From IMG/VR virus record IMGVR_UViG_3300030419_001084, positions 13,192 through 43,862 of that record: 30,671 nucleotides of DNA, one strand, 5' to 3'. Positions within the stretch are counted from its first letter, which is position 1. Each line of letters opens with the position of its first letter. The notes beneath the pieces were generated by a model, which saw only the letters and a program-made list of their open reading frames with translations, searched no databases and had not been told where the DNA came from. Of the stretch, positions 1-30,671 are shown piece after piece. The translations under genes and the position numbers were made by a program. The DNA is from a virus.

Positions 1-2
1 AT

Positions 3-1220
3 ACTAGGATGATTAGCGGTGCTTATAAATACTTAACAGACAAAAGATTTAGAAGATTAGTGGATGGGTCTGGTGCTGATTTATTTAGACCGGCTCATGA
101 AATGATGGGGTTTGCTAAATCTGGTAGTAAAATGCAGTCTCTTGCTGATTTCCTAACAGATAAAAGTCAATTCAATAGAATTAACTCTATAAATAATATT
201 GTATCAGCTTCTATAGGTAAGGTTTTTATAGAAGATATGTTGAATGTTGTTCGCAAGGGCGGTACTTGGAAGACATTAGGTGTTTCTAAGCTAAGAAAAC
301 TAGAGGTTAGAAATGCAAAGAACACTCTAGATAGACTAGGGATTAAGGTAACTGATATAAAAAAGAACGGAAAGATTAGTGATGCTAAGATGATGCAAGC
401 AATGGGTGATTTTGCAGTTAAGACGCAGGTTCAAAAAAATATATTAACAGACCCACTATGGCTTAATAGACCTAGCCTTAGATTATTAACCCAATTTAAA
501 ACTTTTCCAGTAAGAAATGCTAACTACATGAGGAAACAAATAGAATCTGATTTGTATAATTATAATATATTTCCATTATTAAGACTAGGAGCAACAGGAG
601 TAGCAGGTGCAGGTATAGCTCTAAAGGCTAAGGAGTATATGAAGTATGTTTTCTCTGGAGAAAAATCTTATGAACCAGAAAACTTTATAAATACAGATGG
701 CAAAGATATAGTAGAAGCTTTGACTGCTATTGGAGCTTTTGGTTATATGTCAGATGTAATGTCTCCTTTATTAGAAGAAGGTGCAGATTTTACATTCGCT
801 AATAAAGCCAAGTGGTTAGCTCAACCTGCGTTTTGGTCTGACTTTGAAAACCTACTTAAGACAATAGACTCTCTAGAGAAAGATTTTTCAGAATACAAAG
901 GAGAGGCAATCTATCGTGTGCCATCAAGAGCGCTTAAACTTACAGGAAGTCCTCTATTAAAACAAGCGTCTAAAAGAGTAGAGACAAAGGGGTTAAAGCA
1001 AAACAGAATTAAGTACTTAAGGGGAAGAAAGTTAGCGGAGTTTAGGTCAAGGCTTATTGATGGTGACGATAGAAAAAAAGTAGTATCTGATATAAGAGAT
1101 TGGAATAACTACGTAAGAAGCTTGCCATCTGGCTATGGTAAATACAGAATAACAATATCAGATTACAATAGACAAGCCTTGATTAAAGCTGTGATAAGAA
1201 AAAATAAAAAGAAAGTTTAA
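3..1220 (+). CDS. C-terminal part of a large virion-type protein (5' end outside window)
   Basis: The reading frame is open from the first bases of the window, with no stop before the first Met at base 9, so this is probably the C-terminal part of a longer protein. About 403 residues are visible. They are basic, mostly helical, and contain one Gly/Ala-rich hydrophobic stretch (around residues 195-210) that could be a membrane-interacting segment. The tail is very basic (RKNKKKV). Its place at the end of a plus-strand block, just before a nuclease gene, fits the last large structural or internal virion protein of a tailed phage. I recognise no catalytic motif. The stop overlaps the start of the next gene (TAATG), which suggests coupled translation. 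Confidence 0.6.
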   Translation, partial: TRMISGAYKYLTDKRFRRLVDGSGADLFRPAHEMMGFAKSGSKMQSLADFLTDKSQFNRINSINNIVSASIGKVFIEDMLNVVRKGGTWKTLGVSKLRKLEVRNAKNTLDRLGIKVTDIKKNGKISDAKMMQAMGDFAVKTQVQKNILTDPLWLNRPSLRLLTQFKTFPVRNANYMRKQIESDLYNYNIFPLLRLGATGVAGAGIALKAKEYMKYVFSGEKSYEPENFINTDGKDIVEALTAIGAFGYMSDVMSPLLEEGADFTFANKAKWLAQPAFWSDFENLLKTIDSLEKDFSEYKGEAIYRVPSRALKLTGSPLLKQASKRVETKGLKQNRIKYLRGRKLAEFRSRLIDGDDRKKVVSDIRDWNNYVRSLPSGYGKYRITISDYNRQALIKAVIRKNKKKV

Positions 1221-1597
1221 TGGATTGCAAGTACACATATAATGCTAAGCTACTTAGGGTTGTAGATGGTGACACTTGCGATGCCATGATAGACTTAGGT
1301 TTCGATACTTGGATTAAAAGACGTATTAGATTTATGGGTGTAGATACTTGGGAATCTAGAACTAGAGATTTAGATGAAAAAAAGAAAGGTCTAGAAGCTA
1401 AGGCTTACACTAAAGACAAGTTAGAAAATTCTAACGAAGGTAAATTTACTTTAAAATCACATGGTACAGGTAAGTATGGCAGAGTTCTTGGTGAAATATT
1501 TCTTAAAGATGAAGAAGAAAGTCTCAATGAACTATTAAAAATTAATGGTCATGCCTATGAATATCTTGGTGGAAAGAAGAAGAAGTTTAATGGCTAA
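1220..1597 (+). CDS. Staphylococcal-nuclease-like (thermonuclease) protein
   Basis: This 125-residue protein matches the staphylococcal nuclease fold family, which hydrolyses DNA and RNA with calcium. Visible active-site equivalents are Asp16 and Asp18 in VVDGDT, an Arg in RRIRF (residues 34-37), Asp42 and Glu45 in VDTWES, and Arg88 in KYGRVLGE. These are the D21, R35, D40, E43 and R87 positions of the classical enzyme, so it is probably active. No signal peptide is visible, and it is close to the minimal domain length. Its start overlaps the preceding stop (TAATG) and its end overlaps the next gene by 8 bases. It could take part in degrading host DNA or be carried with the virion; the context does not decide. 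Confidence 0.85.
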   Translation: MDCKYTYNAKLLRVVDGDTCDAMIDLGFDTWIKRRIRFMGVDTWESRTRDLDEKKKGLEAKAYTKDKLENSNEGKFTLKSHGTGKYGRVLGEIFLKDEEESLNELLKINGHAYEYLGGKKKKFNG

Positions 1598-2312
1598 TAC
1601 TATAAACGAATATTTTCAACCCTCATCTACAAGCTCACATAGTAATATAGATGATTTAATACTGCAATCTGAGTTAGATAAAAGACAATTTGGAGGAGCT
1701 AGCTTATATAAGGGTGAAAGAGAATACCCAATAGATATGGTAGAATATGCAAATTTAATATCTAAAGCAAATATGTCAAGTGCAATAAGTAATAGTGAGG
1801 TTGGACGTCCTTTAGAAGCCTACATAACTAGAGGAGAAAGTAGAGAGACATTAAAAGATTTAAGTAAAGAGGTTGTAGATAGAATGAGATTAGGTGATTC
1901 ACCTATGGGTATAATAGCATATAATTCACCTAGGGAGCCGGGATTTCTAGGAAGATATATACCGTCTAAGAATCCATTGTATTCTCCAGATACAATTAGA
2001 ATTTTTTCTGATGCTTGGTCATATGATACAGAAGCTAGTACACTTTTACATGAGCCGATACATGGTATTCGTATGCCGCATGATAACAATGCGAATTTAT
2101 TTCATAGTAGAAATGTAGGTACTAAAGCAAAAGACTTTGATATTTATGAGGAAAATATGTTACAATCATTAAGTGATTATTTTGGAGGTAGAAAAAAAGC
2201 TAAGAAGAAGTTAGAAAATTTACTAGACATGCGGTACGATAGACCTAACGTAAAAGCATATAGGCGTAGAGTTGCACCATATAACCCAATAGAAGATATT
2301 TTAAATCGTTAA
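1590..2312 (+). CDS. Putative metzincin-like zinc metallopeptidase
   Basis: I place the start at the ATG at 1590, not at an upstream Met at 1545, because a purine-rich ribosome binding stretch (GAAAGAAGAAG) precedes it and the overlap with the nuclease gene falls to 8 bases. The 240-residue protein carries HEPIHGIRMPH at residues 154-164. This is HExxH with a third His at the metzincin spacing (HExxHxxxxxH), although the usual Gly is replaced by Arg. Further on is a conserved-looking acidic/aromatic stretch (YEENMLQSLSDYFGG) and a basic tail. A protease acting on virion or host proteins is plausible from the motif only. The stop codon overlaps that of the convergent helicase gene. Confidence 0.5.
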   Translation: MANTINEYFQPSSTSSHSNIDDLILQSELDKRQFGGASLYKGEREYPIDMVEYANLISKANMSSAISNSEVGRPLEAYITRGESRETLKDLSKEVVDRMRLGDSPMGIIAYNSPREPGFLGRYIPSKNPLYSPDTIRIFSDAWSYDTEASTLLHEPIHGIRMPHDNNANLFHSRNVGTKAKDFDIYEENMLQSLSDYFGGRKKAKKKLENLLDMRYDRPNVKAYRRRVAPYNPIEDILNR

Positions 2313-3640
2313 AAAGGCTTAGGTGTACCGTTTACCCCATCTCCTCTTTCTCTTGCTAGTGATACTGCCTCAGCCTCTGTATTAGTAACCAAGCAACTAT
2401 TACCATGATATCCAACCTCGCAAGAGTTGGTACTACCATATCTATTTTTAGCTACTATTAACTCTAAGAAACAATCACTATTACCATCGTCACCATATCT
2501 AGATACCCAAGGATAATGAGAAAATACAACTATCTCTGCATCTTGTTCCAAGTTTCCAGACTCAGCTAAGTCAGACAACCTAGGTATCCTATCAGTTCTA
2601 TGCTCCATATTTCTATTCATCTGTGACACTAATATAACAGACATATCTTGTGCCTTAGCCAACCATTTATAGCCACGACTAACATCACCTATCTTCAATC
2701 TTAAATCTCTTCTATCGTGTGCAGGGTGCTCTATTAATCCTATGTGGTCATCTATAACTACATCTGGACTAATAGCTTTTATCTCACGAAATGTATTCTC
2801 CATATCTCTCACATCATCAAACATAAATAACTTGTCCTTATAAACCTCTGATATAAGGGAAGATATATCTGCTAATTCTAATTGGTCTATATCTATATTG
2901 TTTCGTAAGTTCCTGTATTGTAAGAACTTAGACTCCATTGCTATAAACTTCTTCATCATCTCTGTGTTAGGCATCTCTCTATTAAACATAGCAACCTTAA
3001 GTCCTCTATGTACTAAGTTCCTAGCTATGTTAGCTGATACTGTAGTTTTTGCATTGCCGGGTCTACCTGCTATAATAGTTATCTCACCCCTAGTCATACC
3101 TGTAATTACTCTATCTAGCGTACCTATACCTGTTTGTATTTGGGTAGTAGAATTAAGTATTGAATCTTTTGTATCTTCTAGTAAAGAATCTATATCAAAT
3201 GATTTACTAGGCTGAAGTTTTATTATATTCCCAATGGTAGTGTGAGCTTCTTCTAGTAAGTTAGAAGTCTCTAATGATGAATCTCCAAGACCTTTGGATA
3301 TATCATGCATCTGTGAATGCAGTACACGTCTAAGGTAATACGAATGCAGTCTCTTTGCATACTCTTCTGCACTAGATGGAGACACAACAGAGTCTAGAAA
3401 ACCTGTTATCTCATACTTAGAACTATGCCCATCTACATCATTGCCAACATCTTCGCATATAGTTATTAAGTCTATCTCTTTACCTTTAGAGTGTAACTTA
3501 TCTATAGCAAGCCAAACCTTCTGGTTAAAACTTGAATAGAAAAAGTCTTTGTTAGGTATGTATTGCTTAACTGAATCTATATATTTACTATCAGTTATTA
3601 TACAACCAAGTAATGCTTGTTCTAGTTCAATACTTTTCAT
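2309..3640 (-). CDS. dnaB: DnaB-type replicative DNA helicase
   Basis: The protein has 443 residues, the usual length for a DnaB-family hexameric 5'-3' helicase. Residues 1 to about 105 resemble the DnaB N-terminal helical domain. The RecA-like C-terminal domain carries Walker A GRPGNAKTT (192-200), Walker B VVIDD (294-298), the ILVSQMNR segment (336-343), the LAESGNLEQDAEIVVF segment typical of DnaB motif H4, and a late AKNRYGS stretch fitting the arginine-finger region. The start at 3640 has an AAGGAT ribosome binding site and overlaps the upstream gene by 14 bases. It is the last gene of the leftward early block and meets the plus-strand genes tail to tail with no spacer. No primase is visible in the window. 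Confidence 0.95.
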   Translation of the reverse strand: MKSIELEQALLGCIITDSKYIDSVKQYIPNKDFFYSSFNQKVWLAIDKLHSKGKEIDLITICEDVGNDVDGHSSKYEITGFLDSVVSPSSAEEYAKRLHSYYLRRVLHSQMHDISKGLGDSSLETSNLLEEAHTTIGNIIKLQPSKSFDIDSLLEDTKDSILNSTTQIQTGIGTLDRVITGMTRGEITIIAGRPGNAKTTVSANIARNLVHRGLKVAMFNREMPNTEMMKKFIAMESKFLQYRNLRNNIDIDQLELADISSLISEVYKDKLFMFDDVRDMENTFREIKAISPDVVIDDHIGLIEHPAHDRRDLRLKIGDVSRGYKWLAKAQDMSVILVSQMNRNMEHRTDRIPRLSDLAESGNLEQDAEIVVFSHYPWVSRYGDDGNSDCFLELIVAKNRYGSTNSCEVGYHGNSCLVTNTEAEAVSLARERGDGVNGTPKPF

Positions 3641-4007
3641 TGTTATCCTTTAATTTAGGAGGTATCCTATCTAGGTTTTTCCTATCATATTCCTTTCTTA
3701 TTGCTATCCTTTCACTTTCATTCTTTATCATTCCAGATAAATACCTTAATCCAAATCCTCTTTGAATACCTCCCTTGCTCTTGAACTTCCTTATTGTTTC
3801 TACTATTATATCTCCATCTACATTCTCTATATCAGCTAGAAATCCTGCCTTAGCTACATCATTAACTGTCCAATAATTAGATACCTCTTCAAATATATCA
3901 TCTATAGTTTTAAGAACTTTAGCAGGTCTACATAACCTTAAAGTCTTAAGCCTAAATCTAACATCTTTAATAGGGATACTACCCTCACATAATGGACACT
4001 TAGCCAT
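3627..4007 (-). CDS. Unknown protein with N-terminal CPLC zinc knuckle
   Basis: I choose the ATG at 4007 (126 residues) over an upstream Met at 4028. The upstream site has its GGAGA directly against the start codon, while 4007 has GGGATG at a workable distance and only an 8-base overlap with the preceding gene. The protein starts MAKCPLCEGSIPI, a CxxC knuckle. A helical body (SNYWTVNDVAKAGFLAD and following) and a basic C-terminus come next. Lying directly before the helicase gene, it might be a helicase loader or another replication accessory factor. That is an inference from position only; I do not recognise the family. Confidence 0.65.
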   Translation of the reverse strand: MAKCPLCEGSIPIKDVRFRLKTLRLCRPAKVLKTIDDIFEEVSNYWTVNDVAKAGFLADIENVDGDIIVETIRKFKSKGGIQRGFGLRYLSGMIKNESERIAIRKEYDRKNLDRIPPKLKDNNEKY

Positions 4008-4269
4008 CACACATCCCGCATTCTCCACGATTTAATGGCACTCTAGCAAATATATCACTTGGGAGTATGCCATTACTTAATCTTGTACCAGATATAGGAG
4101 CTTTAGTTTCAAATGCTCTATTACATTTAGTACATCTTAAAGGCTTTGATGTTGTAAGTATGTTTCTACTACTTGATATTTCATTTCCGCCAGAGTTTCG
4201 TACAACTTTCCAATCTACCCAATCTTCTCCTAGGTAATAAGCTATATCAGCTATCCTAGTTCTAGTCAT
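4000..4269 (-). CDS. Unknown small protein with zinc-ribbon cysteines
   Basis: The 89-residue version starts at an ATG whose last bases form an ATGA overlap with the stop of the upstream nuclease gene, a classic coupled start. A longer version starting at 4413 (137 residues, preceded by AAGGAT) is possible, but it would overlap the nuclease gene by about 150 bases. The first 45 residues contain an aromatic stretch (IAYYLGEDWVDWKVV). The second half carries CTKC and, near the end, CGMC, four cysteines spaced to bind one zinc ion. It sits among replication and recombination genes and may bind nucleic acid. The family is not recognised. Confidence 0.6.
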   Translation of the reverse strand: MTRTRIADIAYYLGEDWVDWKVVRNSGGNEISSSRNILTTSKPLRCTKCNRAFETKAPISGTRLSNGILPSDIFARVPLNRGECGMCDG

Positions 4270-4601
4270 TGCTTGGTAGTTTTTCTTGCCTTTTTTATCT
4301 CCGACATAATCTTCATCAATTCTGTCATTGATATTATAGCGTATATTGTTCCTCTTGATTCCTTTACTAATTGAAGGTGTGATTCCCCTATTGCTTCCGA
4401 AGGTTTCAGCCATGATGCTATCCTTTTTCTTACTTTACATTGAACGGTGTAGTCTTCTATTACCATGTCAACTTCGGGGTCTAGACCTAAAGACCTACCA
4501 TCAGACCCCCAAGCTCTTTTAGATTCTAGTCCGTATTCTCTAGCTAGATTTACGCACTCTCTTTCGAACCTGTTTCCTTTTGCTTTGCTTTTTGACGGCA
4601 T
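4266..4601 (-). CDS. Hjc-like PD-(D/E)XK nuclease, putative Holliday junction resolvase
   Basis: This 111-residue protein has the pattern of the archaeal Hjc and phage resolvase type of the PD-(D/E)XK superfamily. It has GNRFERECVNLAREYGL with the conserved Glu (residues 9-25), a WGSDGRS segment, Asp45 in PEVDMVIED, and QCK (54-56) in place of the usual ExK. The size fits a single minimal nuclease domain that cuts four-way junctions or branched DNA. The start at 4601 has a good GAGGAG ribosome binding site. Neighbours are the helicase, SSB-like and annealing genes, which fits a role in recombination or in resolving replication intermediates before packaging. Another restriction-like nuclease activity remains possible. 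Confidence 0.75.
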   Translation of the reverse strand: MPSKSKAKGNRFERECVNLAREYGLESKRAWGSDGRSLGLDPEVDMVIEDYTVQCKVRKRIASWLKPSEAIGESHLQLVKESRGTIYAIISMTELMKIMSEIKKARKTTKQ

Positions 4602-4606
4602 TTTTT

Positions 4607-4855
4607 CTACTCCTCTTCTTCTTGAAGGGACTCTCTAGGAACTTCTCCATTCCCTTTGCCACTTTGTTTAAGAAATCCATCTATTTTATCCTCCATGAAT
4701 TTAGTATACTTTTCTGTGTCTCCTTTCATGTCTAAATAATTATAAAGAAACTCTCCAAGTATATCTAGTGTTCGTTTATTTGCTAAAGACATTGTAGTCA
4801 CTTGATTTATCATAGACAACATGTCTTTCTTTGTTATGTTCTTTTTTCTTTTCAT
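4607..4855 (-). CDS. Unknown small helical protein
   Basis: It has 82 residues with a very basic N-terminus (MKRKKNITKKD), a helical middle and an acidic C-terminal tail ending EEEE. The ATG at 4855 lies only about 5 bases after a strong promoter-like -10 box and has no ribosome binding site, so the mRNA would be leaderless, or translation begins at an internal Met (for example at 4822). It is first in a short run leading into the resolvase-like gene. No family is recognised. The charge pattern would suit a small nucleic-acid or protein adaptor, but nothing in the sequence proves it. Confidence 0.6.
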   Translation of the reverse strand: MKRKKNITKKDMLSMINQVTTMSLANKRTLDILGEFLYNYLDMKGDTEKYTKFMEDKIDGFLKQSGKGNGEVPRESLQEEEE

Positions 4856-4860
4856 ATTTA

Positions 4861-4888
4861 ATTATAGCAAAAGGGAGAAAGGTGCCAA
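4861..4888 (-). promoter_or_regulatory. Sigma70-like promoter
   Basis: On the minus strand TTGGCA (4888-4883) and TATAAT (4866-4861) are separated by 16 bases, and a TG precedes the -10 box by one base. This is close to the bacterial consensus and points into the gene starting at 4855. Predicted transcription would start at about 4854, at or just inside the start codon. Confidence 0.5.
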
Positions 4889-4916
4889 CCATCTACATAA
4901 TACATTTGCCATGTCT

Positions 4917-4952
4917 ATTAACAATACGTAACACATATTTTTAATTGTTAAT
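4917..4952. repeat. AT-rich inverted repeat
   Basis: ATTAACAAT (4917-4925) and ATTGTTAAT (4944-4952) are perfect 9-base complements around an 18-base loop. It lies downstream of the small membrane protein gene at 4987-5151 and upstream of the 4861-4888 promoter, so it could be a weak terminator or a protein-binding dyad. Confidence 0.4.
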
Positions 4953-4986
4953 TTATTATGCATTCTCCCTATGCTAATCCTTATTC

Positions 4987-5151
4987 TTAAGCTATTTCTT
5001 CTATTATATATTCTATTAAATCGTCTAGCTTTTTTTCTACTCTATTGATTCTCCATAAAACACTAAGAACCAATACCAGCATCATCAACATAGAAAACTC
5101 CCAATACGGAAAGTATTCTACACTAAATAGTGCTTCCCAATAGTATCTCAT
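4987..5151 (-). CDS. Small single-pass membrane protein
   Basis: This 54-residue gene has a near-perfect ribosome binding site (AAAAGGAG) eight bases before the ATG. The N-terminal 20 residues are aromatic (RYYWEALFSVEYFPYW). A hydrophobic helix of about 14 residues (SMLMMLVLVLSVLW) follows, then a charged helix RINRVEKKLDDLIEYIIEE. This is the shape of a one-pass membrane protein with a cytoplasmic coiled segment. It starts 3 bases after the stop of the zinc-knuckle gene, so the two are probably co-translated. Function unknown; a host-envelope or superinfection role is only a guess. Confidence 0.65.
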   Translation of the reverse strand: MRYYWEALFSVEYFPYWEFSMLMMLVLVLSVLWRINRVEKKLDDLIEYIIEEIA

Positions 5152-5154
5152 CTA

Positions 5155-5253
5155 CTACTCCTTTTCTTTTTTTTTCTTAGCACAGTCATCACAGACTCCG
5201 CTTTTATTCATTGTCGGTTTATCGCAACCGTGACACATAAATGGTGTTGGCAT
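5155..5253 (-). CDS. 32-residue zinc-knuckle microprotein
   Basis: The ORF starts MPTPFMCHGCDKPTMN, continues with CDDC and ends in a Lys/Glu-rich tail. Two CxxC pairs 11 residues apart are the ligand set of one zinc ribbon, and the Lys-rich tail would favour nucleic acid. An AAGGAT ribosome binding site precedes the ATG. The gene sits just upstream of the small membrane protein gene. It is very short, so the main support is the clean start signal and the precise CxxC spacing. Its 5' leader can form an unusual set of alternative hairpins (see the 5254-5368 finding). Confidence 0.65.
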   Translation of the reverse strand: MPTPFMCHGCDKPTMNKSGVCDDCAKKKKEKE

Positions 5254-5262
5254 ATCTAATCC

Positions 5263-5324
5263 TTGGGTGTTTTAAGAAGGTACTAAAGGAGAATAAAAAC
5301 AAGCAACCCTCAAGGCACACCCAA
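5263..5324 (-). promoter_or_regulatory. Leader hairpin touching a ribosome binding site
   Basis: On the minus strand TTGGGTGT (5324-5317) can pair with ACACCCAA (5270-5263). The last two bases of the second arm are the first two of the AAGGAT ribosome binding site of the zinc-knuckle gene at 5253. Pairing could therefore change access to that site. The loop is long (46 bases), so stability is uncertain. Confidence 0.35.
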
Positions 5325-5335
5325 ACCTGTGACTT

Positions 5336-5368
5336 AAAAAATTTTTGGGGTGTTTAAGGTACACCCCA
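5336..5368 (-). terminator. Putative intrinsic terminator or attenuator
   Basis: On the minus strand TGGGGTGT (5368-5361) and ACACCCCA (5353-5346) form a perfect 8-base stem with a 7-base loop. Four As and then six Ts (5341-5336) follow. It lies 14 bases after the stop of the HTH gene at 5382 and just before the leader of the zinc-knuckle gene. Confidence 0.5.
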
Positions 5369-5381
5369 GACCTTACTATAA

Positions 5382-5585
5382 CTACTTAGTAGTTAATGAG
5401 TATGTAGCATAACCCTTAGTATTATCAGTACTAATATTCATATTGAAAGTAGTACGTAATACATGGATTACAGCCGCTAATCTATAGATTCCAAAGCGAC
5501 TAATCGCTGTTTTAGCTGTTAACTTCTTTCCAGAGAACAAAAAGTCTCTTACTTTTGCCACTTGGCTTTTTCTTTTTCTAGGCAT
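5382..5585 (-). CDS. Small helix-turn-helix DNA-binding protein
   Basis: The 67-residue protein has a basic start (MPRKRKSQVAKVRDFL) and then LTAKTAISRFGIYRLAAVIHVLR. The latter reads as a winged helix-turn-helix of the short phage type (HTH_39-like), followed by a beta wing (YATYSLTTK). Such proteins usually act as transcription regulators, though a role in replication initiation is possible. The start has an AAGGAG ribosome binding site and overlaps the upstream gene by 37 bases. A terminator-like hairpin follows the stop, so this is probably the end of one transcription sub-unit. Confidence 0.65.
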   Translation of the reverse strand: MPRKRKSQVAKVRDFLFSGKKLTAKTAISRFGIYRLAAVIHVLRTTFNMNISTDNTKGYATYSLTTK

Positions 5586-5773
5586 TTAAGCTCCTTATCG
5601 TATTTGGTTCTTAGTTTCTTAATTAAAAGATAGTCTTCTTTGCCACTTAGTTCGTACACGCTTCTAGATTTCAGCACATCTCTTGCAGTATTAACCAGAT
5701 AATCTATACCTTCATTCCATCCGAACTTACTAGTGAACACTTCCTCTATCTCATTCCACTTTTTGATTGTCAT
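5549..5773 (-). CDS. Unknown small charged protein
   Basis: I start it at the ATG at 5773 (74 residues, MTIKKWNEIEEVF), which has a perfect GGAGGT ribosome binding site. The Met at 5827 lies deeper within the upstream gene. The protein is helical and highly charged, ending in a Lys/Glu-rich segment (LKCLEKEKAKWQK), possibly a short coiled coil. It overlaps both neighbours and is probably translationally coupled to the HTH protein gene. No family or motif is recognised. Confidence 0.6.
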   Translation of the reverse strand: MTIKKWNEIEEVFTSKFGWNEGIDYLVNTARDVLKSRSVYELSGKEDYLLIKKLRTKYDKELKCLEKEKAKWQK

Positions 5774-5984
5774 TAGGTGTACCTCCGTACTCTGTATGTA
5801 GTCTACTAGGATATATTTCCTCTTCATCTGCTGTCATACCTTCTTCTATATTCTTCTTTGCTAATCTATCATATTCTTTTACTAGTTTAACCTTCAAAGG
5901 ATATGCTTCTTCGGTTATTTGACTATTTGCGTAATAATCTAGTGCCCTAATGATTGTATCGTATTCGTTATTCGTTATCTTCAT
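5751..5984 (-). CDS. Unknown small acidic protein
   Basis: It has 77 residues, mostly charged and helical (MKITNNEYDTIIRALDYY and onward), with an acidic middle (TADEEEIY). It starts directly after the stop of the SSB-like gene with no clear ribosome binding site of its own, so reinitiation after that gene is likely. No motif is recognised. The placement suggests an accessory role in the SSB/annealing cluster, without direct evidence. Confidence 0.55.
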   Translation of the reverse strand: MKITNNEYDTIIRALDYYANSQITEEAYPLKVKLVKEYDRLAKKNIEEGMTADEEEIYPSRLHTEYGGTPNDNQKVE

Positions 5985-6557
5985 CTAGAATGGTACGTCT
6001 GACGTATCTCTCTTACCATTACTCCAAGAATAAACGTTTACAACCTTTGGAGAAGTGACCTCCTCACCATCTCTATTAGTCCATTTCTCGTGCTTAATCC
6101 GTACAATAGCCGGCATCCCTTCACAATTAGATGGAGTTAGTACAGGTAAAGCGTATAGAGTCTTTCCATCTACTTCTTTCTCTTCTGGTTTTATCATTAA
6201 CGCTTCACACAGTTCTTTGAATTCTCTGTTACCTCCAGAGTTTGGCTTCAAATTAGGCTCACTAGGATTCTTGAATCTAAAGAAACCCTTTGAACGAATA
6301 TCCTTATCTACAAACATAGTACCACTATGCTCTCCAAATGTCTTGTCAGAATTTTCGTTAGCTAATTTAAAGACTATATTATATATATCTGCAAGATGTT
6401 TTCCTCTAATAACAACATCTTCCTTAACGGTATACTCCTTAACGTGAGCGTAGAACTCACCCTCTGGTACTATAACGCTAGGCTTATCTTCGGTTGGGTC
6501 ATAGAAGGACTCTCCTCCCATAACGTCACCTAATACAGAATCAATAGAATTACTCAT
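5985..6557 (-). CDS. Putative single-stranded DNA-binding protein
   Basis: The 190-residue protein is beta-rich, and its acidic, hydrophobic C-terminus DTSDVPF closely resembles the DDDIPF partner-binding tail of bacterial and phage SSBs. The N-terminal part reads as an extended strand-rich fold (EGEFYAHVKEYTVKEDVVIRG...YNIVFKL). The gene follows directly, with an 8-base overlap, the Rad52-like annealing gene, a common SSB/annealase pairing in phages. SSB would coat single strands at the fork and recruit recombination partners through the tail. The OB fold itself cannot be proved by reading, so the call rests on tail and context. Confidence 0.6.
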   Translation of the reverse strand: MSNSIDSVLGDVMGGESFYDPTEDKPSVIVPEGEFYAHVKEYTVKEDVVIRGKHLADIYNIVFKLANENSDKTFGEHSGTMFVDKDIRSKGFFRFKNPSEPNLKPNSGGNREFKELCEALMIKPEEKEVDGKTLYALPVLTPSNCEGMPAIVRIKHEKWTNRDGEEVTSPKVVNVYSWSNGKRDTSDVPF

Positions 6558-7191
6558 TATCTTTTCCTTTTGTTTCGCTTTTTATTTGTTCTATTCTAGT
6601 TACCACTTTATCTATATCGCCCTTTTCAATTTCGCCACTTTCAATAGTAAGTGATATCTTTTCTTTCCAATCATCATCTAAGCCTTCCATCTTTTCATAT
6701 AGAAAGTCTATATCTTCTTGGCTTAGTGATGTTTCTTCTACACGGTTTCTATAAACGTCGTCAGCTATATTAAGATACATATTGAATGCTTTCTTAATAC
6801 AATCTGTGTTTGCAGATTTGATATCGTTACCTACATCTACAAACTCATTGCTATTCCTCTTCTTCATTATCCTATGAGCCGCTGTCATATCTCCTTCTCT
6901 CCATATACCACCCTCAAACCACTTCAATCTACCATGTACCATAAAGGCTTCACTACCTAGTGTCTCTGTCCTAATAATAGTCCAAGACCAGCCGGGATAG
7001 TGCTTGTCTGCCATCTTCTTCATGTACCCTACCTCTACGTAGTCAACACCCATCTTGTTCTTGATAAAAGAACGTGGAGTATCTTCCATAGAAACTTCTT
7101 CATGTAGGTTTCTTATTATATCAAATCCATCATTAGTAACGATAGCACCATTACTAGGAGTATCATCTACTAACAATATTTCATTACTCAT
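6550..7191 (-). CDS. Putative Rad52-type single-strand annealing protein
   Basis: The 213-residue protein has the layout of Rad52/Sak-type annealases. DYVEVGYMKKMADKHYPGWSWTI (about residues 50-72) matches the conserved start of the core. A strand-rich segment (MVHGRLKWFEGGIWREGD) comes next, followed by DIKSANTDCIKKAFNMYLNIADDVY (about 123-147), like the conserved helix that ends in a small aromatic motif. Residues beyond 150 are acidic and probably disordered or partner-binding. These proteins anneal complementary single strands during phage recombination and concatemer formation. The start at 7191 has a GAGAGGTG ribosome binding site, and the SSB-like gene follows with a short overlap. Other annealing families are possible but less likely. 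Confidence 0.6.
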   Translation of the reverse strand: MSNEILLVDDTPSNGAIVTNDGFDIIRNLHEEVSMEDTPRSFIKNKMGVDYVEVGYMKKMADKHYPGWSWTIIRTETLGSEAFMVHGRLKWFEGGIWREGDMTAAHRIMKKRNSNEFVDVGNDIKSANTDCIKKAFNMYLNIADDVYRNRVEETSLSQEDIDFLYEKMEGLDDDWKEKISLTIESGEIEKGDIDKVVTRIEQIKSETKGKDNE

Positions 7192-7515
7192 TTACACCTC
7201 TCTTTTTTTGTATTTACTTAACATAGCTACCATTAACAACAGGTAGTTAATCATATCGCTTACTCGACCTTCAATAGGCTCTGAATACTCTTTACCATCT
7301 TTGAAAAAATTTCTAAGGCTAGATATATGCTTGTTAAGGTATACAGATAATACCTGCATAGGAGTTAACCCTAGTTCTTTTGCAATATTCTCAAAGTTCC
7401 ATAGTATATTGTCGTTATGATTACCCTCTGTGTATTCTACTCTTTTTTCATCTGATAGTTTTAATGTTTCAGCTATGAACTTATCTCTTAACTTCTTGTA
7501 CTCTTTAGCTGTCAT
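7192..7515 (-). CDS. Unknown helical protein, possibly DUF1599/Nmad1-like
   Basis: The protein has 107 residues. The pattern EGNHNDNILWNFENIAKELGL, then TPMQVLSVYLNKHISSL, then EPIEGRVSDMINYLLLMVAML resembles small all-alpha phage proteins related to DUF1599 (also called nucleotide modification associated domain 1). These share a helical arrangement with MazG-like pyrophosphatases. I see no complete metal-binding ExxE set, so an enzyme activity is not claimed. It lies one base beyond the start of the annealing gene and overlaps the next gene upstream. If the family call is right, it hints at nucleotide or base modification in this phage. Confidence 0.5.
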   Translation of the reverse strand: MTAKEYKKLRDKFIAETLKLSDEKRVEYTEGNHNDNILWNFENIAKELGLTPMQVLSVYLNKHISSLRNFFKDGKEYSEPIEGRVSDMINYLLLMVAMLSKYKKREV

Positions 7516-7699
7516 GCCATTCTTCCTTTATCCTAATACCGACACCTTCACACCAAGTATCTATAATTCGTTCTACCATCTCTTTAGAGTATCCACCTTC
7601 TTCTTTTATTTCTTTTGCTACTTCTAGTAAAATAGCATCTAGCTTATTACATTCATCTTCATATATGTTATCAAATATTCTATCGTTTTCATTAATCAT
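7505..7699 (-). CDS. Unknown small acidic protein
   Basis: It has 64 residues, acidic and helical (DECNKLDAILLEVAKEIKEEGG...). The ATG forms an ATGA overlap with the upstream gene stop and has a GGAG ribosome binding site. No motif is recognised. It is probably a genuine small early gene because its start signal and overlaps match the compact style of its neighbours. Confidence 0.55.
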   Translation of the reverse strand: MINENDRIFDNIYEDECNKLDAILLEVAKEIKEEGGYSKEMVERIIDTWCEGVGIRIKEEWHDS

Positions 7700-7902
7700 G
7701 CTTCTGCTCCATCATCATTAACTATTAAAGAAAACAATTCGCCATCATCATTAGATGCTTTCTCAGCTTTCTTCATACCACTTATAAAAGAAGGTAGCTC
7801 TTTCTCTTGGTTTGCCACTACGTACATAAGGTTTAATAGTGCCATTTCTATTTGGTCTACTCTAAATTCTACATTACTTAATCTACTAGGCTTCTTTTTC
7901 AT
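7696..7902 (-). CDS. Unknown small protein
   Basis: It has 68 residues. The basic start (MKKKPSRLSNVEFRVDQIEMAL) leads into a helical segment, and the tail is acidic (NDDGELFSLIVNDDGAEA). The start has an AGAGGAAG ribosome binding site and overlaps the upstream gene by 17 bases. The N-terminal heptad-like pattern could support oligomerisation. Function is not recognised. Confidence 0.55.
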   Translation of the reverse strand: MKKKPSRLSNVEFRVDQIEMALLNLMYVVANQEKELPSFISGMKKAEKASNDDGELFSLIVNDDGAEA

Positions 7903-8131
7903 AAGGCTTCCTCTTTAGTAACATTGAATACTTTACATTAACCACAACTGAATTTCTATTTCCTACTCTATTTATATTAGAGCAGTATCTATCTGCTTCT
8001 TCTTTATCTTCAAATACTCTGTGTGGATATTTATGATTAATTACATTAGAAAAAGCACCACCTCTAATCATCCACCAAGTGGTGTCTCCTTTCTCTTCTT
8101 TTATTGTCCATTTGTCTTTTAATAGTAACAT
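7886..8131 (-). CDS. Unknown small protein rich in aromatic and basic residues
   Basis: It has 81 residues and a strong AAAAAGGAG ribosome binding site. The composition suggests alternating strands (DKWTIKEEKGDTTWWMIRGGAFSNV, NSVVVNVKYSMLL) with one helix containing acidic residues (EDKEEADRYCSNI), compatible with a small alpha/beta domain. It begins one base after the nuclease gene stop, so the two are probably co-translated. No family is recognised. Confidence 0.55.
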   Translation of the reverse strand: MLLLKDKWTIKEEKGDTTWWMIRGGAFSNVINHKYPHRVFEDKEEADRYCSNINRVGNRNSVVVNVKYSMLLKRKPYEKEA

Positions 8132-8132
8132 A

Positions 8133-9014
8133 TTATTCTCCTTTTTGTAGGTTATACGGACATACTTCTCTAACAGGGCAGTAAGACTCGCACTTCATAC
8201 CATCCCATCTTTCTTCGTCACTACAAACTTCTGGAAGTTCATCATCTCTTAATGCTTTGAGAAGAGCTTCTTTCTTGTTATTAAATATACTTACTAGATT
8301 ATCATTATGTATATAAGGAACATCTATCATGTATACGTTTCTATCTAAGCCTCTTTCTCTAGCTATTTGTAATCCTCCATCTCTAACAGTAGCTTGTATT
8401 AACATCTTATCTACTTCATATCCATTTTGTTCTAATAAATATCTGTAGAAATTTAATTGTAATCCCCAGTCTCCTAAATCAACGCTATCTTTATCTATAT
8501 AGAATATCTTTATTCTTCTAGGTGTACCTGCTTTACCCCACTTTCCACTTCTCTTGTATACTTCAGTAGGATGCTTACCATGTCTAAACTTCATACCTAA
8601 ACACTTAGCTATTTTGTAAGAACCAGAAAACTTGTAGTCTACAAGTATCTTTGACTCTTTATCGTATAAATCTATTGTTCCTGTAATTCCTTGAGTTTCT
8701 AGTGTTAGCTCTGAAGCTAGTCTATCTAAACCTACTGATGATTCTTCTAGCTTTAAATGGTGTAGTGTACCAGCTAGAGAGAATGTACTATCTTCTGGGT
8801 ATGAATAGTAGTCTGCTGTCCTTCGTAGATAGGACTCGCAAGTACCTTGTATTAACTCTGTGGTGGATGGTTTTCTATCTGGCTTTCTATCTTTAGACAT
8901 ATGTAGTAGTGTAGGAAGCGACATTCCCATTTCTACTACATCTACATTTCCTCTCTTCACTTCTTCTAGAGAAACCAACTCACCATTAGGGTATTTAAAA
9001 CCTCTTAACGGCAT
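8133..9014 (-). CDS. Cas4/RecB-like PD-(D/E)XK nuclease with predicted Fe-S cluster
   Basis: I prefer the ATG at 9014 (293 residues) because GGAG lies six bases before it; an ATG at 9026 has no ribosome binding site. Numbered from 9026, motifs are His89/His90 (GTLHH), Asp119 in GTIDL, the D-x-K core VDYK (130-132), and QLNFYRYLL (190-198), the RecB-family motif IV. Cys63 together with Cys268, Cys279, Cys283 and Cys289 can supply the ligands of the iron-sulfur cluster seen in Cas4 and AddB-type nucleases. A 5' or 3' single-strand exonuclease that makes ends for the annealing protein encoded nearby is the likely role. No CRISPR array or other Cas protein is visible, so a CRISPR function is not supported. 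Confidence 0.8.
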   Translation of the reverse strand: MPLRGFKYPNGELVSLEEVKRGNVDVVEMGMSLPTLLHMSKDRKPDRKPSTTELIQGTCESYLRRTADYYSYPEDSTFSLAGTLHHLKLEESSVGLDRLASELTLETQGITGTIDLYDKESKILVDYKFSGSYKIAKCLGMKFRHGKHPTEVYKRSGKWGKAGTPRRIKIFYIDKDSVDLGDWGLQLNFYRYLLEQNGYEVDKMLIQATVRDGGLQIARERGLDRNVYMIDVPYIHNDNLVSIFNNKKEALLKALRDDELPEVCSDEERWDGMKCESYCPVREVCPYNLQKGE

Positions 9015-9077
9015 GATTTTCTCCATATTTTGTGCTTAAAATTTACAAACATAAAGCTAGATGATTCAAGAATTATT

Positions 9078-9290
9078 TTAATTTTCTTCTTCATTATCCT
9101 CATCCCTTATTAATTCTTCATGTTCTATTATTCTATCCACAAATACACCAGACTCTTCTAACATACTCATTTCTTGTATTAGGTAATCTTCTGCTGATAA
9201 AGTATTACCATATATATGTTCTTTATCAGTTGGTGTGTATACAGATACTTCTATTATTACGTTTTGGAAACTCTCTATGTTTCTACTCAT
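9078..9290 (-). CDS. Unknown small acidic protein
   Basis: I start this gene at the ATG at 9290 (70 residues, MSRNIESFQNVII...), which has a perfect AAAGGAGG ribosome binding site and overlaps the amidoligase gene by 8 bases. A Met at 9338 lies inside that gene. A strand (VIIEVSVYTP) is followed by acidic helical stretches and a strongly acidic tail (RDEDNEEEN). Its tight coupling to the amidoligase makes it a possible partner or substrate, but no motif supports a specific role. Confidence 0.55.
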   Translation of the reverse strand: MSRNIESFQNVIIEVSVYTPTDKEHIYGNTLSAEDYLIQEMSMLEESGVFVDRIIEHEELIRDEDNEEEN

Positions 9291-10458
9291 TTTCTCTTCC
9301 TCCTTTGAACTTGCTAGTTCTCTTGTTAATATAGTCACATAGTTCTACTCCAAAAGTACTCACCATGTGTCTAATAGGTGTTTTCTTAATCCATTTATCA
9401 TACTCTTCTTCTGTATATTTTTCTAATTTTATGCCCATGTCTATTATCTTATTTAATATTTGTATCCAATTAACTATCTTGGTTTTGTTTAGAGTCCCAG
9501 AGTGTAGACGAAACTCTAGGGAGCCATGATAGTACCTAGAATGTATGTTTAATCCACAATATCTAGCGTCATTATACTTCTCTGCAGTAGGAGAAGAGTC
9601 CATGTAGTCGTAGTATGTTTCTATTAAATGTTCTTCGTCAGGAATTTGTCTCATAACTCTTATTGGTATAGGAAAGTCTTTACACCAATTAGAATCTTGT
9701 CTAGAGTTAGGCATCATACCTTTCAATATCTCTTCAAAATAACTATATACTATTGCTACATGAGATACCTGTCTAGCATTTAAATCTAATGAATTGAAGT
9801 GTACATGTAGACCACAGCTTCTATTCACTACTGCTTCTATACTATTAGACCAACTCATTAATCTGTCTATACTATCTAATAGTAAATCTCCACTAGCAGG
9901 ATAGCTTACCATTTCTATTCCCTCATACTCTCCCCCACTACTTATAGAGCCATCATTTGTACTAGTCCAATATTTAGGATTAGATATTGTATCATTCCAC
10001 TCTGGAAATAGACACTCAACTTCTATACCAACTAGTCTACGAACAGGAAACTTAAAAGACTCTGCTTCTCTAGAACAGGAAGGTGGTCTATTAGTGTCTA
10101 GGTTGTAGGTCATTTCACCTATATCATTAGGCACACAGCTACTACAATAAGGCTCATCATCTCTCCAATATACCTCGTCTCTATCTGTAGTTTCTCCACA
10201 ATGGGTACAATTCTCATAGATTTCATAGAAACAATCTTCACAATAGGGTTCGCCATGACCAAAATAAGCATAGTCTGTATGAGTTGATTCACTACAACTA
10301 GTGCAAATATAGAAAAGTTCATCATGGCATGGTTCACAATATCTCTCACCTTCTGCTAGTATAGAATTATTTCGCTCTACAGAATTACTACAACTACAAC
10401 ATTCTATTATATCGGGTGTTTCTACTGCTCTTTTTTGTACTTGTCTAAGTGTAGGCAT
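9283..10458 (-). CDS. COOH-NH2 ligase (amidoligase) with N-terminal zinc ribbons
   Basis: The 391-residue protein has two parts. Residues 20-108 carry repeated CxxC pairs (C20/C23, C41/C44, C52/C55, C73/C76, C84/C87, C105/C108), reading as about three zinc ribbons. Residues 141-325 match the Amidoligase_2 fold, a glutamine-synthetase-like ATP-dependent ligase: GIEVE (Glu146, Glu148), NDGSI (Asp169), EYEGIEMVSYP (Glu182), CGLHVHFN (His218, His220), NDARY (Arg299) and SLEFRLHSGT (Glu315, Arg317). All metal- and nucleotide-binding motifs seem intact. Such enzymes join a carboxylate to an amine. The substrate is unknown; protein, peptide or another metabolite are all possible. A second amidoligase and a glutamine amidotransferase lie in the same operon. 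Confidence 0.85.
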   Translation of the reverse strand: MPTLRQVQKRAVETPDIIECCSCSNSVERNNSILAEGERYCEPCHDELFYICTSCSESTHTDYAYFGHGEPYCEDCFYEIYENCTHCGETTDRDEVYWRDDEPYCSSCVPNDIGEMTYNLDTNRPPSCSREAESFKFPVRRLVGIEVECLFPEWNDTISNPKYWTSTNDGSISSGGEYEGIEMVSYPASGDLLLDSIDRLMSWSNSIEAVVNRSCGLHVHFNSLDLNARQVSHVAIVYSYFEEILKGMMPNSRQDSNWCKDFPIPIRVMRQIPDEEHLIETYYDYMDSSPTAEKYNDARYCGLNIHSRYYHGSLEFRLHSGTLNKTKIVNWIQILNKIIDMGIKLEKYTEEEYDKWIKKTPIRHMVSTFGVELCDYINKRTSKFKGGRENE

Positions 10459-10459
10459 A

Positions 10460-10789
10460 CTAGACTCCTATGTTAGTAGCTTCTATAATACCAATTATAA
10501 AAGCATTTATCACCTTCAGCCAATTCATTTTCTTCAGAGTATCGTAGATATCATCTTCTAGTGTATCAGAATTTCTATCTATTTTTGCATCAATAGAACC
10601 CATAACATCTATTTGATTAAGTAAGAAGTCTAAATACTCTTCGTAAGAAGAGTCTACTAGAAATGGATTTTTCTTAGCTCTCTTATATAGAGTTTCTATT
10701 ACAAACTTCTTAGATTTTAATTTAATAGGATTAGGAAACCCTACTAATATTACTTTCTTTTTAGAATCCGAACCATCTGGTATCTTCAT
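10460..10789 (-). CDS. Unknown 109-residue protein between amidotransferase and amidoligase
   Basis: The ATG at 10789 has a perfect AAGGAGGT ribosome binding site and is preferred over a Met at 10819 that lies inside the amidotransferase gene. The protein starts MKIPDGSDSKKKVILVGFPNP, then is Lys-rich and helical (LKSKKFVIETLYKRAKKNPF, YEEYLDFLLNQI), and ends with the hydrophobic stretch VINAFIIGIIEATNIGV. It overlaps the amidotransferase by 29 bases and ends one base before the amidoligase gene, so it is surely part of that operon. I do not recognise a family. It could be the substrate, a scaffold or a third enzyme component of the amidoligase system. Confidence 0.65.
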   Translation of the reverse strand: MKIPDGSDSKKKVILVGFPNPIKLKSKKFVIETLYKRAKKNPFLVDSSYEEYLDFLLNQIDVMGSIDAKIDRNSDTLEDDIYDTLKKMNWLKVINAFIIGIIEATNIGV

Positions 10790-11828
10790 CTGTATTACCT
10801 CCTTCTCTTTTATCTTCATTACTATATGTATCTCTAGTGGTGTTGTCGTAATCCTCGTTTAAATACTCACAATCAAAGCATACATACTTACCTCTCTCGT
10901 CTTGCCATACCTCGTCTTGTGCAATCCACTCATAGCAATAACTACACATCTCTTTTCTATTATCGCAAGTTATAGGTAAGTTTTTACTAGCTGGACTTGG
11001 ATTACCTATGCTAGTATAACTACTTTGACCGAACCTACTAGAATTGTAGTAGCCGTATCCTCCGTAGCCATAACCTCTACTATAGTCGTACTGAGATATA
11101 GTCTCAAAGGGTACTTGCTTTCTTCTAGGTTTACTATCAAACTCATCTGTATTATATGTAAATATATAATCCTCTGGTACTTCCTTGATAGGTAGAACTA
11201 GACCTGCATTCATCATAGCTTCTTTCATTATATCTCTAGTAGATGCCCATAGTAGAACTCTAGCTTTCTTCCAATACGCTGTTACCATAGGTCTACCAGA
11301 CTCTCTAGCTAGATGTATCTTCTTATTACTATCTTTTACCCATGTTATAGCAAAGTCTCCATCTATATCCTCAAAAGCCTTGCTCATAGCATTTCTATTA
11401 AGAGATTGAAATAGAACTTGTGAGTCTACTTCGGGTACTTTCTTACCCATTTCCTTAGCTACTTTATTATAGTTGTAGATAACACCATTGTGAGCACCTG
11501 TTACTCTCCCTATATTAAACGGATGAGCATTAGTTACTTTTACCTTGCCATGAGTAGCTAGTCTAACATGACCTATTACAATGGTAGTATCTCTTGTGAT
11601 TCTAGGTAGAATATCTGTATACCAATCATCTGAGTCTACAAACGTAGATGAATCATCTAATGTCTTATAAGTGTACCTGTTCTCTGAGTCCATAATAGAA
11701 AACCCAGTACTATCAGTACCTCTTATAGAAGATTCGTCTGTAAGTTCAGTAAATACTCTCTTGAGTATTTCTAGTTGGTTATCAGATTGTCTATTGCTAG
11801 TTTTAGCAAAGCCAAAAATACCACACAT
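10761..11828 (-). CDS. Class II glutamine amidotransferase with C-terminal zinc ribbon
   Basis: The protein (355 residues) begins MCGIFGF, so Cys2 would be the Ntn-hydrolase nucleophile after Met removal. Supporting motifs are SIRGTDSTG (34-42), GHVRLATHG (86-94), AHPF (101-104), GAHNG (111-115) and VDSQ (134-137), all expected for GATase class II, which releases ammonia from glutamine. A Gly/Tyr-rich linker (residues about 250-270) leads to a zinc ribbon with C295/C298 and C317/C320 (CSYC...CFDC) and an acidic tail. No synthase or sugar isomerase domain is fused, so ammonia would go to a separate partner, most simply the adjacent amidoligases. A ribosome binding site AAAGGAG precedes the ATG. 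The zinc ribbon resembles those of the amidoligase encoded downstream. Confidence 0.9.
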   Translation of the reverse strand: MCGIFGFAKTSNRQSDNQLEILKRVFTELTDESSIRGTDSTGFSIMDSENRYTYKTLDDSSTFVDSDDWYTDILPRITRDTTIVIGHVRLATHGKVKVTNAHPFNIGRVTGAHNGVIYNYNKVAKEMGKKVPEVDSQVLFQSLNRNAMSKAFEDIDGDFAITWVKDSNKKIHLARESGRPMVTAYWKKARVLLWASTRDIMKEAMMNAGLVLPIKEVPEDYIFTYNTDEFDSKPRRKQVPFETISQYDYSRGYGYGGYGYYNSSRFGQSSYTSIGNPSPASKNLPITCDNRKEMCSYCYEWIAQDEVWQDERGKYVCFDCEYLNEDYDNTTRDTYSNEDKREGGNTDEDTRWFGF

Positions 11829-11851
11829 ACTGATTTTCTCCTTTATTGTTA

Positions 11852-13693
11852 TTAGTTATTATTATCTATTCTCCTTTCTATATACTCAGCACCCCATACT
11901 CCTGTTGTATCTCTTACTATATCAATAGACTGAGTTTTTGTAGAAATTATTTTACTATATAATTTAGTATTCTTATGAAGTTTTGTAGAAGTATCCATTA
12001 TCTTATTTAAAAATCTTATCCAATCTTCTATTGGTTTAGACCTAATCGTACCTTCATGGTATCTAAATTCTACTGAACCCATATAGAACCTAGCGTGTAT
12101 ATTAGTTCCTGTGTATCTAGCTTCATTATATTTTGTATCATCTAGTATCGAGTCTTGTATATTATAGTATGAATTTACTAGAGTAGGTAAATCATTTATA
12201 GATGCCCATTCTTTAGAAGTTATAGGTATTTCTCTACAATAGTTTTTACTTCTATAATTAGGTAATCCTTGATAGATAGATGTTTGTATTCTAGACATTA
12301 TCATTAGTAGAGATTTTAATTCTGTAAATCCAAAATCTATTGCATTTATATGTATATGAACACCACAGCTTTCATCTACAGAGTTATATTCATCTAGGTT
12401 ACATTCTTCTAAAGAATCTAATGCTCCATCTACTTGTCTACCTATTACAGGTCTCTCTGTAACAAATTCTACCCCTCCACCATTTAGAGAACCATCTTCT
12501 ACTACTTTAAAATACATAGGTATTGAAGCATTATCATAATAATGGTCTGCTCCCTCATATTCAGTTATAACTTCGCTTTCTATTCCTACAAATCTATTAA
12601 AATTTGTCTTGTTATCATATTTATTAGGTAAATGCAATCCTCTAAATGGACTAAATAGAATATTATTTAACTTGAATGTAGCACACGTATTGCAATATGT
12701 TCTCTGCATTATGTGTTTATATTTTCTATTTCTATATTTAAATTTATTTAGAAAATCGTTCTTTTCTCTCTTATCACAATTTCTAAGAATTTCTAAGTCT
12801 ACTATATCAATCGCTTTACATCTTGTACAGCTAACATAGAACATTCCATAGCAACTATTACAGCAAACCTTTGCTTCTACTAACTCTAGCATTTGTTTTT
12901 CCATTTCTCTAGCTTTGCTTATATCATTAGAGTTGCCTATAGAAACACTTGAATAGCAAACTTCACAATCTACTTTTTCAATAACGTAGCATTTGTCACA
13001 TATTCTATAATCTGAATACTCTTGCAAATGATTATCTATTTTCTTGCAAAACTTACATCTATAGTATGCGTCTACATTTCTTGTTTGACACTCTATTAAG
13101 TTTCTAAGAATTTTACTATTAATTTTATCTAAATAGAACCTATTGCAACCATTATACCTATCTCTAGAGTAAATTAATCTAGAATCATTTTTATCTACAA
13201 GTTCAGATTCCATTAATTTAAGATGTACACTTACATCCATATCTTCTTTTCTTCTATATATACCATTACTAGCTATATCATTTATCATAGATTCTGCATC
13301 TAGATATCCATTTATCTGGTTTTCTTGCACTAGATAATGTTTAATACCATTAGGATAACTAGATTCATTATGATAGGCAATAGATATTAATTCTTTGTGC
13401 ATATATAACAAATCAGAAGCTCTACATATTACATTTCTTCTATCTTGCGTATAATATCTAGGCTCTAATAGAACTCCAACAGGAAAACAATTATCTTCTA
13501 GTTCATCTTCGCTATAATGTTTCACATCTATTATTTTAAATAGACGACTAGCTATTGAAGTGTATTCATATACATCTAGAGTAGTACCCTCATAGGTAGA
13601 CATATCGTTTAAATCAATATTAGAGAAACTATATTCAGTAGTATATCTAGCTCTAGCAGTACTTATTAGAAAAACTTCATTTGAATAGAGCAT
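11852..13693 (-). CDS. Large amidoligase with extended N-terminus and zinc-binding cysteine pairs
   Basis: The protein has 613 residues. Residues 1-205 are an unrecognised strand-rich region. Residues 213-337 hold CxxC pairs (C213/C216, C232/C235, C243/C246, C278/C281, C289/C292, C334/C337), probably three zinc ribbons. The C-terminal Amidoligase_2 domain carries GIESE (370-374), EDGSLNGGGVEFVTERP (Asp400, Glu409), CGVHIHIN (His446, His448), NEARYTG (Arg526) and SVEFRYHEGT (Glu542, Arg544). It is clearly paralogous to the 391-residue amidoligase encoded downstream. A strong AAGGAG precedes the start. Two ligases with similar ribbons suggest either two successive ligations or a heteromeric enzyme; the sequence does not say which. 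Confidence 0.85.
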   Translation of the reverse strand: MLYSNEVFLISTARARYTTEYSFSNIDLNDMSTYEGTTLDVYEYTSIASRLFKIIDVKHYSEDELEDNCFPVGVLLEPRYYTQDRRNVICRASDLLYMHKELISIAYHNESSYPNGIKHYLVQENQINGYLDAESMINDIASNGIYRRKEDMDVSVHLKLMESELVDKNDSRLIYSRDRYNGCNRFYLDKINSKILRNLIECQTRNVDAYYRCKFCKKIDNHLQEYSDYRICDKCYVIEKVDCEVCYSSVSIGNSNDISKAREMEKQMLELVEAKVCCNSCYGMFYVSCTRCKAIDIVDLEILRNCDKREKNDFLNKFKYRNRKYKHIMQRTYCNTCATFKLNNILFSPFRGLHLPNKYDNKTNFNRFVGIESEVITEYEGADHYYDNASIPMYFKVVEDGSLNGGGVEFVTERPVIGRQVDGALDSLEECNLDEYNSVDESCGVHIHINAIDFGFTELKSLLMIMSRIQTSIYQGLPNYRSKNYCREIPITSKEWASINDLPTLVNSYYNIQDSILDDTKYNEARYTGTNIHARFYMGSVEFRYHEGTIRSKPIEDWIRFLNKIMDTSTKLHKNTKLYSKIISTKTQSIDIVRDTTGVWGAEYIERRIDNNN

Positions 13694-13823
13694 CTTTTAT
13701 CTCCTTAATTGCTTCTACTATATAATCCTTATATAGATAAACAATTCCACTAGAGAAAATCGTTAGTAGACTAACGTGACCTTCTCCACAAGAGCCAAGT
13801 AGATGATGAAATATCTCTTTCAT
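13677..13823 (-). CDS. 48-residue membrane-associated microprotein
   Basis: The start has a TAGGAGAG ribosome binding site, and the end overlaps the start of the large amidoligase gene by 17 bases. The sequence MKEIFHHLLGSCGEGHVS leads into a hydrophobic stretch (LLTIFSSGIVYLY) and a charged helix ending DALFK. It may be a one-pass or peripheral membrane peptide. It is too short for family assignment. Coupling to the amidoligase and a GEGH-like polar head make it a speculative substrate candidate. Confidence 0.55.
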   Translation of the reverse strand: MKEIFHHLLGSCGEGHVSLLTIFSSGIVYLYKDYIVEAIKEIKDALFK

Positions 13824-13890
13824 ATACTCTCCTATATTATTGTTATTATTAAACTTACATTCTATTGATAGACTTCTACCAATACTTTAA

Positions 13891-14229
13891 CTACTTATTA
13901 AATCCTCTTTCTTCTACTAAACATTCTATTAGCATTAGTATAAATAATTTTCTAGAACCATGAGTATCATAGACCAACTCATCTACTACCTCTGAAAATA
14001 TATTATCAATAGGTAGAGAAGTTTTTATACTACAACAGCCATTATCTTCTGCTTCTATTAATAGATGAGGTCGTTTCTCTACGCAATTATCAAACTTACA
14101 AGATTCTTTGTACAATTCTTTATCTATATCTTTATGCAATAGACCAGTTCCCTCTTCTTTGTTTTCATCTATAAACTGAGTAATGTAGGAATCTATTACA
14201 TCTAATATTTTATCTACTTTTACTTTCAT
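13891..14229 (-). CDS. Unknown small protein with cysteines
   Basis: It has 112 residues. It starts with a helical, acidic stretch (MKVKVDKILDVIDSYITQFIDENKEEG) and contains scattered cysteines (KESCKFDNC, GCCSI) near the middle and a helical end. No zinc-ribbon spacing is complete. It is part of the leftward early block; its start is two bases from the stop of the preceding gene. Function is not recognised. Confidence 0.55.
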   Translation of the reverse strand: MKVKVDKILDVIDSYITQFIDENKEEGTGLLHKDIDKELYKESCKFDNCVEKRPHLLIEAEDNGCCSIKTSLPIDNIFSEVVDELVYDTHGSRKLFILMLIECLVEERGFNK

Positions 14230-14230
14230 T

Positions 14231-14350
14231 CTACCACCATATCCTTAATAGCTGAATAATTAAATAGAAAAAGCTAAAGAATACTAGGAACTCACCTAGA
14301 GACTCTATCTTATCTATTAAATAATCCATAAATCTATCAAATCTACTCAT
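14231..14350 (-). CDS. 39-residue membrane microprotein
   Basis: MSRFDRFMDYLIDKIESLGEF is amphipathic. FLVFFSFFYLIIQLL then forms one clear hydrophobic segment, ending RIWW. The gene overlaps its upstream neighbour by 8 bases, and a GGGGT stretch precedes the start. A second in-frame ATG at 14356 is a possible alternative. A membrane anchor or small host-interaction peptide is plausible; no family is recognised. Confidence 0.5.
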   Translation of the reverse strand: MSRFDRFMDYLIDKIESLGEFLVFFSFFYLIIQLLRIWW

Positions 14351-14513
14351 TATCATACCCCATTTCTTTTTTCTCTCTTATTATATCATCTAGAAACTCT
14401 TTAATCTCTAAAAGCTCAGAGTAGAAAAGAACATCTCTAATAAGATACATTGCATATTCTATAATACTTTTTCTCTTACCATAATAGCTACTAATGTCAT
14501 TATTTTCTATCAT
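14343..14513 (-). CDS. Unknown 56-residue protein
   Basis: The ATG sits in an ATGA overlap with the stop of the gene upstream and has a GAGGGTG ribosome binding site. The protein is charged and helical, ending LLEIKEFLDDIIREKKEM and then GYDNE. It belongs to a run of tightly packed microproteins. No motif is recognised. Confidence 0.5.
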   Translation of the reverse strand: MIENNDISSYYGKRKSIIEYAMYLIRDVLFYSELLEIKEFLDDIIREKKEMGYDNE

Positions 14514-14650
14514 ATTTCACCCTCTAATGCAGTTCCTACTTTACTAGCGTATTCTACTGCATTTTTCTTACTACTAGCTTTGAATATAGTACCATCTACT
14601 AGTCTATATTTTTTATAGCTAGAGAATTGGTCTCTTTTCTTTTTTGGCAT
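14510..14650 (-). CDS. 46-residue basic protein
   Basis: It starts MPKKKRDQFSSYKKYRLV, with a basic N-terminus, and reads on as a small strand-helix unit (DGTIFKASSKKNAVEYASKV). An AAGGAGG ribosome binding site is six to eight bases before the ATG. Basic charge suggests nucleic-acid contact, but this is only inferred. Confidence 0.5.
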   Translation of the reverse strand: MPKKKRDQFSSYKKYRLVDGTIFKASSKKNAVEYASKVGTALEGEI

Positions 14651-14666
14651 ATAGCCTCCTTATTGT

Positions 14667-14942
14667 CTATTTATAACTAAATATATTTTTAGGATTTACT
14701 ACTTCATATTTATCTAAGACTTCATCACCATAGACATCTTTTGATATAAAGAGAGAATCAACTATTCTATCTTCACATTCTTTCTCTTTAAAAAAGCCAT
14801 GTCTACATTCTTTTTCTAGTTCGTAGCCTAGTACATTTTCTCTATCATATCTTAATACTCTAGCTGTTTTATCTACTTCGTCTATAACAGCTACTATTGT
14901 CCAAACAGAGTCTATTAATCTGTTTGTTATCAGTTCTACCAT
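14667..14942 (-). CDS. Unknown small protein
   Basis: It has 91 residues and a strong AAGGAGG ribosome binding site. Strands (SVWTIVAVIDEVDKTARVLRY) are followed by a charged region with cysteines (ECRHGFFKEKECEDRIV) and a strand-rich end. It is the first gene after tRNA-like element 1 on the minus strand, about 40 bases downstream of it. No family is recognised. Confidence 0.55.
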   Translation of the reverse strand: MVELITNRLIDSVWTIVAVIDEVDKTARVLRYDRENVLGYELEKECRHGFFKEKECEDRIVDSLFISKDVYGDEVLDKYEVVNPKNIFSYK

Positions 14943-14984
14943 AGAACCTCCTTGTTATCTATTAATAAAACTTTTCTATATTTG

Positions 14985-15027
14985 AGCCTCGCTAGAGAAT
15001 CGAACTCTAATCTATACCATACGAGGC
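14985..15027 (-). ncRNA. tRNA-like element 1 without an anticodon arm
   Basis: Reading the minus strand, a 7-base acceptor-like helix (15027-15021 with 14992-14986, one G-U pair) encloses an 11-base linker containing TGGT and a perfect 5-base T stem (15009-15005 with 14997-14993). The T stem closes the consensus T loop TTCGATT. The two stems stack to the 12 base pairs of a normal acceptor/T domain, and GG plus TTC would allow the elbow contact. The anticodon arm and D stem are missing, so it cannot decode. It lies between two genes. Its closest functional analogues are mitochondrial t-elements or a tmRNA tRNA-like domain; function here is unknown. Confidence 0.5.
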
Positions 15028-15033
15028 TTTAGC

Positions 15034-15072
15034 TTACTCTATGATTTTGTAGGCATTCTAATCTCCTTATTG
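15034..15072 (-). other. Five-codon mini-ORF with strong ribosome binding site before tRNA-like element 1
   Basis: On the minus strand AATAAGGAGAT is followed by ATG-CCT-ACA-AAA-TCA-TAG, a five-residue frame (MPTKS). Further stops in other frames come right after it, and the tRNA-like element 1 begins 15-20 bases later. The start signal is as good as those of real neighbours, so it is either a decayed gene start or a regulatory mini-frame. Confidence 0.4.
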
Positions 15073-15115
15073 TCTGTTTTATCACTATCTCTAGCGATTG
15101 TTATGTAGAATCTCT

Positions 15116-15547
15116 TTATATACCTCTATTGTTACTAGAAGCATATCTTTTTCTATCAAATATCCTCATGTCTATTTTTTTCTTACTAGACTTATATGGT
15201 GTCTCTACCACCATTTTTCTCTTGATATTAGACATTCTCTTAATCTGTCTCTCTCTAATATCTATTCTATCAAACTTATCTAGAATGATTCCTTTACCTA
15301 GACCAAAACTTAGTCTAGTATTGGTTTCATTCTCTATAACTATAATTGCTGTATCATGTTTTACGCATAGATTATAACTTCTGTCTATAAAGTCCCAAAC
15401 CTCTCTATAAGTTTTGTATTCTATAGGATTTCCATTATCTATGGTAACTCTGAATCTAGTATCTATTTTATCTATGTGGAAATAGAGTAAATTTTCTTCC
15501 TCTCTATCTTCCACAGAGGGAATAAATACCTCTCTCTGAATTATCAT
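15116..15547 (-). CDS. Unknown basic protein
   Basis: It has 143 residues. The first half is strand-rich with alternating charges (EENLLYFHIDKIDTRFRVTID), and the last 45 residues are strongly basic (RQIKRMSNIKRKMVV, SSKKKIDMRIFDRKRY). An AAGGGT ribosome binding site precedes the start. tRNA-like elements lie on both sides of this gene, element 2 upstream and element 1 downstream. The basic tail suggests nucleic-acid binding. No family is recognised. Confidence 0.6.
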   Translation of the reverse strand: MIIQREVFIPSVEDREEENLLYFHIDKIDTRFRVTIDNGNPIEYKTYREVWDFIDRSYNLCVKHDTAIIVIENETNTRLSFGLGKGIILDKFDRIDIRERQIKRMSNIKRKMVVETPYKSSKKKIDMRIFDRKRYASSNNRGI

Positions 15548-15623
15548 ATAGTACCCTTATGTTATTTTATTAATTAAATTCTCTATATATTTTTTATATA
15601 TCCTTATTTTGTTATTTATTTCA

Positions 15624-15672
15624 GAACCTATAGAGGGAATTGAACCCTCTTAAAACTCACCAGAGATAGGTT
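15624..15672 (-). ncRNA. tRNA-like element 2 without an anticodon arm
   Basis: On the minus strand AACCTAT (15672-15666) pairs perfectly with ATAGGTT (15631-15625). Between them are a 15-base linker containing TGGTGAG and a 6-base T stem (15650-15645 with 15637-15632) that closes the consensus loop TTCAATT. As in element 1, acceptor, D-loop GG and T arm are present, and the anticodon arm and D stem are absent. It starts 18 bases after the stop of the gene at 15690. The two elements differ in sequence but share the design, which argues against chance. No CCA is encoded. Confidence 0.5.
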
Positions 15673-15689
15673 TTTTATTCTATCAGATT

Positions 15690-16127
15690 CTACTCTGAAT
15701 CTGTAGAAGTTTCTACTTTCTTGGTTTCTACTTTCTTTTCAGAGTTCCAATTAGCGTTTACAAGTTTAAAATTGTAACCTATCTTTCTGGCTACTATTTT
15801 GACAAACTCCTTATTCTCATTAACTAGAGTTACATTTTTATTTAACTCTGCTAATGTTGTTTTTAGAGTTTCTTGAGTCTCCTTATCAACTCCCTCTGAT
15901 ACCAAGTTAGTAGAATGCTCATTAATAGCCTTAATTAAAGATAGGGCTTTATTTTCCTTAGTACCCTTAATTAGGTTATTGTCTGTATATCTCCTTACTT
16001 CACTCTCTTGAAAATCCTTTAATGTAGGAAATTGAGTTTCTAGAAATGGCATTTGAGTATATTGCAATTTCGCTTCTAGGTTTATTTCCTCTACAGATTT
16101 TCTGATAGGTTTAGGTGTTGTAGACAT
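15690..16127 (-). CDS. Unknown helical protein
   Basis: It has 145 residues, with a strong AAAGGAG ribosome binding site. It starts Pro/Lys-rich (STTPKPIRKSVEE), has helical segments with regular leucines (ETLKTTLAELNKNVTLV, residues about 85-101) and ends in a Lys/Glu/Ser-rich tail. It is the first gene downstream of the 732-base noncoding region and is likely expressed early. No family is recognised. Confidence 0.6.
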   Translation of the reverse strand: MSTTPKPIRKSVEEINLEAKLQYTQMPFLETQFPTLKDFQESEVRRYTDNNLIKGTKENKALSLIKAINEHSTNLVSEGVDKETQETLKTTLAELNKNVTLVNENKEFVKIVARKIGYNFKLVNANWNSEKKVETKKVETSTDSE

Positions 16128-16230
16128 AACATTCTCCTTTCTTTTTTTGATATATGTATTGTTTATTTTATCGTATTATTTATTTTATCATATAACCTAA
16201 TGTTATATAATACCTTTATTTTGTTATTAG

Positions 16231-16259
16231 AGCATACAGCTAATAAAGTTCCCATGCAA
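16231..16259 (-). promoter_or_regulatory. Candidate promoter for the leftward early block
   Basis: On the minus strand TTGCAT (16259-16254) and TATGCT (16236-16231) are separated by 17 bases, a sigma70-like arrangement about 100 bases before the gene starting at 16127. TTGCAT is the same -35 word used at two plus-strand sites. Confidence 0.35.
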
Positions 16260-16335
16260 GTTATTTCTGAAAATAAATAAAAATAAATATTCAAGGTCTT
16301 AATATGAGTCTAAGTAATAACCATAATATATATAT

Positions 16336-16500
16336 AAAGGGTGTCTAATTTGAGCGAGGATTTGAGATAATTTTAGGGTGATGTGTCGTAAGTTATTGTT
16401 TTTATTATACTTAGCGTTTTAAATAGGGTGTGGTACGTTAAAAAATAATCTAGCCGTTAAAGGGCAAATTTGAGCGTTTAAAGGGTATCCAATTTTAGCC
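16336..16500. repeat. Iteron-like repeat set (3 imperfect copies)
   Basis: Copies begin AAAGGG at 16336, 16459 and 16480, followed by variants of a TCTAATTTGAGCG core. The second is three bases shorter and the third has AATTTTAGCC. Copies 2 and 3 lie 21 bases apart (two helical turns), and copy 1 is about 120 bases away. Confidence 0.45.
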
Positions 16501-16798
16501 AAAAATGGCAATATTTCGCAATATTTGAGGGTATGAAGTTTGCTAGGCTTGGCGAGTCTAGACATCTATTCTAATAGACTAGAAATTTAATAGACAGCCA
16601 ATTTAATAGACTAGGCAAAAAACGAGAATTTCAACCTAATCTATAAATCCTAACCTAGAATAGACCTCCCCCACATGGCGGGAATAAGACTCACACACAT
16701 TGTACGGCTATTTTTTATACTTTATGAGTGTATGTAGGATATTTAAGGTAGTGAGAACAATGCTACGCTTATAAGCCTGCAGTCATATTAAGTGTTCT

Positions 16799-16840
16799 CT
16801 TGTACTTTATTCTTCCTCTGCTGGGCACTTGTACTTTATT
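16799..16840. repeat. 13-base direct repeat
   Basis: CTTGTACTTTATT occurs at 16799-16811 and again at 16828-16840, 29 bases apart from start to start. It lies about 20 bases from the end of the early gene at 16860, so it may be part of the untranslated end or a protein-binding site. Confidence 0.5.
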
Positions 16841-16859
16841 AAGCCATCTACCTTGAATT

Positions 16860-17081
16860 TTAGCTACAAGGGTAGAAATTCCCTGTATATTCGTCCATAT
16901 CTATTATTTCCAGCTCATCTGCATTTTGTAGTCTACTAACAATTTCTGCTAAATCGTAGCGTATTTTACTATTTGGGTCTATAGTGTCTGTAATACTGAT
17001 GTTTTTAGCTAGTTTAATGGCTTCGTTGATATTTTTATAGCTAGTTTCCTCTCTCCAGCTATTGTCCAGAGCTTTTTCCAT
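16860..17081 (-). CDS. Unknown small acidic protein
   Basis: I start at the ATG at 17081 (73 residues), which has AAAGGA eight bases before it; an upstream Met at 17111 lacks a ribosome binding site. The protein is helical and acidic (NINEAIKLAKNISITDTID, NADELEIIDMDEY) and ends NFYPCS. It is one of two small genes that lie between the divergent control region and the noncoding stretch. Early phage takeover peptides often look like this, but no family is recognised. Confidence 0.5.
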   Translation of the reverse strand: MEKALDNSWREETSYKNINEAIKLAKNISITDTIDPNSKIRYDLAEIVSRLQNADELEIIDMDEYTGNFYPCS

Positions 17082-17261
17082 TGTAGTTTTCCTTTTTTCA
17101 ACCTTTTTCATAATTGAATTTACTTATGAATTAGGTAATGAATCAAGCACTTTTTAAAATATATTGTAAATTGTATTTGAAATATAGGTGTGTATAACGC
17201 AGGAATAGTATTATTTGGCGATATTTTGTGTATTTACGGCTTCTTAGTCAAAAACGTGGGT

Positions 17262-17573
17262 CTACTTATGGCTTTTGCTGTTTTCGCTCAATTTAAGCGA
17301 ATTTTGCCCTGTTTTAGTATCTATTAAATAATAAAGGTATTCAAGTATCTCATGCTCTGCCTCATTTCCCCTTACTCCTGCCACCATAGTTACCTTTTCT
17401 ACCTCGTATCCCTTATCTTCTACGTCTTGTATCTCTTTCCACTTCGTTTCTTTGAACATCTTGTCTAGGTCTAGTTCTTCTTGTTGTAGAAGTGGTAGCA
17501 GTACCAAAAATCTTTTCATAGTTTTCTTGGTATCTTTTAATATCTGCAGTCCTATCCTTGTCTCCCTTGCCAT
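17262..17573 (-). CDS. Unknown small protein, first leftward early gene
   Basis: It has 103 residues. It starts basic (MARETRIGLQILKDTKKTMKR), then has a hydrophobic stretch FLVLLPLL that is too short for a sure membrane helix, an acidic helix (QQEELDLDKMFKETKWKEI) and a strand-helix unit (YEVEKVTMVAG, EHEILEYLYYLID). The ribosome binding site is weak at 17573; an internal Met at 17519 is an alternative start. It is transcribed divergently from the packaging block and probably expressed very early. No family is recognised. Confidence 0.5.
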   Translation of the reverse strand: MARETRIGLQILKDTKKTMKRFLVLLPLLQQEELDLDKMFKETKWKEIQDVEDKGYEVEKVTMVAGVRGNEAEHEILEYLYYLIDTKTGQNSLKLSENSKSHK

Positions 17574-17764
17574 TCATACTTTTCTTTCTTTTGTATATTA
17601 CGTTAGTAATATGTTTTATTTCTTTTACTAAGTAAACTAAGTAGCTCCGGGCTTAAGTCCCTATATAATTTACTAATAAATACCATATAAATACAAGAAC
17701 TTTATTAAAAAAAATAAAATACTTGCATTATATATCAATATGTTTATAAATTAACACCGAACGT
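17574..17764. promoter_or_regulatory. Divergent control region
   Basis: It separates the leftward early and rightward late blocks. It holds the dyad ATATTAC-GTTA-GTAATAT (17595-17612), a tandem ACTAAGTA pair (17627-17634, 17636-17643), a short GGGCTTAAGTCCC near-palindrome around 17650, an AT-rich tract, and a plus-strand promoter. The dyad and tandem words are good operator candidates. Confidence 0.45.
17723..17750 (+). promoter_or_regulatory. Candidate late promoter P1
   Basis: TTGCAT (17723-17728) and TATAAA (17745-17750) are 16 bases apart. ATG of the first rightward gene is 15 bases after the -10 box. CTTGCAT and AAATTA recur with the same 19-base spacing before the portal gene. Confidence 0.5.
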
Positions 17765-17995
17765 ATGACTAAATTAATTAACATTGCTAGGCAGTATTGT
17801 GCTAATTGGGATGCAGGAAAATGCATTGGTTGCGTATTTAATAGAAAAGATGATAAGCTATCATATAGTATAAGTTCCAAATATAGCGGGAAAAATTGTT
17901 TTGTTGATAAAGGCTGTAAATACTTTGAAGCCGTAGTTATACCGGGAATAGCTGATGAAAAAACTAAAGAAACAGCTAAATTGTTAAGAAAATGA
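17765..17995 (+). CDS. Small Cys-rich protein
   Basis: It has 76 residues. ARQYCANWDAGKCIGCVF carries three cysteines, and CFVDKGCKYFE adds two, a pattern I associate with small phage zinc-binding proteins of unknown role. The leader is very short and lacks a clear ribosome binding site, since the predicted transcription start lies within about 8 bases of the ATG. It opens the rightward block and could be a regulator of it; that is only a guess. Confidence 0.6.
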   Translation: MTKLINIARQYCANWDAGKCIGCVFNRKDDKLSYSISSKYSGKNCFVDKGCKYFEAVVIPGIADEKTKETAKLLRK

Positions 17996-18003
17996 GGTAT
18001 TAC

Positions 18004-18114
18004 ATGAATGTGTTAATAGGTTTACTAACTATGTTCTCAGGACAAGTTATTTATTTTTTAGAGGCTCTTATTTTAATTTGCCTAGTAAAGATGCTTAAAG
18101 GGGTAATGAAGTGA
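18004..18114 (+). CDS. 36-residue transmembrane protein
   Basis: MNVLIGLLTMFSGQVIYFLE and then ALILICLVKMLK form one or two hydrophobic helices with a basic end. GAGGT stands six bases before the ATG, and the stop overlaps the GTG start of the phosphoesterase gene (GTGA). Its hydrophobic profile would permit a holin-like role, but no lysin gene lies beside it in this window, so the function stays open. Confidence 0.55.
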   Translation: MNVLIGLLTMFSGQVIYFLEALILICLVKMLKGVMK

Positions 18115-18872
18115 AAAGAGCCATTGTTACCCCTGACAAGCATTTCCCATTTGAAGACAAAAAAGCTATAAGGGTATTGTGTAAGGCAATAGAACTTGTA
18201 AAGCCTAATATATATATTGATTTAGGAGATACAGGTGAATGGGAGTCAGTATCACATTGGCAATGGAAGAAGAAAAAGAGACCTCCTTTAGAATATCAAC
18301 TTCCATTTGTCCACAAAGAGATAAAAGCTGTTAATAAAGGAATGGACATAATAGATGCTTCCTTAGATAAGGCTGGAACAAAGGAGCGTCATTTCATAGA
18401 GGGGAATCATGATGATTGGCTTAATAGATTCGTTGAAGAGAATCCATATCTCGCTAAAGAAATACTCGTTAAGAATGCTCTTAAACTTAGAGAGCGTGGT
18501 TACAAATACCATAAAATCGGTAAAATGCTTAAGATTGGCAAAATTAATTTTTACCATGGGCATCATTTTGCAGGAATTAACCACACTCGTAATCATTTGT
18601 TGCGTCTCGGCGGTAATGTTATGTATGGTCATCATCACGATATTCAGCAAAGCTCTATTACGCACATTGATGGGGTTAAGTCAGCGTGGTCAATAGGGTG
18701 CTTAAAAGATATGCGTTCTGAGGCTAATGAGTGGCTTGGCAACAGACAGCATAACTGGCAACATGCTTTTGCTATTGTTGACTTTCATAAGAATGGAAAC
18801 TTCAATGTTACTGTCCATCAGATAGTAAATGGAGTTAGTACGGTAGATGGAAAGGTTTTGAGGCATAATTGA
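18111..18872 (+). CDS. Calcineurin-like metallophosphoesterase
   Basis: The 253-residue protein starts with GTG in a GTGA overlap with the preceding stop. The metal-binding motifs of the calcineurin-like superfamily are all visible: DKH (Asp9, His11), LGD (Asp40), GNHD (Asn99, His100, Asp101), HGHH (149-152) and GHHHD (173-177). Two metal ions would be bound and phosphodi- or monoesters hydrolysed. A substrate cannot be named from the sequence; phage members of the family include nucleotide- and DNA-end-acting enzymes. It stands immediately upstream of the small terminase gene and overlaps it, so it is expressed with the packaging genes. Confidence 0.9.
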   Translation: MKRAIVTPDKHFPFEDKKAIRVLCKAIELVKPNIYIDLGDTGEWESVSHWQWKKKKRPPLEYQLPFVHKEIKAVNKGMDIIDASLDKAGTKERHFIEGNHDDWLNRFVEENPYLAKEILVKNALKLRERGYKYHKIGKMLKIGKINFYHGHHFAGINHTRNHLLRLGGNVMYGHHHDIQQSSITHIDGVKSAWSIGCLKDMRSEANEWLGNRQHNWQHAFAIVDFHKNGNFNVTVHQIVNGVSTVDGKVLRHN

Positions 18873-19633
18873 AAACAAGAAGTATAAAAAACGTAGAACA
18901 TTTTTTATTTAAAGATAAAAAAGAGTTTGATAAATTTATGCCAAATGAAAATCTTGTTGAAGATTGGAGGGATGGAGAAGAAGGAGAATGGGTTTTATCT
19001 GATGACGGTCAAGTTTGCCAAGTTCTTAAAAGAGGTGGGTTGAAAAATGGCGATAGTAAAAAGATATATAACTACTACATAAGAACAGTTATTGGTTCAT
19101 TTGTATGTAGAGACAATATTTCCATGGAAGGGGATATGAGAAAAAATATATATACGTTTGGTTCTAAGGAAAAAACAAATTATCATGCTGTAAAAAATAG
19201 AGAAAAACCAACAAATAAAGAGTTCTTGTTTGCAAAGTATGTAGCTAAAGGTGAAGACATGGTTGATGCTTTTATAAAAGCTTATCCAACTAATAATAAG
19301 TCTTATGCTAAACGTGAAGCTAATTTGCTAATGAGTACTAAAAGGATAAGAAGTTTGATTAGAGAAGAAATAGAAAAGGTAATGAATGAGGCTGAAATAA
19401 CGCCTTTGTATATATTAGAAAAAATGAAAGATATAATTGAGTCAGATGTTGCTAGAGATGGCGATAAAGTCTCATTATTAAAAGAACTTGTTGCAATAGC
19501 TGGTATGCGTGATACTGAGAAGAAGTCTGAATCTGTTACCGTTTTTCAAGGATTTTCTCCAGAGCAACTAGATGCAATAAGTGGCGATAATGTAAAAAAG
19601 CTAGCGAAAGCTAAAAGGGAAATAGAAAGTTGA
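18869..19633 (+). CDS. terS: Terminase small subunit
   Basis: It has 254 residues with a TTG start (GAGGC six bases before) that overlaps the previous stop. The middle carries a recognisable small-terminase helix-turn-helix region: KPTNKEFLFAKYVAKG (about 110-125), MVDAFIKAYPTNNKSYAKREANLLM and the helix KRIRSLIREEIEKVM. A helical C-terminal oligomerisation region (TPLYILEKMKDIIESDVARDG) comes next. The N-terminal 100 residues are an unusual extra domain not needed for the core. The large subunit gene lies two genes downstream, which agrees with the call. Small terminases recognise phage DNA and start packaging. Confidence 0.75.
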   Translation: MKTRSIKNVEHFLFKDKKEFDKFMPNENLVEDWRDGEEGEWVLSDDGQVCQVLKRGGLKNGDSKKIYNYYIRTVIGSFVCRDNISMEGDMRKNIYTFGSKEKTNYHAVKNREKPTNKEFLFAKYVAKGEDMVDAFIKAYPTNNKSYAKREANLLMSTKRIRSLIREEIEKVMNEAEITPLYILEKMKDIIESDVARDGDKVSLLKELVAIAGMRDTEKKSESVTVFQGFSPEQLDAISGDNVKKLAKAKREIES

Positions 19634-19842
19634 ATCTATATGATATATGCCTACAGGTCTTGGAACATGCTAATGAGTCAAAGGTTGATTTAGATGATGA
19701 TATTGCACGTGAATCTATAGCAACTGAAATATATGAGTTGTTTTACGAGTACCAAATGTATTCTCCGTACATTGATACAGGGTACCTAAGCGACTTAAAA
19801 GACTATTGGAATTACAAACAAGACCTAGATGAAGACGAATAA
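19630..19842 (+). CDS. Unknown small acidic protein
   Basis: It has 70 residues, starting with TTG in a TTGA overlap with the small terminase stop and an AAGGGA site upstream. It is helical, acidic and tyrosine-rich (IYELFYEYQMYSPYIDTGY) and ends DLDEDE. No family is recognised. Its location between the terminase subunits suggests a packaging accessory role, without direct evidence. Confidence 0.55.
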   Translation: MNLYDICLQVLEHANESKVDLDDDIARESIATEIYELFYEYQMYSPYIDTGYLSDLKDYWNYKQDLDEDE

Positions 19843-20200
19843 ATTAGCTGTATACGGAACATTAAGAAACGGCAAGCGTGATACTTGGAAAGTTGATGGT
19901 TACCTATTAGTTTTTCCGGGTCATAGAATGTATCCTGCCGCATTGCCATCATGGTCTGCTAAAGACATGGTTGTTGAAGTTTTTGATGTTGATAGAGCAG
20001 ATATAACTAGTTACGATTCTTATGAAAGCTTAGATACTGGTTTATATGAAAGAAGAATAGTTGAAGCGTATAATGAAGATGAAAAAGTAGAAGCTTGGAT
20101 GTATACAATAGGTTCTGCATTACTTCAAGGAACAAAAGTTTTTGAAAGAGTCCCTAAGCAAGATTGGATGTCAAAGGAATGCCGAAACCTAAGAAAATAA
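19829..20200 (+). CDS. Gamma-glutamylcyclotransferase-like (AIG2/BtrG-type) protein
   Basis: The 123-residue protein starts near LAVYGTLRNG (residues 6-15), the diagnostic glycine loop of the family. It then has SYDSYESLDTGLYERRIVEAY (about 58-78), where the Glu after Tyr is the expected catalytic acid. This fold cleaves gamma-glutamyl amides and amines and releases 5-oxoproline or a similar product. The gene overlaps both neighbours in the packaging block. Family knowledge links such enzymes with amidoligases and class II amidotransferases, which are also encoded in this phage, so a shared substrate is a reasonable inference. Confidence 0.75.
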   Translation: MKTNKLAVYGTLRNGKRDTWKVDGYLLVFPGHRMYPAALPSWSAKDMVVEVFDVDRADITSYDSYESLDTGLYERRIVEAYNEDEKVEAWMYTIGSALLQGTKVFERVPKQDWMSKECRNLRK

Positions 20201-21762
20201 ATATAAATAAAAACAATGTTTCAGAAAAAGAACGTGTTTTAGAATTAGCTAAAAAAGATATAATATCATTTGGTCAGCTATTTTTACCAGAAGACTTTAT
20301 GAAGTCTACACCTGCTCCCTACCATTATGAATTAAATAATTTACTACTTAACCCAGATAAAAAAAGAATATGCATTATATTGCCACGTGGTCACAGTAAA
20401 TCAACATTGGCTAAAACAGCCTTATTACATCATTTATACTTTAATCCAGAAGGAAAAAAAGAATTTATTGCTTGGGTAGCAGAAGAACAATCTCAGGCTA
20501 TAGACCATATAAAATATATACAAAACCATATAGAAATAAACCCTGCTCTTAATTATTATTTTGGTGACTTAAAAGGAGATAAGTGGACTGAAAAAGAATT
20601 TACAACAAGCAAAGGAGATAGGGTTATAGCAAAGGGAACATCTCAAAGGTTGCGTGGTCGTTCTCAGCTAGGATTAAGATATACTAAAATTATACTTGAT
20701 GACTTTGAATCTGAGTTAAATACTAAAACTCCAGACAGAAGAAGAGAAATTAAAGAATGGGTTATGTCTACAGTCGAACCAGCTCTTGAAAATTCAGCTG
20801 GAAACGAAGGCTCTGTTTGGTTAATAGGAACTATAGTTCATTACGATTCTTTTTTACAGAGTATATATGATGGTTACTTAGAAGCAGAAAGAGAAAAAAG
20901 AGATTATGCTTGGGATGTAATGTACAAAAAGGCAATAAACGCAGATGGTGAGGTTCTCTGGTCTAGTTATTTTTCAAAAGAAAAATTATCAGATATACGT
21001 AAAAGATTTGAAGATGTTGGTCTTGCTCACAAGTTTGCACAGGAATACTTAAATGAAGCAAGAGATTTAGAAAATGCTAAGTTTAAAACAGAAAGACTTG
21101 AAAAGTATAGTCATGAGTTTGAAAGCAGAGATGGATATGCTTATTTAGTAGATGATAAAGAAGCTATTCCAATAAATATATACATAGGTGTTGACCTAGC
21201 ATATGAAGCTAATGAGTCTAGTGACTATCAAGTTATAATGGTTATTGGCATAGATAGTGATAGAAATATATACGTTATTGATTATATGAGAGAGCATATA
21301 CCATTGTATGATATGCCTCAGGAAATATTAGAATACGCAAGGGAATATTCTCCAGTTAAAAGAGTTAATGTGGAACATGTTGGCGCTCAGGGAATAATAA
21401 AAGATGCTGTTAATAAAATGTCAGGTAGCGAAAGAAAGGTAGCGCCGGGAATAGCTTTAGGCATTAGACCCCCAACTGGAATTAAAAAAGAAGATAGGCT
21501 AGAGTCTTTACTTGCACCATTAGTTAATCGTGGTAAAATGTTTATAAGAAGAAAGCATACTCATTTAGTTGACGAAATGTTTCAATTCCCAAAAGGAAAA
21601 AATGACGACGTTCTTGATGGCTTATGGTACGCTGTAAATAAAGCCAGACCTCCAATTAGTAAAAGGTTTGAGGCATCATTACTTGAAGAAAAAGTAATTA
21701 AAAGAAATGTCAAGCAAACGACTAAACGAGTTATATCTTGGGTTACTGGACAAAAAGTTTAA
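20179..21762 (+). CDS. terL: Terminase large subunit
   Basis: I choose the ATG at 20179 (527 residues); a TTG at 20164 is possible. The ATPase domain shows a Walker-A-like LPRGHSKST (about residues 68-76) and Walker B IILDDFE. The C-terminal RNase-H-like nuclease domain is recognisable by YIGVDLAYE, the VEHVGAQG segment and NDDVLDGLWYA, which supply its acidic residues. This motor pumps DNA into the prohead and cuts it. The preceding gene overlaps by about 20 bases. A possible promoter for the next gene begins 7 bases after the stop. Confidence 0.9.
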   Translation: MPKPKKININKNNVSEKERVLELAKKDIISFGQLFLPEDFMKSTPAPYHYELNNLLLNPDKKRICIILPRGHSKSTLAKTALLHHLYFNPEGKKEFIAWVAEEQSQAIDHIKYIQNHIEINPALNYYFGDLKGDKWTEKEFTTSKGDRVIAKGTSQRLRGRSQLGLRYTKIILDDFESELNTKTPDRRREIKEWVMSTVEPALENSAGNEGSVWLIGTIVHYDSFLQSIYDGYLEAEREKRDYAWDVMYKKAINADGEVLWSSYFSKEKLSDIRKRFEDVGLAHKFAQEYLNEARDLENAKFKTERLEKYSHEFESRDGYAYLVDDKEAIPINIYIGVDLAYEANESSDYQVIMVIGIDSDRNIYVIDYMREHIPLYDMPQEILEYAREYSPVKRVNVEHVGAQGIIKDAVNKMSGSERKVAPGIALGIRPPTGIKKEDRLESLLAPLVNRGKMFIRRKHTHLVDEMFQFPKGKNDDVLDGLWYAVNKARPPISKRFEASLLEEKVIKRNVKQTTKRVISWVTGQKV

Positions 21763-21769
21763 AAAGTTC

Positions 21770-21800
21770 TTGCATCATTTATATATTATTTGTTAAATTA
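21770..21800 (+). promoter_or_regulatory. Candidate promoter P2 before the portal gene
   Basis: TTGCAT (21770-21775) is followed, with the same spacing as in P1, by TGTTAAATTA (21791-21800), in which the -10 box is less good (GTTAAA) but keeps the AAATTA end. The portal reading frame begins shortly afterwards. Confidence 0.45.
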
Positions 21801-21811
21801 CAACCAAATTC

Positions 21812-23794
21812 ATAGGTGTACCCATTTCAAGTCTTAGAGAGCTAGAAAAAAACGAAGTCACTCATTCCGAAGTAAATCAACAATTATGGAGAACGTGGAA
21901 AGATGCACGTGCAGATTGGGATACAGAAGCTAGGGATTCAGTAGACTTCTTTTTAGGCAACCATTACACACAAGAAGAGTCAGATGCTTTGCGAGCAGTA
22001 GGGCAAGGAGACTTTGTTATAGACCGTGTTTACGGAGCTATAGAAAAATTAAAATCTTTATTAACATCTCGCTCCCCAAAGTATAGCGCTGTCGGAAGAG
22101 AAGATTCTGACAGTAGGATATCCAATGTTTGGAGAACTATTTTAGAATATATATGGGATATATCAGATGGAGATGTTCAATTTAAGCAAGCAGTTCATGA
22201 TTACGCAACTGCTGGAATGGGTTATTTTTATGCATACATAGACCCAGAAGCTGATTATGGAAGAGGTGAAGTTAAGTTTACATACCTTGACCCATTTCGT
22301 GTTTATATAGACCCTGCATCTAGGCATAGATATGCTGATGATGCTTCTGGAATAATAATGTCTACTATACTAACAGAAGACCAGCTTCTCAATATGTATC
22401 CTCAAGTTGAACCTTATATAGAAGATTTAGACACTTATTACGATGAAGACGATTATCCGTCTTCTTTAAAAAGAAATACGTCTAATTCATTTACACCAGA
22501 TAACGTATACGATTCTCAGTACAACAGAATAGATAAGTATAGAATACTAGAGAGATTTACTAAAATTAAAGTTCCATTTTATAGGATATTTAACAAACAA
22601 GATGGTTCTGAAACTATATTAGATGCAGATAAATACGAAGAGTTTGTAGGTAATGAACAAGCTCAGTTGCTTATAAAAGCTGAATTAGTTGAAATAATAG
22701 AAGTTATTCAAACAAGAATTAAAGTCTCATGCACAGTTGGGGAAATATTATTGTATGAGCAAATTTTAAATACTGACATATACCCCATAATTCCTGTTCC
22801 TAATATATGGACTGGAACTCCTTATCCAAAGTCAGATATATCAAAAGTCCAAGATTCTCAAAGACTTTTGAACAAGCTTTTCTCTCTCACTCTCTCGCAC
22901 GCTCAAGCCTCTGCCGGTCTTAAACTGCTGGTTCCAGAGGGTAGCGTAGATGATTTGGGGCAGTTGGAGCAGGATTGGGCTAGACCCAATGCTGTCATAC
23001 CATATAACCCAGAGTTTGGTGCACCGCATTTCCCTGCCCCACAATCATTGTCTGGAGAGTTTTATAATTTAATAAGTCGTATAGAACACTATATTGACTT
23101 AAGTTTTGGTATCCCAGAGTTGATGCAGGGTTTTAAAGAATCAGCTCCAGAAACAGTTAGAGGAACTGCAATGTTAGCAGAAATGGGCGAAACACGTGGT
23201 AAATCTAAACTTAGGGATATTGAAGGAAGTTTGACTAGGTTAGGTCGTAGCATATACAACTTATCCAAAGGTCACTATACTTACGAAAAAACTTTTAGAA
23301 TTGTACAACCTAATAACGACATTACGGAGTTTACGGTTAATAATATGTATGATGATAAAAGTCAGGAAGTTAATGCCATAGTAAATGATATCACCATTGG
23401 GCATTATGACGTGAGAATCATATCCGGTTCTACTTTGCCGTCAAACAGGATAGCTGAATATAACATGTATCTTGAGGCGTTTAAAATGAATCTGGTAGAT
23501 GATGTCGAGGTTTTGAAGAAAACTGAAATCTTTGACAAAGAAGGTGTCTTACAGCGCAAGGGTCAAATGGCTCAAATGCAATCTTATATCAAACAATTAG
23601 AAGAGCAAGTCAAGAAACTTAGTGGAGACCTGCAAACGGCGGAACGTGAAACGATGAGTTCAAGGAAGCGGGCAGAAACTGAGAAGTTCAAATCTAAGCT
23701 TAATGAGATTCAAAACGATACTAAATTTAAAAGTAAAGTTCAAATTGATAATCTAAAGAAAATTGTTGATACAGAGACGCAGGCTGTAAGCTAA
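21812..23794 (+). CDS. Portal protein with non-canonical start
   Basis: The first ATG/GTG/TTG in frame is the TTG at 21989, which would remove a clearly conserved-looking N-terminus (SSLRELEKNE..., QQLWRTWKDARADW). The frame is open from 21797, and between that point and 21989 only ATA (21812) and ATT (21824) are plausible starts. I mark the ATA at 21812 (660 residues), which lies as far from P2 as the first rightward ATG lies from P1. The long protein, position between TerL and scaffold, and segments such as DPFRVYIDP, SLTLSHAQASAG and QGFKESAPETVRGTA fit a portal. A coiled coil closes the C-terminus. It would form the dodecameric ring for DNA entry. Confidence 0.75.
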   Translation: MGVPISSLRELEKNEVTHSEVNQQLWRTWKDARADWDTEARDSVDFFLGNHYTQEESDALRAVGQGDFVIDRVYGAIEKLKSLLTSRSPKYSAVGREDSDSRISNVWRTILEYIWDISDGDVQFKQAVHDYATAGMGYFYAYIDPEADYGRGEVKFTYLDPFRVYIDPASRHRYADDASGIIMSTILTEDQLLNMYPQVEPYIEDLDTYYDEDDYPSSLKRNTSNSFTPDNVYDSQYNRIDKYRILERFTKIKVPFYRIFNKQDGSETILDADKYEEFVGNEQAQLLIKAELVEIIEVIQTRIKVSCTVGEILLYEQILNTDIYPIIPVPNIWTGTPYPKSDISKVQDSQRLLNKLFSLTLSHAQASAGLKLLVPEGSVDDLGQLEQDWARPNAVIPYNPEFGAPHFPAPQSLSGEFYNLISRIEHYIDLSFGIPELMQGFKESAPETVRGTAMLAEMGETRGKSKLRDIEGSLTRLGRSIYNLSKGHYTYEKTFRIVQPNNDITEFTVNNMYDDKSQEVNAIVNDITIGHYDVRIISGSTLPSNRIAEYNMYLEAFKMNLVDDVEVLKKTEIFDKEGVLQRKGQMAQMQSYIKQLEEQVKKLSGDLQTAERETMSSRKRAETEKFKSKLNEIQNDTKFKSKVQIDNLKKIVDTETQAVS

Positions 23795-23800
23795 TGAAAA

Positions 23801-23838
23801 CAGAAGTAGTGGGGACATTTCCACGGTTCTGCTTTTAT
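23801..23838 (+). terminator. Hairpin with short T-run after the portal gene
   Basis: CAGAA (23801-23805) pairs with TTCTG (23827-23831), with an inner GTGG/CCAC stem, and CTTTTAT follows. It probably lowers or ends transcription between the portal and scaffold genes, or protects an mRNA end. Confidence 0.5.
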
Positions 23839-23886
23839 AGACATCTGTAAAGGTGATGCTAATAATAAAAGAAATCGAGGAATAAT

Positions 23887-24651
23887 ATGGAAAACACTAT
23901 GAACGGAGACGTTAACACAATAGAAGGTGTGGAAGGGCAAGTTTTAGAACAAGCCGTTGAGCCGGAAAATGTAGGTGAACCGCAGGTTAGTGGAACCGAG
24001 GAACAACCTATTGATGACGCTAAGAAGTTCCAGTCTATGTACGACAAGAGAACAGCCGAATACGAAAAGCTTAATGCCGAAGTCGAGGAACTGCGCAAGT
24101 ATAGACAACTAGGAGAGGTTCTTGAAAAGAGACCAGACGTTGTTGAAGCTATGAGAAACACTTTGAGTGGTAACCAAGCTAGTAATGAGAAAAAACAACC
24201 TGAGGCAGTAAACGAAGATTCGTTTGACCCTTGGGAAGCTTATTATAAGCCCGGTTCTCCCTCGTACGAAATGAGGGTAAACCAAGAAAAGGCTCTTGTA
24301 AACGAAGCTGTTCAACAACAGTTTAGCGGTATACAACAGCAAATGGCAGTCAATAACCTTAGACAAGACTTAACTAATAAATATGGATTTGAAGACCCTA
24401 AAATGGCAGATGACTTTATACAATTTGCAACTACTCCAAGAGAAGAACTTCCCTTGGATTTACTAGTTGATGTATATAGAAGGCATAGGGGTGGAGAGGA
24501 GAAAGTTTCTCAAAACCTAGAAGCTGTTCAAAAGACAAGGAATATAGCACCAACTGCAGGCGTAGTTCAAGGTGCGGCTCCTGAAAAACCTAATGAATTA
24601 GAAGATGTCTGGACAGGAGTTATGGGTGCCTCAAGAAACACACAAATATAA
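23887..24651 (+). CDS. Capsid scaffold protein
   Basis: The 254-residue protein is hydrophilic and acidic. An acidic N-terminus precedes a charged coiled coil (KRTAEYEKLNAEVEELRKYRQLGEVLE, about 54-80). The middle is Gln-rich (NEAVQQQFSGIQQQMAVNNL), followed by a helical end. GAGG precedes the ATG. The place between portal and major capsid genes and the composition are typical of prohead scaffold proteins. It has no visible protease motif, so scaffold removal would need another gene or expulsion. Confidence 0.75.
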   Translation: MENTMNGDVNTIEGVEGQVLEQAVEPENVGEPQVSGTEEQPIDDAKKFQSMYDKRTAEYEKLNAEVEELRKYRQLGEVLEKRPDVVEAMRNTLSGNQASNEKKQPEAVNEDSFDPWEAYYKPGSPSYEMRVNQEKALVNEAVQQQFSGIQQQMAVNNLRQDLTNKYGFEDPKMADDFIQFATTPREELPLDLLVDVYRRHRGGEEKVSQNLEAVQKTRNIAPTAGVVQGAAPEKPNELEDVWTGVMGASRNTQI

Positions 24652-24667
24652 CTCTAAGGAGTCCTAA

Positions 24668-25999
24668 ATGGCAACGTACAATCAAGGTATTGTGAATGTT
24701 GGCGACCCGGGTTCAGCCGCTTCAGGCTATCATACTCGGAGGCTGTTCAACTTTTCAGACCGTGTAGCTGACTTAGCTCCCGATGAATCTCCATTCTTCG
24801 TGTACCTTTCAAAGGTAGCTAAAGTCCCTACGGATGACCCACAATTCCGATTCTTAGAAGACAGAACAAAGGTCTCAATGACAGACAGAGGGTTCTTACT
24901 CGCTGGTTCTCATTCGATTCCTGCGGCTGGTTCTTCTTTATCATATACAGTTGATACTTCTGGCGGTGCGTCAGTTGATTGGCTGGTAAAGGGAATGGTT
25001 TTTGCTGTAGATTATACAGAAAACAATTCTCCAGAAACAATCATAGTAAGAGTTGAAAGTAACCCAGTTGATGCTGGTTCTACTACAACTTTTCAAGGTA
25101 AAACAATCTCAGCTATTGATGGAGCTGAAACTGGTGCTGATAATGCAAAGTGTCAAGTAATTGGTACTTCATACGCAGAAGGTACTGGCGCTCCAGACGT
25201 ATGGTCTGAAGAGCTTGATAATGATTATGGGTATACCCAAATCTTTAAAACAGCTTGTGAAATGTCAAACACAGCTCGTGCAACACGTTATCGTGGATAT
25301 GCAGATGAGTTCCAGAGAGTATGGAACTTAAAGCTTCGTGAGCATAAAGTAGACATTGAAAGAGCTATGCTTTTCGGTCAGCGTGCAAGTACTGGTGGTA
25401 TTCAATATACTGAAGGTATAGCTGGTCACGTTATCAAGAATGGAACAGCAGTAGTAGATGACTCAGCGTTATCTTATAGTTCTGGTGCTCCATACTTTCG
25501 TAGTTCAACTGCGGCAGAATTAACATACGACAGAATTCTTTCTGATTTCGAAGTTGTATATGACCCTGCTCGTGGAGGAACTGACAGTAAGTTAGCTCTT
25601 GCTAGTTTACCTGTATTAACATTCTTTAACAAACTTGGAGACGGTTTATTTCTTGACGCATCTCTTGGGCATTCAAATAATGCTTACAAGTATGATGTAA
25701 GTCAAAAAGATGGTAGATTTGGTCACAAGGTTCTATCTATAGAAACTATTCATGGAACAATGAATATGGTTAAAGAGCCTCTATTTAGAGGATTCTCTTC
25801 TGGTTTCTTAATGATGGTTGACCTAGACCATGTTGCTTATCGTCCATTGGTTGGTAATGGTGTTAATCGTGACACTCAAGTACAAACAAATGTACAATCT
25901 GCTGATGAAGACCTTCGTAAGGATATGATTCTTACTGAAGCTGGTTTAGAAGTTTCTCTTCCAGAAACTCATTATCTACTTAACTTAGAAGGAGTTTAA
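24668..25999 (+). CDS. Major capsid protein
   Basis: It has 443 residues and a strong AAGGAG site. The start GIVNVGDPGSAASGYHTRR and ADLAPDESPFFVYLSKVAK, and the mid-segment ALASLPVLTFFNKL, resemble major capsid proteins of the HK97-fold group in marine phages (SU10/DUF5309-like). The position after the scaffold, its length, and the lack of enzymatic motifs support the call. It should be the most abundant virion protein. Exact subfamily remains uncertain. Confidence 0.85.
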   Translation: MATYNQGIVNVGDPGSAASGYHTRRLFNFSDRVADLAPDESPFFVYLSKVAKVPTDDPQFRFLEDRTKVSMTDRGFLLAGSHSIPAAGSSLSYTVDTSGGASVDWLVKGMVFAVDYTENNSPETIIVRVESNPVDAGSTTTFQGKTISAIDGAETGADNAKCQVIGTSYAEGTGAPDVWSEELDNDYGYTQIFKTACEMSNTARATRYRGYADEFQRVWNLKLREHKVDIERAMLFGQRASTGGIQYTEGIAGHVIKNGTAVVDDSALSYSSGAPYFRSSTAAELTYDRILSDFEVVYDPARGGTDSKLALASLPVLTFFNKLGDGLFLDASLGHSNNAYKYDVSQKDGRFGHKVLSIETIHGTMNMVKEPLFRGFSSGFLMMVDLDHVAYRPLVGNGVNRDTQVQTNVQSADEDLRKDMILTEAGLEVSLPETHYLLNLEGV

Positions 26000-26001
26000 T
26001 A

Positions 26002-26430
26002 ATGAGAAGTGATTATCTAAATGCAAATAGTGGAAAATCAGACGGATACTTAAAAAAGATAGAATACATGTCTGCGGCTAGAACGTTAGCAACTGCTGAT
26101 AGTGGTAAGGTGTTTACATGTGATTCTTCTGGTGGAGCTTTCGAAATAACGCTACCTACTACATTAGTAGATGGTGTTCATTACAAGTTCATTGTATGGG
26201 AAGAAACTCCAACTGCAGATATTACTATTGCGGCTGGAAGCGCTATCGTTAGCGTGGTGTCTAAAGATGCTGGTAGTGATGGTGCTAGTTCAACTGCTGG
26301 TACTCAAATTTCAAATATTATATTAGATACAACTGCTCAACGTGGTGACTATGTAAATATAATGGCTTGGAATGGCGAGTGGTTAGCTGAAGCAATTAGT
26401 GGTATTAATAACGGTATCCAAACATCATAA
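26002..26430 (+). CDS. Putative capsid decoration or head-fibre protein
   Basis: It has 142 residues, beta-rich and Gly/Thr/Ser-rich (RTLATADSGKVFTCDSSGGA, then FEITLPTTLVDGVHYKFIVW). GGAGTTTAATA precedes the start, and it begins two bases after the capsid stop. Small beta-sandwich proteins in this position often bind the outside of the capsid. No receptor-binding or enzymatic motif is visible. Confidence 0.55.
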   Translation: MRSDYLNANSGKSDGYLKKIEYMSAARTLATADSGKVFTCDSSGGAFEITLPTTLVDGVHYKFIVWEETPTADITIAAGSAIVSVVSKDAGSDGASSTAGTQISNIILDTTAQRGDYVNIMAWNGEWLAEAISGINNGIQTS

Positions 26431-26464
26431 ACTGAATAGATAAAGTTAACAGTAATTAGAACTG

Positions 26465-26494
26465 TGGGGGTTATCGTATAAAGGGTAGCCCCCA
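26465..26494 (+). terminator. Strong hairpin after the capsid genes
   Basis: TGGGGGTTA (26465-26473) pairs with TAGCCCCCA (26486-26494) over nine bases with one G-U pair. No T-run follows, so it is a partial terminator, pause or mRNA-stabilising site downstream of the high-expression genes. Confidence 0.5.
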
Positions 26495-26513
26495 AATCTA
26501 AAAAAGGAAATAT

Positions 26514-26759
26514 ATGAATTGTATACATTGCGAAACACCAAATCCAGAAAACTGGTTCTATTGCAGAGCTTGTGGAAATAAAGCATCGGAAGCTTTATAT
26601 ACTACAAATTTATTTATGATGAGTGAAGCTGGAAAAAGAACCGACATGGAGTTTTCTACTATAAGCATGGATTCACATATAGCCAAAGTTAATAAAGAGA
26701 AAAAAGAGAGACAGAATAAAATTTGGAAAAAAAGAATTAAACAAGCGAGGGTTAATTAA
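26514..26759 (+). CDS. Small N-terminal zinc-ribbon protein
   Basis: It has 81 residues. MNCIHCETPNPENWFYCRAC is a clean CxxC-x10-CxxC zinc ribbon. It is followed by a polar middle and a basic end (KEKKERQNKIWKKRIKQAR). AAAAAGGAAAT is the ribosome binding site, and the stop overlaps the start of the giant structural gene (TAATG). A nucleic-acid or assembly factor is possible. Confidence 0.65.
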   Translation: MNCIHCETPNPENWFYCRACGNKASEALYTTNLFMMSEAGKRTDMEFSTISMDSHIAKVNKEKKERQNKIWKKRIKQARVN

Positions 26760-29700
26760 TGGCTACGTTTGAAGCTCAAGTAGAAGGGTTAACTAGCTTA
26801 TCAATAGATGGAAGTAGTGCTCCAAATCAAACTGAGTTAACTCAATTCCTTACAGATGGTGCTAAGGAAATTTTAAATGCATTACCACTTTCTAAAAAAC
26901 TTTTATTTACTACTGCTACTTCTTTAAATGGAAGTAGTACAAATTTAACAATAGGTGGCTCTGAAATATTTGCCGTTACTAGAGATGATGGCACTATTAA
27001 TCAACCATGTAGAATGATACCTTCAAACATGAGCGGTAGGGCTAGTGATTCTGATGATATGAATGCGGCTACGGCTACTGACCCAGTATATTATATAAAT
27101 AATAATATATTGAGCGTTATACCTGAGCCTACTAATTCAAATAATGCTCAAGTACAAACATTGGCATATCCATCTGTTGCCTATGGAGATAGTTCTATAG
27201 CTAGGTTTCCAGATGATGCAGAATATTTAGTTCCTTTGTATGCTTCTATAAAATCAATTCAAAATGTATTAGGTACAAAAACTTCTAACTCAGACATAAC
27301 TACTTCTTTAACTGCAATTAATACAGAGCTTGATGAAACATTATCAATAGCAGATAATATGCATACTGAAATTGCAATTATAAACTCTTCTTCTGATAGT
27401 GCTTTGGCTGAAATAGCTTTAGCAAATATAGAAATAGATAAAATGTCAGCTGAGGCAGATTTAGACAATGCTGAATTAGATAAAGCAACTGCTGAATTAG
27501 CAGAAGCGGTGGCTCTTGTAGATAGTGGAATAGATACAGCTACAGCGGCTATAGCTACAGCGGCAGGTAGAATTAATACTGCTGTTGGGCTAGCCAATGC
27601 TGAGTTTGATAAAGCAGAGCAAGAAGCTGATGCTTCTGAATCAGAAGTAGATGATGGGAAAATAGATACAGCTTTAGATTTAATTAATACTCAAGCCGAT
27701 AGCGCTGTTAGCACAATATCAAGCGCAACAACAGCTTTAGGAAATGCTAATACTAGAATCGCTACTGCAAAAACAGAAATAGATTTAGCTAAAGTAGAAG
27801 CGGCTGAAATAGCAACTCAAACAGATAATAGTAGTGATTTTGCTACAGCTTTGACCGCTATAAACACAGAACTAGATAAGGTAGATGAAATTATATTATT
27901 AGCGCATGAAGAGTTTGATGAAGTTGCGGCTGAGGTTTCTTCTACTGCAACGTCACCAATAACTCAAGCTAGAGCGGCTGTTCCAAGCGCTCTAAATATA
28001 AGTGACTTGACCATATCTGTTTCAGCGCCAAGCGCTCCTTCACTAGGGACTGTTTCATATTCTGATGCTTCTAATTCAGATGCTTCAGCAACCCCAGTTG
28101 GCGCAATAACAGTAGCAAGTGTTTCTAAGGCTGACATAAGCGGAGATGTTCCAACTTACACTAAACCTGACTTGACTACTAGAGTTGCTTTTAAAGCTTT
28201 TTATGCTGATACTAGTAATGCAAATCCTTTTGGCGATAATGACCCAAGTACTTTTTCAATTAGCGCTGATTTGCCAGTTGCTCCAGCTATAAATACAGTA
28301 GATTACACAGATGCTTCAAATGCGGATGCAAGCGCTCAGGCAATAACATCTGCTACTGCAACTGCTCCCAGCATTGTTGATGTTTCTGGCAATGCTCCTG
28401 AATTTACAAAACCTGTTGTTTCTTTAGACTTTGCAAAAGTTACTAGCCATATAGATGACGACGAAGATGTTGAGTTAGCTCAAGCTAAAATTTCTCAACT
28501 TCAAGCTCAAATATCTGAGTATAATGCTAATATTAGTAATGAACAAAATGAATTTAACAAAGAAAATGTTAGATATCAGATGGAGTTTAAAGAGGCTTCT
28601 GAAAAAGCAAATCAAGATTTACAAGTTGCTATAGCAAATTTAAATGCATCAGCTCAAGAATTAAGGCAAGAAGCCCAGCAAACTACAGATGTAGACAAAT
28701 TTAATAAAGCTCAAGACCAAGCTTTAGATTTAGCAAACAAAGCTAAAGCTATGGAAAAATTAGTTTCTGACAATAACAGTAAATTACAAAAGTATTCTAA
28801 CGAACTACAGTCTTATCAAGCTGAGGTTAATAAAGAAATACAAGAGTATTCAAGAAATTTAGATAAGTATAATACTGAACTAGGACAAGTATTTCAAGCT
28901 TGGTCAAAAACAGAATCAGATTCATTGCAACAATATTCATTAGATATACAAAATGAATTGAATGAGTATAATAAAGAGAATGTTAGGTATCAAGCTAATA
29001 TTCAAGCTGAGTTAGCTAAGCACAATTCTGATTTACAAAAAGCATTAAACCAAGCAAGGATAGATGCTGATGACGCAAAACAAGAAGCCGCTCAGACAAC
29101 TGATATTGATAAATTTAATAAACAACAAGACCAAGTATTAGCATTGCAAAATAAAGCTAAATCACTAGAGGCTACAGTAGCAAACAATGATGATTTAATT
29201 GCAAAGTTTAATTCAGAAATAAATAAATACAGCGCTCAAGTTAACGATGAAGTTCAAGAATATCAAGCAAACATACAGCAAAAAGTTCAAGAACTAGAGT
29301 CTAGTATAAAAATACAATCTTCTTATTATCAAGAAGCTCAAGCTAGGGTAAATGCTGGAAATGCTTTTTTACAACAAGCTCAAGCTTCAATAGCTCAGGC
29401 AACTGGATATGCTAGTGAGGTTGGAGCTAGACAAACTTTTACAGGTGCAAAAGGACAAGCTGTTCAAGCTTATATAAATACAGCAAATGCTTATTTATCT
29501 GAAGTTGCACAAGATATAAATTTAGCTCAAGGTTATGTGGCTTCTGTAAATGGATATCTTCAATCAGCTCAGGGATATAGCCTAGAGGTTGAGTCAAGAT
29601 TAAAATATGCATCTAGTTTTATTCAGACTTCTCAAAATAGGATAGCAGTTGGAAATGCTTATTTAGCTGAAGCTAGCGCATCTTCTACTGAAGCTCAAAC

Positions 29701-30061
29701 TTACGTCGCTGAAGTATCTGCCAGAGTCCAACAAGTTCAATCTCAAGTATCAGTAGCACAGGGTTATATAGCCAATGGAGCTGGTTACTCAAGAGTGGCA
29801 AGTACTTACGGTCAAGCGGCTCAGGGATACCTTGGAACTGCAGGTTCTTACTTGCAATCAGCTCAAGGATATGTTGCTTCTGCTCAGGCTTACGCATCTG
29901 AAATTCAATCTAAAATAGCAATATCTCAAGGTTATGCAAATGAAGCTCAAGTTAGGTTAACAGTAGATAGCGCTTACTATACTTGGTATGAAAAGCAACA
30001 AGCAAAATTACAAGCTGATTATGATAAAGGCTTACAAATATTAATAGGGCAAGGGGGATAA
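26759..30061 (+). CDS. Repetitive 1100-residue virion structural protein
   Basis: About 165 residues at the N-terminus are globular, ending near YLVPLYASIKSI. A helical region with repeated DKA/AEI words follows. Two copies of a Pro-rich beta unit (APS.GTVSYSDASNSDAS and API.TVDYTDASNADAS, about 430-560), ending TKP, come next. Two long related helical blocks share NKENVRYQ, QTTD-DKFNK and DQ-L-L-NKAK (about 590-860). The C-terminal 240 residues repeat an AQGY unit. It is clearly a long, elongated virion protein, perhaps a head-tail or tail fibre-like element. The gene is in the structural block, and no enzymatic motif is seen. Confidence 0.75.
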   Translation: MATFEAQVEGLTSLSIDGSSAPNQTELTQFLTDGAKEILNALPLSKKLLFTTATSLNGSSTNLTIGGSEIFAVTRDDGTINQPCRMIPSNMSGRASDSDDMNAATATDPVYYINNNILSVIPEPTNSNNAQVQTLAYPSVAYGDSSIARFPDDAEYLVPLYASIKSIQNVLGTKTSNSDITTSLTAINTELDETLSIADNMHTEIAIINSSSDSALAEIALANIEIDKMSAEADLDNAELDKATAELAEAVALVDSGIDTATAAIATAAGRINTAVGLANAEFDKAEQEADASESEVDDGKIDTALDLINTQADSAVSTISSATTALGNANTRIATAKTEIDLAKVEAAEIATQTDNSSDFATALTAINTELDKVDEIILLAHEEFDEVAAEVSSTATSPITQARAAVPSALNISDLTISVSAPSAPSLGTVSYSDASNSDASATPVGAITVASVSKADISGDVPTYTKPDLTTRVAFKAFYADTSNANPFGDNDPSTFSISADLPVAPAINTVDYTDASNADASAQAITSATATAPSIVDVSGNAPEFTKPVVSLDFAKVTSHIDDDEDVELAQAKISQLQAQISEYNANISNEQNEFNKENVRYQMEFKEASEKANQDLQVAIANLNASAQELRQEAQQTTDVDKFNKAQDQALDLANKAKAMEKLVSDNNSKLQKYSNELQSYQAEVNKEIQEYSRNLDKYNTELGQVFQAWSKTESDSLQQYSLDIQNELNEYNKENVRYQANIQAELAKHNSDLQKALNQARIDADDAKQEAAQTTDIDKFNKQQDQVLALQNKAKSLEATVANNDDLIAKFNSEINKYSAQVNDEVQEYQANIQQKVQELESSIKIQSSYYQEAQARVNAGNAFLQQAQASIAQATGYASEVGARQTFTGAKGQAVQAYINTANAYLSEVAQDINLAQGYVASVNGYLQSAQGYSLEVESRLKYASSFIQTSQNRIAVGNAYLAEASASSTEAQTYVAEVSARVQQVQSQVSVAQGYIANGAGYSRVASTYGQAAQGYLGTAGSYLQSAQGYVASAQAYASEIQSKIAISQGYANEAQVRLTVDSAYYTWYEKQQAKLQADYDKGLQILIGQGG

Positions 30062-30062
30062 T

Positions 30063-30554
30063 ATGGCGGCTAATAAGGCAACCGTAAATGTTTCAGCTTC
30101 TGTATTACCGGATAATATAAAAGTATCAGTAGGTGGAACTACTATTTATGATTTAAATGATGTTGGAGATAATAATAAATGGATACATTGGCGAGGACAA
30201 ACAGATGGAACAACCGTTAGGGATTTAGTTAATACTGGAGGAGTTCAGTATTTAAATCAAACGCTTGACTATGATGATACCATGACTGTTACAACAGAGG
30301 CTGATGATGATGTTGTATTTATATTAATAAAAAATGACGCAACAACTGATGGAAGCACAGCTAGTACGGCTAATTTATATGTTGCATTAAGCAATGGAAA
30401 TTTAGCGGCAAATAGCGGAACTATTGTAATAGAGCCTAATGAGGTTTGGTTTGCTAGACTAAGGGGAGAAGCCCTTGCTGATATTAATTGTGCAAGTTCT
30501 AGTGGGGACTTAGTGTATGATGTATTTGCCGTTCTTGATGATGGTGGAATTTAA
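30063..30554 (+). CDS. Beta-rich structural protein
   Basis: The 163-residue protein starts two bases after the giant structural gene with a purine-rich GGGGGATAAT leader. Its Val/Thr/Asp-rich alternating sequence (VNVSASVLPDNIKVSVGGTT, TMTVTTEADDDVVFILIK) suggests a small beta-sandwich. No catalytic motif. Position suggests a capsid, neck or fibre accessory protein. Confidence 0.6.
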   Translation: MAANKATVNVSASVLPDNIKVSVGGTTIYDLNDVGDNNKWIHWRGQTDGTTVRDLVNTGGVQYLNQTLDYDDTMTVTTEADDDVVFILIKNDATTDGSTASTANLYVALSNGNLAANSGTIVIEPNEVWFARLRGEALADINCASSSGDLVYDVFAVLDDGGI

Positions 30555-30671
30555 TGGCTGTTCATTCTATAACTGTAAAAAAATTAATTAGTAGGGTTCG
30601 TCAAGTATTTCCAGATGCACCTGAAAAATATATTATTAACTTAATTAACGATGCGCTTGTTGAAATAGGTA
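30554..30671 (+). CDS. Structural-block gene, 3' end beyond window
   Basis: ATG overlaps the preceding stop (TAATG). The 39 visible residues include VKKLISRVRQVFPDAPEKY and then IINLINDALVEIG, a helical pattern common in head-tail connector or tail-tube adaptor proteins. The frame runs off the window, so length and role are open. Confidence 0.5.
   Translation, partial: MAVHSITVKKLISRVRQVFPDAPEKYIINLINDALVEIG

Follow-up and report, generated by a model that had tools for sequence, protein, structure and literature searches.

What would two amidoligases and a glutamine amidotransferase, encoded side by side in the DNA of a virus, join together? The question is raised by a stretch of 30,671 nucleotides (here, the window), which covers positions 13192–43862 of a 43,862-base IMG/VR record and bears a podovirus-like gene content—a P22-type portal, a terminase, a DnaB helicase, a metallophosphoesterase, and a PDDEXK exonuclease. 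A search of phage records with the window DNA did not return a close relative. The terminase was also tried as a pointer to Omnitrophota as host; it gave distant matches only (21/237 genomes, 22–36% identity), and this assignment was rejected. The first-pass annotation had described two zinc-ribbon amidoligases plus a class II amidotransferase at 9283–13693 as one phage ligation system. Both the coordinates and the family assignments proved right, and protein families, operon structure, and co-occurrence across phages all support the reading as a single system. The features discussed below are collected in Table 1.

Table 1. Features of the putative ligation system in the window.
Feature	Length	Position	Strand	Description
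AL1	613 aa	11852..13693	−	N-terminal part (~1–205) poorly conserved; three zinc ribbons built of CxxC pairs; amidoligase domain at the C-terminus
GAT	355 aa	10761..11828	−	Class II glutamine amidotransferase, Ntn fold; C-terminal zinc ribbon with CxxC at 295 and 317
p109	109 aa	ATG 10789, stop 10460	−	Small helical protein; longest ORF starts at 10819
AL2 Shine–Dalgarno (TAGGAG)		10463..10475	−	Inside the last p109 codons
AL2	391 aa	9283..10458	−	Three tandem ribbons, predicted LIM-type (~20–108); predicted GS/GCS2-fold amidoligase domain (~140–380)
Cyclotransferase	123 aa	19829..20200	+	GGACT/AIG2-like gamma-glutamyl cyclotransferase; adjoins the terminase

Both ligases score above the cut-off of 22 for the Amidoligase_2 profile PF12224 (AL1: E=3e-19, 70 bits; AL2: E=7e-24, 85.5 bits). 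Across 48 amidoligases, 15 positions are invariant—E146, E148, D169, S171, E182, C215, G216, H218, H220, R253, R299, Y300, N304, E315, and R317 in AL2 numbering—which bears out the earlier reading that both ligases keep the core motifs. A Foldseek search with the AlphaFold2 model of AL2 (mean pLDDT 91.4) retrieves glutamine synthetase (E 4e-5) and the GCS2 enzyme YbdK (E 3e-4) with prob 1.0, and glutamate–cysteine ligase is among the best solved matches; the global TM to GS-fold structures is low, 0.3–0.4, for a query that included the ribbons. Hence, the predicted catalytic domain of AL2 has the fold of GS/GCS2 enzymes and not another one, with ~10% identity to them, a different substrate, and ribbons added. 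As far as a predicted model goes, an amidoligase fold plus zinc ribbons is well supported for AL2.

GAT matches GATase_6 (PF13522) with E=3e-19, and its nearest solved structures are GlmS and PurF. The hallmarks of a class II amidotransferase—the N-terminal Cys nucleophile, the oxyanion-hole Asn-Gly, the Arg, and the Asp—are all present: Cys2, which had been noticed from the start as the retained nucleophile, is conserved in 12 diverse phages, as are H87/R89, N114/G115, and D135.

On the minus strand, the genes follow each other in the order AL1, GAT, p109, AL2 as an operon. The reading frames of GAT and p109 overlap, and the last codons of p109 contain the Shine–Dalgarno sequence of AL2; translation is therefore probably coupled. 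In a tree, the AL1 sequences form one clade nested among the phage ribbon ligases, which makes AL1 a diverged duplicate of AL2. AL1 is dispensable, since it is missing from two related loci (L057 and L064; L065, on a shorter contig, has the same arrangement). The relation between AL1 and AL2 had gone unmentioned in the first-pass annotation. A profile comparison of the AL1 N-terminus with the ~190-aa protein that adjoins the amidoligase in LUZ24 and phiEco32 gave no similarity, and a fusion with that protein was dismissed.

How firmly this arrangement is kept can be read from its relatives. Those of AL2 with 50–73% identity lie on ten IMG/VR loci. A scan seeded with p109 yielded 45 virus loci with identities down to 39%; in all of them p109 is immediately followed by AL2 and, except at L053, where the contig ends, preceded by GAT. 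A second scan, seeded with AL2 and blind to p109, gave 71 loci—numbered afresh, several on contigs already met in the first scan—of which 56 have both GAT and p109 with the ligase. We call the order GAT–p109–AL2 type I and the order AL–GAT without p109 type II; the latter is found on some virus contigs of the AL2-seeded scan and also in bacteria. As called mechanically, five GAT reading frames of type I and four of type II do not start with MCG; for those of type II, the ORF caller had placed the start further upstream or used a different start codon.

In Omnitrophota, ribbon ligases of full or nearly full length are encoded on eight contigs from six genomes, and a ribbon GAT lies directly downstream in seven of these, the eighth being cut by the contig end. 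Where the contigs are long enough, they encode, in this order, a replication-relaxation protein, a TraD-like coupling protein, PC4, RadC, the ligase, GAT, and TraC; the Omnitrophota pairs thus sit in a conserved conjugative element. The pairs, like those on some virus contigs, show that GAT and one ligase can stand alone. They (L066–L073) resemble the window operon in that a ribbon amidoligase adjoins a ribbon GAT, and differ from it by the AL–GAT order and by their place between TraD/RadC and TraC; AL1, p109, and the cyclotransferase were not seen near them. Of the bacterial amidoligases found, the 63 others lack ribbons, and their available flanks of up to 8 kb do not encode a GAT. These conjugative-element relatives are an addition to the earlier annotation.

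Counted directly, there are six CxxC motifs in AL1 (at 213, 232, 243, 278, 289, and 334), six in AL2, and two in GAT. The first-pass claim of ribbons on all three enzymes with CxxC pairs about 20 residues apart thus stands in its first part; the spacing is ~19–22 residues within most ribbons, and it is longer in the second and third ribbons of AL1 (~35 and ~45). AL2 matches the LIM profile PF00412 (E=6e-6, 27 bits, cut-off 22.9), and in Foldseek, the ribbons of its model match the LIM domains of CRP1, PINCH, and FHL2 with prob 0.98–1.0. The AL2 ribbons are hence modeled as LIM-type, and zinc binding is predicted. A phage protein with an AL2-like fold is already in the structure library under the name 'LIM domain containing protein'; a search of the literature by title and abstract returned no zinc-ribbon amidoligase. 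Counted over distinct GATs, ribbons occur in both GAT and ligase in 58/58 type I and 12/13 type II cases, and their retention in GAT and AL2 of all 58 GAT–p109–AL2 relatives argues against chance.

Beyond these relatives, the picture changes. CxxC ribbons are lacking in the ligases of the reference phages, apart from a Cys-rich ligase in L145, and a C-terminal CxxC pair is found in about half of the reference-phage GATs checked. In LUZ24, phiEco32, Salgado, and others, the enzyme set is the same but the ligases have no ribbons, and in several of them neither do the GATs. The ribbons are thus an add-on, which characterizes the window clade together with its type II relatives and not the amidoligase system at large. 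The further proposal that the ribbons dock all three enzymes on one substrate is unsupported; they could equally join the ligase to GAT. On virus contig L228, a ligase with ribbons adjoins a GAT with a ribbon, and a ligase without them adjoins a GAT that also lacks one, a pairing that fits ligase–GAT tethering; L231, unlike L228, combines ribbon ligases with a ribbonless GAT. The ribbon consensus sequences of ligase and GAT are alike (ECESCGEEVSRDETYY...YYCEDCY versus ICDYCGEEVDKDELIY...YICDDCE; hhalign E 0.003), a similarity too short to prove shared descent.

Outside the operon, ~6 kb away and on the opposite strand, lies the gene for the cyclotransferase, which was absent from the first-pass annotation. 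It matches PF06094 (E=2e-11, 44.8 bits, cut-off 22.8) and phrog_2520 (E 4e-9), which PHROGs files under host takeover, and its YGTLRNG motif is kept in 11 sequences. Within the family, 27/34 records have the gene, among them all of at least 40 kb; the seven that lack it all fall below 34 kb. For linkage, 17 amidoligase phage records from ligase or GAT searches were combined with 11 records picked by terminase similarity, one of which held all three families, giving 18 amidoligase-positive and 10 amidoligase-negative records. Phriendly is counted among the 18 by a tblastn match, PF12224 being below threshold there. The cyclotransferase is present in 15/18 positive and 0/10 negative records (Fisher p ~2e-5, with lineages that are not fully independent). 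For GAT, the numbers are 14/18 and 0/10 (Fisher p ~2e-4, with the same dependence between lineages); 4 of the 17 amidoligase records were first met through GAT matches, which favors GAT somewhat. Co-occurrence of ligase and amidotransferase across phages hence clearly exceeds chance, as the reading of one system implied, and the cyclotransferase is a likely pathway partner of the operon.

The joint occurrence of amidoligase, GAT, and cyclotransferase marks the toolkit as a known phage type. Its LUZ24/phiEco32-type module was predicted by Iyer et al. 2009, as cited in PMC10580990 and PMC11318856, and UFV-P2 is a further example (PMC3890496). Like those phages, the window virus has Amidoligase_2, a class II amidotransferase, and a GGACT/AIG2 protein in one genome. 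LUZ24, phiEco32, Zobellviridae, and others cluster a PF14395 ligase, Amidoligase_2, GAT, an ATP-grasp ligase, and the cyclotransferase; the window family, in contrast, lacks two of these. The COOH-NH2_lig family PF14395, present in LUZ24, phiEco32, and KZY1, has no member in any of 13 family records with a length of 40 kb or more. The phage-type ATP-grasp ligase is found in 8/8 LUZ24/phiEco32/Zobellviridae-type records tested and in none of 13 window-family records, as searched with a profile of phage proteins; Pfam RimK missed or under-scored known phage ATP-grasps. What the window virus has instead is a duplicated Amidoligase_2 with LIM-type ribbons, p109, and a cyclotransferase gene at a distance from the operon. 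Arthrobacter phage Salgado (GGCT–amidoligase–GATase) has the same three enzymes and likewise no phage-type ATP-grasp, and it differs by a single ligase, by ribbonless ligase and GAT, and by the lack of p109. None of the papers searched was found to test a phage member of the module biochemically. The window operon is hence a distinct variant of a known phage enzyme set.

The element without precedent in these sets is p109. It has been met solely between GAT and AL2, and comparisons with Pfam, PHROGs, phage records, PADLOC, and NCBIfam gave no match; sequence and fold searches of the PDB were likewise without a significant match. This confinement to the operon leaves no independent clue to its role. 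Small proteins beside phage GATs or ATP-grasps were considered as kin, and none was found to be related; a known defense family was considered for the operon, and PADLOC gave no match. The protein is under purifying selection (dN 0.06–0.25) and bears invariant KSK and LYxRAKKNPF-type motifs, which, together with its exclusive place, suggests an adaptor or an acceptor. The first-pass idea that this 109-residue protein might be the substrate is hence a live candidate, alongside a role as adaptor.

Taking these observations together, we consider it probable on balance, if by no means secure, that the genes encode a cytosolic, ATP-dependent, GAT-fed amide-forming system with a GGACT-type eraser and, most likely, a protein target. 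GAT would hydrolyze glutamine and pass the ammonia—or glutamate made with it—to AL2, which, as a ligase of the glutamine-synthetase fold, would activate a carboxylate as acyl phosphate and convert it to an amide. GAT and AL2 would form the core pair, AL1 would likely form another bond of a related kind, with two ligations in sequence, and p109 would serve as dedicated adaptor or acceptor. Among GS-fold ligases, GCS2 and PuuA form gamma-glutamyl bonds, and gamma-glutamyl-amines are the substrates of GGACT and BtrG enzymes. The GGACT protein would take off gamma-glutamyl groups as 5-oxoproline; a gamma-glutamyl-amine link, which the phage itself could erase, is hence probably part of the product. 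Against this reading speak the place of the cyclotransferase gene outside the operon, its absence from the neighborhood of the Omnitrophota pairs, and the ability of GATs to act as plain glutaminases. As the target, a protein of the host or of the phage, with p109 among the candidates, seems more likely than DNA or cell wall; we hold this first choice with modest confidence.

One version of the protein-target reading has p109 itself modified, through its C-terminal carboxylate or its invariant lysines, as a tag or carrier. In its favor are the dedication of p109 to the operon, its purifying selection, its invariant motifs, and, close to the C-terminus, an N-x-G that is semi-conserved (N116 in 33/36, G118 in 34/36); the type II pairs, which exist without any p109, speak against it. 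The C-terminal NIGV, which is invariant at the DNA level in near relatives, overlaps the Shine–Dalgarno sequence of AL2; in distant relatives, where that sequence lies outside the p109 gene, the C-terminus has changed. The invariance thus mostly reflects the ribosome-binding site and was discarded as proof of a tag, leaving the weak N-x-G signal, and modification of p109 itself seems quite improbable. A base of the phage DNA is a very unlikely target. Zinc ribbons often bind nucleic acid, which would suit ligases that add an amide to a base; the ribbons here are, however, predicted to be LIM-type, which more often bind protein. Moreover, a gene that would install the chemical handle was not found, which makes a DNA substrate unlikely: the C5-methyltransferase PF00145 is absent from the window's record and present in 1/12 relatives of at least 40 kb, and neither a hydroxymethylase nor a base kinase was found among the window proteins scanned. 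The precedent is CmoY of Synechococcus phage S-B43, a phage ATP-dependent ligase that forms amides on DNA bases and has some homologues with a glutaminase domain; it is, however, asparagine-synthetase-like and acts on carboxymethylcytosine beside CmoA/CmoX (PMC12783734).

Two further readings place the target elsewhere, in a small molecule or in the cell envelope. GGACT and GS-fold enzymes often use small amines, and a diffusible gamma-glutamyl peptide or other small molecule might alter host metabolism or counter defense, with GGACT recycling it. The host-takeover category of phrog_2520 and the secondary-metabolite role suggested for mycobacteriophage Marvin, as cited in PMC10580990, would agree with this. 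Yet the strict conservation of p109 and the ribbons on three enzymes look adapted to a macromolecule, and the phage-type ATP-grasp ligase is absent from the family records searched, so we regard a small-molecule product as improbable. Modification of the cell envelope is unlikely as well: here, a cytosolic precursor of peptidoglycan or of another surface structure would be amidated or glutamylated and superinfection thereby blocked, as proposed for phiEco32 by Iyer et al. 2009 (cited in PMC10580990 and PMC11318856). The enzyme set is common to LUZ24 and phiEco32, and the GAT-coupled MurT/GatD amidates cell-wall precursors, albeit with an unrelated ligase fold (PMC3267633). Against this, an envelope-directed gene was not seen beside the operon, the type II pairs lie in conjugative elements, and the published proposal is itself a prediction, one that a later paper restates as fact.

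A bolder form of the favored protein-target reading is a reversible conjugation cycle, in which LIM-type ribbons would hold the glutaminase and two ligases on p109 or a host protein, where gamma-glutamyl or amide marks would be written, and the cyclotransferase would erase them. We regard this as rather doubtful; if true, mobile elements would be using a reversible protein modification of a new class. Genes for amidoligase, GAT, and cyclotransferase span very different phages—with E. coli, Pseudomonas, Vibrio, Arthrobacter, and other hosts—and their function has only been predicted. The window variant is a stripped set, without ATP-grasp and without a second ligase family, and with GAT, p109, and AL2 as its core. 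Together with the two-gene form of the conjugative elements, it makes the question of function directly testable with two or three genes. The trait is common to phages and conjugative elements, which argues for a function exerted within the infected cell and away from one specific to the virion.

The GGACT-type gamma-glutamyl cyclotransferase, a gene absent from the first-pass annotation, is kept throughout the virus family of the window. The metallophosphoesterase ranks among the most conserved genes seen, with 91-94% identity in 10/10 related loci (IMG/VR loci carrying relatives of the ribbon amidoligase AL2). For two genes, no relative was found in these ten loci: the 86-aa ORF and, at the sensitivity used, the Staphylococcal-nuclease-like protein. 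The 81-aa protein starts with a CxxC-x(n)-CxxC ribbon, and the 1100-aa repetitive protein is without a match in PHROGs.

Features of the window and their positions
Feature	Position	Strand	Remark
Staphylococcal-nuclease-like protein	1220-1597	+	PF00565
86-aa ORF	9078-9338	-	overlaps end of AL2
Metallophosphoesterase	18111-18872	+	phrog_221
GGACT-type gamma-glutamyl cyclotransferase	19829-20200	+	adjoins terminase
81-aa small protein	26514-26759	+	between virion genes
Repetitive protein, 1100 aa	26759-30061	+	within virion gene region

Ligases and class II glutamine amidotransferases (GAT) also occur together in other elements. Virus contig L231 (1674-9173) bears an array of five ribbon amidoligase paralogues and one ribbonless GAT, and virus contig L228 (7986-13268) bears two ligase–GAT pairs, one with ribbons in both partners and the other without ribbons in either. 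In Omnitrophota genomes, a recurrent conjugative element (L066-L073) shows the gene order Relax-TraD-PC4-RadC-ribbon amidoligase-GAT-...-TraC.

Follow-up and report, generated by a model that had tools for sequence, protein, structure and literature searches.

A compact tRNA-like element with a mini D-arm and no anticodon arm in the intercistronic spacers of many bacteriophages

We analyzed a 30,671-nucleotide stretch of viral DNA (hereafter the window), which covers positions 13192-43862 of the 43,862-bp IMG/VR virus record IMGVR_UViG_3300030419_001084, and confirmed that a tRNA-like element (element 1) lies on its minus strand at 14985-15028, in the spacer between two co-directional genes. 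Sequence comparisons indicate that the element is built of an acceptor stem, a mini D-arm and a T-arm, that the anticodon arm is absent, and that it belongs to a widespread family of phage RNAs. As a kind of molecule this is a tRNA-like element; what is new is its anatomy (mini D-arm, no anticodon arm), its carrier and its placement in operons. The family has no Rfam entry, and we found no description of it in the open-licence full-text literature of PMC.

Read from 15028 down to 14985, element 1 begins with A15028, which pairs with T14985, followed by the acceptor 5' strand GCCTCG (15022-15027), the mini D-arm TA-TGG-TA of two base pairs around an NGG loop (15015-15021), the linker TAGA, the T-arm TTAGAG-TTCGATT-CTCTAG (14992-15010), the acceptor 3' strand CGAGGC (14986-14991) and the discriminator U at 14985. 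The trailer CAAA (14981-14984) corresponds to the tail C-[T/A]-A-A seen across the family. An initial annotation of this DNA had described seven acceptor pairs and five T-stem pairs with the exact T-loop consensus, and in that register these are all present, the last acceptor pair being T.G; the register of the relatives instead gives a 12-bp stack of six plus six pairs, extended by the outer A-U pair at 15028. Its placement of the element between two genes and the lack of an anticodon arm were likewise upheld, whereas its statement that there is no D stem was not: a D stem of two (type 1) or three (type 2) base pairs is present, and its variation is compensated in relatives. Nor is the element part of a longer ordinary tRNA, since ARAGORN reported no tRNA and Rfam no match at gathering threshold in the window.

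The RNA of element 1 folds at -14.8 kcal/mol (z = -2.34; 5 of 200 shuffles were equally good) into two stems stacked on each other and a T loop of seven bases. In 300 windows simulated with an order-2 Markov model and scanned on both strands, minihelices within 30 nt that had all 7+5 pairs and a T loop matching the consensus arose 0.047 times per window, and 0.01 times when GG was also required in the linker. Covariance model R1, which was built partly from element 1, scored it at 56.6 bits (E = 1.8e-14), and model R2 at 53.6 bits. Element 1 thus displays the features by which we delimit the family: a stack of 12-13 bp, a mini D-arm XANGGUX', the T loop and the tail N-C-[T/A]-A-A.

The spacer between the next two genes, 0.6 kb away, holds another element on that strand. 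Element 2 (15625-15672, minus strand) consists of AACCTAT, a D-arm CTC-TGGT-GAG, a T-arm AGAGGG-TTCAATT-CCCTCT and ATAGGTT, and shares the family features with a D stem of three base pairs. R2 scored it at 29.2 bits (E = 1.4e-5), a level that the 3' halves of ordinary tRNAs can also reach. Its relative at locus L014 reads CTT-TGGT-AAG in the D-arm, a compensated change.

The genes around both elements are on the minus strand and without PHROG assignment. Downstream of element 1, a 91-aa gene (14667-14942) starts 42 nt past the element behind an AAGGAGG Shine-Dalgarno sequence, and no relatives of it were found among the viral contigs searched. The 143-aa gene between the elements (15116-15547), for which one relative was found, starts 77 nt after element 2 and stops 87 nt before element 1, and a 145-aa gene (15690-16127) stops 17 nt before element 2. 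Just upstream of element 1, at 15039-15056 on the minus strand, is a five-codon frame, ATGCCTACAAAATCATAG, with AAGGAG ahead of it. A gene starting MPKGKRKK adjoins the elements of L032 and L036, and the ATGCCTACAAAATCATAG frame of the window may be its remnant. Elsewhere in the window (9283-13693), genes for two amidoligase-like proteins cluster with one for a glutamine amidotransferase-like protein; in L131, too, the element is preceded by an amidoligase-like gene.

To sample the phage clade of the window we used relatives of its terminase, keeping 80 of 176 loci. In 25 loci the sequence extends 6.5 kb or more upstream of the terminase gene, and nine of them carry the element, 4.4-5.5 kb upstream of that gene and on the opposite strand, as in the window; this restriction to 9 of 25 implies that the element is dispensable. 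Across the clade the acceptor strands change in a compensated manner (GCCTCG/CGAGGC, GCCTTG/CAAGGC, AGCCTAG/CTAGGCT, AATCTAG/CTAGGTT, AACCTAT/ATAGGTT), and in none of 32 clade loci did ARAGORN report a tRNA. L045, outside the 25, carries a 59-nt variant (36.3 bits) with an extra hairpin where the anticodon arm would be. L036 and L063 lie on one 64-kb contig, IMGVR_UViG_3300030101_002855, which holds two terminase regions, only one of which has the element; this duplication may reflect a chimeric assembly or tandem genomes.

A DNA pattern derived from the clade recovered elements of this architecture from numerous unrelated viral contigs. A scan that places no demand on the stems (TATGGTA-N8..14-TTCGATT-N11..13-WCTAA) matched in 47 contigs, and across all loci collected at that stage it gave 35 distinct cores, of which 30 form at least 11 of the 12 acceptor and T-stem pairs. 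When 5' and 3' parts were swapped between cores, the same level was reached in 186 of 1892 combinations, some of them between near-identical copies. Two looser scans, which required nothing but GGT, the T loop, three pairs of the T stem and the tail, returned at least 120 stretches each; ARAGORN identified 53 of the 224 matches listed as ordinary tRNA or tmRNA, and these were removed. Of the 115 distinct remaining matches listed, 81 form at least 11 of the 12 pairs; loci from the earlier scans were not counted among them, and none of the 81 contains TATGGTA, the corresponding segment reading AATGGTT, CATGGTG, GATGGTC and so on. The initial annotation had expected compensatory changes in both stems among related phages, and this is strongly borne out, with covariation in all stems. 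In alignment A2 (46 of 53 non-redundant elements) both-sided changes occur at 11 of the 12 pairs; since a pairing score of at least 10.7 was the condition for entry into the 53, these counts are biased towards pairing, and the test with free stems is the scan described above.

The D-arm claim rests on the bases X and X' that flank the loop, because MAFFT misplaces X' in some rows of alignment A6; in A6 (51 chosen sequences, partly misaligned at this site) the two-pair D stem is kept in 90.4% of cells. In 38 non-redundant cases X/X' was A-U 19 times, C-G seven times, G-C four times and another combination eight times, so that the outer pair is Watson-Crick in 30 of 38 cases versus 16 expected. 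Together with the U-A pair of the TATGGTA set, this makes a covarying two-pair D stem around NGG. GG and the U that follows are present in 48 of 49 non-redundant elements and the T loop is almost invariant, an invariance that is partly ascertainment, as the search patterns fix much of both motifs. Acceptor pairs are of all standard types and the acceptor sequence is free, which argues against a fixed aminoacylation identity. The conserved parts are the ones measured by a tRNA ruler enzyme, and the variable parts the ones that a synthetase would read.

Downstream of the acceptor, 37 of the 49 elements have C at position 74 and 48 have T or A at position 75, counts that are inflated by the selection of part of the 49 for a WCTAA tail; C at position 74 also predominates among matches of the tail-free scan. 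In four Bacteroidota genomes inspected by eye, the distinct tRNA genes listed mostly end in a discriminator, C and an A/T-rich stretch with no encoded CCA, and a minority encode CCA. The tail of the element (discriminator, C, A/T) copies this 3' context of Bacteroidota tRNA genes. In L164, L114, L086, L113 and L098 a second small inverted repeat lies between element and start codon (for example GTGACaattaaGTCAC in L086). At the other end, a recurring stretch, GAATGAGTAA / GAACAAGTAA, abuts the acceptor 5' end in L139, L141, L153, L160, L198, L437 and others; it belongs to one phage group, and a promoter, a gene end or a leader signal is conceivable.

Genes on carrier contigs are most similar to those of Flavobacteriia phages or crAss-like phages. 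The terminase of L194 is closest to phages of Flavobacteriia, the GroEL of L129 best matches an unassigned spring phage and then Flavobacterium phages, and the polymerase of L221 is closest to crAss-like phages. GroEL genes occur in the element-bearing phage contigs L129, L160, L226 and L143. Among 21 records of named phages, a convincing copy occurs in one alone, that of the crAss-like cr130_1 (R1, 42.7 bits). Matches in the others are weak and, as far as they can be read, fall in T-arms of tRNA or tmRNA or in similar 3' halves, and the element is absent from the other crAss-like and the Flavobacterium, Cellulophaga, Polaribacter, Maribacter, Croceibacter, Nonlabens and Riemerella phages tested. 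The stretch 1199-1467 of the cr130_1 locus (L254, NC_055901.1) shows, just ahead of the element, a permuted tmRNA (RF04321, 54.4 bits, above the gathering threshold of 47) and a tRNA, recognized by eye, whose anticodon loop has UUA; in the record the entire stretch is annotated as a single tmRNA. In 395 Bacteroidota genomes, with 15 candidates scored per genome and hence only a weak negative otherwise, R2 found one true copy, L541, on a 47.5-kb contig with phage head, protease and lysin genes; two further matches were tRNA-Leu false positives. An equally weak negative came from 398 Bacillota genomes, which gave no match at 1e-6 with 15 candidates scored per genome. A cellular origin was considered and rejected: the pattern scan of cellular genome contigs returned six stretches, four within ordinary tRNAs and two without a proper acceptor. 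As for the window itself, 16 of its 28 genes have Shine-Dalgarno-like leaders, so its host may not be a member of the Bacteroidota.

The position of the element relative to genes is strongly oriented. In set 1 (53 non-redundant elements; a gene start was counted where an ATG open reading frame had 40 codons or more, or an open one 15 or more), a same-strand gene starts within 150 nt downstream in 47 of 53 cases versus 7 of 53 in the mirrored direction, and a same-strand frame ends within 150 nt upstream in 39 of 53. The corresponding figures for set 2 are 43 of 47 versus 9 of 47 mirrored for starts, and 33 of 47 versus 13 mirrored for ends. Element and start codon are a median of 22 nt apart in set 2 (8-31 nt in 32 of 43), and the leaders there are A-rich, Shine-Dalgarno-like in 4 of 36; the distances in set 1 are longer and scattered. 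The elements thus lie on the sense strand between apparently co-transcribed genes, with orientation taken from the open reading frames. Among the cases with an upstream gene, 7 of 38 and 10 of 33 have its stop codon overlapping the first base or bases of the element.

Copy number varies. Searches of whole records gave matches at E<=0.001 in 21 of 22 records, 13 with one match and eight with two to eight, and the many single-copy records indicate that the element is not general punctuation. At L183, seven elements lie between successive small genes, and its record has eight matches in 3.5 kb. In four lineages (L084, L118, L182, L194) the element follows the major head protein gene. The idea of a single partner gene was rejected: no PHROG family recurred among downstream genes in more than one member (33 scanned of 47), and upstream genes share little, the top families, major head protein, occurring in two members (28 scanned of 39). 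We also discarded the ATG of TATGGTA as a start codon; the frames it opens look random in length (2-257 codons, most below 30), and other lineages read AACGGTT.

The element can be set beside several known RNAs. With tRNA (RF00005) it shares the 12-bp acceptor/T stack, the T loop TTCRANN, the D-loop GG and the discriminator, but element 1 has no anticodon arm or cloverleaf, and element 2 scores 14.2 bits against a gathering threshold of 29. The tRNA-like domain of tmRNA also combines an acceptor and T-arm with a reduced D-arm and no anticodon arm; the phage element, unlike tmRNA, is a closed single piece of about 44 nt with no mRNA-like or tag-coding part, RF00023 and RF04321 gave no hit in the window, and Rfam matches at elements stayed below threshold. 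In mitochondria, t-elements and tRNA punctuation place a tRNA-like fold between genes, with stop codons near or overlapping its 5' end and cutting by RNase P and RNase Z. The intergenic tRNA-like fold, nearby stop codons and proposed RNase P/Z cutting recur here, but in bacteriophages, without an anticodon arm and often once per genome, and the cutting is in our case predicted. The atypical minimal mitochondrial tRNAs of mites and nematodes are miniaturized too; they keep the anticodon but have lost D or T arms, whereas in the phage element both the D and the T loop remain and the anticodon is gone. The M3 and C4 RNAs of phages are single cases and are not known to constitute a minimal acceptor/D/T family or intercistronic marks. 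Phage M3 RNA and the P1/P7 C4 antisense RNA are phage RNAs cut by host RNase P (PMC11143913). MascRNA-menRNA (RF01684) is likewise tRNA-like, lacks a usable anticodon and ends a longer transcript, but is an animal nuclear RNA longer than the phage element; RF01684 scored 14.1 bits at element 2 and 25.7 bits at L142, far below its gathering threshold of 42.5. Its precursors MALAT-1 and Men-beta are named as RNase P substrates in a source which also states that RNase P accepts any RNA presenting a T-stem/acceptor stack, the D-loop appearing dispensable (PMC4919913).

We tentatively propose, at a little under even confidence, that host RNase Z, and perhaps RNase P too, cuts the element to set mRNA ends. 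A mimic of the top half of tRNA would be maintained in intercistronic spacers of phage mRNAs, and docking of its D-loop GG with the T loop would form a tRNA elbow. RNase Z would read elbow and stack as a ruler and cut after the discriminator. The mRNA of the downstream gene would then start at a defined point and carry a short leader (42 nt at element 1, about 13-30 nt in the larger group), and the upstream mRNA would finish in a compact tRNA-like 3' end. An RNase P cut would remove the overlapping stop codons, which favors the 3' cut by RNase Z and argues against an obligatory cut by RNase P; where the upstream stop codon lies clear, an optional 5' cut might release an RNA of about 44 nt. The initial annotation had likened the element to mitochondrial t-elements that mark mRNA processing sites; as a proposal, this fits the position and conservation data best.

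That the element acts instead in trans, as a small RNA of about 44 nt or a decoy occupying host tRNA enzymes (RNase P, RNase Z, the CCA-adding enzyme, TruB/TrmA) or a tRNA-targeting defence, is in our estimate unlikely, though not negligible. Single copies in 13 of the 21 matching records, the lack of a fixed gene partner, the highly expressed site behind the major head protein gene and the conservation of just those parts that such enzymes read would suit it; a trans-acting RNA, however, has no need of strict sense placement before start codons, arrays between small genes resemble punctuation in cis, and excision at the 5' end would be costly where stop codons overlap. Also unlikely in our view, though not negligible, is that the element stays uncut in the 5' untranslated region and promotes or controls the downstream translation start, for instance with its tRNA elbow beside the E-site region of the ribosome. 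About 22 nt, the median distance in set 2, is roughly where mRNA exits the ribosome; the 8-31 nt spacing, the A-rich set 2 leaders with few Shine-Dalgarno-like sequences and the start codon almost directly past the L541 element agree with such a role, yet the tail resembles a tRNA 3'-processing site, set 1 distances are scattered and element 1 precedes an ordinary Shine-Dalgarno sequence. A broader version is a long shot: the family may be a large class of phage 5'-leader RNAs, in which a free-standing elbow of mini D-arm and T-arm on a 12-bp ruler, at a short and fairly fixed distance before the start codon, would take over for gene expression the host machinery that reads tRNAs and serve as an IRES-like device of bacterial translation initiation, with or without trimming by RNase Z. 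A transcription terminator or anti-decay hairpin with no tRNA mimicry would account for the location at the 3' ends of genes, but we hold it very improbable: the tails CTAA or CAAA include no T run, the sequence 3' of element 1, CAAATATAG, is likewise not the T run that follows the GC-rich hairpin of an intrinsic terminator, and a plain hairpin needs neither a constant T loop nor GG. A decayed tRNA gene or chance fold, for which the tRNA parts and the modest z-score of the fold could be cited, is barely credible given chance rates of 0.01-0.05 per window, compensatory changes in many lineages and a near-invariant GG and T loop; the pairing and covariation found by the stem-free scan refute it.

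If the proposed cutting by RNase Z is correct, the family would be a bacterial counterpart of tRNA punctuation, operating in phages and present in many lineages of uncultivated phages, in at least one genome of the crAss-like group and in one phage contig associated with Bacteroidota. We know of no smaller conserved tRNA mimic that bears an elbow. The element would then provide a natural minimal substrate for studies of RNase P and RNase Z, with predictions at single-base resolution, and would explain how operons obtain their mRNA ends and leaders in hosts that rely little on Shine-Dalgarno sequences.
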